64,000 nucleotides of DNA from Gemmatimonadaceae bacterium (lineage in GTDB: Bacteria > Gemmatimonadota > Gemmatimonadetes > Gemmatimonadales > Gemmatimonadaceae): assembly GCA_036504815.1 (NCBI GenBank), contig DASXUN010000012.1:248001-312000 (forward strand), written 5' to 3'. This document shows, one piece after another, positions 1 to 64,000 of the stretch. Each line of letters starts with the position of its first letter. Position 1 is the stretch's first letter. Below the pieces are notes generated by a model, which was not told where the DNA came from, searched no databases, and worked only from the letters and a program-made list of their open reading frames with translations. A program made the position numbers and the translations under genes.

Positions 1-1176
1 GACGCCCGGCAGCACCTTCCCCTCGAGGAATTCGAGAGAGGCGCCGCCGCCCGTCGAGACGTGACTCATCTTCGCGGCAAGTCCCGCGCCTTCCACCGCG
101 GCCGCCGAGTCGCCGCCGCCCACCACGGTCGTGCACCCCTTGGCCGTGGCTTCGGCCATCGCCTTCGCGACGATGGTGGTGCCGGCGTCGAAGGGCGGCG
201 TCTCGAACACGCCCATCGGGCCGTTCCACACGACCGTCTTCGCGCTGAGAATCGCCCGCGCATACGACGCCGCCGTGTCGGGGCCGATGTCGAGCATCGC
301 CTCGCTGGCGGGGATCTCGTCGCGCTTGACCGCGTGCGCCTTCGCGCCCTGCTCGATGGCCGGCGCCACGATGGCGTCGTGCGGGAGGATCAGCACGCTC
401 CCGGCGCGTTCGACGAGCGCCTTCGCCATCTCCACGCGATCCGGTTCGACGAGTGACGACCCCGTCTCGAGGCCCATCGCCTTGTAGAACGTGCACGCCA
501 TCGCGCCGCCGACGAGGAGCGCGTCCACCTTGGGCAGCAGCGCCTCGATGACGTCGATCTTGCCCGAGATCTTGGAACCGCCGAGCACCGCCACGAATGG
601 GCGCTTGGGCTTGTCGAGCGCCCCGCCGAGGTAGTCGAGTTCCTTCTGCATCAGCAGGCCGGCCACCGCCGGACGCAGCAGCTTGGCCACCGCCTCGGTG
701 CTGGAGTGCGCGCGATGCGCCGAGCCGAAGGCGTCGTTCACGTAGAAGTCGCCCAGCTTGGCCATGGCGGCGGCGAGCGCGGCGTCGTTCTTCTCCTCGC
801 CCTTCTCGAAGCGGGTGTTCTCGACGAGGAGCACCTCGCCGTCCTTCAGCGCACGGGAGGCCGCCTCCGCCTCGGCGCCGACGACGGTCGGGCAGAACGC
901 CACGGGCTTGCCGAGCAGTTCCTGCAGGCGCCGGGCCACGGGGGCGAGCGAGTACTTGGGATCGGGGCCGCCCTTCGGGCGGCCGAGATGGGAGCAGAGC
1001 ACCACGCGGGCCCCGCCCTTGATGAGCAGTTGCAGCGTGGGAAGCGCGGCGCGAATGCGGGTATCGTCGGTGACGGTGCCGCCCTCGCCCAGCGGGACAT
1101 TGAAGTCCACGCGGACGAGGGCGCGCCGCCCCTTCATCTCCGCCGGCGCCAGGGTGGCGACGGTACGCTTGTTCAT
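1..1176 (-). CDS. pgk: phosphoglycerate kinase, C-terminus cut by window edge
   Basis: Cytosolic glycolytic kinase that moves the acyl phosphate of 1,3-bisphosphoglycerate to ADP. 392 codons are visible and the family is usually 385-400 residues, so only a few C-terminal residues are missing. Landmarks in order are VDFNVPL and HLGRP in the N-terminal substrate lobe, [12 protein letters not shown] at the start of the nucleotide lobe, and GGGDSAAAV near the end. The ATG at 1176 follows the gap stop codon by 9 bases, the usual glycolytic pairing, and pgk is the last visible gene of the leftward chain that begins at yicC. Confidence 0.97.
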
Positions 1177-1185
1177 GGCGATCTC

Positions 1186-2973
<1,788 letters not shown>

Positions 2974-2995
<22 letters not shown>

Positions 2996-3783
2996 ATCAC
3001 ATCCCGGTCGGGCGCCTGCGCGAACCATCGCTCGAACGCCAGCGCCCCCTGCGCGATGAGCATGCCGAGCCCGTCGGCCGCGGGATGGCCGGCGGCACGC
3101 GCGGCGAGCACCCACGGCGTCTGCAGGCGGTCGTAGACGAGATCGTACACACACGCGTGCGGCGCGATCAACTGGATCGGCACCGGCAGGTCGTCCCCGG
3201 GGCGGAGTCCGAGCGGCGTGGCATTCACCACGAGGTCGGCGCCGTCGACCGCGTCTTCCAGCGACGCGGCGACGCGCACGCCCGGGAATCGCGCCGCGAG
3301 TTGCGCGCTGCGACTGCCGTTGCGCGACCAGATGGCGGCGCGGCATCCCGCCCAGCGTTCCACGGCCGCCGCCACGGCCGCTGCCGCGCCGCCGGCGCCG
3401 ACAATCGCGACGGCCCGCCACGCCCGCGTTGCGCCGAACGCCTGCGCCACCGCCTCCTCGAAACCGCCGACGTCGGTGTTGTCGCCGACGAGGTCCCCGT
3501 CTTCCGTCCAGAACGTGTTCACCGCCCCGACGCGTCCGGCGATGGGCGTGAGCCGCGCGCAGAACGCCGCGAACGCCTCCTTGTGCGGGACGGTGACGTT
3601 GCCGCTCGCGCCCAGCGCGCGCAGGCGCCGGGTGGCGTCGGCGAGCTTGGCGGGCGCGATGTCGAACACTTCGTACGTGAGGGCGATCCCGGCGCGACGC
3701 AACGCCGCATTCTGAAATAGCGGCGACAGCGAATGGGCGACCGGATGCCCGATCAGCACGAGGCGGCCGGGGAGGCGCGTCAT
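2974..3783 (-). CDS. aroE: shikimate dehydrogenase
   Basis: Reduces 3-dehydroshikimate to shikimate with NADPH, fourth step towards chorismate. 269 residues, normal length. SLSPLFQN (about 18-25) binds the substrate, NVTVPHKEA places the catalytic lysine at 68, DNTDVGGF carries the partner aspartate, and VGAGGAA starts the Rossmann nucleotide domain. The ATG shares a 4-base ATGA overlap with the stop of the upstream phosphatase gene, so the two are likely translationally coupled. The gene's end is overlapped by the presumed comF start. Confidence 0.96.
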
Positions 3784-4256
3784 GCGCCTGCCGGGTGCGG
3801 CGCGTCGTCGACGAGGCGCCGAATGACCTGCGGAATCAACTCATCGAGCTCGTCCGCCATCTGGCGATACGCATCGAGGGCGTCCCCAAAGGGATCATGA
3901 ACGGACCGCCCCGTCGTCTTGCCGGTCGCGAAGTCGGCGAGCAGGAAGGCCTTGCCCGCTCCCCCGAGGGCCGTCGCCGCCGCCACGTGATGGGCGCCCA
4001 TGCCGAGCACGAGCGACGCCTCCGCCACCAGCTCGCGCGTCAGCGGCCGCGAGCGATGCGCGGAGAGGTCGAGCTTGCGCTCGAGGCCCACGAGCATGGA
4101 GCCATCCGAGGCAGGCGAGCCGAACCAGGCGCTCGTTCCGGCGCTGGCGAAGATCACGTTCAGGTGACGCTCGGCCGCGAGCTGGCGCGCCATCGCCTCC
4201 GCCAGCGGACTGCGGCAGGTGTTCCCGGTGCAGACGAAGAGGACGGGGCCGCTCAT
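3780..4256 (-). CDS. low-molecular-weight protein phosphatase (tyrosine or arginine)
   Basis: Small cysteine-dependent phosphatase, 158 residues. The P-loop CTGNTCRS starts at cysteine 9 with arginine 15 (CX5R), and a DPFG motif supplies the family's general-acid aspartate. The family includes tyrosine phosphatases, the YwlE-type arginine phosphatases and ArsC-like reductases; the threonine in the loop (GNTCRS) is the YwlE-type pattern, and in Bacillus ywlE also sits beside ywlC (tsaC), as here. The ATG at 4256 overlaps the tsaC stop in an ATGA junction, which decides this start over a longer in-frame extension. Confidence 0.9.
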   Translation of the reverse strand: MSGPVLFVCTGNTCRSPLAEAMARQLAAERHLNVIFASAGTSAWFGSPASDGSMLVGLERKLDLSAHRSRPLTRELVAEASLVLGMGAHHVAAATALGGAGKAFLLADFATGKTTGRSVHDPFGDALDAYRQMADELDELIPQVIRRLVDDAPHPAGA

Positions 4257-4930
4257 CGGTCGCCAACCAGGTCGGGGACCACGGAGCGCAGCAGGCTCGC
4301 GGAGAGCGCGCCGGGCCGGATCACGCGCAGGTGCGGTCCCGTGCAATCCACGACGGTCGAGGGATCGGAGGGCTCGAGCCGGCCGCCATCGAGCACCATC
4401 ACCGTGCCGCTCGCGATCTGCTGCGGGAAGTTTGCGATCACCTCGGTGGCCGAGAGCGCGGCGGGCTGGCGCGGCAGGTTGGCGCTCGTGGAGGTGAGCG
4501 GATCACCGAGTGCCGCGATGAGCCGCTGCAGTGCGGGATGCGACGTCCACCGCACCGCCACGCCGCCCTCCGGGCCGCGGAGCCGCATCGGCACGCGATG
4601 CTGCGCGCCGCGCAGGACGAGCGTGAGCGGCCCCGGCCAGAAGCGGGCCGCAAGCATCGAAGCCGAGGGCGTCATCTGCAGGCCGAGGCGGCCGATCATC
4701 GCGCTGCTCGACACGAGCAGGAGAAACGGTTTCCCCGGCGGGCGGTGCTTGAGTCCCACGAGGGTGGCGACCGCGTCGGTCTCGATGGCGCCGCCAAAGC
4801 CATAGATGGTCTCGGTGGGATACGCGAGCAGCCCGCCGTTCTGCACGTGGGCGATCGCGCGCGGGATGGCCCCGTCAATCTCGGCCGGCGACCAGAACGG
4901 GACCGGACGCAGGTCAGTCTGGGAGTTCAT
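4253..4930 (-). CDS. tsaC: threonylcarbamoyl-AMP synthase (Sua5/YrdC/YwlC)
   Basis: Makes threonylcarbamoyl-AMP from threonine, bicarbonate and ATP, the first step of the t6A37 modification of ANN-decoding tRNAs. 225 residues cover the single YrdC domain; no C-terminal Sua5 domain is present. AYPTETIYGFGG (about 36-47) is the signature near the start, KHRPPGKP carries basic nucleotide-binding residues, and TSTSANL the conserved SxN motif. It overlaps ispD by 17 bases upstream and the phosphatase by 4 bases downstream. The TsaB/D/E partners are not in the window. Confidence 0.95.
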   Translation of the reverse strand: MNSQTDLRPVPFWSPAEIDGAIPRAIAHVQNGGLLAYPTETIYGFGGAIETDAVATLVGLKHRPPGKPFLLLVSSSAMIGRLGLQMTPSASMLAARFWPGPLTLVLRGAQHRVPMRLRGPEGGVAVRWTSHPALQRLIAALGDPLTSTSANLPRQPAALSATEVIANFPQQIASGTVMVLDGGRLEPSDPSTVVDCTGPHLRVIRPGALSASLLRSVVPDLVGDR

Positions 4931-5606
4931 ACATCCGCTCTGCGCGACTGAAGTCCGCGGCGTCGGTAACCTTCATCGCGCGCTCGCTTCCCCGCACCAC
5001 CACGACCGGCTCGCCCAGGCGCTCGACCAGCGCGGCATCGTCGGTGGCGTCGTATTTGCCGTCCATCGCGGCGCGATGCGCGCGCAACAGGACCTCGCGC
5101 GGAAAGCCCTGCGGCGTCTGCGCGCGCCAGAGCCCCTCGCGGGGCACGGTGCCCGTGATGCGCCCGTCGGCATCGACCTGTTTCAGCGTGTCCACCACCG
5201 GGAGCGCGGCAATGGCCGACGTTCCGGCGCGCACCGCCTCGACGACGCGATCGACGACCGGCATCGGCACCAGCGGACGCGCCGCGTCGTGCACGAGAAT
5301 GATGCGGCACGTGTCCGGAAGGTCGGCGATGCCGTTGCGCACGCTCTCGGCGCGCGTGCGTCCTCCGACCGACAGGAGCAGACGCTCGCCATCGCTCTGG
5401 AAGATCCAGGGGGGCGGGTCGCCGGCGTATTCCCGTGGCACCACGCAGACCACCATCGCCACGTCGGCGCGCGACTGCAGCAGTTGCAGCGAGTGCAGGA
5501 GCATGGGCTTGCCCGCCACCCACGTGAACTGCTTCAGCTCGCCCCCGCCGGTGCGCGTGGACGCGCCCGCCGCGACGATGACGACGCCAACGTCGGGGGC
5601 GCTCAC
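4914..5606 (-). CDS. ispD: 2-C-methyl-D-erythritol 4-phosphate cytidylyltransferase
   Basis: Couples CTP to methylerythritol 4-phosphate in the non-mevalonate isoprenoid pathway. 230 residues, normal length. IVAAGASTRTGGGELKQF near the N-terminus is the CTP-binding signature; the proline of the common PKQF is leucine here. HDAARPLV and the TVPREGLWRAQTPQ segment are also typical. It starts with GTG, overlapping the radA stop in a GTGA junction. No ispF neighbour or fusion is seen, unlike in many bacteria. Confidence 0.95.
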   Translation of the reverse strand: MSAPDVGVVIVAAGASTRTGGGELKQFTWVAGKPMLLHSLQLLQSRADVAMVVCVVPREYAGDPPPWIFQSDGERLLLSVGGRTRAESVRNGIADLPDTCRIILVHDAARPLVPMPVVDRVVEAVRAGTSAIAALPVVDTLKQVDADGRITGTVPREGLWRAQTPQGFPREVLLRAHRAAMDGKYDATDDAALVERLGEPVVVVRGSERAMKVTDAADFSRAERMYELPD

Positions 5607-6997
5607 CGGAACAGCTCCCGCAACAGGACCGGGATGTCGGCCGCGCCGACCACCTTGAGCGACCTGGAGGTGCGCCGCGGCTGGCCGCGATCGGACACAT
5701 AGGCCACCCGCATCCCCATCTTCTCCGCCTCGGCGATGCGACGGTCCACCTGCGAGACCGGGCGAATCTCGCCCCCGAGCCCGATCTCCCCGACGAAGAT
5801 CGCGTCGCGCGGCAGCGCGCGGTCGTACACGGACGACGCCAGCGCCGCGGCGACCGCCAGGTCGGCGGCCGGTTCGCCGGCCTGCACCCCGCCGACGACG
5901 TTGAGGAAGACGTCGAGCTGCGCGAACGAGAGGCCGGCGCGCTTGTCGAGCACCGCGAGCAGCAACGCAAGGCGGCGTGCGTCAAACCCGGTGCAGACGC
6001 GCTGCGGCGTGCCGTACCCGGCCTTGGCCGCGAGTCCCTGAATCTCGAGCAGCACCGGGCGCGAGCCCTCGATGAGCGCGGTCACCGCGCTCCCCGAGGT
6101 GACCTCGTCGGCGCGATCGCCCAGGAAGAGCGCGCTGGGATTCTCCACCGGCAGCAATCCCTCGGTGGTCATGCGGAAGACGCCAATCTCGTCCACCGAC
6201 CCGAAGCGGTTCTTGGTGGCACGCAGGAGGCGGTGATCGAGCGAGTTCTCGCCCTCGAAGTAGAGCACCGTGTCGACGATGTGCTCGAGCGTCTTCGGCC
6301 CGGCGATGCCGCCGCCCTTGGTGACGTGGCCCACGACGAAGACGGCGGTGCCGCTCTCCTTGGCGAAGCGCATCAGGCGGGCGGCGCACTCGCGCACCTG
6401 GCCGACGTTGCCCGGCGCCCCTTCGAGATCGCCGGTGAAGACCGTCTGGATGGAATCGACCATCATCACGGCCGGCCGCGTGGCGTTCGCCGTGGCGAGG
6501 ATCGACTCGAGATTCGTCTCGCCCAGCAGCGAGACGTCGAGCGAGCCGCCACCCAGCCGGTCGGCGCGCAGCTTCACCTGCAGCGGTGACTCCTCGCCGC
6601 TCACATACAGCGCCCGGTGCCCGGCCGACTCGAGGCGCGCGGCCACCTGCAGCAGGATGGTGGACTTGCCGATCCCCGGTTCGCCGCCGACCAGCACCAT
6701 CGACCCCGGCACCACGCCTCCGCCGAGGACGAAGTCGAACTCGGCGAGGCCAGTGCGCAGGCGATGGCTCTCGGTGCCGACGACTTCGCGCAGGCGCGGC
6801 GTGTCGAGGACGGTGCCGCCGTGACCGAAGCCCGCGGTGCCCTTGGCGCGCCGCTCGTTCTTCTTTGCGGTGGGCGCGGCGATGATCTCCTCGACGAGCG
6901 TGTTCCACGCGCCGCAGGCGTCACACTTTCCCTGCCACTTGGCGTGGTCGGCGCCGCACTCCGTGCAGCGATAGGCGGTCCGGGCCTTGCCGGCCAT
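5603..6997 (-). CDS. radA: DNA repair protein RadA (Sms)
   Basis: RecA-like helicase that promotes branch migration during recombination and repair. 464 residues, full length. Order: C4 zinc finger (C11, C14, C25, C28), Walker A GGEPGIGKST at about 105-113, the RadA-specific KNRFGS motif, and a C-terminal Lon-protease-like domain. The ATG shares one base with the dnaB stop (TGATG) and its stop overlaps ispD, so it sits inside the coupled chain beside the replicative helicase. Confidence 0.97.
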   Translation of the reverse strand: MAGKARTAYRCTECGADHAKWQGKCDACGAWNTLVEEIIAAPTAKKNERRAKGTAGFGHGGTVLDTPRLREVVGTESHRLRTGLAEFDFVLGGGVVPGSMVLVGGEPGIGKSTILLQVAARLESAGHRALYVSGEESPLQVKLRADRLGGGSLDVSLLGETNLESILATANATRPAVMMVDSIQTVFTGDLEGAPGNVGQVRECAARLMRFAKESGTAVFVVGHVTKGGGIAGPKTLEHIVDTVLYFEGENSLDHRLLRATKNRFGSVDEIGVFRMTTEGLLPVENPSALFLGDRADEVTSGSAVTALIEGSRPVLLEIQGLAAKAGYGTPQRVCTGFDARRLALLLAVLDKRAGLSFAQLDVFLNVVGGVQAGEPAADLAVAAALASSVYDRALPRDAIFVGEIGLGGEIRPVSQVDRRIAEAEKMGMRVAYVSDRGQPRRTSRSLKVVGAADIPVLLRELFR

Positions 6998-8418
6998 CAG
7001 CCCACCGGACGCGACGTGTAGCTCTCGAACCGCGTGAACTGCTTGCGGAAGTTCAACCGCGCCATGCCGGTGGGCCCGTTGCGGTGCTTGGAGATGATGA
7101 GCTCGGCCAGCCCGTCGAGCGGAATGTTGGTGTCCTTCATTGTCTTCGCGACACCCTGCTCGTCGTACGCGCCCTCGTAGTACTCGGGGCGGTAGATGAA
7201 CATCACGACGTCAGCGTCCTGCTCGATGGAGCCCGACTCACGAAGGTCGGAGAGCAGCGGACGCTTGTCGGTGCGCTGCTCCACGCTGCGCGACAGCTGC
7301 GACAGCGCGATGACCGGAACGTCAAGCTCCTTGGCCAGCATCTTGAGCGCCCGCGAGATCTGCGAGATTTCCTGCGTGCGGTTCTCGCTGCCCGGCGGCG
7401 GCTGGATGAGCTGCAGGTAGTCGACGACGACGAGCCCCACGTCGGCGGTTGCCTTGAGGCGCCGCGCGCGCGACCGGATGTCGTACACGCTGAGCCCGGG
7501 CGAATCGTCGACCCAGATGGGGGCGTTGCCCAGGAAGCCGGCGGCGCGCGCGAGCTGCGCGTCGTCGTCCTGCGTGAGCTTGCCACTGCGAATGCGCTGC
7601 GCGTCCACGCGACCCTCCGAAGCGAGCATACGGAGCAACAGCTGCTCTCTACTCATTTCGAGGGAGAAGACCGCAACCGGAACGTTGCGGTCGATGGCCG
7701 CATTCTGCGCAATGTTGAGCACCAGCGCCGTCTTGCCCATGGACGGGCGCGCCGCGACGATGATCAGGTCGGAACGCTGGAAGCCCAGCGTCATCTTGTC
7801 GAGGTCCGGGAAACCGCTCGGGACGCCCGTGACGTCGCCGCCGGCCGCGCGCAGCGCGTCGATGCGCTCCATCGCGTTCCACAGCAGGTTCTTGATGCGG
7901 ACGAACCCCTCGGCACCCCGCTCCTTGCCGACCTCCATGATCTTGTGCTCGGCGAGGTCCACGAGGTCGTGGGCAAGCTGCTGCCCTTCGTACGCCTCGG
8001 TGACGATGCCGGTGGCCACCTCGATGAGGCGGCGCCGCAGCGCCTTCTCGCGCACGATCTTGCAGTGGTGCTCGATGTTCGCCGTCGTCGGGACGATATC
8101 GATGAGCGAGGCCAGGTAATCCTTGCCGCCGACCGCCTCCAGCGCGCCCATCCGGTCGAGCTCATTGGAAAGCGTGAGCGGATCCACCACCGAGTTCTCG
8201 CGGTGGAGCGCGAACATCGCCTTGAAGATGCGCCGGTGCGGTTCGCGGTAGAACATCGTCTCGTCGACGAGCTCCGAGGCGCGCGACACGGCGTCGGCGT
8301 CGAGCAGCATCGCCGACAGCACCGCCTGTTCCGCCTCCTCCGAGTACGGAGGACGGCGGTCCCGGAAGGGATCAGCCTTGGGCTGCGGAATCGAAAATTC
8401 GACGGGCGAACTGGACAT
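6997..8418 (-). CDS. dnaB: replicative DNA helicase DnaB
   Basis: Hexameric 5'-3' helicase of the replication fork. 473 residues with no intein. N-terminal helical domain (about 22-125, starting PPYSEEAEQAVLSAML), linker, then a RecA-like domain with Walker A ARPSMGKTA at 223-231, Walker B VVVDYLQLI and the C-terminal KHRNGPTG region. The reading frame begins inside the end of the uracil-DNA glycosylase gene, a 47-base overlap; no later start would keep the N-terminal domain whole. The radA start overlaps its stop. Confidence 0.97.
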   Translation of the reverse strand: MSSSPVEFSIPQPKADPFRDRRPPYSEEAEQAVLSAMLLDADAVSRASELVDETMFYREPHRRIFKAMFALHRENSVVDPLTLSNELDRMGALEAVGGKDYLASLIDIVPTTANIEHHCKIVREKALRRRLIEVATGIVTEAYEGQQLAHDLVDLAEHKIMEVGKERGAEGFVRIKNLLWNAMERIDALRAAGGDVTGVPSGFPDLDKMTLGFQRSDLIIVAARPSMGKTALVLNIAQNAAIDRNVPVAVFSLEMSREQLLLRMLASEGRVDAQRIRSGKLTQDDDAQLARAAGFLGNAPIWVDDSPGLSVYDIRSRARRLKATADVGLVVVDYLQLIQPPPGSENRTQEISQISRALKMLAKELDVPVIALSQLSRSVEQRTDKRPLLSDLRESGSIEQDADVVMFIYRPEYYEGAYDEQGVAKTMKDTNIPLDGLAELIISKHRNGPTGMARLNFRKQFTRFESYTSRPVG

Positions 8419-9346
8419 CTTCCCAAGTCGGGCGCTTCCACGCGGGATTCCGCAGGAGCGCGGCTGGATGGTACGTGACGATCAGGGGGATACCGTGATA
8501 CCGATGCACAAGGCCACGTAACTTACCAATCGGCTGCGTGGTCTGCAGTAGTGTTTGCGACGCAAAAGTGCCGAGGGCGAGGATCACCCGCGGCTGCAGC
8601 AGTTCGAGCTGCCGCAGGAGGTACGGACTGCAGGCCTTGATCTCGTCCGGCGCCGGGTTCCGGTTCCCCGGCGGGCGGTGCTTGAGCACGTTGCAGATGA
8701 AGACGTCCTCGCGCTTGAACTGGATGGCTTCGAGGATCTTGGTGAGCAGTTCGCCGGCCCGGCCCACGAAAGGCCGGCCCAGTTCATCCTCGGTCTGCCC
8801 GGGGGCCTCGCCGACGCAGACGAATCCGGCGTGCGGATTCCCCTCGCCCGGCACGTGGTTCTTGGCGGTCTGGTACAGCGAGCAGCCGCGGCACCCCGCC
8901 ACGTGCTTGGCGACGTCGTCCAAGGTGGCCAGGTGGGCAAGTGCTCCGGGGAGGAGTTCGCCCATCGGGCTGCCGACGACGAGTCCCGTTCCTGGCAGCG
9001 CCGGTGCATCCGCGGGGGCCGGAGCGTTCGCCGCAGCAGTCGCCGGAGCAGTCGCCGGAGCAGTCGCCGGGGCAGTCACTTTTTGGGCCGGCGTGGCCGG
9101 CGCTTCGGCACCAATGGACGCGAGCGTGTCCCGCCAGTTGCCGCTGGCGACGGCGGCACGGTCGCGACCGGCAGTCGGCTCGGCGTCGCGGGGCGCCTGA
9201 CCCGCCGGTTTGCGTTCCGCCGCCGGGGAATTGTCCCCGAGCAGTCGCAGCACGTCCTCGACGGGCAGGGCGTCGAGCACAAACTCGGACTCTCCCAGTT
9301 CCCGGCGCTGCTCGAGGTACTGCCGGAGGCGCTCCCTAGCGTCCAT
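8372..9346 (-). CDS. family 4-type uracil-DNA glycosylase with long N-terminal extension
   Basis: Removes uracil from DNA at the start of base excision repair. The C-terminal 200 residues form the catalytic domain: CRGC, GEAPGQTEDELGRPFVGRAG (water-activating loop), NVLKHRPPGNRNP, and TYHPAALLRNP with the distal histidine. The first 120 residues are a charged helix (starting [13 protein letters not shown]) and an Ala/Pro/Thr linker. Family 4 enzymes hold a 4Fe-4S cluster with four cysteines; the one normally in VKCRPP is histidine here, with a cysteine four residues earlier (ICNV). The start at 9346 was chosen over 9385 because it overlaps coaBC less. Confidence 0.88.
   Translation of the reverse strand: MDARERLRQYLEQRRELGESEFVLDALPVEDVLRLLGDNSPAAERKPAGQAPRDAEPTAGRDRAAVASGNWRDTLASIGAEAPATPAQKVTAPATAPATAPATAAANAPAPADAPALPGTGLVVGSPMGELLPGALAHLATLDDVAKHVAGCRGCSLYQTAKNHVPGEGNPHAGFVCVGEAPGQTEDELGRPFVGRAGELLTKILEAIQFKREDVFICNVLKHRPPGNRNPAPDEIKACSPYLLRQLELLQPRVILALGTFASQTLLQTTQPIGKLRGLVHRYHGIPLIVTYHPAALLRNPAWKRPTWEDVQFARRIFDSAAQG
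9036..9079. repeat. 12-base in-frame tandem repeat inside the glycosylase gene
   Basis: About 3.6 nearly identical copies of the unit gcagtcgccgga. On the coding (minus) strand the unit is read as Ala-Pro-Ala-Thr, giving an APAT repeat in the linker between the N-terminal helix and the catalytic domain. Because the unit is a multiple of three, copy-number change would alter linker length without shifting frame. Confidence 0.95.
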
Positions 9347-10544
9347 CGACGAGCCCGGCCACACGGTCGAGAATGGCGTCGGCAACGTCGTGCTTGTCCA
9401 GCAGGGGGAGTTCTTCGCGCGCGCCGTCGCGACCGAACAGCGTCACGCGATTGGTGTCGGTGCCGAAACCCGCCCCGCTCTCGACCCTATTGGCGACGAC
9501 GAGGTCGCAGTCCTTGGCCGCCAGCTTCGCGCGCGCGCCCGCCTCGAGCTGTTCGGTTTCCAGCGCGAACCCGACGACGACGCAGCCCGGGCGACGCGCA
9601 TCGCGCGTGGACTTGAGGATGTCGGTCGTGAACTCGAGCGGAAGGCTCGGGGCGTCCGTCCCCTTCTTCATCTTCTGCCCGGCCACGTCGCGTGGGCGGA
9701 AATCGGCAGGGGCCGCCGCCATGATCAGCGCGTCAGCGGTGGCGAGTGCCGTGCGCACCGCATCTGCCATCTGCTGCGTGCTCTCGACGGCGACCAGACG
9801 CGGACCGGTGGGCGCGGCGACGCTGAGCGGGCCGGCGACAAGCGTGACCGTTGCGCCGCGACGCCAGGCGGCCGACGCGAGCGCCACGCCCATCTTGCCC
9901 GACGAGTGATTGCTGAGAAACCGCACGGGATCGACCGCCTCGCGCGTCGGTCCGGCCGAAACCACGATGTGCTTGCCGGCCAACGGCGACGCAGGCTCGA
10001 GCAGTCGCGCGATGTGCGCGCGGATGGTGGCCGGCTCGGGCATGCGTCCCGGGCCGCTCCCTTCCTCGCGGCTGGCGAGCGGCCCCGCGTCGGGGTCGAG
10101 CACCAGATAGCCGAATTCGCGCAGTCGAGCGACGTTGGCCTGGGTCTGCACGTGCGCCCACATCCGGTCGTTCATCGCGGGAACGATGAGCACCGGCGTC
10201 TTCCCGGCCGCGAGCAGCGAGGCCGCCAGCAGGTCATCGGCACGGCCGGCGGCCGCGCGGGCGATGAAATCGGCGGTGGCCGGCGCCACGACCATCACGT
10301 CGGCGGCGCGCGGCAACTTGATGTGATCGAGGGCGTGGCCGGCCGCCACCAACTGGTCGTGCACCGGCCGCCCGGTGAGCGCCTCGAACGTCACCGCCCC
10401 CACGAACTCGCGAGCCGAGCGCGTGAGGATGACGTCCACTTCAGCGCCGGCGAGGGTGAGGTCCCGCGCCAGGGCCGCCGTCTTGTAGGCGGCGATGCCC
10501 CCAGTGACGCCGAGGAGGACGCGCCGCCCATCGAAGGGGCGCAT
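9336..10544 (-). CDS. coaBC: bifunctional phosphopantothenoylcysteine decarboxylase/synthetase
   Basis: Joins cysteine to 4'-phosphopantothenate using CTP (CoaB) and decarboxylates the product with FMN (CoaC), two steps of coenzyme A synthesis. 402 residues, full length. CoaC half: [10 protein letters not shown] at the N-terminus, HIKLPRAAD with the active-site histidine, and PAMNDRMW (PXMNXXMW motif). CoaB half: [20 protein letters not shown] and a conserved lysine region near the end. It follows rpoZ by 20 bases and overlaps the glycosylase gene. Confidence 0.97.
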
Positions 10545-10564
10545 CGATGCCTCGCCGGCCGCCG

Positions 10565-10777
10565 TTACTCGGCGGTGCGGCGGCGCGGCACCACGCGGTA
10601 CTCGATGCGGCCGTCGCTGAGTTCTTCCAGCGCGCGCGTGGTCAGCTTCTTCTCGCCGACCTTCGAGCCGGTGCGCGGGAACTCGTTGAGCACGCGCGCG
10701 TACTTCGCGGCGACGAGCACCGAGAGGTACTTGTTGGTCGCGTGCTCAGTGACTTCAGAGGGGGTGAAGACTCGCAT
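10565..10777 (-). CDS. rpoZ: RNA polymerase omega subunit
   Basis: Small subunit that helps assemble RNA polymerase around beta-prime. 70 residues, within the family range. The core pattern is TNKYLSVLVAAKYAR followed by KLTTRALEELSDGRIEY, matching the omega helices. It sits directly after gmk, the widespread yicC-gmk-rpoZ-coaBC order, which supports the call despite the short length. A GGAAGG Shine-Dalgarno lies just upstream of the ATG. Confidence 0.93.
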   Translation of the reverse strand: MRVFTPSEVTEHATNKYLSVLVAAKYARVLNEFPRTGSKVGEKKLTTRALEELSDGRIEYRVVPRRRTAE

Positions 10778-10791
10778 GTTCGCCTTCCAGG

Positions 10792-11430
10792 TTAGACGTA
10801 ATTCGCAATCTCGTGCTCGAGCCGGGCAATGAGCCCCGCCACCTGCTCGTCCAGCTTCGGCGCGCGCTCGCGCCGCGTCATTTCGGCATCCACGATCGCC
10901 GACACGCGCGCCACGGCGCGATCGAGATCGTCGTTCTCCACCACATAGTGATACCGGCCGATCTCGTGCAACTCGCCCTGCGCGTTGCGAAGCCGCGTGA
11001 GCAGGACGTCGCGGCTCTCGGTCCCGCGCCGCGTGAGGCGCTCCACCAGCACATCGATGGACGGCGGAATGATGAAGATGAGCACCGACTGCGGGAAGGC
11101 CCGCGCGAACTGCGCCGCCCCCTGCACGTCGATGTCCATGATCACATGCTTGCCGCCCGCCAGCACCTTCTGCACTTCGGTGCGCAGCGTGCCGTACGAA
11201 TGGTCATGCACCGTGGCGCTCTCGGCGAACTCGCCGGCCGCCCGCCTGCGCTCGAACTCGGCGGGCGAAAGGAAGTGGTAATCCACGCCATCCACCTCGC
11301 CCACCCGCGGCGCGCGCGTGGTGCACGACACCGAGTAGCCGATGTCGCTCCGCTCCGCCATCAACCGGCGGTAGATGGTGGTCTTCCCCGCGCCCGACGG
11401 CGCCGACAGCACGATGGGGAACGTGATCAT
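10792..11430 (-). CDS. gmk: guanylate kinase
   Basis: Phosphorylates GMP to GDP with ATP. 212 residues, normal length. LSAPSGAGKTTIYRRL (about 8-23) is the P-loop, SCTTRAPRVGEVDGVDYHF the GMP-binding region, and DIDVQGA the Walker B-like segment. Its ATG overlaps the yicC stop in an ATGA junction. It feeds the same guanine nucleotide pool as guaA elsewhere in the window. Confidence 0.97.
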   Translation of the reverse strand: MITFPIVLSAPSGAGKTTIYRRLMAERSDIGYSVSCTTRAPRVGEVDGVDYHFLSPAEFERRRAAGEFAESATVHDHSYGTLRTEVQKVLAGGKHVIMDIDVQGAAQFARAFPQSVLIFIIPPSIDVLVERLTRRGTESRDVLLTRLRNAQGELHEIGRYHYVVENDDLDRAVARVSAIVDAEMTRRERAPKLDEQVAGLIARLEHEIANYV

Positions 11431-12305
11431 TCGATGTTCTCCACCTGCTCGCGGATCCGCTCGAGCTCTTCCTTGACGGCGATGACGTCGCGCTGGATCT
11501 CGGCGTCATTGGCCTTGCTTCCCGTGGTGTTGGCCTCGCGCAGCATTTCCTGCAGCAGGAAACCGAGGCGCTTGCCCACCGCCTCGCCGGCGCCGTCGCG
11601 CAGCGTCTCGCCGAAGGCGGCAATGTGCGTGCGGAACCGGTCGATCTCCTCGCCGACGTCCAGGCGGTCGGCCAGGATGGCGATCTCCTGCGCCAGCCGC
11701 TGGTCATCGAGGACGACGCCATTCGCGAGCTTCGCGACGTTCTCGAGGAGTCGGTCGCGCTGGGCGATGACGCGCGCGGGGGCGCGCGCCGCAATGCGTT
11801 CCACCGCCGATTCGATGACCGCCAGCCGCTCGAGGATGATGCCGGCAAGGCGTGCCCCTTCCCGCTCGCGCATCTCCGTCAACTCTGTCGCGGCACGGTC
11901 CACGAGGGACACCAGCGCTTCGGCACCATCGTCCGGCACGTCGTCTTCGGAGCCGACCCGCACGACTTCGGGAAGGCGGAGGACCGTCGCCACATCGACC
12001 TCGCCGCCCAGCCCGTTGGCGTCACGGAGCGTCTTGAGCTGAGCGGCATATTCCGCGAACCGCCCGGCATCGATGACGGCCGCCGGAGTGTCCGCGCGCT
12101 CCAGGCGCGCCGACACGGTGACGTGACCGCGGGCGATTCGCTTGCGCAACGCCTCACGCACGTCGCCCTCCCAGCGGCTGAGGGCCGTGGGGAGCTTCAG
12201 GCTGGGGCTGAAGAAGCGATGGTTGACGGTGCGAAGTTCGAGGCTCACATGGGTGGAACCCACGAGCCCGTCCGCCGCGCCAAACCCGGTCATCGAACGA
12301 ATCAT
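11427..12305 (-). CDS. yicC: YicC/YloC-family endoribonuclease
   Basis: Member of the YicC family; characterised relatives are endoribonucleases involved in RNA turnover. 292 residues, full length. It opens with the signature MIRSMTGFG and NHRFFSPSLKLP and ends with the conserved DUF1732 helical domain (EMLREANTTGSKAND, EELERIREQVENIE). It is the first gene of the fourteen-gene leftward chain, so the chain's promoter should lie in the short region between 12305 and 12379. Confidence 0.94.
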   Translation of the reverse strand: MIRSMTGFGAADGLVGSTHVSLELRTVNHRFFSPSLKLPTALSRWEGDVREALRKRIARGHVTVSARLERADTPAAVIDAGRFAEYAAQLKTLRDANGLGGEVDVATVLRLPEVVRVGSEDDVPDDGAEALVSLVDRAATELTEMREREGARLAGIILERLAVIESAVERIAARAPARVIAQRDRLLENVAKLANGVVLDDQRLAQEIAILADRLDVGEEIDRFRTHIAAFGETLRDGAGEAVGKRLGFLLQEMLREANTTGSKANDAEIQRDVIAVKEELERIREQVENIE

Positions 12306-12351
12306 ATAGAACCGGGTAAGTTATTGAAAGACAGTGGCTTTGGCAAGGTGA

Positions 12352-12372
12352 CCCAGGGCTCAAACCCCTGGG
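12352..12372 (-). terminator. candidate hairpin terminator after the outer-membrane protein gene
   Basis: CCCAGGG and CCCTGGG arms around a 7-base loop lie just after the stop codon at 12379 and before the yicC start. There is no T-run, so intrinsic termination is only suggested by position and symmetry. Confidence 0.4.
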
Positions 12373-12378
12373 AACTGC

Positions 12379-14295
12379 CTAGTTCCAGAAGTTCCACCGC
12401 AAACCATAGTACTGCAGGCGTCGCGGCATGAGGTACCCCGGGGCGGTTTCGTACAGTTTCCCGACAGTATTTTCCGCCTGGAAGAAGACCGTTCCGCTCT
12501 CGATCCGGATCTCCAGCCGGGCCCCGATGATATCGATGGGTCCCGTGGAGTTGCCCACCTGCCCATTGGCCGTCGGGAAGAACATCGGCGTCCGGTGGTT
12601 GTAGGTCCCCATGGCCAGCACATGGAAGTTGTTGCGCGGAAATCGCGTGAGCCAGCTGGTGTTGACCAGCAGCGCGCTGTGCACTTCCATCTGCGGGCGG
12701 TACGCGCCCGAGCCGTCCCAGCGGACGCCGTTCACGTCGAACTGGATCTGCTTGTACAGGCGGCCGCGCGCGCCAAACAGCACGCCTTTGGCTTCGCCCG
12801 TGCCCACGCGAACGAGGCTGGAGTCGAGCGCAATGGGCGCGGCGAGCGTGGTTACCCCCCGCGTGACCATTCCGCCGGTGAGCGTAACGCCCCACCACGT
12901 GGTGGCCGCCTCCAGGCGCGACGCCGTAAAGGCCGGGCCGCGCGACCGTGTCGACTTGGGATCGTAGCTGCTGAACGCGCCCGACACCTCGATCCACCGC
13001 CACGGCGCGACGCGCGCGGCAAGATCCACGCGGCGCGTCGAGTCGGCCCCTCGCGTCTCGGCGAAGGCGCTCAGCGACACGAAGCGCCAGTCATAGCCGA
13101 GCCGCACGGCCGGCGAGAGATCGGTGCGCCCACCCGCGGCGCGCAGGCGGGCGGTGGCGCTTGCGCGCACGCCCCAACGCGACGCGCCGGCCGCGAGCAC
13201 ATACTGGGACCGCGACGCGGCGGAGTCCACCGTGTCCTTGGGCACGGACCCGGGAATGGTCTGGGCCGTGGTCTCGGACACCTTGCTGTTCTCGGCAATC
13301 ATCTGCGTCGCCGCGATGAGCTGCGCCCATGGCTTTCCCTTGGCGTCCGGGTCGCCCCAGGCGACTCGCGCGTAGGCCGAGGCAAGCGCGCCCTTGAAGG
13401 CGGGCGATCCGTTGGCGTAACTCTGCGTCTCGCTTGCCGGCCAGCGAATGGTGGCCGCCCGATCCACGCCGGCGCGATTCCAGGCGCCGTCGACGCTCCA
13501 TCCCTTCCATGCCCATCCGACGCGGCCGAAGACCTGCAACGAGGTGCCGTCGCCGCCCGTCCGCGGCGAGGTGGTGTTGTACTGCTGCGCCGCCAGCTGT
13601 ACCGCCCCGCCGTTCTGCAGGCGCTTGCCGAAGAAGCCGCGATACAGGTTGGTGTTCTCGCTTCCCGTGGTGATGTCGGTGCGCGTGAACGGGGTGACGC
13701 GGTCCACGCGCCAGCTGCGCAGGTGCACGCGCAATTCGCCGGCGGCGCGCTCGGCGCTCACTTCCTCCACCTGCCACAGCGGAATGAGCGCGAGGTCGAG
13801 CACGTCGCCATTGCGCGTGTCGATGGCGTCGAGTTCCACGCCGTCGAGGAAGACGCGCACGCGGCCCGCGTCACCGTTGTACGAGATGTACTGCGCGGCA
13901 GGTATCCAGTTGGCGCGGAAGCCCGTGGCGCCCGGAACCTGGGCGAGGAGATCGGCAAGCGTCGTGGCGCCGGCGGCGCGCAAACTTTCGCCCTCCCAGT
14001 GCCATCGACCGCCGGCTTCCGTGGGGAGTTCGGCGCGCGCCAGCGGCGACTTCACGGTGTCCGCGACCGTTTGCTTTGCACGGGATGGGGCGGAATCAGG
14101 CCGGGCGGCGGGCGCCTGGACCGCGCGCTGTGCACTGTCTGGTTTCGCCACCCCGCCCTTGGTCGTGTCGGCCTTCACGGTGTCCTTCGGAGGCACCGGC
14201 TGCTGCGCGGCCAGCGACGCCCCGCCCAACAGCAGGAGGGCCGCCAGGAGGCGGCCCTTCAGGCGACGGCCGGCGGGGCGCGACCCGAGGTTCAG
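12379..14295 (-). CDS. TonB-plug-like outer-membrane beta-barrel protein
   Basis: 638 residues if started at CTG 14295. Signal peptide: basic NLGSRPAGRRLKGR, hydrophobic LLAALLLLGGA, then SLAAQQP. A Pro/Lys/Asp-rich linker (to about 90) precedes a plug-like domain (GATTLADLLAQVPG, RVRVFLDGVELDAI, PLWQVEEVSA), then about 450 residues of alternating barrel-like strands ending in RWNFWN with a terminal aromatic pattern. It resembles TonB-dependent receptors but the barrel is short; substrate unknown. No in-frame ATG or GTG reaches the signal peptide. CTG overlaps the pepA stop as CTGA behind GGGGGAGGG. The in-frame TTG at 14229 would cut the hydrophobic core. Confidence 0.75.
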   Translation of the reverse strand: MNLGSRPAGRRLKGRLLAALLLLGGASLAAQQPVPPKDTVKADTTKGGVAKPDSAQRAVQAPAARPDSAPSRAKQTVADTVKSPLARAELPTEAGGRWHWEGESLRAAGATTLADLLAQVPGATGFRANWIPAAQYISYNGDAGRVRVFLDGVELDAIDTRNGDVLDLALIPLWQVEEVSAERAAGELRVHLRSWRVDRVTPFTRTDITTGSENTNLYRGFFGKRLQNGGAVQLAAQQYNTTSPRTGGDGTSLQVFGRVGWAWKGWSVDGAWNRAGVDRAATIRWPASETQSYANGSPAFKGALASAYARVAWGDPDAKGKPWAQLIAATQMIAENSKVSETTAQTIPGSVPKDTVDSAASRSQYVLAAGASRWGVRASATARLRAAGGRTDLSPAVRLGYDWRFVSLSAFAETRGADSTRRVDLAARVAPWRWIEVSGAFSSYDPKSTRSRGPAFTASRLEAATTWWGVTLTGGMVTRGVTTLAAPIALDSSLVRVGTGEAKGVLFGARGRLYKQIQFDVNGVRWDGSGAYRPQMEVHSALLVNTSWLTRFPRNNFHVLAMGTYNHRTPMFFPTANGQVGNSTGPIDIIGARLEIRIESGTVFFQAENTVGKLYETAPGYLMPRRLQYYGLRWNFWN

Positions 14296-15773
14296 CGGGC
14301 CCTCCCCCGAACGAACTCGACGAAGGTCCGCACCGGCACGCCGGTGGGTCCCTTCGGGATAACGGTGAGGTCGCTCTCCGAGTACGCCGTGCCCGCGATG
14401 TCGAGGTGCACCCAGGGCACGCCAGCCGGAACAAACTCGCGCAGGAAGAGCGCCGCGGTGATGGTTCCCGCGCCGCGTCCGCCGATGTTCTTGATGTCGG
14501 CGATATCGCCCTTGATCATCTCACGGTAGTCGTCCCACATCGGCAGCGGCCAGCCGGGTTCGCCGCCGCGCTTCGCCGCGGCGAGCACTTCATCCTGCAG
14601 CTTCTCGTCATTGGTCATGACGCCGGTCGCGCTGTTGCCGAGCGCGATGACGCAGGCGCCGGTCAGCGTGGCCGCATCGATGATGGCCGCGGGCTTGAAG
14701 CGCGCGCTGTAGGCGAGCACGTCGGCCAGCACCAGGCGTCCTTCCGCGTCGGTGTTGAGGATCTCGATGGTCTTGCCGTTCGACGCGGTGACCACGTCGC
14801 CGGGATTCATGGACGTGCCCGACGGCATGTTGGTGGTGCTGCCGATCAGCCCGACGACGTTGACGCGCAACTTGAGGCGCGCGATCGCCTCGATGGCGCC
14901 GAGCACGCCCGCCGCCCCCGACATGTCGTACTTCATCATCTCCATCCCCTGCGCGGGCTTGATGGAGATGCCGCCCGAGTCGAAGCAGAGGCCCTTGCCC
15001 ACGAGCGCCACCGGCGCGTCGCCGCGCCGTCCGCCGCGATACTCGAGGACGATCAGCTTGGGATCCTGCGGCGTTCCGGCGGCCACGGCCAGGAACGATT
15101 CCATCTTGAGGCGCTTGAGGTCGCGGCGACCGAAGACCTGCACGCGCAGGCGATGCCGCTTGGCGATGTCGCGCGCCGTGCGCGCCAGATACTCCGGCGT
15201 GCAGACGTTGCCGGGCAGCTGCTGCAACCGCCGCGCGAGCCGCTGGCCTTCGCCGAGCGCCACGCCGGCCGCCAGGGCCGCCTTCGATCCGCGCGGATCG
15301 CTGCTGACCAGCACCGCCTCGATCAGCGGTTTGGGGCGATCCTTGGCCGGCGGCATCGTCTTGTAGTCCGTGAAATCCCACGCACCGCGCGACAGCCCGT
15401 AGGCCGCCGCCTCCACCGACTCGTCCGCCAGCCGCTCGGACCAGAACGCCATCTTGCGAACGCCCAGCGCGTTGCCCTTGCGACCGCCGAGGGTGGACGC
15501 CCGCATGATGCTGGCATAGGCATCGCTGCCGTCGCCGAGGCCGAGCAGGAGCACACGCGCCGGGCCGCGCCCGTGTCCGACAAAAAGCAGCGACTCGTCC
15601 CTGGCGCCCTTGAAGTCGCCGTTGCGGACCGCCCGCGAGAGCACGCCACCGTAGGCGGCATCAAGCGCCTTCAGCGCCCGCGGAAAGGTGCCGCCCGTGG
15701 GCAGGGCCACGGCCAGGAGAGGTGCGGCAACGCGTGCGGGGTCACCGCCGCGTACGGAAATCGCCATCGACAT
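14292..15773 (-). CDS. pepA: leucyl aminopeptidase (peptidase M17)
   Basis: Two-metal aminopeptidase that removes N-terminal residues from peptides in the cytosol. 493 residues, full length. The C-terminal catalytic half shows GKGLCFDSGGISIKP and MKYDMSGAAG with metal ligands, and NTDAEGRL, the family signature with the catalytic arginine. It begins one base after the stop of the icd remnant, so both probably share the upstream promoter, and its stop overlaps the start of the outer-membrane protein. Confidence 0.96.
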   Translation of the reverse strand: MSMAISVRGGDPARVAAPLLAVALPTGGTFPRALKALDAAYGGVLSRAVRNGDFKGARDESLLFVGHGRGPARVLLLGLGDGSDAYASIMRASTLGGRKGNALGVRKMAFWSERLADESVEAAAYGLSRGAWDFTDYKTMPPAKDRPKPLIEAVLVSSDPRGSKAALAAGVALGEGQRLARRLQQLPGNVCTPEYLARTARDIAKRHRLRVQVFGRRDLKRLKMESFLAVAAGTPQDPKLIVLEYRGGRRGDAPVALVGKGLCFDSGGISIKPAQGMEMMKYDMSGAAGVLGAIEAIARLKLRVNVVGLIGSTTNMPSGTSMNPGDVVTASNGKTIEILNTDAEGRLVLADVLAYSARFKPAAIIDAATLTGACVIALGNSATGVMTNDEKLQDEVLAAAKRGGEPGWPLPMWDDYREMIKGDIADIKNIGGRGAGTITAALFLREFVPAGVPWVHLDIAGTAYSESDLTVIPKGPTGVPVRTFVEFVRGRAR

Positions 15774-15774
15774 G

Positions 15775-16137
15775 TTAGGCCCCCTTCATTCCGGCGATGA
15801 CCGCATCGCCGAAGCCAGACGTGGATACTTCGGTCGCACCCGACATCTGACGCGCGAGTTCATAGGTCACCGTCTCGTTGCCGATGGCGATCTCCATGCC
15901 GTGCATGATGAGGTCCGACGCCTCCTGCCAGCCCATCGTCTCGGGCATCATCACCCCCAAGGGGATGACCGAGCCCGGGTTGATCTTGTTCAGTCCCGCA
16001 TATTGGGGCGCCGTGCCATGCGTCGCCTCGAATACCGCGGCCTCGTCGCCGATGTTCCCGCCCGGCACGATGCCCAACCCGCCCACTGCGGCCGCCAGCG
16101 TATCGGCGGGCACGTGGGAGTACTTGTACGTCGCCAT
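15775..16137 (-). pseudogene. orphan C-terminal fragment of dimeric NADP isocitrate dehydrogenase
   Basis: 120 intact codons matching only the last quarter of homodimeric Icd: [75 protein letters not shown]. The N-terminal 300 residues, with the substrate-binding serine and arginines, the catalytic lysine and metal-binding aspartates, are absent, so it cannot catalyse the reaction. The NADP-site Tyr and Arg (TYELAR) remain while Lys-Tyr has become Gln-Tyr. Upstream DNA encodes an unrelated Hpt protein, so the rest was deleted. The frame is undamaged and lies just ahead of pepA; it may be a recent remnant or a retained small protein. Confidence 0.85.
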
Positions 16138-16163
16138 TCTTCCGCGGTGAAGTAGTTAGACGG

Positions 16164-16192
16164 AAACTAGGAACCGCCTGCGGGTGGAGCAA
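16164..16192 (-). promoter_or_regulatory. candidate sigma-70-type promoter for icd remnant-pepA
   Basis: On the minus strand TTGCTC and TAGTTT are separated by 17 bases, with the -10 box about 27 bases upstream of the ATG at 16137. It is the only plausible promoter seen between the Hpt gene and pepA. Consensus match is moderate. Confidence 0.35.
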
Positions 16193-16231
16193 GGCGAGTC
16201 CCGCAGCCCACGGACACGACGGATGGTGATG

Positions 16232-16247
16232 GCCGCCAAACGGCGGC
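16232..16247 (-). terminator. candidate hairpin after the Hpt gene
   Basis: GCCGCC-GTTT-GGCGGC on the minus strand immediately follows the Hpt stop codon. The stem is short but fully paired and GC-rich; there is no T-run. Confidence 0.3.
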
Positions 16248-16252
16248 GAATG

Positions 16253-16609
16253 TCACGCGGAGAGCCAGCCGTTGGCGCTGAACCACTTGCGGCACCGCGC
16301 GAACTCCTCCTCGGCCGCCGCAAGGTCGGCCGCGGCCCCCTCGTGGTCGCCCGACTTCGCGCGTCGCTCGCCATGCGCGCAGATTGCCTCGAGCTGACGC
16401 GCCCCCAGCTGGCCGCACCCGGAGCGCATGGCATGGAACGCAGTGGCCGTGATCGCGAGATCGCCGCCCTGCAGGCCGAGCTGCGCGGTGACCAGCCGCT
16501 CCGGGGCGGACGCCATGAACAGGCGCACGACTTCACGCATCGTCGGCGCGTCGAGCAACTCGAGCAGCGCGTCGAAGTCTTCTGCCGCGACCGGTGGGGT
16601 TTCGTGCAT
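16253..16609 (-). CDS. stand-alone histidine phosphotransfer (Hpt) protein
   Basis: 118 residues forming a single Hpt four-helix domain, a phosphorelay carrier between receiver domains. FHAMRSGCGQLGA puts the phospho-accepting histidine at 59 in the usual H-x-[LM]-[KR]-[GS] context, followed by the small residues of helix packing. No hybrid kinase or receiver is adjacent; the nearest receivers are over 8 kb away. The start at 16609 is the ATG nearest the domain. A longer in-frame extension to 17065 would run antisense through the DUF983 gene and is unlikely. Confidence 0.85.
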   Translation of the reverse strand: MHETPPVAAEDFDALLELLDAPTMREVVRLFMASAPERLVTAQLGLQGGDLAITATAFHAMRSGCGQLGARQLEAICAHGERRAKSGDHEGAAADLAAAEEEFARCRKWFSANGWLSA

Positions 16610-16681
16610 GCCGCTCGGACGTTGATGGACGCGACGGGCGTCGAGGCAACGCCCGCTTCGCGTAACCTTATCTTCCGTGGC

Positions 16682-17092
16682 ATGAACTCCGCCAGCCCGG
16701 TCACGCCCCTCACGCGCATCCGCCGCGCGCTGCGCCTCCGGTGTCCCGCCTGCGGGGCGCGGGGAGTCATGGTGCATTGGCTGCGCTTGGCGGACCGGTG
16801 CCCCGCCTGTGGCCTGCGCCCCGATCGCGGCGAGCCCGATCACTTTCTGGGCGGGTACGTCATCAACCTCGCCATCGCGGAGAGCGTCGCTGCGGTCCTG
16901 TGGGTGGCGCTGCTGGTCGCGACGTGGCCCGATCCGCCGTGGGATCTCATGCAGTGGGCGGCGGCATTCCTCGTGATCGCCACGCCGGCGGCGCTCTACC
17001 CCTTCACCCGGCTCGTCTTCCTGGCTCTGGATCTTTCGGCGCAGCCGCAGCGCCCCGGCGACCACGACACCGGCGATCCGACGTACAAATAG
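16682..17092 (+). CDS. DUF983 family membrane protein
   Basis: 136 residues. Family pattern: RCPACGARG and RCPACGLRPDRGEPDHFLGGY, two CxxC pairs likely binding zinc before two membrane helices (about 60-80 and 90-115). Relatives are small integral membrane proteins of unknown function, sometimes near cytochrome oxidase genes. It is monocistronic and converges on guaA with only 12 bases between stops. The start at 16682 was chosen because it sits just before the conserved region and upstream alternatives lack a ribosome site. Confidence 0.85.
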   Translation: MNSASPVTPLTRIRRALRLRCPACGARGVMVHWLRLADRCPACGLRPDRGEPDHFLGGYVINLAIAESVAAVLWVALLVATWPDPPWDLMQWAAAFLVIATPAALYPFTRLVFLALDLSAQPQRPGDHDTGDPTYK

Positions 17093-17104
17093 TCGGCGCG
17101 GGAC

Positions 17105-18925
17105 TCACTCCCACTCGATGGTGCCGGGCGGCTTCGTGGTGATGTCCAGCGCGATTCCGCTCACGCCGGGGAGCGCCAGGATCTGCGCGCGCAGTTCATC
17201 GCGCAGCCGCGGCGACAACGGCGCCGGGATGGCGGTCATCGCACGTTCCGAATGAATGGGACGCACGATCACGAACTCGCGGCCGTGGCTGTCGACCTCG
17301 AGCGGCACGAGCACGGTGGGACACTGCCAGATGTCGCCGTAGATCCCGTGGCGACGCAGTCCTTCCATCACCAGATGATCGGCTTCCCGCAGCAGGTCGA
17401 GTCGCTCTCGGGTGACCGTGGCGGCGAGCGGGCGCACGCGTCGGGGCGCTGTCGCGCCGAAATTCCAGATGGCCCGGTTGATACCCGGCACCTGCTTGAA
17501 CAACTGCGCCGCCATCTCGAGCAGCCGTTCCCACGAGGCCTCGCCACTGACCAACACCGGGTGCTCATACGAGCGAAGATCAGCCTTCACACCGACCGAC
17601 TTGATCGGGAGCGCCATCGCCGCGAGTCCGTACCCGGCCGCCACGCTGCCGACGGCGGGCTCAATGGCCTCGAACCCTTCATGGAATGGCACGCCGGCCG
17701 AACAGAGCAGGCGCACGCCGAGCCCGGGCCCGGGGAACGGGTGCCGCCAGATGAGGTCGTGCGGAATCCCCATCTTCTCGCCGAGTTCCCGTACTTCAAC
17801 CTTGTACAGCTCAGCCAGCGGCTCGACCACGCGTCCCTGCCGGAGCATCTCCTCGATGATCGGGACGCGATTGTGGTGCGTCTTGATGGTGTCGGCGCGC
17901 TTCGTGCCGCCGGTCTCGATGGTGTCGGGGTAGATCGTTCCCTGGCCCAGCAGGTGCGACGCGATGCCAAGCGCGCGTGCTTCGCGCTCGAAGACTTCGA
18001 TGAAGGTGTTGCCGATGATCTTCCGCTTCTGCTCCGGCTCGACGACGCCGGCCAACGCGCCCAGGAAGGCGTCGCTGGCATCCACGAAGTGGAGGTTGCG
18101 GTCGAGTCCGAACGCGCGGAACGCCTCGAGGACGTCGCGGCTTTCGTCCTTGCGCATCAGTCCATTGTCCACGTGCAGCAGGTGCAGCCGCTCGGGGCCA
18201 AGGGCCTCACCGAGCAGCCGCGCGGCGACCGTGGAATCCACTCCGCCCGATGCGAGCAGGAAGACCGACCGGTCGCCCACCTGATGGCGCACGCGCTCCA
18301 TCTGCTCCGCGATGTACTGTTCCATCGTCCAGGAGGGCGAGCAACCGCAGATGCCGAGCACGAAGTTGCCGATCATCTCGTCGCCGTGGACGGTGTCGTC
18401 GACTTCGGGGTGGAACTGGAAGCCGTACCGGCGGAGCGATTCGGAGGCGATAGCCGCGTACCGATGCGGCGTGCCGGCAGCGCCGAGCGTGGTGTAACCG
18501 ACCTCCTCGAAACCGGGACCCACACTCGTCACGGAGTCGAAGTGGCTCATCCAGACGCGCTCCACCGGCGCGAGCCCGCCAAAGATCGGGGTCTCACCGA
18601 CGATATGCAGGTCGGCGGGTCCCCATTCTTGCGCGCCGTGCACCACCGTGCCGCCGTACTGCTTGGCGATCTCCTGGTGGCCAAAACAGAAGCCGAGGAT
18701 GGGCACGTCGAGGTCGTAGATCGCCCGATTGTACCCGGAATCCTCGCCAAAAGCTGAGAGGCTCGGACTGCCGGAGAGAATGATCCCCTTGTAACGCGCG
18801 AACAGCGCGGTCGCATCATCCGGCTGCCGGATTTCCGCCAGCACGTGCAGCCGGCGGACCTTCGTTGCAATCAGGTGCGCGTACTGTCCGCCGAAATCGA
18901 TGACGGCGATGGCGTCGTGGGACAT
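17105..18925 (-). CDS. guaA: GMP synthase (glutamine-hydrolysing), long human-type form
   Basis: Aminates XMP to GMP with ATP, using ammonia from glutamine. 606 residues against about 520 in E. coli. Class I amidotransferase domain: GFCFGHQ with catalytic cysteine 80, and FHPEV with His172 and Glu174. ATP-pyrophosphatase loop SGGVDST at 226-232. The C-terminal dimerisation region is about 80 residues longer than in E. coli and runs like the human enzyme (SWERLLEMAAQL, LREADHLVMEGLRRHG, PTVLVPLEVD, MTAIPAPLSP), ending in the universal KPPGTIEWE. No guaB is nearby. Confidence 0.97.
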   Translation of the reverse strand: MSHDAIAVIDFGGQYAHLIATKVRRLHVLAEIRQPDDATALFARYKGIILSGSPSLSAFGEDSGYNRAIYDLDVPILGFCFGHQEIAKQYGGTVVHGAQEWGPADLHIVGETPIFGGLAPVERVWMSHFDSVTSVGPGFEEVGYTTLGAAGTPHRYAAIASESLRRYGFQFHPEVDDTVHGDEMIGNFVLGICGCSPSWTMEQYIAEQMERVRHQVGDRSVFLLASGGVDSTVAARLLGEALGPERLHLLHVDNGLMRKDESRDVLEAFRAFGLDRNLHFVDASDAFLGALAGVVEPEQKRKIIGNTFIEVFEREARALGIASHLLGQGTIYPDTIETGGTKRADTIKTHHNRVPIIEEMLRQGRVVEPLAELYKVEVRELGEKMGIPHDLIWRHPFPGPGLGVRLLCSAGVPFHEGFEAIEPAVGSVAAGYGLAAMALPIKSVGVKADLRSYEHPVLVSGEASWERLLEMAAQLFKQVPGINRAIWNFGATAPRRVRPLAATVTRERLDLLREADHLVMEGLRRHGIYGDIWQCPTVLVPLEVDSHGREFVIVRPIHSERAMTAIPAPLSPRLRDELRAQILALPGVSGIALDITTKPPGTIEWE

Positions 18926-19096
18926 GGGCTACCGGGGCGAGGAACGGTTCGCGGTGGTATTTGTCACGCGACAAGTTGCCAACCGGGCACAGCACGGGCA
19001 ACTGCACGCGCGCCGCTAGAAGGCGGCGACTTCCTTCACCGCACCGCTGGCGATGACCGCGCAGGAGCGCACGTCCGCCACACCACCCTCGGCGGA

Positions 19097-20998
19097 CTAT
19101 CTCGGCAGGTGGAGCGCGACCTCGGCCAGCGGCGAAGCCGACGCCGTGTCGAACACCGCCAGGCTCACTCCTCCCGCCCGGAAGGCCGCCAGGTCGAGCC
19201 CGAGGAGACGCACCCATCCGCCGGCCGCGGGCATCCCGGGCCCGAGCACGCGCCGAATCACGCGAGTGCCGGTCGCATCCTTCCGGCGCAGCACGATTGC
19301 CTGCACGCCGGTCGCCATCTTCGTGGGCACGCGCACGGTGTAGCTCAGCTCGCTCGACGTCGGATCAAACATGAAGCGTCCCTCGATGCCGCCCGCGGCC
19401 GCGGTGAACGTCACCGCCAGCGGCGCCCGGCCATTAACGAGCGCGGGCGTCACCGGAGGGGGACGACGCCGCGGTCCCGACTGTTCGAAGGCAAAGGCGA
19501 ACGCCACCAGCCGCGCGTCGCTGAAGGGGCGTCCCAGCAGCTCGAGCCCGGTTGGCAGGCCGTCGCTGGTGAAGCCGGCCGGCATCGTGATGGCCGGGAA
19601 CCCCGTCTGCGCCGACAGGGCGCAGGTGCCGCCCAGTTGCGGGTCTCCCGCCAGCACCGGCTTCCGGGTGCTCGTCGGATAGGCGAGCGCGTCGAGCTTG
19701 AGGCTGTCGAGCAACGCGAGTATCCGCCCGCGCACCAGCTGCTGCTTGGCCAGGACCTTGCGATGCGACTCGGAGTCGCGCGCGCTCGCGGTGTCCGCGG
19801 CGAGGTGCCGCGCCTCGAGCGCCTTGTCGTACAGTCCCAGGTCGATGATCTGGCGGAGCGACTTCACGGGTGCGCCACCGGGGCGCGCGAAGTAATCCAT
19901 CAGGTCGAACTTCGTCTCGAGGATGATCGCGCTGCTTCCCGCAATCAGGTCATCGAAGTCCGGCATGGTCACGTCGACCACCTCGGCACCCAACGACCGC
20001 AGCGTACGCGCCGTCGCGCGAATCGTGTCGATCACGTCGGCGTCGGCGTTGCGGAAGTACGGAGTGAACAGGCCGATGCGGGCGCCGCGCAACGCGTCGG
20101 CGCGCAGCGCATCCACGAAGTGGGGGGGCACCCGCTCGCGCAGATGCGTCGCGACGTCATTCGGATCCTCGCCCACCGTGGCGTCGAGGCCGATGGCGAG
20201 ATCGGTCACGGTGCGCGCCAGCGGACCGGGGACGTCCTGCGTCAGCGCCAGCGGAACAATGCCATCGCGACTGAACAGCCCCATCGTGGGCCGCAGCCCG
20301 AAGAGCGAACCGAAGGCGGAGGGTATGCGGATGGAGCCGCAGGTGTCACTCCCCCACCCCAGCGCACCGAAACTCGCGGCCACGGCCGCCCCGGTGCCGC
20401 CGCTCGAGCCGCCCGGGCATCGCGAGATGTCGTAGGGGTTGCGCGTCTGGCCGCCGAAGGAACTGATGCTCGTGACGCCGGCCGCGAGCTCATGCATGTT
20501 CGCCTTGCCGAGGATCACCGCGCCCGCGTCGCGCAGCTTCCGCACCACGAAGGCGTCCTGCGCCGGATGGTGGTTGGCCAGCGCGAGCGACCCGGCGCTG
20601 GTCGCGAGGTCGCGGGTGTCGTAGTTGTCCTTGAGGATCACCGGCACGCCGTGCAGCGGGCCGCGCACGCGCCCAGCCTGGCGTTCCGCATCCAGTGCGG
20701 CGGCATCGGCCCGGGCGCGCGGATTCAGCCGAATCATGGTGTTGAGACTCGGACCCGCGTGATCGTACGCCGCGATGCGCGCCAGATACGCGTCCACCAG
20801 CTGCACCGCAGTGACGCGTCCGTCGGCCATGGCGCGATCGAGGTCGGTGACCGACGCCTCGGTGACTTCAAACGTCGAGGCGGTGCGGACGGCGCGGCGC
20901 GGCGCGACACCCGGCGCGCGAACCGGCGACGGTGACTGCGCACTGCCCGCGTGAACGAATACGGCCAACAGGGACAAGGCGACGAGCGATCGCGGCAT
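19097..20998 (-). CDS. secreted amidase-signature hydrolase with C-terminal beta domain
   Basis: 633 residues. Signal peptide (MPRSLVALSLLAVFVHAGSA) then an amidase-signature domain (about 45-510): VILKDNYDT carries the catalytic lysine, CPGGSSGGTGAAVA and DTCGSIRIPSAFG the cis-serine and nucleophilic serine. The triad Lys-Ser-Ser looks intact, so it should hydrolyse amide bonds, probably in the periplasm; substrate unknown. The last 115 residues (LAVTFTAAAGG, LSYTVRVP, VSLAVFDTA) form a separate beta-rich module resembling CHRD-type domains. It lies upstream of guaA on the same strand with 171 bases between. Confidence 0.9.
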   Translation of the reverse strand: MPRSLVALSLLAVFVHAGSAQSPSPVRAPGVAPRRAVRTASTFEVTEASVTDLDRAMADGRVTAVQLVDAYLARIAAYDHAGPSLNTMIRLNPRARADAAALDAERQAGRVRGPLHGVPVILKDNYDTRDLATSAGSLALANHHPAQDAFVVRKLRDAGAVILGKANMHELAAGVTSISSFGGQTRNPYDISRCPGGSSGGTGAAVAASFGALGWGSDTCGSIRIPSAFGSLFGLRPTMGLFSRDGIVPLALTQDVPGPLARTVTDLAIGLDATVGEDPNDVATHLRERVPPHFVDALRADALRGARIGLFTPYFRNADADVIDTIRATARTLRSLGAEVVDVTMPDFDDLIAGSSAIILETKFDLMDYFARPGGAPVKSLRQIIDLGLYDKALEARHLAADTASARDSESHRKVLAKQQLVRGRILALLDSLKLDALAYPTSTRKPVLAGDPQLGGTCALSAQTGFPAITMPAGFTSDGLPTGLELLGRPFSDARLVAFAFAFEQSGPRRRPPPVTPALVNGRAPLAVTFTAAAGGIEGRFMFDPTSSELSYTVRVPTKMATGVQAIVLRRKDATGTRVIRRVLGPGMPAAGGWVRLLGLDLAAFRAGGVSLAVFDTASASPLAEVALHLPR

Positions 20999-21052
20999 AC
21001 GAGTATCCTCCAGCGCACCAGTATCCGCCGCGCCGCGCCGCCGCGCAAATCC

Positions 21053-21547
21053 CTACGAACGCGCCGCGGGGATGTCCACGAGACGGAAGGTGTGCCCCGT
21101 CGCCTGCAGGAACCGCTCGGCCCCCTCGTGCGGAATCGAGACCGTGGCCGTGTTCACGAGTGGGTGGCAGTGGAATGCCGACGCGCCCCAGATGTCGCGG
21201 TCGATGAACACCTCGACCGCGTGGGCCGCATCGTTCACGAGCGCGAGGAGCGAGACGCTGCCCGGCGCGATGCCCAGGCAGCGCTGCAGCCGGTCGGGAG
21301 ACCCGAAGCTGGGCCGCTCGAATCCCGTCGCCGCCGCGAGCGCGCGCAGGTCCACGGGCTTGCTGGCGCCAACCACGACCAGCGCCTGGCGCGTTCCCTT
21401 CTTGTCGCGCAGGAAGAGGTTCTTGGTCGGCGCGCCCGGCAGCGGCGGCACCAGCCGCTCGACTTCCTCGATGGTGAAGACGGGCGGATGATCCACCCGT
21501 TCGTAGGCAACGCCATTCGCGGCAAGAAAGGCGAACAGATCAGCCAT
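21053..21547 (-). CDS. YbaK/ProX-type aminoacyl-tRNA deacylase
   Basis: 164-residue member of the YbaK/ProX editing family, which hydrolyses mischarged tRNA (Ala- or Cys-tRNA-Pro). Typical features are GAPTKNLFLRDKK with the conserved lysine, RPSFGSPDRL, GIAPGSVSLLAL and the C-terminal FHCHPLVNTATV segment. It resembles the ProX subgroup. The ATG at 21547 is the last gene start of the iron-uptake chain, overlapping the tiny membrane protein by 8 bases. Its link to iron is positional only. Confidence 0.9.
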   Translation of the reverse strand: MADLFAFLAANGVAYERVDHPPVFTIEEVERLVPPLPGAPTKNLFLRDKKGTRQALVVVGASKPVDLRALAAATGFERPSFGSPDRLQRCLGIAPGSVSLLALVNDAAHAVEVFIDRDIWGASAFHCHPLVNTATVSIPHEGAERFLQATGHTFRLVDIPAARS

Positions 21548-21704
21548 TGGCCGCGCCAGGTCCCGGCGGGCGCTTCGGTGCCCGGCCCAGGGAAACGATG
21601 GTGGGCTTTGGCCGCGCGCGACGCCGGCGGCGCCAGATGAGAAACGCCACGGCACCGGCGGCGAGGAACGCCACCGCCACATCCTGCCAGCCGAGGCCAC
21701 CCAT
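21540..21704 (-). CDS. 54-residue single-span membrane protein coupled to feoB
   Basis: MGGLGWQDVA, one hydrophobic helix (VAFLAAGAVAFLIW, about 11-24), then five arginines and a basic, proline-rich tail, predicting an N-out, C-in topology. The ATG overlaps the feoB stop as ATGA and the tail overlaps the next gene. Size, topology and position match the small FeoB-associated membrane proteins found after feoB in many bacteria, but the cysteines typical of that family are missing. Possible FeoB accessory subunit; no family confidently recognised. Confidence 0.7.
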   Translation of the reverse strand: MGGLGWQDVAVAFLAAGAVAFLIWRRRRRARPKPTIVSLGRAPKRPPGPGAANG

Positions 21705-23884
21705 CAACCGTACCCCAGCAATCGCCCGCCCTGGTAGACGGCGAAGGAGGCCAGCCAGGCCATGGTGTTCATCATCAGCAGCATGAAGATGGGCCAGCGC
21801 CACGAGTTGGTTTCGCGCCGCACCACGGCCAGCGTCGACATGCACTGACAGGCGAGCACGTAGAACACCATCAGGCTGAGGCCGGTCAGCGGCGTGTAGG
21901 CGCGCAGGCCGGTGCGCGAGTCGACGGCCTCGCGCAGGCTCTTGCGCAGGGGCTGCACCGCACGCTCGCCGCTCTCGAGATTGAAGACCGTCGCCATCGT
22001 CGACACCATCACTTCACGGGCCGCCAGCGACGTGATCAGCCCGATGCCGATGCGCCAATCGAAGCCGAGCGGCGCGATGGCCGGCTCGATGAGCTTGCCG
22101 GCCCGCCCCGCGAACGAGTGTTCCAGCGTGGCCGACGCGATGTGCCGGTCGAGCATCGTGACGCGTGCCGTGTCCGCCACCGCCACGGCCGCCACGCGCT
22201 CGCGCTCGAATGCGCGCGCCGCTTCGCTCCCGCGCGGATAACTCGCCAGGAACCACAGCACCACGGTGATGGCGAGGATCACGGTTCCCGCATTGCGCGT
22301 GAAGAGGATGCTGCGCTCCCGCACGGTCACGAAGACCGACCGCCACGCGGGCAGGCGGTACGGCGGGAGCTCCATCACGTAGAGCGGCATGCCGCCGGAC
22401 AGGACGGTGCGCTTCAGCGCCCACGCCACGAGGATCGCCGCCATGATGCCGATGAAGTACATGGAGAAGAGCGTGATCCCCGGAAGGGTCACGAACCCCA
22501 CCCATCGGTTCGGCACGAACGCGCCGATCAGGAGGGCGTAGACGGGAAGCCGGGCGCTGCACGACATGAACGGCGCGATCATGATCGTCGCGAACCGGTC
22601 GCGGCGATTGTCGATGCTCCGCGTCGCCATGATCCCCGGAATCGCGCAGGCGAAGGACGACAGGAGCGGAATGAAGGAGCGCCCCGACAGGCCGACGCGC
22701 GACATCACGCGGTCCATGATGAAGGCGGCGCGGGCCATGTACCCGCTGTCCTCGAGAATCGAGAGGAAGAGGAACAGGATCGCGATCTGCGGCACGAAGG
22801 TCAGCGTAGTGCCCACGCCGGCAATGACGCCGTTCACCAGCAGCGAACGCAGCGGCCCTTCCGCCATCACCGATCCCACGGCGTTCCCGACGCCCGTCAT
22901 CCCCCAGTCGATCAGGTTCATCAGGGGCTGCGCCCAGGCGAAGACCGACTGGAAGACGGCGCCCATCAGCACCACGAAGATGATCGGGCCGAAGATGCGA
23001 TGCGTGAGCACGCGGTCGATGGCTTCGCGCCGGGCATCCTTGCGCGTGCCGGCCGGCACGTTCACCGCCTCCGCGACAAGCGCCGTGATGGCCTGATAAC
23101 GGCCCGCGACGTCGCCGGCACGCCAGGTGGGCTGGAATTCGTCGAGGCGCCGCGCGAGGAGATGCGCGTCCGCGAGGGTCTCCGGCGGAACGTGCCGCTC
23201 GAGCGCGTCGTCATCCCCGTTGTCGAGAAGCATCGCAATGGCGAGATCGCGCTGCGCCCGCTCGGGCACGCTTTCGCGGCGCGGCAGCCGCTGCTCCAGC
23301 CGTTCGATGACGCGCTCCAGGTGCGCCGGCCACTCGCGGAAGTGCCGCAGCGAGGGTTCGACATCGCGTGTCATCAGTTCGCGCAGCCGGTCGAGTCCCT
23401 CGTCCTTGGCGGCGGAGATCCCGATCACCGGCACGCCGAGCTGCCGTTCGAGCGCGTCCGTCTCGATGCGCAGTCCCTGCGCGCGCGCCGCGTCCATCAT
23501 GTTCAGCGCCAGGATGAGCGGGCGGCCGAGTTCGATCACCTGCAACGCGAGATACAGGTGGCGATCCAGGTTGGTGGCGTCGACGACGAAGACGATCAGA
23601 TCGGGAGGCGGCGTGTCGGGCTGAAGCCCGAGCAGGACGTCACGCACCACCATCTCATCCGGCGACGCCGGCTGCAGGCTGTAGCTCCCCGGAAGGTCGA
23701 TGATCTCCGCGCGCTGACCGTGCGGCAGGTCGCAGAACCCGGTCTTCTTCTCGACCGTCACGCCCGGATAGTTGGCGACCTTTTGTCGCAGCCCCGTCAG
23801 CGCGTTGAAGAGCGTGGACTTCCCGGCGTTCGGGTTGCCCAGAATGGCAATGCGGCGCGGGCGCGCCTCAGAGGTCCGCGACAT
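21704..23884 (-). CDS. feoB: ferrous iron transporter FeoB
   Basis: Inner-membrane Fe(II) importer with an N-terminal GTPase. 726 residues. G1 GNPNAGKST at 16-24, G3 DLPGSYSL, G4 NMMD, then a helical GDI-like spacer (to about 265) and a polytopic core with two Gate motifs rich in Cys/Gly/Pro (SSFACAIPGIMATR and the C-terminal VLACQCMSTLAVVRRE). The first 17 bases overlap feoA, so the two are co-translated. Expected to be expressed under low iron from the operator at 24716. Confidence 0.97.
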   Translation of the reverse strand: MSRTSEARPRRIAILGNPNAGKSTLFNALTGLRQKVANYPGVTVEKKTGFCDLPHGQRAEIIDLPGSYSLQPASPDEMVVRDVLLGLQPDTPPPDLIVFVVDATNLDRHLYLALQVIELGRPLILALNMMDAARAQGLRIETDALERQLGVPVIGISAAKDEGLDRLRELMTRDVEPSLRHFREWPAHLERVIERLEQRLPRRESVPERAQRDLAIAMLLDNGDDDALERHVPPETLADAHLLARRLDEFQPTWRAGDVAGRYQAITALVAEAVNVPAGTRKDARREAIDRVLTHRIFGPIIFVVLMGAVFQSVFAWAQPLMNLIDWGMTGVGNAVGSVMAEGPLRSLLVNGVIAGVGTTLTFVPQIAILFLFLSILEDSGYMARAAFIMDRVMSRVGLSGRSFIPLLSSFACAIPGIMATRSIDNRRDRFATIMIAPFMSCSARLPVYALLIGAFVPNRWVGFVTLPGITLFSMYFIGIMAAILVAWALKRTVLSGGMPLYVMELPPYRLPAWRSVFVTVRERSILFTRNAGTVILAITVVLWFLASYPRGSEAARAFERERVAAVAVADTARVTMLDRHIASATLEHSFAGRAGKLIEPAIAPLGFDWRIGIGLITSLAAREVMVSTMATVFNLESGERAVQPLRKSLREAVDSRTGLRAYTPLTGLSLMVFYVLACQCMSTLAVVRRETNSWRWPIFMLLMMNTMAWLASFAVYQGGRLLGYG

Positions 23885-24134
23885 CTATCCCGCGCGCCTC
23901 AGTCCGCCGTAGCGACAAATGCACCCCCCGCACCGCAATCTCCATCGGATCGCCCAAGGGCGCCCGCCGGATCATCTCGACCTCCGTGCCAGGCGTCAGG
24001 CCCAGCTCCATCAGGCGCCGCGCAATCGGCGGCGGGCAGTCCACGCTGGCGATGACGCCGCGCTCCCCGATGGCGAGCCGATCGAGGGAACGCGTGGTGG
24101 CGTGCTGGCGCGGCAGGTGGGAACGCGGATTCAT
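23868..24134 (-). CDS. feoA: FeoA-type SH3-like protein
   Basis: 88 residues with an SH3-like fold of the FeoA family, a cytosolic partner needed for FeoB transport in studied bacteria. Family pattern: LDRLAIGERGVI, IARRLMELGLTPGTEVEMIRRAPLGDP, EIAVRGVHLSLRR. The ATG overlaps the regulator's stop as ATGA and its end overlaps feoB, so regulator, feoA and feoB form one message. Confidence 0.95.
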   Translation of the reverse strand: MNPRSHLPRQHATTRSLDRLAIGERGVIASVDCPPPIARRLMELGLTPGTEVEMIRRAPLGDPMEIAVRGVHLSLRRTEARGIDVADL

Positions 24135-24682
24135 GCGCGCTGCAACGCTCGGCCGATGGGCGTGATCAGCGAGTCACGCAGGCAGGTGGCGCCGCACAGG
24201 TCGCAGGCGCCCGGCTCATGCTCCTTGCAGGAGCGCGGGCTGGTGCGGTACGCATCGCGAAAGAGCGCCGCGGCCGGATGCTTGGAGCGCATGAAGGTGG
24301 TCAACCGCAGCAACTCCACGGAGACTTCCGGACTCACGAGGTGCTCGATCATGCAGGCGTCCTCGGTGGCCACATCCTCGGGGACGCCGAGGATCTCCGT
24401 CAGGAACATCGAGAGCACGCGCCGGCTCGACTCGGTGCGCGACGCGAAGCCGGACCCCTCGTTGGTGAGCTCGACGCAGCCATAGCGCTCGTGGCGAACG
24501 AAGCCTCGCTTCTCGAGCGAACGCAGCATCGAGGTGACGCCGCTCTTCGAGACGCCCAGATGCTCCGCGATGTCGCCGACGCGCGCGTGCCCCTTCTCGG
24601 CCTTGAGCAGCGCGACCGTCTGGAGATAGTGCGCCATCGAGTGCGACACTTCCTTTTCGCTGTATCGCTTCCAGATTTCCAT
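24131..24682 (-). CDS. DtxR/MntR-family iron-responsive repressor with C-terminal Cys cluster
   Basis: 183 residues. N-terminal winged helix (about 16-78; VGDIAEHLGVSKSGVTSMLR is the recognition region) and a DtxR-type metal/dimer domain. EDACMIEHLV puts C110, E113 and H114 where DtxR has C102, E105, H106; cysteine there is the iron-sensor pattern, MntR having an acid. The SH3 domain of classical DtxR is missing. The tail instead has C152, C160, C163 and C167, reminiscent of FeoC-like cysteine clusters. First gene of the feo operon, so probably autoregulated through the adjacent palindrome. Confidence 0.92.
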   Translation of the reverse strand: MEIWKRYSEKEVSHSMAHYLQTVALLKAEKGHARVGDIAEHLGVSKSGVTSMLRSLEKRGFVRHERYGCVELTNEGSGFASRTESSRRVLSMFLTEILGVPEDVATEDACMIEHLVSPEVSVELLRLTTFMRSKHPAAALFRDAYRTSPRSCKEHEPGACDLCGATCLRDSLITPIGRALQRA

Positions 24683-24715
24683 GAGCTGCGCGTCCTTGAT
24701 GCGGTGGACTCAAGA

Positions 24716-24735
24716 CTGTTAAGGTAGCTTAACAG
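24716..24735. promoter_or_regulatory. palindromic operator, likely iron-regulator site
   Basis: Perfect 8-base inverted repeat, CTGTTAAG and CTTAACAG, around GTAG. It lies 34 bases before the regulator's ATG and 48 bases before the divergent receiver gene. Length, TTAA-rich half-sites and location match DtxR/IdeR/MntR operators, so it probably controls the feo operon and may also affect the receiver gene. It is AT-rich in an otherwise GC-rich region. Confidence 0.8.
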
Positions 24736-24782
24736 GACGCTTCGACTGACGCAATCGGACATCCCGCGCGATCTTCCTCGCC

Positions 24783-25163
24783 ATGAAGATCTTCGTCGTG
24801 GACGACGACCCCTTCGCGCAACGCCTTCTGGTTCGACAGCTCGAAACCATCGGCCATTCCGATGTCGTGGTGTTCTCCGCTGCCAAGGAGCCCTTGGCAA
24901 TACTCGGCTCCGACGTTGGCGCAGCCGAGGTCATCGTACTCGACCTGGCCATGCCGGACATGGATGGCATGGAGTTTATCCAGCAGCTGGCGCGCCTGAA
25001 GTTTTCGGGCACGCTGATTTTCGTCAGTGGCATGGACGAGCGCATCCTGCAGCTCGCGCCGATGCTCGCCACCGGCCTGCATCTCAAGGTCGCCGGCGCG
25101 TTGAAGAAGCCCGGTTCACCCGAACAGTTGCGCGCGTTGCTCAGCCCGGTCGCGCCGCAGTAG
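24783..25163 (+). CDS. single-domain response regulator
   Basis: 126 residues, receiver domain only. FVVDDDP gives the acidic pocket, D54 in VLDLAMPDMDG is the phosphorylation site, the switch serine is in FVSGMD and the conserved lysine in ALKKP. No output domain, so it would act by protein contact or as a relay partner. It is divergent from the iron regulator and shares its short promoter region; no kinase is adjacent. The stand-alone Hpt protein at 16253-16609 is a conceivable partner, by inference only. Confidence 0.9.
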   Translation: MKIFVVDDDPFAQRLLVRQLETIGHSDVVVFSAAKEPLAILGSDVGAAEVIVLDLAMPDMDGMEFIQQLARLKFSGTLIFVSGMDERILQLAPMLATGLHLKVAGALKKPGSPEQLRALLSPVAPQ

Positions 25164-25234
25164 TTCGAGCTCTCCCCGATTACAATTCGCCCATCGAGGC
25201 TTCACGTCGAAACCTCCTTGCGGACTGAGGCACA

Positions 25235-26047
25235 ATGCAGAATCGTCGAATCCTCTGGGTGGTCGCCGTCGTCATCACCCTGGTCTCGGCCGTCTACCAG
25301 CGCATGACGGGTCCCACTTATCCCGCGCGCGGCACGGTTCAGTTGGGCGGCACAGCACTCAAGCTGAAACTCACCCGCACGCACGGTGGGCCCGGCGATC
25401 AGCCCGTCGTCATCGCGGCCGCAGACACGGCCATCGCCGGTGAGATCGCGTGGCGCCGGTACCCCACGCAGGAAGCCTGGCAACGGACTCCCCTGGCACG
25501 CGAGGGCGGCGAACTCCGGGCGGCCCTCCCCCACCAGCCGGTGGCCGGCAAGCTGGAGTATCAGGTGCACCTGACGCGCGGCAGCGAGTCGGCGGTCTTT
25601 CCCGAGCGTCCGGCCATCACGCGCTTCCGGGATGCCGTTCCTGCCTACGTCCTGATTCCGCACGTGTCGGCGATGTTCTTCTTCATGCTCTTCGCCACGG
25701 CGGCAGCGCTCGGCGCCCTCGTCCGCGCGCCGCAGGCCCGACGCGACGCGTACATCGGCATGGCGCTTCTGGCGGTCGGCGGCTTCGTGCTTGGCCCGCT
25801 GATGCAGAAGATCGCCTTTGGCGCGTGGTGGACGGGGATTCCCTTCGGCTGGGACCTCACGGACAACAAGACCCTGTTCGCCGCCATCGCCTGGGCATTC
25901 GTGTGGTGGCGCATGCGCGGGCAGCGCGACGCGCGCGCGGCAATCATCGTGGCGGCAGTGGTCACGCTCGGTGTCTTTGCGATTCCGCACAGCACGTGGG
26001 GCTCGGAGGTGGACTGGAGCGCGACGGCGGCCCCTGCGCTTCAGTAG
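25235..26047 (+). CDS. conserved membrane protein of unknown function
   Basis: 270 residues, family not recognised. Membrane helix at about 6-22, an extracytoplasmic beta-rich region (about 30-135, with RGTVQLGG, VVIAAADTAIAGEIAWRRY, KLEYQVHL), then four hydrophobic helices (about 142-165, 174-192, 208-222, 228-245). The WTGIPFGWDLTDNKTLFAAI segment between helices is strikingly conserved-looking. It sits between a receiver gene and a MASE1 kinase on the same strand, without overlap. Confidence 0.75.
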   Translation: MQNRRILWVVAVVITLVSAVYQRMTGPTYPARGTVQLGGTALKLKLTRTHGGPGDQPVVIAAADTAIAGEIAWRRYPTQEAWQRTPLAREGGELRAALPHQPVAGKLEYQVHLTRGSESAVFPERPAITRFRDAVPAYVLIPHVSAMFFFMLFATAAALGALVRAPQARRDAYIGMALLAVGGFVLGPLMQKIAFGAWWTGIPFGWDLTDNKTLFAAIAWAFVWWRMRGQRDARAAIIVAAVVTLGVFAIPHSTWGSEVDWSATAAPALQ

Positions 26048-26224
26048 CCGCGAGGCGATCGGCTCGAGCGACGAGCTAGAGGTTGAGACGGGGCAGCTGT
26101 GACGCCGCGCACAGCGAGCCGGTCGACCGCCGGGAGATTGGGAACTGGGGGCCCTGCCCCGTGTAGGACAACCTATCGGCGACAAGGACCCCCACTGAGC
26201 GCCACCCCAGCCCGTTCCATACCC

Positions 26225-27799
26225 ATGTTCCACGACGCGCGTCGCCGCTTTTTGGAACTGGCCGCCGAGCCGCGTCGTCGCGATCTGGTGCGCGCGACGC
26301 TTTTGTTTGTCGCGTACGCGGCCGCCGGTTGGCTTTCATTGAACGCCGCCACCGAGCACCGGGCCGTCTCGTCGCTCTGGCCACCGGCAGGCATCGCAAT
26401 CTTCGCCTTGTACCGATACGGACCGCGCCTGTGGCCCGGCGTGGCGGCGGCAGCGCTCGTGCTGAACGCATCCAACGGCATATCGCTCGGCGGCGCCGCA
26501 GTCATCGCGGCCGGCGACGTGCTCGAAGCGATCGCCGGGGCGTGGCTGCTGCGACGCGCGTGGGGGGCCCGCGAGGTCCCGGAGAGCGTGGGCGACATCG
26601 CCGCCTTCGCCGCCTATGCCGGCGCGATCAGCACGATGATCGGTGCGACGGTCGGCGTGGCCACGCTCGTGCTCACGTCTGCCACCACCTGGCAGACCAG
26701 CCTGAACCTCTGGCTCGTCTGGTGGACGGGCGACGCGGTTGGCGTGGTGGTGGTTGCGCCGCTGCTCTTCGCCTGGGCGTCGCGCCCTCCGGATCCGCAG
26801 CCGCAGCGTCGCACCCGCATCGAGGCGGCGATGCTGCTCGCGCTCCTCGCCGTGGGCTGCGACGTCGTCTTCGCGCGCTGGGGCGTACTGGCCTTCGCGG
26901 TCTTCCCGCTCGCCGGATGGATCGCCCTGCGGTACGGCCTGCGAGGCGCTTCGCTGGCGACCGTGCTCGTGGCCCTTGTCGCCGGCGCCCGCACGCTGGC
27001 TGGGTACGGGCCGTTCACCATTTTCAGCCCAACGACCAACCTCTTCGCCCTGCAGCTCTTCCTCGTCCTGCTTGGCGTGATGAACCTCCTCTTTGCCGCG
27101 CTCCAGGCGGAGGCCAACGCCAGCCAGGGCCGCCTGGCGCGCCTGTCGCATCTCCTGCTTACCGCGCACGAGGATGAGCGTCGCCGGGTGGCGCGCGAGG
27201 TGCACGACGAACTGGGCCAGGCGCTGACCGCCGCGAAGATCGGGCTCGGCGCCGCGCTTCAGCGCACCCAGCTCCGCGGCTCCCTGGACTCGGAGCGCCA
27301 CGTGCGCGGGGCGGTCGCCACGCTGGACCGGGCGATTGAGGCCGTGCAGCGCATCGTGCTCCAACTGCGACCGGGTGTCCTCGACAACCTCGGTCCGCTC
27401 GCCGCCATCGAGTACGCGGCGCAGCAGTTCACGGCGCAGACCCACGTGCCGGTGACGCTGGCACTCCCGCCCGAGCCCCTGCCGATCAACACCGAAGGCT
27501 CGACAGTCCTGTACCGCGTGACGCAGGAAGCGCTCACCAACATCATGCGTCACGCCGCCGCCACGATGGTGCTCATCCATCTGCGCCGCGACGAGGACGT
27601 GCTGACCCTGCGCATCGTCGACAACGGGCGCGGCATCGATGAGGAGCAGGTGCGAAATCCCCGCTCGATGGGGATCCTCGGCATGCGCGAACGTGCCGCT
27701 GCCTGCGACGGCAGCCTCGAGGTGCGCCGCGCCCCGCCGAACGGCACCGCCGTCACGCTCACCCTTCCCGCGGATGACCCGCTCCGGAGAACCGCATGA
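26225..27799 (+). CDS. MASE1-domain sensor histidine kinase (NarL/HisKA_3 type)
   Basis: 524 residues. Eight to nine membrane helices of a MASE1 sensor (about 23-295; AYAAAGWLSLNAAT, SSLWPPAGIA, WLVWWTGDAVGVVVVAPL). Then HisKA_3 with REVHDELGQ (phospho-histidine 327) and a HATPase domain (TQEALTNIMRHA N-box, DNGRGI, MGILGMRERA). The ligand of MASE1 is unknown. The stop overlaps the response regulator start as ATGA, giving a clear cognate pair. ATG at 26225 chosen because the in-frame upstream extension is low-complexity. Confidence 0.93.
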   Translation: MFHDARRRFLELAAEPRRRDLVRATLLFVAYAAAGWLSLNAATEHRAVSSLWPPAGIAIFALYRYGPRLWPGVAAAALVLNASNGISLGGAAVIAAGDVLEAIAGAWLLRRAWGAREVPESVGDIAAFAAYAGAISTMIGATVGVATLVLTSATTWQTSLNLWLVWWTGDAVGVVVVAPLLFAWASRPPDPQPQRRTRIEAAMLLALLAVGCDVVFARWGVLAFAVFPLAGWIALRYGLRGASLATVLVALVAGARTLAGYGPFTIFSPTTNLFALQLFLVLLGVMNLLFAALQAEANASQGRLARLSHLLLTAHEDERRRVAREVHDELGQALTAAKIGLGAALQRTQLRGSLDSERHVRGAVATLDRAIEAVQRIVLQLRPGVLDNLGPLAAIEYAAQQFTAQTHVPVTLALPPEPLPINTEGSTVLYRVTQEALTNIMRHAAATMVLIHLRRDEDVLTLRIVDNGRGIDEEQVRNPRSMGILGMRERAAACDGSLEVRRAPPNGTAVTLTLPADDPLRRTA

Positions 27800-28440
27800 T
27801 CCGCCTGCTCATCGCCGACGACCACGCGGTCGTCCGTGCCGGATTCCGTGAGTTGCTGAGCCAGCGTGCTGGCATGACGGTCGTTGGCGAGGCCCAGGAC
27901 GGCGAGGGCGCCATCAACCTGGCGACGCAAACGCCGGCCGATGTGCTGCTGCTCGACGTCTCCATGCCGGGGCCGCCGTTTCTCGACGTGCTCCGGCGCG
28001 TGCATGCGGCGGCACCGGACCTGAAGATTCTCGTCCTGACGATGCATCCCGAAGACCAGTTCGCCGCCCGTGCCCTGCGCGCCGGCGCGTCCGGGTACAT
28101 GACCAAGGACCGCACACCGGACGAGCTTCTCGAGGCGGTCACGCGGCTGGCGAGCGGCGGGCGCTACATCAGTCGCGAGCTGGCCGAGCGGCTGGCGCTG
28201 GCCCTCGGCCCCGACCTGGTGGCACCGCCGCACCACCAGCTTTCCGACCGCGAGCTCGAAGTGCTGATGCTGCTCGGCTCGGGACTGACGGTGACGCAGG
28301 CGGCGACCGCCCTGCAGCTGAGTGTGAAGACGGTCAGTACCTTCCGGTCGCGGCTCCTCGTGAAGATGGGTTTCGCCTCCAACGCCGACATCGTGCAATA
28401 CGTCGCGCGACACGGGCTGCTGACACCCGGCGGCACGTAG
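27796..28440 (+). CDS. NarL/LuxR-type response regulator
   Basis: 214 residues. Receiver with IADDH, D54 in LLLDVSMPG, and a lysine in GYMTKDRTPDE; LuxR helix-turn-helix at about 148-205 (LSDRELEVLMLLGSG, TVTQAATALQLSVKTVSTFR). It starts inside the end of the MASE1 kinase gene (ATGA), so the two are a two-component pair acting by DNA binding. Targets are unknown; the envelope-protein gene that follows on the same strand is a candidate. Confidence 0.95.
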   Translation: MIRLLIADDHAVVRAGFRELLSQRAGMTVVGEAQDGEGAINLATQTPADVLLLDVSMPGPPFLDVLRRVHAAAPDLKILVLTMHPEDQFAARALRAGASGYMTKDRTPDELLEAVTRLASGGRYISRELAERLALALGPDLVAPPHHQLSDRELEVLMLLGSGLTVTQAATALQLSVKTVSTFRSRLLVKMGFASNADIVQYVARHGLLTPGGT

Positions 28441-28573
28441 GACGACGTCTCACGGCGGACTCGGAGCGCGGCTGATGGAGTGGAAGTGGCCGCCCCCCCA
28501 CCTTGCCTCGAGCAGTGCGAATCCACGCGGCGCGCCGTTGCGCCGGCTCCCCCAATCGCCCGCCGAGGTCTCC

Positions 28574-29149
28574 ATGACACTGTCCCAACTCAGAACGATG
28601 GCTGTTGCCACGTGCGCCGTGGCGCTCTCTGTCGCCCACGTCGCGGGCGCCCAACGCCCGCCGGTGCGACAGCAGCCGACGGCTCCGGCCTCCAGTTCAG
28701 GCCCGATCCGTTTCGGCCTCTCCGGCGGACTGTCATTGCCCGCGGGTGACCTCGGGGACGCGGCCGACGCTGGCGCCGCCATCGGGATTCGCGCCGAAGG
28801 ACGGCTCCGTGCGCCGCGGTGGTCGCTGCGCGGCGACCTCGCGCTCGATCATTTCGACGGGCGCGGCGGCGTAGACGCGTACTCGTACTCGTCGCTCGCC
28901 GGCAACCTCGTGCATCGCGAGGGCAACGGACGCTTCTACGAATTCGGCGGTTTGGGCGTGTACCACGCCCGCACCTCCTTCATTGACTCGTTCAATCGCA
29001 GCGACACCAATCTCGGCGTGCAGTTCGGCGTGGGCGCGGAATTCACGACGCGCGCGCCACGATGGTTCGCCGAGGCGGGCTTCACCAGCGCGTTCACCTC
29101 GGGCCGCAGCAGCCTGTGGTTCCCGGTACGCGTCGGCTTCTGGCTGTAA
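28574..29149 (+). CDS. small outer-membrane beta-barrel protein
   Basis: 191 residues. Signal peptide about 1-26 (ending VAHVAGAQ), a Pro/Gln linker, then about eight amphipathic strands (IRFGLSGGLSLPAGD, WSLRGDLALDHF, FYEFGGLGVYHA, LGVQFGVGAEF, WFAEAGFTSAF) and the terminal VRVGFWL with the C-terminal aromatic residue of outer-membrane barrels. Consistent with an OmpA/OmpW-like 8-strand barrel; function unknown. The ATG at 28574 is the one that opens the signal peptide. Confidence 0.8.
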   Translation: MTLSQLRTMAVATCAVALSVAHVAGAQRPPVRQQPTAPASSSGPIRFGLSGGLSLPAGDLGDAADAGAAIGIRAEGRLRAPRWSLRGDLALDHFDGRGGVDAYSYSSLAGNLVHREGNGRFYEFGGLGVYHARTSFIDSFNRSDTNLGVQFGVGAEFTTRAPRWFAEAGFTSAFTSGRSSLWFPVRVGFWL

Positions 29150-29254
29150 TCCGTGGCGCCTGCGCCCACGGCCGTGCATTGCGCTCCACCGCCTTCCGGC
29201 ATCCCAGCCGGAATGGCGCCCCCCGGACCGATGATTACTCGAGGAGGTAGACCC

Positions 29255-29959
29255 ATGCTGCAACGCTTGACGCGTGCCCTGCTGCTCACGGCGGTTCTCG
29301 CCTTCGCCGCCTGCTCCGGCGACTCCGTTACCGGGGCCCGCCTGCGCCCCGGCCAGGGGATGCTTGCCGTGCGGTTGACGGACGCCCCGCTGCCGATCGA
29401 TTCCGTGAAGGAAGTGAACATCTTCGTCGAGCGTATTGACGCCCGCCGCAAGGTGACGGATTCCGCGGAGATCAACGACGACATCGAGCAAGAGGACGGC
29501 GACCACGATTCGACGTCGGCCGACTCGGTGCGGCACGACGGTGACCACGATGAAGATTCGGACTCAACGAAGTGGGTGACCATTGCCACCCCCAACCAGG
29601 TGTTCAACCTGCTCACGCTGCGGAACGGCGTCACGGCGTTCCTGGGCGCCACGCCGGTGGACACCGGGCTCTATCGTGCGGTGCGCCTGGTGATCGATCC
29701 GGCGCGGTCGAACATTGTGCTGAAGGACGGCACGGTGCTCTCGGCCACGTCGAGCCCGGGCATCGAGTTCGAGCACAAGGGTCACCACGGGCTCTTCGTG
29801 GAACTCGAGGACATGGTTGAGGTGTCAGAAGGTGGCACGACGACGCTCACCCTCGACCTCAAGCTCGACCAGAGCATCATCCTGCGCGGCATGTCGCTGC
29901 GCGACGGATTCTTCTTCCGGGCGGCGGTTGCCGGCTGGACCCACAAGCGCGATCACTAG
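29255..29959 (+). CDS. DUF4382-type lipoprotein with Asp/His-rich insertion
   Basis: 234 residues. Lipoprotein signal with lipobox AFAAC (Cys around 20). The core matches DUF4382: MLAVRLTDAPLPIDSVKEVNIFV, WVTI, FNLLTLRNG, GLYRAVRLVIDP, LTLDLKLDQSI. Inserted at about 75-107 is a run rich in Asp, Glu, His and Ser (EDGDHDSTSADS, DGDHDEDSDS) that suggests metal binding or a flexible acidic loop. GAGGAGGT lies 7 bases before the ATG and fixes the start. Function of the family is unknown; likely periplasmic face of a membrane. Confidence 0.85.
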   Translation: MLQRLTRALLLTAVLAFAACSGDSVTGARLRPGQGMLAVRLTDAPLPIDSVKEVNIFVERIDARRKVTDSAEINDDIEQEDGDHDSTSADSVRHDGDHDEDSDSTKWVTIATPNQVFNLLTLRNGVTAFLGATPVDTGLYRAVRLVIDPARSNIVLKDGTVLSATSSPGIEFEHKGHHGLFVELEDMVEVSEGGTTTLTLDLKLDQSIILRGMSLRDGFFFRAAVAGWTHKRDH

Positions 29960-29968
29960 GAGTTTACC

Positions 29969-30871
29969 ATGCGAGCACTGACCCTTACCGCGGCGACTGC
30001 CCTCCTGCTGGCAGCCTGCGGCCAATCGCGCCCCGACACGATGAAGAGCCTGGCCGAGGAGCAGTCGATCTCGGCGCAGAAGGACTCCGTCCTGCTGGAA
30101 GTGTCGCGCAACGCGACCTTCATCAGCGACCTCAGCCAGCAGCTGGGCACGGTGCGCAACCTCAAGGCGAGCCAGACCAGCGGCACCAAGGGCGACCTGG
30201 AGAACAATCTCACGCCGTCGCAGCGCCGGGAGATGATCCTTGCGCAGGTGCGCGAGGTGACGGAACGCCTGAATGCCAGCGAACGGCGCCTTGATGAGAG
30301 CCGCCGGCGGGTGACCGAACTCACGGGCACCGACGCCAGCAAGTCGCGCCGGCTGGCCGCCTTCGACTCCGTCGTGACGTCCTTCCGCTCGATCATCGCC
30401 TCGCAGCGCGACCAGATTGCCGCGATGACGGCGCAGATCGAGGCGCTGAGCCAGGAGAACACGCAGCTCAAGACGGAGAACGTCCGCCTGGCGAGCAACA
30501 CGGCCACGCTGACGGTCGAGCGCGATTCCGTGATTGCGGAGCAGAACACGGTCTACTACGTCGCCGGCACCGCCGATGAACTGGCGGCCCAGCACGTGAT
30601 CGAGAAGGTGGGCGGCTTCCTGGGCATCGGGCGCACCGTGGTCCCGGCCCGCGTGCTCGATCCGACGGCGTTCACTCCGATCGACATGCGCAACGTGCGT
30701 GACATCACCCTGCCCAACCAGGACCGCAAGTATCGCGTGATCACGCGGCAGAACCTGACCGCGCTCGCCACGCCGCCCGACTCGAAGGGACGCTTGCTGC
30801 ACACGGTGAGCATTCGCGAGCCGCAGTCGTTCTGGGCGGGCTCGAAGTTCCTGATTCTGGTGGCGCAGTAG
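29969..30871 (+). CDS. coiled-coil lipoprotein of unknown function
   Basis: 300 residues. Lipobox LLLAAC (Cys around 17), then a long helical segment (about 25-190) with heptad-like stretches such as IAAMTAQIEALSQENTQLK. The C-terminal 110 residues form a compact beta-rich domain (VYYVAGTADELAAQHVIEKV, VVPARVLDP, HTVSIREPQSFWAGSKFLIL). The architecture is common in lipoproteins of Bacteroidota-like bacteria, but no function is known. It follows the DUF4382 gene by 9 bases, so the two likely form an operon. Confidence 0.8.
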   Translation: MRALTLTAATALLLAACGQSRPDTMKSLAEEQSISAQKDSVLLEVSRNATFISDLSQQLGTVRNLKASQTSGTKGDLENNLTPSQRREMILAQVREVTERLNASERRLDESRRRVTELTGTDASKSRRLAAFDSVVTSFRSIIASQRDQIAAMTAQIEALSQENTQLKTENVRLASNTATLTVERDSVIAEQNTVYYVAGTADELAAQHVIEKVGGFLGIGRTVVPARVLDPTAFTPIDMRNVRDITLPNQDRKYRVITRQNLTALATPPDSKGRLLHTVSIREPQSFWAGSKFLILVAQ

Positions 30872-30964
30872 ACCGCGCCGCGCGCCGGCATGGCGGGAGG
30901 TCGGCTGGAGGGGTCGACTGATTGCACCATCCTGCCATGCCGGTGCGCCCGGATTGCACGAGAT

Positions 30965-31000
30965 GCGGGGACGTCGCCTGTGAACGGGCGGCGTCCCCGC
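30965..31000 (+). terminator. hairpin terminator before idh
   Basis: GCGGGGACG and CGTCCCCGC arms, extended by CGCC/GGCG pairing, around a short AT-containing loop. It follows the lipoprotein gene by 94 bases and precedes a weakly T-rich stretch (gtcgtcttatct). Probably separates the lipoprotein operon from idh, whose promoter must lie in the next 80 bases. Confidence 0.5.
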
Positions 31001-31017
31001 GTCGTCTTATCTGCTAG

Positions 31018-33315
<2,298 letters not shown>

Positions 33316-33337
33316 TTCGCCACATTAGGAAAACGAC

Positions 33338-33368
33338 GCGGGGCGCCTTGGCGCCCCGCTCGTCATTT
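33338..33368. terminator. bidirectional terminator between idh and tRNA-Leu
   Basis: Ten-base GCGGGGCGCC / GGCGCCCCGC stem with a 2-base centre. On the plus strand it ends idh; on the minus strand it follows the tRNA gene and is trailed by GTCGTTTTCC, a short T-run. Confidence 0.75.
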
Positions 33369-33384
33369 CCGCCCGCTGCATCAG

Positions 33385-33468
33385 TGCCCAGAGTGGGGAT
33401 CGAACCCACATGAGGTTGCCCTCGCGGGATTTTGAGTCCCGTGCGTCTGCCAGTTCCGCCATCCGGGC
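33385..33468 (-). tRNA. tRNA-Leu (anticodon CAA)
   Basis: 84 bases fold as a class II tRNA: acceptor arms GCCCGGA and TCTGGGC, an anticodon stem CGGGA/TCCCG around loop CTCAAAA, so anticodon CAA (reads UUG). A long variable arm GAGG-GCAA-CCTC is present, and T arm GTGGG-TTCGATC-CCCAC. CCA is not encoded. A single tRNA gene, transcribed away from hemH. Confidence 0.95.
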
Positions 33469-33576
33469 CGTTCGCCGCGCGACGCCCATTGGCGCCGCGA
33501 ACGCAAGATACTCGTGCCGCACCGTCGCTTCCAGTTGCGCCCCTCGCCGATGGCCCCGACCGATTATTCTTGGCGC

Positions 33577-34632
33577 ATGCCCCGCTCGCACCTGCTCCTC
33601 ATCAATCTCGGCACACCGACAGCGCCGGACCCAAGCGCCGTGCGCGAGTTCCTGCTCGAGTTTCTCAGCGATCCGGAGGTCGTGGACCTCCCATCCTGGC
33701 TCTGGAAGCCGTTCCTGAAGCGCGTGGTGCTGCGCCGCCGCCCGGCGCGTGTCGCGGAACTCTATCGCTCGATCTGGGCCGAGGGCGGCTCGCCCTTGCG
33801 GGTCGAAACGGAGCGGATGGTCGCCGGACTGCGCGCGCTGGCCAACGGCCGCTTCACGGTCAGCGCCGCCTATCGCTACGGGGCGCCGTCCATCGACAGC
33901 GAGATGGCCCGGCTGGCCACGGAGACCGATGGGCCGATCATCGCCGTGCCGCTCTTTCCGCAGCGGACGGGCTCCACGACGGGGACGGCCATCCGGCGCG
34001 TGTATGAAGCCGCGGCCCACAGCGGCATCGCGGATCGCGCGCGCCCACTTTGCATCGCGCCCGACGAGGCGGGGTACATTGCGGCGCTCGTCGCACGGTT
34101 CCGTGCGGCGCTCACGGGCCTCGACGAGGCGCCGGAGCATCTGGTGATCTCGTTCCACGGCATCCCCGTGCGGTACGATCGCCGCGAGCGGCGCCAGTAC
34201 ACGCGCGACTGCGAGGCCACCACGCGGGCCTTCCTGGCGGCCGCGGGATGGCCCACGGAACGCGCGACGCTCACGTTCCAGTCGAAATTCGGCTTCGAGT
34301 CGTGGCTCACGCCGGCCACGGCCGATACCCTGGCGGCACTTCCGGCCCGCGGCATTCGTCGCGTCGCCGTGATCACTCCCGGTTTCCTGACCGAGGGCCT
34401 CGAGACGCTCGAGGAGATCGGCATTCAGGGCAAGGAATCGTTCTTCCATGCCGGTGGCACCGCGTTCGTTCGCATCGGCGCGCTGGAGGCGCATCCCGCC
34501 ATGCTGGAGTCGCTGGCGGCGCTCGCGCTGACTCCACCGCGCCGCCACGGGTGCGCGCTCGCCGACTGTAGTCGCGGAGCGCAATGCTGCCAGTGGCGCG
34601 GCCATGACAATTCCGTGACACAGGCACCGTAA
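33577..34632 (+). CDS. hemH: ferrochelatase with cysteine-rich C-terminus
   Basis: Inserts Fe(II) into protoporphyrin IX, last step of heme synthesis. 351 residues from the ATG at 33577 (MPRSHLLLINLGTP); an ATG at 33550 is also possible. SFHGIPVRY carries the metal-handling histidine and FQSKFGFESWLTP the second conserved region. The tail HGCALADCSRGAQCC has four cysteines, which may hold a 2Fe-2S cluster as in some bacterial and animal ferrochelatases. First gene of the heme cluster, separated from hemA by 51 bases. Confidence 0.95.
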   Translation: MPRSHLLLINLGTPTAPDPSAVREFLLEFLSDPEVVDLPSWLWKPFLKRVVLRRRPARVAELYRSIWAEGGSPLRVETERMVAGLRALANGRFTVSAAYRYGAPSIDSEMARLATETDGPIIAVPLFPQRTGSTTGTAIRRVYEAAAHSGIADRARPLCIAPDEAGYIAALVARFRAALTGLDEAPEHLVISFHGIPVRYDRRERRQYTRDCEATTRAFLAAAGWPTERATLTFQSKFGFESWLTPATADTLAALPARGIRRVAVITPGFLTEGLETLEEIGIQGKESFFHAGGTAFVRIGALEAHPAMLESLAALALTPPRRHGCALADCSRGAQCCQWRGHDNSVTQAP

Positions 34633-34683
34633 CGCTTCCTAGACTTCGGGTGGCGGTTCAACGGCCCCCAGCATGGAGCGCAG

Positions 34684-36033
34684 GTGCATAGAGTCGGTGT
34701 CGTTGGCATCACGTGGCGCAGCCAACGCAGCAGCCTGATCAACGAGATGACGATCGCCCGCGAGGAGCGGGCGGCGCGGCTTCCGCAACTGGCCGCGGAA
34801 ATCGGCGCACGTGAGCTGGTCTACCTCGCCACGTGCAATCGCGTGGAGGTGACCTTCGCCAGTGAGGGCGACGTACCCCTCGGCGTGCTCCGCCGGCGCG
34901 TCTTCGCCGCGCTGACCGGCCGAACGCCCGCCTCCGGCGAAGCCGAACACGCGCTCCGCGCCTGGCAAGGTGAAGGCGCGCTCGAGCATCTGCTGCTCCT
35001 CGCGGCCGGGCTGGACTCGGCGCGGATTGGCGAGAACGAAGTCGCCATCCAGCTGCGCGACGCCGCCGACACGTCGCGCAAGGCCGGCCTGCTCGGCGGT
35101 CACCTCGATCCGGTCTTCACCGAGGCGTTCCGTGTCGCCAAGCGCGTGCGCCCGCTCACGGAAGGGCGCGGGCAGGCGGTCTCGCTGGCCGACGTCGCCG
35201 CCCGCCTCGCCAGCGACCGGCTGCAGCGCGTCCCCGGCACCGTGGGCGTCGTGGGCGTGTCGCCGATGACGATCCAATGTGCGCATCAGCTGGCGCGGCA
35301 GGGTCATTCCGTGCTCGTCATCAACCGCACGCTCGCGAAAGCCGAGGCCCTGGCCGCCGAGTGTGGCGGCACCGCCTGCGCACTCGACCGCTTCCGCGCG
35401 GCACCTGAGGCCGTCGCCGTGCTGATTCTCGCCGCGGGGGGCACCGATCCGATCCTGGCGCGCCGCGACCTGGAGCGACTCGCGGCGCGTTCCGTCTCCG
35501 GGGAGGCCCCGCTGCTGATCGATCTCGGCGTGCCACCCAATGTGCTGCCGGAGGACGCCGCGGCCGTCGACGTGCAACGGCTCGGCATGGAAGCCGTCAT
35601 CGAGTCGGCCACCGAGGATCGCGAACGTACGCGCCTCGAGTTCGCCGAAGCCCGCGCGGTCGTCGACAAGGCCCTCGAAGACGTGCGACGGGAGGCCGCC
35701 GAACGCCTGGTCGGCCCGATGATCGGTGAACTGCGCCGCCGCTATCGTCATACCGCGCTCGAAGGGGTGCAGCGCCTGTGCGACAAGGAACTCGCCGGCC
35801 TGGGCGACGCCGAGCGCGAAGCGGTCACGCGCTGGGCAGAAACGCTCTCGCGGCGGTTCGCGCATCTCCCGGCCGTCGGCCTGCGCGAGCTGGCATTCCG
35901 CGTGGGCCCTTCCGCCGTGGCTGCGTTCTTTGAAGCGACGGATCCCCAATTGGCGCGTGAGCTGCAGGCCGCCGCTGACCGCGATGGCATGGACTTCGAC
36001 GCCGCGCCCGACACCGCGATGGAGACCGCATGA
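34684..36033 (+). CDS. hemA: glutamyl-tRNA reductase
   Basis: Reduces glutamyl-tRNA to glutamate 1-semialdehyde with NADPH, the first committed step of the C5 route to heme. 449 residues. LATCNRVEV puts the catalytic cysteine at 51; the NADPH domain begins at VGVVGVSPMT (about 190-200), and a helical dimerisation domain ends the protein. The usual GExQIxGQ(V/I)K motif reads GENEVAIQLRDA. In other bacteria HemA is the main control point, often by heme-dependent degradation. It overlaps hemC by 4 bases. Confidence 0.95.
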   Translation: MHRVGVVGITWRSQRSSLINEMTIAREERAARLPQLAAEIGARELVYLATCNRVEVTFASEGDVPLGVLRRRVFAALTGRTPASGEAEHALRAWQGEGALEHLLLLAAGLDSARIGENEVAIQLRDAADTSRKAGLLGGHLDPVFTEAFRVAKRVRPLTEGRGQAVSLADVAARLASDRLQRVPGTVGVVGVSPMTIQCAHQLARQGHSVLVINRTLAKAEALAAECGGTACALDRFRAAPEAVAVLILAAGGTDPILARRDLERLAARSVSGEAPLLIDLGVPPNVLPEDAAAVDVQRLGMEAVIESATEDRERTRLEFAEARAVVDKALEDVRREAAERLVGPMIGELRRRYRHTALEGVQRLCDKELAGLGDAEREAVTRWAETLSRRFAHLPAVGLRELAFRVGPSAVAAFFEATDPQLARELQAAADRDGMDFDAAPDTAMETA

Positions 36034-36953
36034 AGTTGCGCATTGGCACCCGGGGCTCGGCGCTCGCGCTCGCCCAAGCGAATGACGTGGCCGCCCGGCT
36101 TGCGGCGCGCGGACACGAGCCGAAGATCGAGGTCATCTCGACGACGGGCGACCGCGTCACGGACCGCGCGTTCACCGATGTGGGGGCGTTCGGCATCTTC
36201 GTGCGCGAGATCGAGCAGGCGCTGCTGGACCGGCGCGTCGATCTGGCCGTGCACTCGTACAAGGACCTGCCGTCCACCGGACCGGACGCGCTGGTGATTG
36301 CCGCCGTCCCCGAGCGCGAGGACGTCGCCGATGTCCTCCTCATTCGGGCCGACGCCTATGTGGCGGGTGGGCTGCTTCCACTGAAGGCGGGGGCCGTGGT
36401 GGGAACGTCCGCCGCACGGCGGCGCGCCCTCTTGCTGCACCACCGCCCGGACCTGCGCACCGAACTGCTGCGCGGCAATGTGCCGACCCGGATGCGCGCG
36501 CTGCTGGTCGGCACGTATGACGCCATCGTGCTCGCCTCCGCCGGGCTCACGCGGCTTCAGCGCGTCGGGGCCGACCTGCCGCGGCTCGAGAAGCACGGCG
36601 TCGTCAGCGTGCGCCTTGACCCCGCCTTCTTCGTTCCTGCCCCTTCGCAGGGCGCGATTGCGGTGCAGGTGCGCGCCGATGCGCCCTCGGTCGCATCGGC
36701 CGTGCAGGCGATCGACGATCGCCGCACCGCCCTGGCGCTGCGCGCTGAGCGCGGGGCGCTCGCCCGCGCCGAGGCGGGATGTTCGCTCCCCTTCGGGGCG
36801 TGGTGCGACGAACGCGCGGATGGCACCCTGGTGCTCATCGCGGCGCTCGCCGACGACGGTGGCGTCGTGCGCTACGTCCGCGCCATCGGCTCCGATCCCG
36901 ACGCGCTCGCCGATGACGCGTGGGCACAGCTTTCCGCCGGGCGGACCGGCTGA
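36030..36953 (+). CDS. hemC: porphobilinogen deaminase (hydroxymethylbilane synthase)
   Basis: Polymerises four porphobilinogens into hydroxymethylbilane on a dipyrromethane cofactor. 307 residues, full length. GTRGSALALAQ at the N-terminus, DLAVHSYKDLPS and cysteine 251 in AEAGCSLPFG, the cofactor attachment site. The ATG overlaps the hemA stop (ATGA) and its stop shares a base with hemD (TGATG). Confidence 0.97.
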   Translation: MKLRIGTRGSALALAQANDVAARLAARGHEPKIEVISTTGDRVTDRAFTDVGAFGIFVREIEQALLDRRVDLAVHSYKDLPSTGPDALVIAAVPEREDVADVLLIRADAYVAGGLLPLKAGAVVGTSAARRRALLLHHRPDLRTELLRGNVPTRMRALLVGTYDAIVLASAGLTRLQRVGADLPRLEKHGVVSVRLDPAFFVPAPSQGAIAVQVRADAPSVASAVQAIDDRRTALALRAERGALARAEAGCSLPFGAWCDERADGTLVLIAALADDGGVVRYVRAIGSDPDALADDAWAQLSAGRTG

Positions 36954-37690
36954 TGGCGCGCTCGCTGCGAGGTCGCCGCATCATCGTGACGCGCGCCCCG
37001 GACGACGCGCGGTACTGGGCGAAGGCGCTGGCCGGGCTGGGCGCGAGGCCGGTGATCTTCCCGTGCCTCTCGGTCGTTCCCATCGCCGACGAGGCGACGC
37101 GCGACGCGCTGCGCGCCGCGCTGGCGGAGGCCGACTGGCTGCTGCTCTTCTCGCGCCGCGGGGCGCAGATCACGGCCGACCTGGCCGGCGATGCCGTCAA
37201 CACGCGTGTGCGCATCGCCGTCGTTGGTTCTGCCACGGCGGAAGCGGCCCGTGAACGCTTCGGACGCATCTCGCTGGTGCCGGCCATCACCACCGCGGTT
37301 GGCATGGCCGATGAAATCGCATCCATCGCGCGGGCGTCACTGCTGGCCACGCCGATGCATGCGGTGCTGGCGGGCGCGGCCACGGGCCAGGAAGACGCCG
37401 TGGGCGTGCTGACGGCCGCCGGCGTGCGCGTGACGAGCGTTCCGGTCTACCGCACGATCCCTGCTCCCTGCGAGGTCCCGCGCCACACGTTTCCTGAGAA
37501 CGTGCGTACGGACATCCTCGTTGCCAGTCCCTCCGCCGTCACCGGGCTGCTGAATCGCGCCCATGTCCCCCCGAATGCGCGCGTGATCACCATTGGTCCC
37601 ACCACCACCGCGGCCGCACGCGCCGCGGGTCTTCACGTCGCCGCCGAAGCGCGGCGCCCAGGCCTCGCCGGCCTGCTGGAGGTCTTGTGA
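36953..37690 (+). CDS. hemD: uroporphyrinogen-III synthase
   Basis: Cyclises hydroxymethylbilane with inversion of ring D. 245 residues with the two-lobe HemD fold; sequence is weakly conserved in this family and the call leans on RRIIVTRAPDDARYWAKAL at the start, the central SRRGAQ and AVVGSATAEA segments, FVASP-like LVASPSAVTGLL, TIGPTTTAAARAAGL and position between hemC and hemB. The ATG at 36953 in the TGATG junction sets the start. Confidence 0.9.
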   Translation: MARSLRGRRIIVTRAPDDARYWAKALAGLGARPVIFPCLSVVPIADEATRDALRAALAEADWLLLFSRRGAQITADLAGDAVNTRVRIAVVGSATAEAARERFGRISLVPAITTAVGMADEIASIARASLLATPMHAVLAGAATGQEDAVGVLTAAGVRVTSVPVYRTIPAPCEVPRHTFPENVRTDILVASPSAVTGLLNRAHVPPNARVITIGPTTTAAARAAGLHVAAEARRPGLAGLLEVL

Positions 37691-38691
37691 GTTCGTCTCG
37701 CCTTGCATCCCCGGTCGGACGCCAGCGTCCGCGCCGCCTGCGTCAAAGCGCCGCATTGCGCGACCTCGTCGCCGAGACGCGGCTGCACGCCTCGCAGTTC
37801 ATCATGCCGCACTTCGTGCTCCCTGCGGACGCGGCGGAGGAGGCCATTCCCTCGATGCCAGGCATCGGGCGCCAGGGGATCACGCCACTGCTGCGTACCG
37901 TCGAGTCGGACCTCAAGCTCGGCATTCGGTCGGTGCTGCTCTTCGGGGTGCCGGCCGCGGGGACGAAAGACGCGGTGGGTTCGCCGGCCTACGATCCCAA
38001 CGGCACGGTGCCGCGCGCGGTCAGCGCCCTCAAGCGCGCGTTCGGCGGGGACCTGGTGGTCACCACCGACGTCTGCCTCTGCGCGTACACGAATCACGGC
38101 CACTGCGGCGTGCTCATGGACGGTTACGTGGACAACGACCAGTCGCTGGCCCCGCTGACCGCCATGGCGGTGGCGCATGCCGCGGCAGGCGCGGACCTCG
38201 TCGGGCCATCGGACATGATGGATGGCCGTGTTGGCGCGCTGCGCGACGGCCTCGATGCCGCCGGCCACGTGCGCACGGGGATCATGTCGTATTCGGTGAA
38301 GTACGCCTCCAGCTACTACGGCCCGTTCCGCGACGCGGCCGACTCGTCACCGCAGCACGGCGACCGCCGCAGCTACCAGATGGACCTGCGCAACGCGGGC
38401 GAGGGGGAACGCGAGGCCCTGCTCGACGCCGCGGAAGGGGCGGACATCCTGATGGTCAAGCCGGCGCTGGCCTATCTCGACGTCATCAGCCGTGTGCGGG
38501 CCGCGTCCACGCTCCCGCTGGCGGCGTACAACGTCTCGGGTGAGTACTCGATGGTGAAGGCCGCCGCGGCCAACGGCTGGGTGGATGAGCGTCTGGTGGT
38601 ACGCGAGAACCTGCTCGCCATGGCGCGCGCCGGCGCCGACATCATCATCACGTACCACGCGCGGGAAGCGCTGCGCGAGGGGTGGCTGTGA
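37687..38691 (+). CDS. hemB: porphobilinogen synthase (ALA dehydratase)
   Basis: Condenses two 5-aminolevulinates into porphobilinogen. 334 residues. DVCLCAYTNHGHCG is a full C-x-C-x7-C zinc site, so a zinc-dependent enzyme is expected. The two active lysines lie in SYSVKYASSYYGPFR and ILMVKPALAYLD. Starts at a GTG overlapping the hemD stop (GTGA). Confidence 0.97.
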   Translation: MSSSRLASPVGRQRPRRLRQSAALRDLVAETRLHASQFIMPHFVLPADAAEEAIPSMPGIGRQGITPLLRTVESDLKLGIRSVLLFGVPAAGTKDAVGSPAYDPNGTVPRAVSALKRAFGGDLVVTTDVCLCAYTNHGHCGVLMDGYVDNDQSLAPLTAMAVAHAAAGADLVGPSDMMDGRVGALRDGLDAAGHVRTGIMSYSVKYASSYYGPFRDAADSSPQHGDRRSYQMDLRNAGEGEREALLDAAEGADILMVKPALAYLDVISRVRAASTLPLAAYNVSGEYSMVKAAAANGWVDERLVVRENLLAMARAGADIIITYHAREALREGWL

Positions 38692-39992
38692 GCGCGGGCC
38701 CCGGCTCGCGGTCGTGGATGGAGCGGGCGGCCCGGGTCATTCCGGGCGGCGTCAGTTCGCCCGTGCGCGCCTTCAAGTCCGTCGGCGGCACGCCGCTTGT
38801 CTATCGGCGGGGCGACGGGGCATACCTCGAGGACGTGGACGGGCGCCGCTACGTCGATTTCGTCTGCTCGTGGGGGCCGCTGATCCTCGGGCACGCCCAC
38901 GCGACCGTCCGTGAGGCCATTGTCCGGGCCGTGGAGAAGGGCACGTCATTTGGAGCGCCCGGGGAGACGGAAATCGAACTCGCCGAACGCATCACCGGCG
39001 CGTATCCAGGTCTCGAGCAGGTTCGGTTCGTGTCGTCCGGCACCGAAGCGGTGATGAGCGCCATTCGTGTGGCGCGCGGCTTCACCGGGCGCGACAAGAT
39101 CGTGAAGTTCTCGGGCTGCTACCACGGCCATGCCGACCACCTGCTCGTCGCGGCGGGATCCGGGCTCGTGACCTTCGGCCATCCGTCGTCGGCGGGCGTC
39201 CCCGAGGCGTTCGTGGGTGAGACCATCGTGCTGCCGCTCGACGACGAGGCGCGCGTGATCGACCTGCTGCGGCGCGACGGCGACCGCATCGCGGCCGTGA
39301 TCATCGAGCCGGTGCCGGCCAACAACGGCCTCCTGCTGCAGCGCCCCGAGTTCCTCGCGACCCTGCGCGAGGAGACCCGGCGCGCCGGCACGGTGCTGAT
39401 CTTCGACGAAGTGATCAGCGGCTTCCGCGTGGCACGCGGCGGCGCGGCGGAGCGGTTTGGCATTGTCCCCGACTTGGCCACGTTCGGGAAGATCATCGGC
39501 GGCGGACTGCCGGTGGGCGCATTTGGCGGCCGGCGCGACATCATGCAGTGCCTCGCACCGATCGGTCCGGTGTATCAGGCAGGAACCCTTTCAGGAAACG
39601 CCGTCGCGATGGCCGCCGGCTTGACCACACTGAGGCTGCTCGACGAACAGCAGGCGTGGCCGGCCCTCGAGACCTTGGGCAATGCGCTGGAAGAGGCGGT
39701 GCGCCCCGTGCTGGCGGCCGCGCCGATCCCGGCGCAGTTCGGACGGCTGGGATCTCTCTTCTGGCTCTACCTGGACGAGGGACCGCTTCCGCGCTCGGCC
39801 GAGGCGGTCAGCAGCACCGCCGGAGTGCGGTACGGGCCGGTCTTCCACGCCCTCCTGGATCGCGGCATTGCATTGGCGCCGTCGGCGTATGAGGTAGGTT
39901 TCCTATCGTTGGCCCACGACCGGGGACACCTCCGCCAGTTGGCGGAGGCACTCTCGGAAGCGCTGTCCCCGGCCCTGCTCCCCACGGCATGA
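38688..39992 (+). CDS. hemL: glutamate-1-semialdehyde 2,1-aminomutase
   Basis: PLP enzyme that turns glutamate semialdehyde into 5-aminolevulinate, the step after hemA. 434 residues. VIPGGVSSPVRAF at the start, SGTEAVMSAIRVAR, CYHGHAD, and FGKIIGGGLPVGAFGG with PLP lysine 268. The GTG at 38688 forms a GTGA junction with hemB; a second GTG two codons earlier is possible. It overlaps the embedded kinase by 4 bases. Confidence 0.97.
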   Translation: MSAGPGSRSWMERAARVIPGGVSSPVRAFKSVGGTPLVYRRGDGAYLEDVDGRRYVDFVCSWGPLILGHAHATVREAIVRAVEKGTSFGAPGETEIELAERITGAYPGLEQVRFVSSGTEAVMSAIRVARGFTGRDKIVKFSGCYHGHADHLLVAAGSGLVTFGHPSSAGVPEAFVGETIVLPLDDEARVIDLLRRDGDRIAAVIIEPVPANNGLLLQRPEFLATLREETRRAGTVLIFDEVISGFRVARGGAAERFGIVPDLATFGKIIGGGLPVGAFGGRRDIMQCLAPIGPVYQAGTLSGNAVAMAAGLTTLRLLDEQQAWPALETLGNALEEAVRPVLAAAPIPAQFGRLGSLFWLYLDEGPLPRSAEAVSSTAGVRYGPVFHALLDRGIALAPSAYEVGFLSLAHDRGHLRQLAEALSEALSPALLPTA

Positions 39993-41080
39993 TCCTGCCC
40001 TCCCAGCGCCGTCGTGTGCGCACCATGCAGATCGGCTTCCTCGTGCTGCTCGCCACGACGAGCGCGCAGCTCGCGTGGTGGCTGTACGACCAGGTGGCCT
40101 ACTCCCGCGAGATGCAGCGCCGCATCGAGGCCACCCTGCAGGCCGACCTCGCGCAGGCGGGGGCGCTGCTGCGCGCCGGCGTCCCGCGCGACTCGCTGAC
40201 CGTGCTCTTCCCGACGCTCGACATCGGGGCGGTTCAGGTCACGCTCCGTCCGGCGACAACCGAGAGCCTGCGGCTCGAGCGCGCCCGCCGGCTGAACCGC
40301 TACGCGTGGGAGGGCGGGTTCTTCATGCTCGTGCTGGTCGCCTCGATGTACGTGGTGCACCGGTCGCTGCTCGAGCAGGCCGAGCTCCACCATCGGCAGG
40401 AGGGGTTTCTGGCGTCGGTGTCGCATGAGCTGAAGAGTCCGCTCGCGTCGCTGCGCCTGTCGGCGGAGACGCTCGCCCTGCGCAATCCCGATCCGCAGCG
40501 TCGCCTGGAACTGGTGCACCGCCAGATCCAGGACCTGACGCGCCTCGAACGGCTGATCGGCAACATCCTCGACACGTCGCGCCTCTCGCAACCGTCGCTG
40601 CGCTCCGCGCCCGAGGCGCTGTCGCTGGCGAATGAGTCGCAGCATGCCATCGACGAGATCTCGTTCCACGCGAGCGAGACCAAGACGGCGGTGCGCGCCA
40701 GCATCGCCGACGACCTGATGATCTTCGCCGACCGTGACGCGGTGCGCACGGTGCTGCGCAACCTGCTGCACAACGCCATGCGCGCCGCGGAGGGTGGCAC
40801 GGTGACCGTCGCCGCCGCCGTCGAGGATGGCCAGGCGCTGCTGCGCGTCTCCGACGACGGCATTGGCTTTCCGCCCGAGCTCGGCCAGAAGATCTTCGGG
40901 AAGTTCTACCGGCTGGACGACGAACGTCACACGGGACGGAGCGGCACGGGGCTTGGCCTGTACCTCGTCCGGCGGCTCGTCGAACTCGACGGCGGCACGG
41001 TGCGCGCGCACAGCGACGGCCCCGGTCGCGGCGCTGTCTTCACGGTCCACTGGCCCCTCGCCCCCCACGAACACGCATGA
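39989..41080 (+). CDS. sensor histidine kinase embedded in the heme operon
   Basis: 363 residues. Helix at about 14-32, a periplasmic loop of about 80 residues (QADLAQAGALLRAGVPRDSL, TVLFPTLDIGAVQV), second helix at about 108-125, then HisKA with SVSHELKSPLASL (histidine 146) and HATPase (NLLHNAM, DDGIGF, SGTGLGLYLV). The periplasmic loop has no obvious known fold. It overlaps hemL upstream and the regulator downstream by 4 bases each, so it is made with the heme enzymes; a porphyrin, heme, iron or redox signal is a reasonable guess but not shown. Confidence 0.92.
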   Translation: MILPSQRRRVRTMQIGFLVLLATTSAQLAWWLYDQVAYSREMQRRIEATLQADLAQAGALLRAGVPRDSLTVLFPTLDIGAVQVTLRPATTESLRLERARRLNRYAWEGGFFMLVLVASMYVVHRSLLEQAELHHRQEGFLASVSHELKSPLASLRLSAETLALRNPDPQRRLELVHRQIQDLTRLERLIGNILDTSRLSQPSLRSAPEALSLANESQHAIDEISFHASETKTAVRASIADDLMIFADRDAVRTVLRNLLHNAMRAAEGGTVTVAAAVEDGQALLRVSDDGIGFPPELGQKIFGKFYRLDDERHTGRSGTGLGLYLVRRLVELDGGTVRAHSDGPGRGAVFTVHWPLAPHEHA

Positions 41081-41799
41081 AGGATCCCACCGCCCACCTG
41101 CTCCTCGTCGAGGACGAACCCAACCTCGCCCGCGGCATTCGCGAGAACCTCGAAGCCGAAGGGTACGCCGTCGAAGTCGTGATGGACGGCCGCGTGGCCC
41201 TCGACCGCGTGCTGGCGCGCGAGTACGGCCTCGTCATCCTCGACGTGATGCTCCCCTCGATTGACGGGTTCGCCGTCTGCGAAGCCATGCGCCGCGAGGG
41301 GCGCGACACTCCCGTGCTCTTCCTGACCGCGCGCGGCGGCCCGGATGACCGCATTCGGGGCCTCGCCGTCGGCGGGGACGATTACCTCCCCAAGCCGTTC
41401 CAGTTGCGCGAGCTGCTGCTGCGCGTTGCGGCCATCCTGCGCCGCCGCATGCGCTACGACGCCATCACGGCGCGCGAGCCGGTGGTGCGCTTCGGCGGCA
41501 ACGAGTTCGACTTCCGGAGCTTCCGCGGCCGGTCGCACGACGGCAACGAGCAGTTTCTCACCCAGAAGGAAGCCATGATTCTCAAGGTGCTCGTCGAGCG
41601 CGAAGGGCAGGTGGTGTGGCGTGACGACATCCTCGACCTCGTCTGGGGCGAGGATGTCCTCCCCTCGACCCGCACGATCGACAACTTCATCGTCCGCCTC
41701 CGCAAGCGGTTCGAGCCGGACCCCGAGCAGCCCCGTCACTTTCACACGGTGCGCGGCATCGGCTACCGGTTCACGAAGCAACCGACGGAGGGGGCGTGA
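41077..41799 (+). CDS. OmpR-type response regulator embedded in the heme operon
   Basis: 240 residues. Receiver with LLVEDEPN, D56 in VILDVMLPS, and the DDYLPKPFQ lysine; C-terminal OmpR winged helix (LTQKEAMILKVLVEREGQVV, RTIDNFIVRLRKRFEP, VRGIGYRF). Cognate partner of the preceding kinase by ATGA overlap and it overlaps hemE the same way. Likely autoregulates the operon or controls heme-related genes; no target is proven. Confidence 0.95.
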   Translation: MKDPTAHLLLVEDEPNLARGIRENLEAEGYAVEVVMDGRVALDRVLAREYGLVILDVMLPSIDGFAVCEAMRREGRDTPVLFLTARGGPDDRIRGLAVGGDDYLPKPFQLRELLLRVAAILRRRMRYDAITAREPVVRFGGNEFDFRSFRGRSHDGNEQFLTQKEAMILKVLVEREGQVVWRDDILDLVWGEDVLPSTRTIDNFIVRLRKRFEPDPEQPRHFHTVRGIGYRFTKQPTEGA

Positions 41800-42815
41800 G
41801 CACGCTGCTGCTGGAGGCGCTGCGCGGCCGGCCCACACCGCGGCGCCCGCTCTGGATCATGCGACAGGCGGGACGCTACCTGCCCGAATACCGCGCCCTG
41901 CGGGAGAGGCACTCGTTCGAGGAGCTGTCGGGCAGCGCGGAGCTCAGCGCCGAAGTGACCTTGCAGCCGGTGCGCCGCTTCGCCCTCGACGCGGCCATCA
42001 TCTTTGCCGACATCATGAGCCCGATGGCCGCCCTCGGCGTGCCCGTGCGGTTCAATCCCGGGCCGGTCATCGCCGATCCCGTGCGCACGATCGCGGACGT
42101 CGAAGCCCTGCGCTCGCCGGCGGCCGGCGAGATCGCGCCCGAAGTGATGACGGCGCTGCGCCTCGTGCGCGCCGAGCTGCCCGCGGACCAGGCGCTGCTC
42201 GGCTTCGCCGGCGCGCCGTGGACGCTGGCGGCGTATCTCGTGCAGGGCAAGGGCGCCCCGGGCTTCCCCGCCCTGCGCGCGCTCGCCGCCCGCGACCCCG
42301 GACTGCTCGACGCCTTGATGTCCCGCCTCACGGATCTCGTCGTCGCCTACCTGCACGAGCAGGTCGCCGCCGGCGCCGATGCCGTGCAGCTGTTCGACAC
42401 GTGGGCCGGTGTGCTCTCGCCGGCGCGATGGTCCGAATTGGTCCGGCCGCATCTCGTGCGCCTGCTCCACGAGACCGCCGGCCTCGGCGTGCCCCGCATC
42501 CTGTTCGTGCAGGACGCCTCGCACCTCGTCCCCAGCTACGCCGCGCTTCGCTCGGAAGCACTCGCGGTCGATTGGCGGGAGGACCTCGCGAGCCTGCGTG
42601 AGTTCGTCGGTCCGGAGCGCGGCCTGCAGGGGAACCTGGACCCCGCCTTTCTCGTTGCCGGTCCGGAAGCCACGCAAGTCGAGGCCCGGGCCCTGCTCGC
42701 CCGAGTCCCCGCGCGCGGACACGTCGTCAACCTCGGGCACGGCATCACGCCCGACGCCCCCCTGGAAAGCGTGCAGGCGCTCATCGACGTCGTGCACGCG
42801 GAGCAGCTGCCATGA
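41796..42815 (+). CDS. hemE: uroporphyrinogen decarboxylase
   Basis: Removes four carboxyls from uroporphyrinogen III to give coproporphyrinogen III. 339 residues, full length, cofactor-free family. RRPLWIMRQAGRYLPEYR is the N-terminal signature; FADIMSPMAALG, GFAGAPWTLAAYLVQG, and GNLDPAFL follow in the usual order. It starts with GTG overlapping the regulator's stop as GTGA and ends with an ATGA overlap into hemN. Confidence 0.97.
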   Translation: MSTLLLEALRGRPTPRRPLWIMRQAGRYLPEYRALRERHSFEELSGSAELSAEVTLQPVRRFALDAAIIFADIMSPMAALGVPVRFNPGPVIADPVRTIADVEALRSPAAGEIAPEVMTALRLVRAELPADQALLGFAGAPWTLAAYLVQGKGAPGFPALRALAARDPGLLDALMSRLTDLVVAYLHEQVAAGADAVQLFDTWAGVLSPARWSELVRPHLVRLLHETAGLGVPRILFVQDASHLVPSYAALRSEALAVDWREDLASLREFVGPERGLQGNLDPAFLVAGPEATQVEARALLARVPARGHVVNLGHGITPDAPLESVQALIDVVHAEQLP

Positions 42816-44227
42816 CCGCCCCCCATCGCGATCGTCCCGTCGATCGGGCCGCCACCGCCGACCTCCTCGCGCGGCACGATGTCTCCGGCCCGCGCTACAC
42901 CAGCTATCCCACCGCCGTCGAGTTCGGCGACGGCGTCACCGCCGACGATTATGAACGGCGCCTCGCCGCGGCCAACGCACTCGGTCCGGATGCGCCGCTC
43001 TCGCTGTACGTGCACCTGCCGTTCTGCCAGGAGCGTTGCCTCTTCTGCGGCTGCCACGTGATCATCACCAGGCATCGCGAGGTCGCCGCGCCGTACCTCG
43101 ATCTGCTAAAGCGCGAAGTCACGATGCTGGCCGAGCGGCTGCCCAACCGGCGCCGCTTCGCGCAGCTGCACCTCGGCGGCGGCACTCCCACGTACTACGA
43201 GCCGGCGCAGCTCACCGACTTCCTGCAGCATCTCCTGCGCCACTTCGAACCGCTCCCCGGCGCGGAACTCGCGCTGGAAGTCGATCCGCGCGTCACGACC
43301 ATCGCGCACCTCGACGCGCTCGCCGACCTCGGATTCAATCGCGTCTCGATGGGCGTCCAGGACCTGACACCCGTGGTGCAGGAGGCGATCGGGCGCATCC
43401 AGACGCTGGAACAGACCCGTCGGCTCATCGACCACGCCCGCTCGCGCGGCTTTCGCGGCATCAACGTCGATCTCATCTACGGCCTGCCGCTGCAGACCGA
43501 GGAGACCTTCGAGCAGACGGTCAATGCCGTCATCGGGCTCGGCGTTGACCGCGCCGCGGTCTACTCGTTCGCCTTCGTGCCGTGGGTGCGGGGCCACCAG
43601 AAGAAGCTCGAGGAGTCCGACTTCCCCGACGCGGCCACCAAGCTCCGCCTCTTCGCCATCGCCCGGGAGCGCTTCCTGCAGGCGGGATACGAGCCCATCG
43701 GCATGGACCACTTCGCCAAGCCGGACGACGAGTTGGGGCGGGCGAAGCACGAGGGACGCCTGCGCCGGAACTTCCAGGGCTACGCGGTGATCCCCGGCGA
43801 CGACGTGATCGGCCTCGGCATCTCGGCCATCGGCGACGTGCGCGGCGCGTACGTACAGAACGAGAAGAAGCTCTCGACGTACGAGGAATCGCTGGCCGCC
43901 GGACGCCTCCCCGTCGCGCGCGGCGTCGCCCGCAGCGACGACGACGACATCCGCCGCACCGTGATCCACGAGTTGATGTGCAACTTCGGCGTCGACATCC
44001 CCGCCATCGAACGCCAATACGCGATTTCGTTCGCGGCGTACTTCGCCGACGACCTGCGGCAGCTCGATGCCCACGTGCAGGATGGCCTCGCCGTCGTCAC
44101 GCCGACGCGCATCGCGGTCACGCCGGTCGGCGAGCTCATCGTGCGCAACATCGCCATGTGCTTCGACCGGTACATGCGCGAAAAGCACGCCGCCGACGCC
44201 AAGCCAGTGTTCAGCCGCACGGTGTGA
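42812..44227 (+). CDS. hemN: oxygen-independent coproporphyrinogen III dehydrogenase
   Basis: Radical SAM enzyme that oxidatively decarboxylates coproporphyrinogen III to protoporphyrinogen IX without oxygen. 471 residues, the true HemN size rather than the shorter HemW. YVHLPFCQERCLFCGC carries the CxxxCxxCxC cluster motif, GGGTPTYY the SAM site. With ferrochelatase it marks the classical protoporphyrin route. The stop shares a base with hemY. Confidence 0.96.
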   Translation: MTAPHRDRPVDRAATADLLARHDVSGPRYTSYPTAVEFGDGVTADDYERRLAAANALGPDAPLSLYVHLPFCQERCLFCGCHVIITRHREVAAPYLDLLKREVTMLAERLPNRRRFAQLHLGGGTPTYYEPAQLTDFLQHLLRHFEPLPGAELALEVDPRVTTIAHLDALADLGFNRVSMGVQDLTPVVQEAIGRIQTLEQTRRLIDHARSRGFRGINVDLIYGLPLQTEETFEQTVNAVIGLGVDRAAVYSFAFVPWVRGHQKKLEESDFPDAATKLRLFAIARERFLQAGYEPIGMDHFAKPDDELGRAKHEGRLRRNFQGYAVIPGDDVIGLGISAIGDVRGAYVQNEKKLSTYEESLAAGRLPVARGVARSDDDDIRRTVIHELMCNFGVDIPAIERQYAISFAAYFADDLRQLDAHVQDGLAVVTPTRIAVTPVGELIVRNIAMCFDRYMREKHAADAKPVFSRTV

Positions 44228-45597
44228 TGCGCCCGCACGTCGTCGTAATCGGCGGCGGCATCACGGGGCTGTCCGCCGCGTGGACGGTCGCGCGCCTTGG
44301 CGCCGGCCTGCCGGACGGCGCGGACGTCACCCTGCTCGAGCGCGACGCCGAGCCCGGCGGCAAGGCCCGCACCCATCGCGACGGCGACTGGCTCGCCGAG
44401 GGTGGCCCTGGCGGGTTTCTGTCCGGCCGTCCCGCCATCGAACGGATCATTGAAGACGCCGGACTGGCCGGCGAGGTGATCACCGCCGATGCCGCGGCCG
44501 CACGACGCTTCGTCTACTTCAACGGGGCGCTGCGGCGCGTCGTGGCGACTCCCGTGGGACTCGTGCGGGCGGGGCTGCTCGACGTGCGTGGGGCCGCGCG
44601 CCTGTGCGGCGAACCGTTCATCGCCACCCGGCGATCAGGGCCCGAGGAAACCGTGTGGGAGTTCGCGGCGCGCCGCATCGGCGCGCAGGCGGCCGACCGG
44701 TTGGTGGCGCCCATGACGCTCGGCATCTACGCGGGCGACGCACGGCAGCTCTCGCTTCCGTCGGCCTTTCCGCGAATGGCCGCGCTCGAAGCGGAGCATG
44801 GCTCGCTGGTGCGAGGGCTGATCGCCAAGCGCGGCCGGATGGCCACGGGAACGTTGACGACCCTGCGACGCGGCCTGCAGACGCTTCCCCACACGCTCGC
44901 CGCGCGCGGCCGGTTCACCACCCGCACGGGAGCGCCGGCACTGGCGATTTCGCGCGATCACGCCGGCTGGCGCGTCCCCATCGCGGGCGACGAGGCGTTG
45001 CGCGCCGATGCCCTGATCGTGGCGACCGAAGCCTGGGCCGCCGCGCCGCTCCTCTCGGCGGTCGCGCCCGAAGCGTCGGCGGCGCTGAACAGCATCTACT
45101 GCCCGCCGGTCACCGTGGTCACGCTCGGCTTTCCCCACCACGCGGCCGGAGGGGTTCCACTGGGCTTTGGCGTCCTCATCACGCGCGGCGAAGGCCTGCG
45201 CGCGCTCGGCAATCTCTGGGACTCGCACTTCTTCCCCTCCCGCAGCCCGTCTGGCCACCTGTTGCTGCGCGCGATGCTCGGCGGCGCGGTGGATCCCGCG
45301 GCCGGTGCCCTCGATGATGACGCAGCCATCGCGCTCGTGCGCGAGGAGATGCGGCGCATGTACGGCACGGAGGCGGCGCCGGCATTTGCGCACGTCACGC
45401 GATGGGCGCGCGCCATTCCGCAATACACGCTCGGTCACGCGACGCGCGTTCGAACCATTCGCGATGCGATCGCGGTGCACGGCGGCCTGTATGTCGCCGG
45501 CTCCGCGCTCGACGGCGTGGCCTTCGCGGATGCCGCGGCGAGCGGCGTGACCGCCGCCGAAGCCGCGGTGGAACGCCTGCGCGCCATCAGCGGCTGA
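44227..45597 (+). CDS. hemY: protoporphyrinogen oxidase (FAD, HemY type)
   Basis: FAD enzyme of the amine-oxidase fold that oxidises protoporphyrinogen IX to protoporphyrin IX with oxygen. 456 residues. VVVIGGGITGLSAAW is the FAD loop, ERDAEPGGKARTH follows, and the C-terminus has the closing FAD motif GLYVAGSALDGVAFADAAASG. The ATG at 44227 in a TGATG junction sets the start. Last gene of the heme cluster; pairing an anaerobic HemN with an oxygen-using HemY is common. Confidence 0.93.
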   Translation: MRPHVVVIGGGITGLSAAWTVARLGAGLPDGADVTLLERDAEPGGKARTHRDGDWLAEGGPGGFLSGRPAIERIIEDAGLAGEVITADAAAARRFVYFNGALRRVVATPVGLVRAGLLDVRGAARLCGEPFIATRRSGPEETVWEFAARRIGAQAADRLVAPMTLGIYAGDARQLSLPSAFPRMAALEAEHGSLVRGLIAKRGRMATGTLTTLRRGLQTLPHTLAARGRFTTRTGAPALAISRDHAGWRVPIAGDEALRADALIVATEAWAAAPLLSAVAPEASAALNSIYCPPVTVVTLGFPHHAAGGVPLGFGVLITRGEGLRALGNLWDSHFFPSRSPSGHLLLRAMLGGAVDPAAGALDDDAAIALVREEMRRMYGTEAAPAFAHVTRWARAIPQYTLGHATRVRTIRDAIAVHGGLYVAGSALDGVAFADAAASGVTAAEAAVERLRAISG

Positions 45598-45656
45598 CGC
45601 GCAGGAACCGGCTACCGCAAGAGCCGGCTAACACAGAATTCAGTGACCGCAAGTAA

Positions 45657-45689
45657 CCGGAAGGCCGCCTCCAAGCAGCGGCCTCCCGG
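45657..45689 (+). terminator. candidate terminator of the heme operon
   Basis: CCGG-AA-GGCCGC pairs with GCGGCC-TC-CCGG around a 9-base loop, 60 bases after the hemY stop. No T-run follows; a repeat island begins immediately after. Confidence 0.4.
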
Positions 45690-45757
45690 TCATCGCTCAT
45701 CGGAATCGGTTAATCGCAATCCCAAATCCCAATCCGAATTCCCAATCCTCAATCAGC
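45690..45757. repeat. heptad repeat island A
   Basis: Degenerate units with a 7-base period (for example CTCATCG, GAATCGG, TTAATCG, CAATCCC, AAATCCC) fill the space between the ends of hemY and the Spy-like gene. At least nine units keep register. See the findings for the four related islands. Confidence 0.75.
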
Positions 45758-45759
45758 CG

Positions 45760-46509
45760 TCACCAAGGGATGTTGTCCTCAGGCGGCACCGGTGGCTGCT
45801 GCGCATTGGGTGGACGGACGCCCTGGCGCGGGAGGCGCTGCCCCTGAGGGATGCCGGCCCCCGCCCGACCGGCGCCGGGTCCGATGCCAGGACCCATCCC
45901 CGGCCCCATGCCCTCGCCCATTCCGGGACGCAGGGCGCCGGCGCCCGGGCCCGCCATCCCACGGCGGACTGCCTGGGCGCGGACTTCATCCATCCGGCGG
46001 CGCATCTGTTCCTGCATGCCAAGGAAACGCGCCCGCTGCATGGGCGTGAGGTAGCCCGCCATCTCCTTCTGTTCCTGCTCCACCAGTTCGAACCGCTGCC
46101 GCTGGATCTGCAGCATCCGGTCAAGCGCGGTCGAAACCTTGGCCTGGTTCATCGTATCGCCCGCAATCAGGAGGTCGCGCATCCCCATCCGCGCGTCACG
46201 CTCCTGCTCCACGAGCAAGCGTCGCCGTTCCTCGAACTTCCGGTTCGTCGCCTGCAGCTTCGCAAACTGGTCATCGGTCAGCTGCAGCTGGTTTCTCAAC
46301 TGATTGGCGATACGGTTGCGGATCTGCTGCTCCAGCTGGGCACGATCCATCTGGCCGGCCATCATCTGCCGGCGCGCCTCCGGCTGGGCCGCCGCCGCAT
46401 TGCCCGCCGGCGCCGGCGCGGGTTTCGGCTGTGCCGCCGGCGGATTCTGGGCCAGCGCCGCGCCGGTGACGAGTCCCAGCGCGAGTGCTACGCGAACGAC
46501 CTGCTTCAT
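45760..46509 (-). CDS. Spy/LTxxQ-like periplasmic protein with Gly-Pro-Met tail
   Basis: 249 residues. Signal peptide about 1-20 (GLVTGAALAQ), an Ala/Pro linker, then a helical domain (about 45-175) with LQLTDDQFAKLQATNRKFEERR and LTPMQRARFLGMQEQMRRR, two LTxxQ-type motifs of the Spy/CpxP/ZraP/CnrX fold. The tail has GMGPGMGPGIGPGAG repeats. It overlaps the anti-sigma gene by 4 bases, like the periplasmic sensor CnrX beside its ECF system, so it may sense unfolded protein or metal and feed the anti-sigma factor. Confidence 0.82.
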   Translation of the reverse strand: MKQVVRVALALGLVTGAALAQNPPAAQPKPAPAPAGNAAAAQPEARRQMMAGQMDRAQLEQQIRNRIANQLRNQLQLTDDQFAKLQATNRKFEERRRLLVEQERDARMGMRDLLIAGDTMNQAKVSTALDRMLQIQRQRFELVEQEQKEMAGYLTPMQRARFLGMQEQMRRRMDEVRAQAVRRGMAGPGAGALRPGMGEGMGPGMGPGIGPGAGRAGAGIPQGQRLPRQGVRPPNAQQPPVPPEDNIPW

Positions 46510-47096
46510 AGCGTCTTTCCTCCTTCATTCATCGCGATGACTGGCGTCACCGACTCAGGATCAGTACTGGGCAGGCTCCGGACGGAATCCATCTGCCCCA
46601 ACAACGTCTGCAACTCCTCGAGCGTCAGGTCCGACAATCCGCCGCCGAACGTGATGCCATCTCCCGCTGCTCCCGCCGCCGGCGACACCGTGGACTCCGA
46701 CGGGGTCGCGAGCCGCACGTACGACGAGTCCGCCACGCGCACGCCCGTCTCCGTCACGCTGCTTCGCCAGAAGAGGCCGCCGCCGGCCACCAGGAGCAGC
46801 CCGGCCGCCGTCGCGTACTGCCAGAGGTGCCGACGGAGCGGCGCGCGCACGATGCCCAGGGCCCTGGGCGCGGCCGTTGGCGGTGCCGGCAGCGCGCTGA
46901 CGATGGCGGCGACGTCGATGCGGGGCGCCGCGAGCGCGAGCCCCGCCCGCACCTGGGCAAGCAACGCCAATTCGGCGCGGCACGACGCACAAACCGCGAG
47001 GTGCGACCCCACCCGGGTGGCATCTTCCGCCGCGAGCGCGCCCAAGGCGTAGTCGGGGAGCAGGTCGCGCATCAGTTCATCATGGCAGTCAGTCAT
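46506..47096 (-). CDS. membrane anti-sigma factor with zinc-finger domain
   Basis: 196 residues. N-terminal anti-sigma zinc domain with CHDELMRDLLPDYALGAL and HLAVCASC (HxxxCxxC), one membrane helix at about 92-108 (ATAAGLLLVAGGGLFW), and an exported tail. It should bind the upstream ECF sigma factor and release it on an envelope signal. It overlaps the sigma gene by 8 bases. Confidence 0.92.
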   Translation of the reverse strand: MTDCHDELMRDLLPDYALGALAAEDATRVGSHLAVCASCRAELALLAQVRAGLALAAPRIDVAAIVSALPAPPTAAPRALGIVRAPLRRHLWQYATAAGLLLVAGGGLFWRSSVTETGVRVADSSYVRLATPSESTVSPAAGAAGDGITFGGGLSDLTLEELQTLLGQMDSVRSLPSTDPESVTPVIAMNEGGKTL

Positions 47097-47646
47097 CGCT
47101 CAAGTACTCCTTCACCGCGCGCATCGCATTGTGGTAATGCACCCGGCACGCGCCTTCCGTGCTTCCCACCAGCTTCGCGATCTCCGTGTATGGCAGCCCT
47201 TCCGTCACGCGCAGCGTGAACACCTCCCGCTGCAGTCCGGAGAGCCGCGCCACCGCCTGCCGTACGCGCGCGTGCGTTTCGTCCGCCACCATCCCGTCGA
47301 GCGCGTCGTACTCCTGCACTGCATGCCCTTCGTCAAGCTCCACCTGGTTCCGCTGTCGGCGCTCGGCCCGTTGCCGGTCAAGCACGAGGCGCTTGAGGAT
47401 GGTGAAGAGCCAGGTGCGCAATGAACTGTCAGACCGGAACGTGTCGATGGCGCCGAACGCCCGCACAAACGTGTCCTGCACCAGTTCCTCCAGCCCATCC
47501 CGCACGCCCTGCGCCGCGGCGTACCGGGCGAGCGACTGCGCGTGCCGGGTCACGATCTCGCTCGCCGCCCGCTGATCGCCCCGTTGCCACCGGGCGATCA
47601 ACTCCACATCCAGATGGGCGTCTGTCTCGCGGCTCGATTCGCTCAT
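47089..47646 (-). CDS. ECF-type RNA polymerase sigma factor
   Basis: 185 residues. Region 2 (ARYAAAQGVRDGLEELVQD, TFVRAFGAIDTFRSDSSLRT, WLFTILKRLVLDRQR) and region 4 (RLSGLQREVFTLRVTEGLPY, TEIAKLVGSTEGACRVHYHN). First gene of a three-gene unit with the anti-sigma factor and the Spy-like protein, so it likely drives its own operon and an envelope-stress regulon. A GAAC/GTC pair upstream is not spaced well enough to call a promoter. Confidence 0.94.
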   Translation of the reverse strand: MSESSRETDAHLDVELIARWQRGDQRAASEIVTRHAQSLARYAAAQGVRDGLEELVQDTFVRAFGAIDTFRSDSSLRTWLFTILKRLVLDRQRAERRQRNQVELDEGHAVQEYDALDGMVADETHARVRQAVARLSGLQREVFTLRVTEGLPYTEIAKLVGSTEGACRVHYHNAMRAVKEYLSDD

Positions 47647-47760
47647 GCGCTCACCACCTTGGACTCCGCAATCCGCATTTCGTTAATTCGGCAGGGTTGA
47701 CGCCGCCCGTCTCCCGGTTCACCATCCGAGGGTCCCGCTCGCCACGCGTGCCCATCAACC

Positions 47761-48450
47761 ATGATTGAGATCATCGCGCACCGTGGTGCGTCCCGCGAGC
47801 ACCACGAGAATACCATCCCCGCCTTTCAGCGTGCGCTCGACCTCGGGGCGAACGCGGTGGAGTTGGACGTGCACTGCGCGGCCGATGGCACCGTGGTGGT
47901 CCACCATGACCCGGTCCCGCGCGGCACGCCCGCCGACCCCGCGCTGGCCGACCGGCTCATTGCCACATTGACGACCGCCGAACTGGCCTCGTTTCGGTTC
48001 TCCGACGGGGGGACGATTCCGACACTCGAGGAGATCGCGCAATTGCTGCGCGCTCGCGCCACGCTGTACTGCGAGCTGAAGGGCGCCGGCACCGCGGAGC
48101 CGTCCCTGAAGGTGCTCCGGCGCTACGGCGGCCCCTGTGCCGTGCACGCCTTCGATCACCGCATGGTCGCCGCGGCCGCCGCCTACGCTCCGGAGATTCC
48201 GCGCGGTGTGCTCGAAGTGAGCCGGCACGTCGATCCGGCCGCGGCGCCCGCCAGCGTCGGCGCCCGCGACCTCTGGCAATTGGCCGAATTCGTGGATGAG
48301 GCCCTCGTACGCGCCGTCCACGCCGCGGGGGGGCGCGTCATCGCCTGGACGGCCAATGCGCCAGAGGCCATCGAACGCCTCGCAAGCTGGGGCGTCGATG
48401 GCCTCTGCACAGACGACGTAGCGCTCGTGCGCCGCGTCCTCGGCCGCTAG
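47761..48450 (+). CDS. glycerophosphodiester phosphodiesterase
   Basis: 229 residues of the GDPD barrel family, hydrolysing glycerophosphodiesters to glycerol 3-phosphate and an alcohol. IIAHRGASREHHENTIPAF has the catalytic His and Arg, AVELDVHCAADGTVVVHHD the metal-binding acidic residues and second histidine. No signal peptide, so cytosolic. Its stop codon overlaps the stop of the convergent coiled-coil gene (CTAG). Confidence 0.93.
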   Translation: MIEIIAHRGASREHHENTIPAFQRALDLGANAVELDVHCAADGTVVVHHDPVPRGTPADPALADRLIATLTTAELASFRFSDGGTIPTLEEIAQLLRARATLYCELKGAGTAEPSLKVLRRYGGPCAVHAFDHRMVAAAAAYAPEIPRGVLEVSRHVDPAAAPASVGARDLWQLAEFVDEALVRAVHAAGGRVIAWTANAPEAIERLASWGVDGLCTDDVALVRRVLGR

Positions 48451-48797
48451 ACGGGCGGCGGGTCTGCAGGCGGCGGCACGTCGGAGGCCGCCGGCGGCTC
48501 GGAAGGCGGCGCCGCTTCGGGAGTTCCGTCCCTCCCCTTGGTCAACTCGGCATCCAGTCGCGTCGCTTCGGCTTCGTGCTCGCGCAGCGTCGCGGCCAGG
48601 CGGTCCCACGCCGCCGGGTCCAGTTCCTCACCCGCCGCCTTCGCCCGGTACACGGCATAGCCGAGCGCCTGGGCGGCCTTGTCGGCCAGTTGTCGCACCC
48701 GGAAGATCTCGAGACGCAGCCGCCCTTCATCAATTGCGCCCTGCGCCGCCCGTCCCGCGCGATTCAGTTCGACCTGCAGCTTGTCGAGCAAGCCCAT
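48447..48797 (-). CDS. small coiled-coil protein of unknown function
   Basis: 116 residues, mostly helical for 85 residues (MGLLDKLQVELNRAGRAAQG, AWDRLAATLREHEAEATRLD) with a Pro/Ala-rich tail. No membrane helix or signal peptide. Similar short helical proteins are common and uncharacterised. Divergent from the cation-efflux gene with 101 bases between. Confidence 0.7.
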   Translation of the reverse strand: MGLLDKLQVELNRAGRAAQGAIDEGRLRLEIFRVRQLADKAAQALGYAVYRAKAAGEELDPAAWDRLAATLREHEAEATRLDAELTKGRDGTPEAAPPSEPPAASDVPPPADPPPV

Positions 48798-48898
48798 GCA
48801 TCCTCCCGGCGAGAGCCGTATCTGCTGGCTCTACGTCCAGGGCCGCCGCATTGTTTCCGACGCGTCGCTTCGCGGGGCGCGACGGAGTAAATTGCGGG

Positions 48899-49813
48899 AT
48901 GGAGAACGCCTTCGACCGCGGGGTCCGCTCCGCCCAGCTCGGCATGATCACCAACGCCGTGCTGGCGCTGGTGAAGCTGATGGCCGGCGTTCTCGGCAAC
49001 TCGTACGCGCTCGTCGCCGACGCCGTGGAGTCGTCGGCCGACATCTTCTCGTCGCTCATCGTGTGGGGCGGACTGCGCATCGCGAGCCGCGATCCCGATG
49101 ACGACTACCCGTTCGGGTACGGAAAGGCCGAGACCGTGGCCACCGCCACGGTGTCGCTCATGCTGGTGGGCGCGGCCGCGGGCATTGCCGTCGAGGCGCT
49201 CCGCGAGATCCGCACGCCGCATCACGCGCCGGCCCCCTGGACGCTCATCGTGCTCGTCGCGGTCGTCGTGACGAAGGCGCTGCTCGCCCGCCGCGTGGGA
49301 CATGTGGGAAGCGCGGTCGGGAGCTCGGCCGTCAAGGCCGACGCCTGGCACCACCTCTCGGACGCCATCACCAGCGCCGCCGCATTCATCGGCATCTCCA
49401 TCGCCGTGTGGAAGGGCGCCGGATGGGAGTCGGCGGACGACTGGGCCGCGCTGGTGGCCGCGTGCGTGATCTCGTACAACGGGCTTTCCATGCTGCGCAC
49501 GTCGCTCCGCGACCTGATGGACCATCATCCCGGCGAGGAGATCGTCCTGCCGGTGCGGCGGGTGGCGGAAGCCGTGCCCGGCGTCGCCGCCATCGAGAAG
49601 CTGCTGGTCCGCCGCTCCGGGATCTCGTTTCACGTCGAGATCCACGTGCAGGCCGACCCCGCAATGTCACTCGTCGCCGCGCACGCGCTGGGCGGGATCG
49701 TCAAGAGCACCATTCGTGAGGCACAGCCCCGAGTGCGCGGAGTGCTCGTGCATATGGAGCCGTATGATCACAAGCAGACGGGAGACGGAAGACGAGAGAC
49801 GGGAGACAGATGA
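48899..49813 (+). CDS. cation diffusion facilitator (zinc/iron/manganese efflux)
   Basis: 304 residues. Six membrane helices with metal-site motifs ADAVESSADIFSS (family S-x-ADAxES-like site) and KADAWHHLSDAITS (HxxxD on helix 5), and a cytosolic domain with VEIHVQADPAMSL. Exports divalent metals using the proton gradient. The final 13 residues (KQTGDGRRETGDR) are encoded by a heptad repeat island that runs through the stop codon, so the natural C-terminus has been replaced or extended. Confidence 0.92.
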   Translation: MENAFDRGVRSAQLGMITNAVLALVKLMAGVLGNSYALVADAVESSADIFSSLIVWGGLRIASRDPDDDYPFGYGKAETVATATVSLMLVGAAAGIAVEALREIRTPHHAPAPWTLIVLVAVVVTKALLARRVGHVGSAVGSSAVKADAWHHLSDAITSAAAFIGISIAVWKGAGWESADDWAALVAACVISYNGLSMLRTSLRDLMDHHPGEEIVLPVRRVAEAVPGVAAIEKLLVRRSGISFHVEIHVQADPAMSLVAAHALGGIVKSTIREAQPRVRGVLVHMEPYDHKQTGDGRRETGDR

Positions 49814-49857
49814 TCGCGGATTATCTCCCGTCTTCCGTCTTCTAGCTTCCGTCTGCC
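49774..49857. repeat. heptad repeat island B, inverted pair
   Basis: Units GACGGGA, GACGGAA, GACGAGA, GACGGGA then, after a short centre, TCTCCCG, TCTTCCG, TCTTCTA, GCTTCCG. The two arms are approximate inverted copies and could form a long hairpin. The left arm encodes the end of the cation-efflux protein. Confidence 0.85.
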
Positions 49858-49867
49858 GCCGCCACGC

Positions 49868-49898
49868 AAAAGGGCCCGCTGATCCCAGCGGGCCCTTG
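49868..49898. terminator. bidirectional terminator between efflux gene and rpmA
   Basis: Perfect 12-base stem AAGGGCCCGCTG / CAGCGGGCCCTT with a 4-base loop, A-rich on the left and T-containing on the right. Serves the converging cation-efflux and L21-L27 transcripts. Confidence 0.8.
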
Positions 49899-49917
49899 TC
49901 GCGTTCACCAAGCGAGC

Positions 49918-50175
49918 TTATGCCGCCGGATAGACCGACACCTTGTAGCGGCTCTTGCTCTTGTGCTCGAACTTCACCACGCCGTCGATGAGGGCGAAGA
50001 TGGTGTAGTCCGTGCCCAGCCCGACGTTGTTGCCGGGATGCCACTTGGTGCCGCACTGACGGAGAATGATGTTCCCCGCCACGACCTGCTCACCGCCGTA
50101 CTTCTTGATGCCGCGGAACTTCGGATTCGAATCGCGGCCGTTGCGGGAGGAGCCGACGCCTTTCTTATGAGCCAT
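49918..50175 (-). CDS. rpmA: 50S ribosomal protein L27
   Basis: 85 residues, full length. [19 protein letters not shown] is the conserved N-terminus that reaches the peptidyl transferase centre, [16 protein letters not shown] and [14 protein letters not shown] follow. No cleavable N-terminal extension of the Firmicute kind. Follows rplU by 21 bases, the universal L21-L27 order. Confidence 0.98.
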
Positions 50176-50196
50176 ATGTTCCTCTCGTGTAGCGAC

Positions 50197-50514
50197 TCAC
50201 CCGAGGGTGATGTCGCGGACCTTGATTTCGGTGAAGCCCTGCCGGTGACCCTGCTTGCGCGCGTAGTTCTTGCGGCGGCGGAACTTGAAGACGACGATCT
50301 TGTCGCCGCGGCCCTGCTTGGTGATGTCGGCCGTCACCTTGGCCCCGCTCAGCGTCGGAACGCCAGCGCGAACGGTGGAGCCGTCGGAACCGAGCAGCAC
50401 TTCGGTGAACTCAACGTGCGTACCCACATCGCCCGGAAGCGACGGAATGCGCAGCGACTTGCCCGGCTCAACACGATACTGCTTGCCGCCGGTGCGAATG
50501 ATGGCGTAGGACAT
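50197..50514 (-). CDS. rplU: 50S ribosomal protein L21
   Basis: 105 residues from the ATG at 50514 (MSYAIIRTGGKQYRVEPG); an in-frame extension to 50583 is not supported. DITKQGRGDKIVVFKFRRRK and KQGHRQGFTEIKV are the conserved C-terminal rRNA-binding region. First gene of the L21-L27 operon; repeat island C lies just upstream. Confidence 0.97.
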   Translation of the reverse strand: MSYAIIRTGGKQYRVEPGKSLRIPSLPGDVGTHVEFTEVLLGSDGSTVRAGVPTLSGAKVTADITKQGRGDKIVVFKFRRRKNYARKQGHRQGFTEIKVRDITLG

Positions 50515-50585
50515 GGAAGGACTCGAAAAAGCTAAGACTGACAGCGAGCCTAGAATGATACCGGGGCTCGTTACCCTAGTCAAGT

Positions 50586-50660
50586 CCTACGGAGGATTGA
50601 GGATAGGGAATCCGGAATACGGCTTAGGAACTCGATTCCGGATGGCGATTGGCGATTACC
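50586..50660. repeat. heptad repeat island C
   Basis: Degenerate 7-base-period units (GAGGATA, GGAATAC, GATGGCG, ATTGGCG) upstream of rplU and running into the last codons region of the diheme cytochrome gene. Weaker than islands B, D and E. Confidence 0.55.
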
Positions 50661-51540
50661 GGGCCCTGGCCTGCCGCAGCACAAAACTGGTCACATTGGC
50701 CACTTCCTGGTCGGTCAACCCGCTCCGCCTCCCGCCGTCGGACATATGCCCCCGCAAGAAGCCCGCGAAGGTCTGCCAGTTCGCCAGATCCGACGCGATC
50801 GTGAAGCTGCGCCGGCCCCAGACGGGGCCACCCTTGGCCGTCCCCTGGCCGTACACGCCATGGCAGGCGGCGCACTGGGCCCTCCAAACCTTGCCTCCGT
50901 CCGCCGAGTTCCCCGTCATTACCGTCACCGTGTCATCGCCCTGTCCCTCGACGTGCCCGCCGAGGCGGACGCCGCGGGAGAGGAAGGCGATGTACGCCAC
51001 CAGCGCCTCCATCTGCGGATCGTCGGGCCGCAGCGTGGGAGCCCTGAGGTTGCGGCGCAGGCAGAGGTTGATGCGTTCATGGACCGTCAGCACGCCCCCG
51101 CGGACATCGACCCGCGGATACTTGGCGTAGGCCCCCACCCACGGGAGCGCCCCGCGTTTCGTTCCGGCGTCCAGATGGCAGCTCACGCACCGCAGCGCGC
51201 TCGCACGCCCCAGGTGCATCGAGTCCCGGGTCGCCGTCGCGATGGCCCGTCCGCGCCGGATGGCGACACCAAGGGCATCGCCAGGAATCAGCGAGTCGGC
51301 CGGCACGACGAACACGGCCGTGTCCACCTCCGGACGCGGCGCCGGCGCGGCCGGAACGAGGGTCACCATGCCGCCGAGCACGCGGCGCGGGGGCTCTGCT
51401 CGCTCGGCTCGACAGGCGCTGAGGAGGAAAAGTGCGACGGTGAGAGATGGCAGATGGCGGATGGCGGATGGCGGATAACTGCGCCTTCCCGTCGCGCCGC
51501 TGCGCGTTTGATCGGCCGTCAGCCTTCTGCCATCAGCCAT
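50656..51540 (-). CDS. diheme c-type cytochrome, thiosulfate dehydrogenase-like
   Basis: 294 residues. Long basic N-terminus, hydrophobic LTVALFLLSAC with lipobox cysteine 43, then two heme sites, RCVSCH and QCAACH. Between them HERINLCLRRNL and the surrounding pattern (YPRVDVRGGVLTVHERIN) resemble TsdA-type thiosulfate dehydrogenases; the electron-transfer role is inferred. ATG at 51540 is preceded by GAGGGGGG, overlapping the RNase G stop, so it is coupled to that gene. The first 35 codons lie in repeat island D. Confidence 0.8.
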   Translation of the reverse strand: MADGRRLTADQTRSGATGRRSYPPSAIRHLPSLTVALFLLSACRAERAEPPRRVLGGMVTLVPAAPAPRPEVDTAVFVVPADSLIPGDALGVAIRRGRAIATATRDSMHLGRASALRCVSCHLDAGTKRGALPWVGAYAKYPRVDVRGGVLTVHERINLCLRRNLRAPTLRPDDPQMEALVAYIAFLSRGVRLGGHVEGQGDDTVTVMTGNSADGGKVWRAQCAACHGVYGQGTAKGGPVWGRRSFTIASDLANWQTFAGFLRGHMSDGGRRSGLTDQEVANVTSFVLRQARAR

Positions 51541-51546
51541 CAATCG
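51445..51546. repeat. heptad repeat island D, inverted pair within a signal-peptide region
   Basis: Left arm GATGGCA, GATGGCG three times, GATAACT; right arm CAGCCTT, CTGCCAT, CAGCCAT, CAATCGG. The arms are approximate inverted copies and lie inside the 5' end of the cytochrome gene, where they are translated. Confidence 0.85.
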
Positions 51547-51553
51547 GCCCCCC

Positions 51554-53164
51554 TCACGCCACCGCGTACTGCTGCGTCACATCCCGCCCCGCCCCCTTCA
51601 CCACCAGCTTGAACTCGTCGGGACGCAGCAGCGGATCGTCGCGCATCTCGACCGAGAAGCCGAGTCCCTTCTCGAGCTTCTTCATCAGGTCGGACTCCTG
51701 CTCGAGCACATACATCGCCGTGTCCGGATGCAGCCGCACCAGCAGGTGGTCGCGGCGCCCTTCGGCCGCCATGCGGCGCACCGAGCGTTCCATGCGGCGC
51801 ACGATGGTCTCCGCCGTGAAGACACGCCCGGTGCCGTGGCAGACGTCGCACGGCTCCGTCATGGACTGCAGATGGCTCTGGCGCACGCGTTGCCGCGTCA
51901 TCTCGATGAGCCCCAGGTCGCTGACGGCGAACGCCTTGGTGCGCGCCCGGTCGCGGCCGAGATGCGTGCGCAGTTCCTGCAGCACCTTGTCGCGATTCTG
52001 CTTCGACTCCATGTCGATGAAATCGGCGACGATGATGCCGCCCACGTCGCGCAGGCGCATCTGCCGCGCCACCTCGCGCGCGGCCTCGATGTTCGTCTTG
52101 AGAATCGTCTTTTCCGGATCCTTCTTCCCGGTGTACCGCCCCGAGTTGACGTCGATGCTGACCAGCGCCTCGGTGGGTTCAATGATGAGATAGCCGCCCG
52201 ACGGGAGGTCGCAGCGCCGCTTGAAGAGGTCGCGGATCTCGCTCTCGACACCGGAATGGTCGAACAGCCCCTTCTTGTCCTCGTAGAGCTGGACGCGATC
52301 CACGAGTTCGGGGGCGATGCCGTTCAGGTACTCGATGATCTCGTTGTGCAGCTGCCGCGAATCGACCGTGAGGCGGTCCACCTTGGTGGAGAACAGGTCG
52401 CGGATGATGCCGCGGGTGAGCGACGTCTCCCGGTGCAGCAGCTTGGGCGGCTTGCCCACGAACCGCGTCTTCTTGTTGATGCGGTTCCACTGCCCGATGA
52501 GGGTGTCGAGCTCGCGCTTGAACGTCTCCTGCGTGACGTCCTCGCCCACGGTGCGCACGATCACGCCGCCCGAGTTCTTGGGCATCACGCTCTCCACCTG
52601 CCCGCGCAGGCGCTGGCGCTCGGCCCGGTCGCCGATCTTGCGCGAGACGCCGACACGTGAGGCGAAGGGCATGTAGACCAGGAAGCGCCCGGCCAGCGAG
52701 ACCTGCGCGGTCACGCGCGGCCCCTTGGTCGAGATGGGCTCCTTGGAGACCTGGACGATGATCTCCTGCCCCTTCTTCAGGGCGTCCTGGATCTGCGGGG
52801 GTTCCTTGCGACGGCGGCGGCCACGCGGCTTGGACGGCGCGGCCGGCGCATCGTCAGCCGCCGCCTCGACGCTGTCGGGCTGGTCGACGTCCGCCGGCTC
52901 CTCGGGCTCGTCGTCCGCATCCTCGTCGTCGTCTTCGTCGTACGCGAGGTCGGAGTTGTGCAGGAAGGCGCTCTTGTCCGTGCCGATGTCCACGAATGCC
53001 GCCTGCAACCCAGGCAGCACCGCTTCCACCTTGCCCCAGTAGATGTCGCCCACCATCCGGCGTGCCTCCGGACGGTCTACCTGCAGCTCAACGAGCTGGT
53101 CGTCCTCGAGGATGGCAACGCGCACTTCCCGCTGCGTTGCCGAGATGAGGATTTCTCTTTTCAT
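51554..53164 (-). CDS. rng: ribonuclease G/E family endoribonuclease
   Basis: 536 residues. Endoribonuclease that processes rRNA and starts mRNA decay. N-terminal S1 domain is split by an acidic then basic insertion (about 74-122; EDDDEDADDEPEEP, KPRGRRRRKEPP), then the RNase H-like and DNase I-like catalytic domain with IVADFIDMESK (metal aspartate) and DVNSGRYTGKK, and the zinc-link region CDVCHGTGR. No degradosome-scaffold tail, so RNase G-like. Followed by the coupled cytochrome gene. Confidence 0.95.
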   Translation of the reverse strand: MKREILISATQREVRVAILEDDQLVELQVDRPEARRMVGDIYWGKVEAVLPGLQAAFVDIGTDKSAFLHNSDLAYDEDDDEDADDEPEEPADVDQPDSVEAAADDAPAAPSKPRGRRRRKEPPQIQDALKKGQEIIVQVSKEPISTKGPRVTAQVSLAGRFLVYMPFASRVGVSRKIGDRAERQRLRGQVESVMPKNSGGVIVRTVGEDVTQETFKRELDTLIGQWNRINKKTRFVGKPPKLLHRETSLTRGIIRDLFSTKVDRLTVDSRQLHNEIIEYLNGIAPELVDRVQLYEDKKGLFDHSGVESEIRDLFKRRCDLPSGGYLIIEPTEALVSIDVNSGRYTGKKDPEKTILKTNIEAAREVARQMRLRDVGGIIVADFIDMESKQNRDKVLQELRTHLGRDRARTKAFAVSDLGLIEMTRQRVRQSHLQSMTEPCDVCHGTGRVFTAETIVRRMERSVRRMAAEGRRDHLLVRLHPDTAMYVLEQESDLMKKLEKGLGFSVEMRDDPLLRPDEFKLVVKGAGRDVTQQYAVA

Positions 53165-53524
53165 GGATGAACGCGCCGGACGCGGGCGAGGGCGACCGCA
53201 CTCGCGCCGTCCGGCGGCGTGGCAAGAGGGTGGCGTGGTTCAGGACGAAGGACATCCCACGGATGCCATCGCCCCGACGCACAACAGTCGGATGTGTCTC
53301 CCCCAGCCGCGCGATCGTGCACGCAATGGCCGCCAGGAACGCGTGTCCACCCATGGCCGCTGCACGCTGCAGCGCCATGACGGCACGGTCCGGGACAGTA
53401 CGACCTTGCGAGCGATCGGGCACAGAAGCTCCGCCAGACGCCTGGGTGAGTGAATCCGTGGGCCTGCGGTCGCCAGTCCACGGAGGGTCCTGCAGCGGGG
53501 ACGACCCGCCCTAGGATGGGTAAC
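53165..53524. other. 360-base gap upstream of rng, no gene seen
   Basis: No reading frame here has a credible start, ribosome site or family match; those present are antisense or compositional. It must hold the rng promoter and leader. Two CCTAGG palindromes flank ATGGGTAA at 53512-53529, straddling the end of the acyl-CoA dehydrogenase gene, of unknown meaning. Confidence 0.6.
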
Positions 53525-54742
53525 CTAGGCGCCGTGATCCCGCAACATCTGCCGCGAGATGACGACCCGCTGGATTTCGCTGGTCCCCTCGCCGATTTCG
53601 CAGACCTTGGCGTCGCGCATCATCCGTTCCACCGGATAGTCCTTGGTGTAGCCGTATCCGCCGTGGATCTGCACAGCCTTGGTCGTGGCGCGCATGGCGA
53701 GTTCCGAGCAGAAGAGCTTGGCCATGCTCGCTTCCTTGCGATACGGCTTGCCGTGCTGCGCCAGCCAGGCCGCGTGGTACACGAGGTGCTTCCCCGCCTC
53801 GACCTCGGTGGCCATGTCGGCCAGCTGGAACGACACGCCCTGGAACTGCGCGATGGCCTGCCCGAACTGACGGCGCTCGGTGCTGTACTTGAGCGCTTCG
53901 TTGAGCGCCCCTTCCGCGAGGCCCAGCGAGAGCGCCGCCACCCCCACGCGCCCGGCGTCGAGCGTCTGCATGAAGTTGACGAACCCCTGCCCTTCCTCGC
54001 CGAGCCGGTTCTCGACCGGCACCTCGACGTCCTCGAAGATCAGCTCGCGGGTATCCGACGCGCGCCAGCCGAGCTTGTCCTCCTTCTTGCCCGACCGGAA
54101 ACCCTTCATCGCCGGCAATTCGTCACTGTGCCCGATGCCGAAGCGACGCGCGGCGTCGAGGTCGCACGTCTCCTTGGTCAGGATGAACGCGCTGATGCCC
54201 TTGGTGCCGCGCGTCGCGTCAGTCACGGCGGTGACGAGAAAGATCTCGCCCACGCCGCCGTGCGTGATGAACCGCTTGGTGCCGTTCAGCACGTAGCGAT
54301 CGCCCTTGCGCACCGCGGTCGTGCGCGTGCCACCGGCGTCGCTGCCGGCCCCCGGCTCCGTGAGGCCGAAGCCGCCGATGACCTTCCCCGACGCAAGCAA
54401 CGGCACGTACCGCGCCTTCTGCTCGGCCGACCCAAAATGCACGATGGGCGAAGTCCCCAGGGTCGTATGGGCCGAAATGGTGATCGCGTGCGACGCGCAC
54501 ACCTTCGCCATCTCGTGGATGGCGATGGTATACGCGAGCGTATCGAAGCCCGTGCCGCCCAGTTCCTCCGGCCAGGGAATGCCGAGGAGACCCAGGTCGG
54601 CCATGCCCTTCACCGTAGCCCACGGAAACGCCTGCGATTCGTCATGCCGCGCCGCGATCGGCGCGACCTCGTCGCGGGCAAAGGCGCCCACCATCTCACG
54701 AACGGCACGATGCTGCTCATTGAAGTACAGATGGTCGTCCAT
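53525..54742 (-). CDS. acyl-CoA dehydrogenase
   Basis: 405 residues from MDDHLYFNE; an ATG 12 codons earlier is possible. FAD enzyme that makes the alpha-beta double bond in acyl-CoA. GGFGLTEPGAGSDAGGT is the FAD/substrate signature, FLGVASG-like central beta domain, and QIHGGYGYTKDYPVERMMRD plus GTSEIQR near the C-terminus, with the catalytic glutamate region EGTSEIQ. Subtype (short- or branched-chain) is not fixed. It precedes nothing in its operon but fits the acyl-CoA genes further right. Confidence 0.94.
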   Translation of the reverse strand: MDDHLYFNEQHRAVREMVGAFARDEVAPIAARHDESQAFPWATVKGMADLGLLGIPWPEELGGTGFDTLAYTIAIHEMAKVCASHAITISAHTTLGTSPIVHFGSAEQKARYVPLLASGKVIGGFGLTEPGAGSDAGGTRTTAVRKGDRYVLNGTKRFITHGGVGEIFLVTAVTDATRGTKGISAFILTKETCDLDAARRFGIGHSDELPAMKGFRSGKKEDKLGWRASDTRELIFEDVEVPVENRLGEEGQGFVNFMQTLDAGRVGVAALSLGLAEGALNEALKYSTERRQFGQAIAQFQGVSFQLADMATEVEAGKHLVYHAAWLAQHGKPYRKEASMAKLFCSELAMRATTKAVQIHGGYGYTKDYPVERMMRDAKVCEIGEGTSEIQRVVISRQMLRDHGA

Positions 54743-54903
54743 GGGCCCCGGCTCCCCAGTGTGGACCAGCAGAGTCATTGCGGTCGCCCGTGCGACGGGC
54801 GGCGCGCAGGAAGATAGTGCGGCGACGATGCGAATGAGGAGGCGTCATCCCGGATCGGGCGCGGGGGCGGCGCGCCGACATGCGGCACGCCCCCCGCAAC
54901 CGC

Positions 54904-57381
54904 CTAGACGGCGCGGGCGAAGTGGCCGCGGGTGTACTGGTCGCCGAGGATTGTCCGCACGCCCTGGAGTTCGGGCGCCTCCCCCGCGGCCAGCGCATCG
55001 AGCATCTGCCGGTACGCCCCCATGATCTCGGCCACCGGTTCACCCCGCACGTTGAACACGGCGCGGTAGCTGCGGATCCCAGACCGCCAGAGGCGCGGGA
55101 GATACTGCGATCCGTCCACGGGCCGAGAGTGCAGCAGGCGGTTGCGGCAGGCGCTGTCGGTCGCGACCGGGAAGGTGTAGCCGGTGGGATCCGTGAGTTC
55201 GACGTTCGTATGCTTCTGCACGCACAGGTCACGGCACGTCGCCGGCTCGCGGTCGAACGCCGCCGACAGGACACAGTGCTCCATGTTCATCCCCTCCGGA
55301 CGTCCGAAGAGGAAGACCTCGAAGCCGACGCCGTGCCACGGCGCCACGAGCTGCGCGATCTCGTCGGCGGTCAACTCCACGGATGCGGTGATCCGACCGG
55401 CGCCGTAGGTGAACAGCTCGCGGGCGGTGTGTCCGTTGAAGCAGTTGACGGCGTAGTCCGCGACCACGTCGCGCCCCGCACCCGCCAATTCGGCCACGAG
55501 CCCCAGGTGGCCGCTGAGCAGCGGCAGGCCCAGGTCGAGCCACGGCTGTATCGCGCGACGTTCCTCCGGACGCACGACGCTCGGAGTGCGGAGCCGGAGC
55601 GCGGTCCCCTGCGCTGACAGTTCGGCCGCGAGGGCCGTGACGCGCGCACGCGGCGGCGCCGGATGCCGCAGGAAGGGGTCGAGCACCACTTCCGTGGCGC
55701 CGGCCCGCGCCGCCGTGCGCGCATCGTCGAGATCGAAAACCTCGGCGGAGAGATTGAACGTCGGCACCGCGCCCTCACCCACAGGCTCCAGTCGCACCGC
55801 GTGCGCGATGCGTTCCGCCCGCTCGGCGACGACGGCACTGTGCGCCCAGTCGCGCCGCTGCGCGAGCTCCTCCGTGGCGCGCTGGCGCATACGGTTCAGT
55901 TCCGACACCGGGAGGAAGAGCCCTGTGCCCAGCCCGGACGCGTCGAGGTCGCCGAGCACGAACGGCGTTTCGCCGAGCCGGCCGAACTGCTCGCGCAGCT
56001 GCGCGGCGTCCAGTGCGCGCTTGGACGCGGGAGCGAGCGTGGCGTCGGAATGCTCCGTGGTGGCCTCACCGTCCGCCGAGAGGATCGCCTTCAGTGGCGC
56101 ACCGGCCGCGCCGAAGAGGCGCACGTCGAGGCGCACGCGCTTCGCCCGCCCCTCGTCGGCGAGCGCCGCAAAGGACGAGCGCGCCGCACCGAGCAACTGC
56201 GCATCGCTGGTGCGGAAGACGCGCCATCCCGGACTGACCCGCATGCGCGTGGCGATCACCTGCCGCCATCGGCCCTCGTGACGCTGTTCCGTGCGCACCT
56301 CGGTGACGCCGAAGCCGACGCTCTCGGCGTGACCGCCGCCCGGCGGTTCGAAACCGAGGCCATCGCCGACGGCGACTGGCGCGATGACGTCGACCAGCAG
56401 CTCGCCGTCGCGCTGTTCCAGCACCTCGCCCAGTTCGAGCCCGCGGTTATCCGGCTGCGTGCGCGTGACGTAATCACGTCCCGCGCGGCCGCCGTACATG
56501 CCGCCGGTGAACCCGCGGCTGAAGATCTGCACGAGCGGCCGTGTCTCCTCGAACGCCGGCGGTGCGAAGTTGCCGTGCGCCACCCGGTCGAGCCACTCGC
56601 GATAGCCCTTGGTGACCGTGGCGACGTACTCGGGCTTCTTCTTGCGCCCCTCCACCTTGAGGCAGACGATGCCGGCCTCCGCGATCTCGGCCAGGTGATC
56701 GAAGGCGCCCAGGTCGCGCGCCGAGATCAGGTAGCCGCGGTCGAGCTCGGCGCGGGTGTCGGCATCGGTGAGGATGTAGTCCTTGCGGCAGCTCTGCGCG
56801 CACGAGCCACGGTTGGCGCTCCGCTCGGAGATCATCCCCGACATGAAGCACTGCCCGCTGTACGAGATGCAAAGGGCGCCGTGCACGAAGCTCTCGAGGC
56901 CGAGGCCGGGCACGGCCTCGCGAATCGCGCGGATGTCGTCGAGCGTATTCTCGCGCGCCAGCACCACGCGGCCGACGCCGAGTCGTTCCATGACGCGCGC
57001 GCCGCTGGCGTCGTGCACAGTCATCTGGGTGGAGCCATGGATCTCGAATCCGGGATATACGGCCTGGATTAGCCGGACGAGTCCGATGTCCTGCACAATG
57101 GCCGCGTCGATGCCGCGGTCGATGCACTCGCCCAGGTAGGTAAGGCAGTCCACCAGTTCCGCGGGTTTGACCAAGGTGTTGAGCGTCATGTAGACGCGCA
57201 CGCCATGGCCGTGGGCGATCTGGCAGGCCGTCGTGAGGTCGTCGAGCGAGAGCTGGGCGCCTTCGTCGCGCGCATTGAACTTGGACGCGCCGAGATAGAC
57301 CGAGTTCGCGCCGTTCGCGACGGCGGCGCGCACGGCATCCACGCTCCCGGCGGGAGCCAGCAGTTCCGGAATGGAGGGCAT
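54904..57381 (-). CDS. large U32-family peptidase (DUF3656, RlhA-like)
   Basis: 825 residues. N-terminal U32 domain: PELLAPAGSVDAVRAAVANG, IHGSTQMTVHDA, ESFVHGALCISYSGQC, CAQSCRKDY with clustered cysteines for a probable Fe-S site. The rest is a DUF3656-type domain and a second half (NCFNGHTARELF, CRDLCVQKHTNVELTDPTG). Relatives such as RlhA hydroxylate 23S rRNA C2501; others act with prephenate-derived cofactors. The peptidase label is historical. ATG at 57381 starts the U32 motif; the longer frame was rejected. Confidence 0.88.
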   Translation of the reverse strand: MPSIPELLAPAGSVDAVRAAVANGANSVYLGASKFNARDEGAQLSLDDLTTACQIAHGHGVRVYMTLNTLVKPAELVDCLTYLGECIDRGIDAAIVQDIGLVRLIQAVYPGFEIHGSTQMTVHDASGARVMERLGVGRVVLARENTLDDIRAIREAVPGLGLESFVHGALCISYSGQCFMSGMISERSANRGSCAQSCRKDYILTDADTRAELDRGYLISARDLGAFDHLAEIAEAGIVCLKVEGRKKKPEYVATVTKGYREWLDRVAHGNFAPPAFEETRPLVQIFSRGFTGGMYGGRAGRDYVTRTQPDNRGLELGEVLEQRDGELLVDVIAPVAVGDGLGFEPPGGGHAESVGFGVTEVRTEQRHEGRWRQVIATRMRVSPGWRVFRTSDAQLLGAARSSFAALADEGRAKRVRLDVRLFGAAGAPLKAILSADGEATTEHSDATLAPASKRALDAAQLREQFGRLGETPFVLGDLDASGLGTGLFLPVSELNRMRQRATEELAQRRDWAHSAVVAERAERIAHAVRLEPVGEGAVPTFNLSAEVFDLDDARTAARAGATEVVLDPFLRHPAPPRARVTALAAELSAQGTALRLRTPSVVRPEERRAIQPWLDLGLPLLSGHLGLVAELAGAGRDVVADYAVNCFNGHTARELFTYGAGRITASVELTADEIAQLVAPWHGVGFEVFLFGRPEGMNMEHCVLSAAFDREPATCRDLCVQKHTNVELTDPTGYTFPVATDSACRNRLLHSRPVDGSQYLPRLWRSGIRSYRAVFNVRGEPVAEIMGAYRQMLDALAAGEAPELQGVRTILGDQYTRGHFARAV

Positions 57382-57502
57382 TGTCCGTAAGATAGCGGGT
57401 CCCCGGAGCGCCAGCCCGCGGTCAGGGGCCAACGGTGGCAGGCCGGGACGCCGTGAAACCGCATGCCATGCGCGCGCGTAGAGAGGTCAACCGGAGGGGA
57501 CC

Positions 57503-57805
57503 ATGCTCACGTTCGTACTGTCCACGGCAGTTGTACTGGTCGGCGCCATCATGGGTTATGGCACCGCGCGGCGCTTCGTGCGCGACCGCTTGCGCTATGT
57601 GGACGGCGCGCACAAGCCGTCCATCCCGTGGGTCGTCGGCATCGCCTCGTTTCTCGTCGCCCTGCCGATCCTGAACTTCGTGTCCATCCTGCCGCTCATC
57701 CATCTGGGCGCCGGCGCCGCGGTCGCGCTGGGCGCGAGCGTGGGGCTAGGGGTGAAGGCGGGCTCGCGCGACATCCGCGAGGGGCGGTACGAGTTGCATT
57801 CGTAA
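57503..57805 (+). CDS. 100-residue membrane protein of unknown function
   Basis: Two hydrophobic segments (about 3-20 LTFVLSTAVVLVGAIMGYGT, and 44-82 with VVGIASFLVALPILNFVSIL) around a basic loop (RRFVRDRLRYVDG). GGAGGGG lies 5 bases before the ATG. Family not recognised. It is divergent from the U32 gene and followed by repeat island E and a terminator. Confidence 0.75.
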   Translation: MLTFVLSTAVVLVGAIMGYGTARRFVRDRLRYVDGAHKPSIPWVVGIASFLVALPILNFVSILPLIHLGAGAAVALGASVGLGVKAGSRDIREGRYELHS

Positions 57806-57808
57806 GAG

Positions 57809-57843
57809 GCAGACGGGAGACGGAAGACGGGAGACGGAAGACG
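57809..57843. repeat. heptad repeat island E
   Basis: GACGGGA, GACGGAA, GACGGGA, GACGGAA, GACGTGG in perfect 7-base register, 4 bases after the membrane-protein stop codon. Same unit as island B, 8 kb away. Confidence 0.9.
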
Positions 57844-57879
57844 TGGGGGAATGACTCACGCGTCCGCGGAGGGGATGTC

Positions 57880-57911
57880 GAAGCCCGGCGGCCTTTGGCC
57901 TGCCGGGCTTC
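57880..57911. terminator. bidirectional hairpin terminator
   Basis: GAAGCCCGGC-GGCC-TTT-GGCC-T-GCCGGGCTTC: a 14-pair stem with one bulge. Lies between the rightward membrane-protein gene and the leftward short membrane gene. Confidence 0.75.
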
Positions 57912-58026
57912 ATTCGCATGGTCTTGTCTCAGCTCACCGCCGCGCGATCGCGGCCCGTACGGCGGCCTCGGCGTCCAGCACCCTGAATCCGTCGCGGTCC
58001 GTCGCGGTCCGCGCGAGGAGGTCGCG

Positions 58027-58191
58027 TTACGCCGGCGGGGGCGCCTCTTTCCAGAAACGCATGAACCAGGCGACAGCCACCAAGCCCAGGCCGGCCCATC
58101 GGAAGCCGGTCATCTCGAGCCGCACGCCGACGAAGAAGAGCACGAGGCCCACCAGCGAGATCGTCAGCTTCAGTCTGGTACGAGACGTCAT
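58027..58191 (-). CDS. 54-residue membrane protein
   Basis: Short gene: MTSRTRLKLT, hydrophobic helix ISLVGLVLFFVGVRL, loop, second helix WAGLGLVAVAWFMRFW, tail KEAPPPA, TAA stop. Basic N-terminus and composition look genuine. Family not recognised. After the TAA the same frame stays open for 30 more codons to a TGA at 57934 (RDLLARTATDRDGF onward). It follows the saccharopine-dehydrogenase-like gene on the same strand by 32 bases. Confidence 0.6.
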   Translation of the reverse strand: MTSRTRLKLTISLVGLVLFFVGVRLEMTGFRWAGLGLVAVAWFMRFWKEAPPPA

Positions 58192-58223
58192 TGGGTTACC
58201 TCGTCAACTTGAGTCGCGTGGAA

Positions 58224-59273
58224 TCACTCGTCGGTGCGCGAACAGCCGGGGACACGCAAAATGAAGTCGGCGCCGAAGGCGCGCGACGGCGTCTGAAATC
58301 CCGGCACGGCGCCACCGTCCACCACCACCCGGGCCGCGAGCGCGGCCGTCTTGGCCGTCAGCGTGTAGCCGTCGGGGGTCTGCAGGCGCGACACGACCGT
58401 TCGGCCGGCGCCGTCGCGCGCCTCGCCCCACAGCGACGCGGTCGCGCGCGCCCGTGCCTCGGCGGACGGCCCGGGTGGACGCCGGCGAATCACGTCGATC
58501 ATCCTGGCACGCATCCATCGCGTGCGGAGCAGCGGCGCGAGGAACCGTGAAAGCCTGAGCATGCGGACGGTCTCCGGGGAGACCGCCGTATACACCGCGA
58601 TGTCCGGAATGCCGGTGCTGTGGTAGGCGGTGGAGACGTCGCCCCACGGGATCGTCACCGTGAGGCGTTCCCTGCCGCCCAGCACGATGCGGCGCGTCCG
58701 CCAGGCCGGGGGCACCGGCACGATGCGTCCGCCGCGGCGCACCGCGCCGGGTCCGCCCGCGTTCTCCGCCATCGTCGTCGCGGTGCCGCGCGACACGCCG
58801 CTTCCGCCGTGGAAGGCGAGATCGAGCGAAGTCGCCGATGGGAGCCGCCCCTTCAGGTGCGCGGCGAGACAGTCACTGGGCACGACGTCGAAGCCAGCGC
58901 CCGGCAGGAGCATCACGCCGGCGGCGCGCGCTTCGGCATCCCGCGCGGCGAGCGCCTCAAAGACGGCGATCTCACCCGTGATGTCCAGGTAGTGCGCGCC
59001 ATTGCGCAGACAGGCGTCGGCCATCGGACGCGACGTTCGCGCAAACGGTCCCGCGCAGTGAATCACCACGGTCGCGCCGTGCAGCAGCCGGTTCAGCGCC
59101 GCGGCGTCGTCGAGCGCGGCCGCCTGCCACTCGAGCCCCGACAGGGCGGCCAGCGCCTGCACCGCATTGGCGTTGCGCCCGGCCAGCACCGGCCGCAGGC
59201 CCAGGGCGAGGCACTCCTCGATGACGAGTTGCCCCGTGTATCCGGTCGCGCCGTACAGGATCACCGCAGCCAT
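58224..59273 (-). CDS. saccharopine dehydrogenase-like oxidoreductase
   Basis: 349 residues. N-terminal Rossmann loop ILYGATGYTGQLV, then LAGRNANAVQALA and GAHYLDITGE, the pattern of the saccharopine-dehydrogenase/trans-acting enoyl-reductase family. Real substrate unknown; relatives act on lipids or amino acids. Last gene of the acyl-CoA operon, 7 bases after the enoyl-CoA hydratase gene. Confidence 0.85.
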   Translation of the reverse strand: MAAVILYGATGYTGQLVIEECLALGLRPVLAGRNANAVQALAALSGLEWQAAALDDAAALNRLLHGATVVIHCAGPFARTSRPMADACLRNGAHYLDITGEIAVFEALAARDAEARAAGVMLLPGAGFDVVPSDCLAAHLKGRLPSATSLDLAFHGGSGVSRGTATTMAENAGGPGAVRRGGRIVPVPPAWRTRRIVLGGRERLTVTIPWGDVSTAYHSTGIPDIAVYTAVSPETVRMLRLSRFLAPLLRTRWMRARMIDVIRRRPPGPSAEARARATASLWGEARDGAGRTVVSRLQTPDGYTLTAKTAALAARVVVDGGAVPGFQTPSRAFGADFILRVPGCSRTDE

Positions 59274-59280
59274 GACGTGA

Positions 59281-60030
59281 TCACGGATGGACGCGCGGCG
59301 GTTTCTCCGCCGCCCGCGCTTCCGCGCTCGTCTTGGCGCCTTCGTCGATGCTGTCGCGGAAGGTCATGCCGTCGAGCGCGTAGAAGAGCTGCTTGGTGTA
59401 CGCCATGCCACGGGAGGAGTGCGACGCGAGACCCAGCACGATGCGTTCGACCTCGCCGTCGAAGGCGGCCGTGCTGAGCACGCGGCTCACGAGGCCGATG
59501 CGCTCGGCCTCCGCCGCCTTCACCATGCGACCGCTCGCCACGAGATCGAAGGCGTGCTTCTCGCCAACCGAACGGCGCAGCATGGTCATCACCATGGCCG
59601 GAATGGCACCGAGCCGAATCTCGGGATAGCCGAAGACGGCGTCCTCGCGCGCCAGCACGACGTCGCAGGCAGTGGCCAGTCCGGCCCCGCCGGCGATGGC
59701 GCGCCCCTGCACCGCCGCCACCACCGGCTTGGACATCTGCCGAATGCCAAGAAACAACCGGCCCATCGCCAGCACGTCCTCGTCGCCGCCGCCTTCCGTC
59801 GCTTCGAGCGTCGCCGACAGCTCGGCGAGATCCGACCCCGCGCAGAAGTGGTCGCCCTCACCGGCAATCAGCACCGCCCGCACCTCGCCATCATGCTCGA
59901 ACTCATCGAGGGCGTGCCGCAACTCGATGACGGTCTGGGGGTCGAGCGCGTTCTGATGCGAGGGACGGGCGAGCGTCGCGCGCCCGATGCCACCGTACAT
60001 CGCGATGCGAAGCCGCGGCTCCTCGCTCAT
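59281..60030 (-). CDS. enoyl-CoA hydratase/isomerase family protein
   Basis: 249-residue crotonase-fold protein. AGEGDHFCAGSDLAEL and AVQGRAIAGGAGLATACDVVL are the oxyanion-hole segments; AVFGYPEIRLGAIPAM carries the usual catalytic glutamate position. In the AtuA context it resembles AtuE/LiuC-type hydratases acting on branched or terpenoid acyl-CoA. The start overlaps the AtuA-tail gene by 4 bases. Confidence 0.9.
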   Translation of the reverse strand: MSEEPRLRIAMYGGIGRATLARPSHQNALDPQTVIELRHALDEFEHDGEVRAVLIAGEGDHFCAGSDLAELSATLEATEGGGDEDVLAMGRLFLGIRQMSKPVVAAVQGRAIAGGAGLATACDVVLAREDAVFGYPEIRLGAIPAMVMTMLRRSVGEKHAFDLVASGRMVKAAEAERIGLVSRVLSTAAFDGEVERIVLGLASHSSRGMAYTKQLFYALDGMTFRDSIDEGAKTSAEARAAEKPPRVHP

Positions 60031-60380
60031 GGGGCCGCCGGCAGCCGCGCCGCGCGTGCCTCATCGTCCGGAACCTCGAGTTCCATGCGCAGCAGCGCGG
60101 TGGAGTAGACCTTGCCCTGCGCGTCGGTCTTCAGCGACAGCGTGCCGCCGCCATCGAGCGCCCCGTGCAGCAGGAAGTTCAGCGCGTTGAGGTTCGGGAG
60201 CTCAAAGCGATCCACGCCGCCCTCGATGACGCCGGCAAAGTGCCGCGCCACGCGATCGCGGGTGAGGTGTCGTTCAAGCACCGCGTACCACTCCGGGCGC
60301 AGGGCGATGACGCCGACGTTGGCCGTGTCACCCTTGTCGCCCGATCGCGCATGCGCGATGTCGAGAAGCCGTACCCGCAT
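60027..60380 (-). CDS. AtuA C-terminal domain protein (split partner)
   Basis: 117 residues. LLDIAHARSGDKGDTANVGVIA and LPNLNALNFLLHGALDGGGT are the C-terminal domain of AtuA-type proteins, which elsewhere is fused to the DUF1446 domain in one protein of about 590 residues. Here it is a separate gene sharing one base with its partner (TGATG), so the two are probably made in equal amounts and assemble. Confidence 0.87.
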   Translation of the reverse strand: MRVRLLDIAHARSGDKGDTANVGVIALRPEWYAVLERHLTRDRVARHFAGVIEGGVDRFELPNLNALNFLLHGALDGGGTLSLKTDAQGKVYSTALLRMELEVPDDEARAARLPAAP

Positions 60381-61741
60381 CAGCGGACCTCCACGCGCGT
60401 CTGCACCACCGTCTTGTCCACCAGCGCCGGCCAGTACGCGACGATTTCCTCGACTTTCGGCCGGCCGCCCGCGAAGCCCGTGACGCTCGGCGGACCGTTC
60501 AGCACCAGCGGCACGATTTCGCGGGTGAACCGCTCGACCTTCTTCTTGTCGGCATCGCGCACGCCGATGCGATACTGCACCTCGGGCGCCTGCCGTCCGG
60601 CGTCCCCTGCCAGCGGCCCGTGCGTCGCCGATGCCCCCACGAACTCGCTGAGAACCTTCTCGAACTTAAGGCCGAGGCGGTCGAGGCGCTCGCGCAGCAC
60701 GCGATCGGCCAGTTGCGCCTTTTCGAGGGCGTCGGGCCAGGCATACACGAGCGATCCGACCGCCTTGTAACCCGAACGGTAGGCAATCGAAACCTTCAGC
60801 TTGTCGGTGGCCGGCGCGCCCTTAATGCCGTGCACGCGGACGCGATCGGCACCGGCCGGTTCCAGGCGGATGGACGTGAAGTCGGCCACGACGTCGGGCG
60901 TGATGTACGCGTGCGGGTCGCCCATTTCGTACACCAACTGCTCGCTGACGGTCTGCACGCTCACGCGCCCACCCGTCCCGGCGTGCTTCGTGACCACGAA
61001 CGTGCCATCGGCCGAACCCTCGACGATCGGGTAACCGACGTCCGCCAGGTTCGGGATGTCGCGCCAGTCGTGGAGGCAGTTGCCGCCCGAGCATTGCGCG
61101 CCGCACTCGATGATGTGTCCGGCGATGATGCCGGCCGCCAGCCTGTCCCAGTCGGCGGCGCCCCACCCGAACTCGTGGCGCAACGGCGCCATCGTCAGCG
61201 CCGTGTCCGTGGAGCGCCCGGTGATCACGACATTGGCACCCTTCGCCAGCGCCTCGACGATGGCAGTGGAACCGATGTACGCATTGGCCGCAATCACGCG
61301 ATCGCGCACCAGCGACAGCGGTTCCCCGGTGTCCATGTTGCGCAGTTCGTGCCCCGAGGCGAGCAGCTCCTCGAGGCGCGGCAGCAGGTTGTCGCCGGTG
61401 ACGATGCCGATGCGCAGCGCGCCGGCGCGCCCGGCGCGCTCGGCCATCGCCTGCACCGCCGCCGCGCACCCTTCGGGGTTCACGCCGCCCGCGTTCGCGA
61501 TGACCTTGACGCCGCGATCGGCGACGGCCGTCAGCACGCTCTCCATCGCGCCCACGAAATCGCGGGCATATCCCATGGCCGGGTCGCGTTCCTTCTGCTT
61601 CTGCAGAATGGACATCGTGACTTCAGCCAGGTAGTCGAGCATCAGGTAGTCGATTGGCCCGCCCTCGACCTGCCGGCGCGGCGCCTCCGGCCAGTCGCCC
61701 CAGAAACCCTGCCCGCCCGCGACCCGCACCACCCTGCTCAC
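60380..61741 (-). CDS. AtuA-like DUF1446 protein
   Basis: 453 residues of DUF1446: [79 protein letters not shown]. AtuA is needed for growth on acyclic terpenes in Pseudomonas, and homologues occur with acyl-CoA carboxylases, but its reaction is undefined. It overlaps the carboxyltransferase gene by 4 bases. Confidence 0.92.
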
Positions 61742-63354
61742 GCCTCACCTCCAAGCCGACTCGGCAGCACGAACGGTCCCAGATGGGGCCCCGGATTCTG
61801 CCAGGCCGCGCGGAGCGCGATGCCGAGCACCGTGCGCGTGTCCTCGGGATAGACGATGGTGTCCACGAAGCCCCGCGCCGCCGCATAGCGCGCGTCGAGC
61901 TGATGTTCGTAGTCGGCGCGCATCGCCTCGACCGCCGCCTTGAGATCGTCCGACGGATCGAAGCCAGCCTTGCGCGCCTCCTCGAGCGACGGGCCGTGCA
62001 CGGCCTGCACCGCCGACTCGCCTTCCATCACCGCCATCCGGCCGGTCGGCCACGAGAAGATGAAATCGGGGTCGAATCCCTGTCCGGCCATCGCGTAGTA
62101 GCCCGCGCCCGACGCGTGGTTGATCGTGAGCACGATCTTCGGCACCGACGTGGTGGCCATCGCCTCGACGAAATGCGCGCCGGCGCGGATGATCCCCGCG
62201 TGCTCCGCGTCCTTGCCGACCATGAAGCCCGACACATCCTGCACGAAGAGCAGCGGGATGCCGTGGCGATCGCAGCGCTGGATGAAGTACGCGACCTTCT
62301 CGGCGCTTTCCGTGTAGATGATGCCGCCGAAGCGCGCGCCCTCGCCGTGCGGCCCCTTCACGAGATGCCGCAGGTTGGCCACGACGCCCACCGGCGTTCC
62401 CTCGATGCGCGCGTCGCCGCAGATCATCTCGCGGGCGATTTCGGGCTGGAACTCATCGAGCGCGCCGTCGTCGAGCAGGGTGCGCAGCACCGCGTGCATG
62501 TCGTATTGCATGCGGTGGTCGTTTGGCAGCAGTTCGTAGAGCGCGGCGGGATCATCGCCGGGCGTCGCGTCGGGATCGTAGGGCGCCACGCGCTCGGGCG
62601 GCGCCAGCCGTCCGACCAGATCGCGGATCTTCGCCAGGCACGCCTCGTCGTCGTCCACGGCATAGTGGGCAACGGCGGAGATCTGCGTATGGGTGCTCGC
62701 GCCGCCGAGCGTCTCGGCGTCGATGACGGCTCCTGTTGCGCCCTTCACCAGGTTCGGGCCGCCCAGTCCCATGAACGACGTGCCCTTCACCATCAGGATC
62801 TCGTCACTCAGCGCCGGCAGGTAGGCGCCGCCCGCAATGCACGGACCCATCACCGCGGCGATCTGCGGGATGTGGAGGAAGCGGCGCATGATGGAGTTGT
62901 AATAGAAGATCCGCGCCGCGCCGTACTGCCCCGGAAAGACGCCACCCTGATACGGCAGGTTCACGCCGGCCGAGTCCACCAGGTAGATGATCGGCAGATG
63001 CGAGCGCATGGCGCATTCCTGCGCGCGCAGGATCTTGCCGATGGTCTCCGGCCACCACGATCCCGCCTTGACGGTGGCGTCGTTGGCCACCACCACGCAG
63101 GGGCGGCACCCGATGTGGATGATCCCGGTGACGACGCCCGCGGCGGGGGCCTCCCCACCGTACTGGTCATGCGCCACCAGCAGGCCGAACTCGACGAGGG
63201 GCGTGTCGGCGTCCTTCAGGCGCGCAATGCGCTCACGCGCCGTCAGCTTTCCCTGCCGGTGCTGCCGTTCAATCTTCTCGGGACCGCCGCCCAGCCGGAG
63301 CCGCTGCTCGAGCTCACGCGCCGCGGCGCTCGCGTCGGCCAGCCGCGTGTTCAC
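61738..63354 (-). CDS. acyl-CoA carboxylase, carboxyltransferase (beta) subunit
   Basis: 538 residues. Two crotonase-like lobes with [61 protein letters not shown] and [16 protein letters not shown], the pattern of methylcrotonyl-, geranyl- or propionyl-CoA carboxylase beta chains. It transfers CO2 from biotin to the acyl-CoA; the biotin-carrying alpha chain is not in view. GTG at 63354 overlaps the B12 protein stop as GTGA. With AtuA and the hydratase downstream, a branched-chain or terpenoid acyl-CoA is a likely substrate. Confidence 0.93.
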
Positions 63355-63764
63355 GCGTCCTGCGCCTGGCGCTCGGCGTACCAGTCGCGGATGTACGCGA
63401 TGAGGTCCGTGGTGGGCGTCCCCGGCCCGAAGAGACGGCCGACGCCCAGGGCCGCCAGCTTGTCCATGTCTTCCTTGGGGATGATGCCGCCGCCCGTGAT
63501 CAGGATGTCGTCCCGCCCCTGCTCCGACAGCAGCTCGCGGACACGGGGGAAGAGCGTCATATGGGCGCCGGAGAGGATGGAGAGTCCGACGACGTCCACG
63601 TCCTCCTGCACCGCCGCGCTCGCGATCATCTCGGGCGTCTGGTGCAGGCCGGTGTAGATGACTTCCATGCCCGCGTCGCGCAGGGCGGCCGCGACCACCT
63701 TCGCCCCTCGATCGTGACCGTCGAGTCCGGGCTTTGCAACGAGCACTCGGATGGGTCTGTCCAT
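63351..63764 (-). CDS. stand-alone B12-binding domain (methylmalonyl-CoA mutase small-subunit type)
   Basis: 137 residues, entirely the cobalamin-binding Rossmann domain: [17 protein letters not shown] (DxHxxG, histidine ligand to cobalt), [22 protein letters not shown]. Normally partnered with a separate mutase large subunit (for methylmalonyl-, isobutyryl- or ethylmalonyl-CoA), not found here. First gene of the operon, so the promoter should lie in 63765-63891 beside the divergent gene. Confidence 0.93.
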
Positions 63765-63891
63765 AGCGGAGGAAATAAACCGCCGTGCCCCGATGCGGCA
63801 ATAGAAGGAGGTGGAATTCGGTTGCCACGCGGGTACCTTGTTGATGTCCTGCCGTGCACATCGTCCTTCCTTTGTCCCTCCACGCCCGACC

Positions 63892-64000
63892 ATGACTCCG
63901 CGCCGCCGCCGCTGGTTCCTCTCGATCTTCGCCGCGACCCTCACGGTCCTGGCCGCCTCCGGCTCTGCGGCTCAGACGCCCGACGGCAAGCTGGTCTTCG
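63892..64000 (+). CDS. start of a secreted protein, truncated by window edge
   Basis: 36 codons only. [20 protein letters not shown] is a clear signal peptide (four arginines then a hydrophobic core) with cleavage probably after AASGSAA, before QTPDGKLVF. The start after the cleavage site is like that of secreted c-type cytochromes, but too little is visible to name it. Confidence 0.6.

Follow-up and report, generated by a model that had tools for sequence, protein, structure and literature searches.

The dtxR-feoA-feoB locus

The window analysed here, a 64,000-nucleotide stretch of a Gemmatimonadaceae genome that comparison with its relatives likewise assigns to Gemmatimonadota, carries a leftward gene cluster for a DtxR-family regulator and the Feo proteins FeoA and FeoB, separated from a divergent receiver gene by an intergenic region with a perfect inverted repeat. 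The features of the locus are:

21704..23884, minus strand: feoB, start overlapping the end of feoA
23868..24134, minus strand: feoA, start overlapping the end of dtxR
24131-24682, minus strand: DtxR-family regulator of 183 aa, with a winged helix, a dimerisation domain and a C-terminal four-cysteine tail (PF01325, PF02742)
24709..24713, minus strand: candidate third half-site TTGAG, +19 bp from the first TTAAG (TTGAG, TTCAG or TTAAG at +19 in most orthologues)
24716..24735, no strand: palindrome, proposed operator of dtxR-feoAB (uniqueness, composition, conservation upstream of dtxR)
24719-24732, within the palindrome: 14-bp core TTAAG-N4-CTTAA
24726..24734, minus strand: predicted extended -10 element TGT-TAAGCT (TGTTAAGCT) of a leftward promoter, within one palindrome arm (T/G at -2/-1 and TAAGnT conserved)
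24749..24754, minus strand: predicted -35 element TTGCGT, 17 bp from TAAGCT
24783-25163, plus strand: single-domain receiver gene, the divergent neighbour (Pfam Response_reg)

The ends and starts of dtxR, feoA and feoB overlap, and the three genes thus form one operon. An earlier note on this DNA had described a perfect 8-4-8 palindrome flanked by a DtxR-family regulator with feoA and feoB on one side and a receiver gene on the other; the repeat, CTGTTAAG-GTAG-CTTAACAG (full sequence CTGTTAAGGTAGCTTAACAG), is present exactly as described, and our annotation agrees with these neighbours. Both domains of the regulator pass the Pfam cut-off (Fe_dep_repress, PF01325, 46 bits; Fe_dep_repr_C, PF02742, 44 bits), and its AlphaFold2 model (pLDDT 87.8; confidence good at residues 11-150, lower in the tail) gives structural matches to MntR and DtxR with Z of 14-17. 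This domain pair and fold place the protein in the DtxR/MntR family; Pfam detected no SH3 or FeoA-like domain in it.

Composition and conservation of the palindrome

The window holds eight perfect 8-N4-8 palindromes against about three expected from its composition, and 55 inverted repeats with spacers of 0-10, and we accordingly dropped the rarity of a bare palindrome as an argument. Since such repeats are common in this GC-rich window, the case for the palindrome rests instead on its composition, position and conservation. Its GC content is 40% against 69% for the window, and it is the only AT-rich member of the set, the other seven palindromes having 75-90%. Allowing up to three mismatches, CTGTTAAGGTAGCTTAACAG is matched once in the window (expected 0.03) and nowhere else in the 3.5-Mb genome. 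The earlier note had proposed a genome-wide scan for enrichment of the motif at iron genes; the outcome is one site only, and it precedes an iron operon. A wider regulon in the same genome was also considered and rejected, as a scan with TTARGNTANCYTAA allowing one mismatch returned the palindrome site alone.

Eleven genomes of the genus were searched, ten of which encode the window-type dtxR (76-100% identical to the window's regulator). In each of the ten the site precedes dtxR, with the core starting 46-101 bp before the start codon, and the gene order dtxR-feoA-feoB is preserved; since two of them (G003 and G009) hardly differ, the ten count as about nine independent genomes. The upstream alignment of the genus contains a single conserved block, TGTTAAGCTACCTTAACAGTCTTGAG (minus strand), together with a TTG further upstream. 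The eleventh congener, G007, lacks a window-type dtxR orthologue, FeoB and a comparable site; a match in it, TTAAGATTTCTTAA, has no TA centre and was taken as chance. Beyond the genus, the motif reached p <0.03 singly upstream of 9 of 12 orthologues (combined p about 1e-12). Most Eisenbacteria-labelled orthologues are preceded by the site, and nearly all Eisenbacteria-labelled loci share the gene order; similar upstream repeats were seen in Hydrogenedentota relatives at two loci only (L089, L091).

Reversed-pattern controls gave 0-3 one-mismatch matches per genome, so lone matches of this kind mean little. One-mismatch copies of the motif in two close relatives (G005 and G008) precede a CbiX-like gene that is absent from the other genus genomes, and in the loci concerned (L052:1501-1514 and L053) this chelatase gene encodes a likely signal peptide. 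It is a possible second target, confined to these two relatives.

A predicted promoter overlapping the palindrome

Eighteen orthologue upstream regions were anchored on TTAAG and compared ungapped. A TTG recurs at the same offset, -22, in 14 of them, T occupies +6 in 15, TG stands at -2/-1 in most, and TTGAG or TTCAG occurs at +19 to +23 in most. The resulting pattern, TTG-N20-TAAGnT, is on this evidence a predicted -35/-10 pair with 17-bp spacing and an extended -10. Both elements of the present species match the consensus poorly, at three of six positions, the support coming from conservation, and a strict sigma-70 consensus scan found no promoter at the site. Two distant orthologues have a near-consensus TTGACA-N18-TATTAA at a nearly equivalent place in surroundings that are otherwise unalignable. 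The TTGAG at +19 possibly provides a contact for a second repressor dimer. Positions +28 to +32 hint at a fourth half-site, with C at +28 in 15 of the 18 regions and A at +32 in 14 of them, but this was rejected as too degenerate outside the genus.

Metal ligands of the regulator

The regulator aligns without gaps, at an offset of 8, to Mycobacterium tuberculosis IdeR (a sequence identical to PDB 1b1b). The primary-site ligands Met10, Cys102, Glu105 and His106 of IdeR correspond to His18, Cys110, Glu113 and His114, the last three being invariant in 39 sequences and His18 conserved in at least 90%; the primary site is preserved, with histidine substituting for Met10. The ancillary-site residues His79, Glu83 and His98 are replaced by Arg87, Ser91 and Thr106, and the regulator has neither the ancillary site nor the SH3-like domain that mark the IdeR/DtxR iron-sensor subgroup. 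Its closest structural counterpart is MntR of Bacillus subtilis, which furnishes the best matches (Z 16-17) and shares the short layout without an SH3 domain. The two differ in that a cysteine here takes the place of an MntR glutamate and a histidine that of Asp8, in the linkage to feoAB instead of manganese transport, and in the four-cysteine tail.

Cysteine at the position of IdeR Cys102 separates iron sensors from MntR (PMC10317159). A second DtxR homologue of the genome (L102:3359-5705), which is fused to a FeoA-like domain and lies close to a gene for an Nramp transporter, carries the Mn-type residues Asp and Glu where IdeR has Met10 and Cys102. This difference at the metal site suggests a division of labour in which the regulator of the window is likely to sense Fe(II) and the second homologue Mn(II), with some uncertainty about specificity since His replaces Met10 and the ancillary site is lost.

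The site compared with IdeR/DtxR operators

The single-dimer site of IdeR and DtxR has the 14-bp consensus TTAGGNNNNCCTAA (PMC8464063). The core described here shares with such operators the 5-bp half-sites, the N4 spacer, the 14-bp length and the location at an iron-uptake promoter, and eight of its ten half-site letters are those of TTAGG-N4-CCTAA, the difference being C2 to T in each CCTAA. It is an inverted repeat of this DtxR-family operator type. The suggestion that this is a metalloregulator site was well founded, in that it behaves as a dtxR-linked site facing feo; the accompanying claim that it departs from the IdeR/DtxR consensus was right in part, the departure being limited to position 2 of each half-site. 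Other differences from the IdeR/DtxR systems lie in the wider arrangement. Their 19-bp element TTAGGTTAGSCTAACCTAA is a double-dimer site with four overlapping half-sites; here there are no half-sites offset by 5 bp, a third half-site occurs at +19, and there is a single site per genome in place of a regulon.

Gel shifts with IdeR showed that a C2-to-T2 half-site variant was bound with an apparent KD of about 105 nM, against 45 nM, a small penalty that IdeR tolerates (PMC8464063). Thr40 of IdeR contacts half-site position 2 and must move to fit thymine; its counterpart in the present regulator is Gly48, which is invariant in the genus, and two further base-contact residues differ as well (Pro39 to Ser47, Gln43 to Ser51). 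The locus is a natural instance of the half-site that was made artificially for IdeR, with a smaller residue at the contact position.

Proposed regulation of the operon

Conservation of the site, its co-occurrence with the operon, the overlap with a promoter-like pair, and the family and metal ligands of the adjacent regulator are all observed. On these grounds we consider it very probable that the palindrome is the operator of dtxR-feoA-feoB, at which the Fe(II)-loaded local repressor would block the leftward promoter; binding by this regulator, Fe(II) as its effector and repression are what we infer from them. A dimer of the adjacent DtxR-family protein, its primary metal site occupied by ferrous iron, would bind TTAAG-N4-CTTAA and, because the site overlaps the -10 element, would exclude RNA polymerase, reducing production of the repressor and the importer alike. 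As iron falls, the repressor would leave, and both dtxR and the Fe(II) importer would be made; the TTGAG half-site just downstream probably aids a second dimer. The arrangement is most likely of an ordinary kind, an operator through which the regulator controls itself along with Fe(II) uptake, and its sequence departs modestly from the usual form. A literature search for Gemmatimonad DtxR with feoB returned nothing; the present proposal names, for Gemmatimonadota and for Eisenbacteria-labelled genomes, a specific and testable operator and promoter that would govern Fe(II) uptake.

The most interesting point of the locus is the cysteine tail, which may be a second sensor. Its motif, C-x(7,8)-C-x2-C-x(3,5)-C at residues 152-167, does not vary within the genus apart from one six-residue insertion, and it recurs in most Eisenbacteria-labelled, many Hydrogenedentota and one Planctomycetia relative; several others are missing it. 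The tail may hold an Fe-S cluster or form a zinc knuckle. FeoC-type small regulators, encoded with feoAB in feoABC operons, combine a winged helix with a cysteine cluster. The regulator of the window shares with them the winged helix, the linkage to feoAB and a cysteine cluster, and it gives a weak Pfam match to FeoC over the winged-helix portion only; it differs in that a full DtxR dimerisation and metal domain separates the winged helix from the cysteines, and in the spacing of the latter. It could accordingly be read as a DtxR protein carrying a FeoC-like tail and acting as a two-input iron sensor. Fe(II) would then occupy the one remaining primary site, the tail would bind an Fe-S cluster (or zinc), and the half-sites at 0, +9 and +19 would form a tandem operator; we think this tentative reading somewhat unlikely. 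Our literature search found nothing specific on cysteine-tailed DtxR regulators.

The receiver gene and other readings of the site

A different reading, advanced in the earlier note, is that one operator serves both directions, linking iron to phosphorelay signalling through control of dtxR-feoAB leftward and of the receiver rightward. In this species 47 bp separate the palindrome end from the receiver start codon, a distance at which a bound repressor could hinder a promoter, and the receiver adjoins the site in four of the ten genus genomes. However, five others with enough upstream sequence keep the site with no receiver there (G002 is truncated at the contig end), and G003, G005, G009 and G010 have, assembly gaps aside, no close receiver homologue genome-wide. 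Where the receiver is present, its distance from the core varies (50, 96, 120 and 129 bp), contrary to the fixed spacing and joint conservation that a bidirectional operator would show across the ten genomes; a separate conserved element (GCTTGTTGAA...) also stands just before it, clear of the palindrome, and the predicted promoter within the site faces the opposite way. Joint control as a general feature does not find support in these comparisons, and we consider the reading improbable, though in this species, where the spacing is shortest, the repressor may incidentally affect the receiver gene as well.

Another metalloregulator, such as a Fur protein or the Nramp-associated second DtxR with its FeoA-like domain, might instead bind the site. 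Against this, no genome from 34 other genera of the family has the exact motif, though other DtxR homologues are present there, and the motif follows the local gene; nor is there a second site in the genome, and hence none by the Nramp locus, making this reading quite improbable. An RNA-level element or terminator is highly improbable: 8-bp inverted repeats can in general pair into a hairpin, but no terminator-like site was detected, the predicted transcript start lies within the repeat and would keep the transcript from carrying the two arms together, and the TTAA cores are the most conserved part, with one arm taking one-sided changes (CTCAA, CTGAA) and no compensation.

On the preferred reading, a repressor-bound operator facing dtxR-feoAB, the receiver gene is in general judged to lie outside the regulatory unit. 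The single-domain receiver shares 56% identity with the receiver portion of a longer protein encoded elsewhere in the genome (416-aa frame; G000:C5:25368-25742). Among NCBIfam models the PvrR EAL response regulator matches it best, and it may represent a split-off copy. To its right lie a gene for a 270-aa protein, a MASE1 histidine kinase and a LuxR-type response regulator. The 270-aa protein (25235-26047) has no Pfam match and is 82% conserved beside the locus in several genus genomes.
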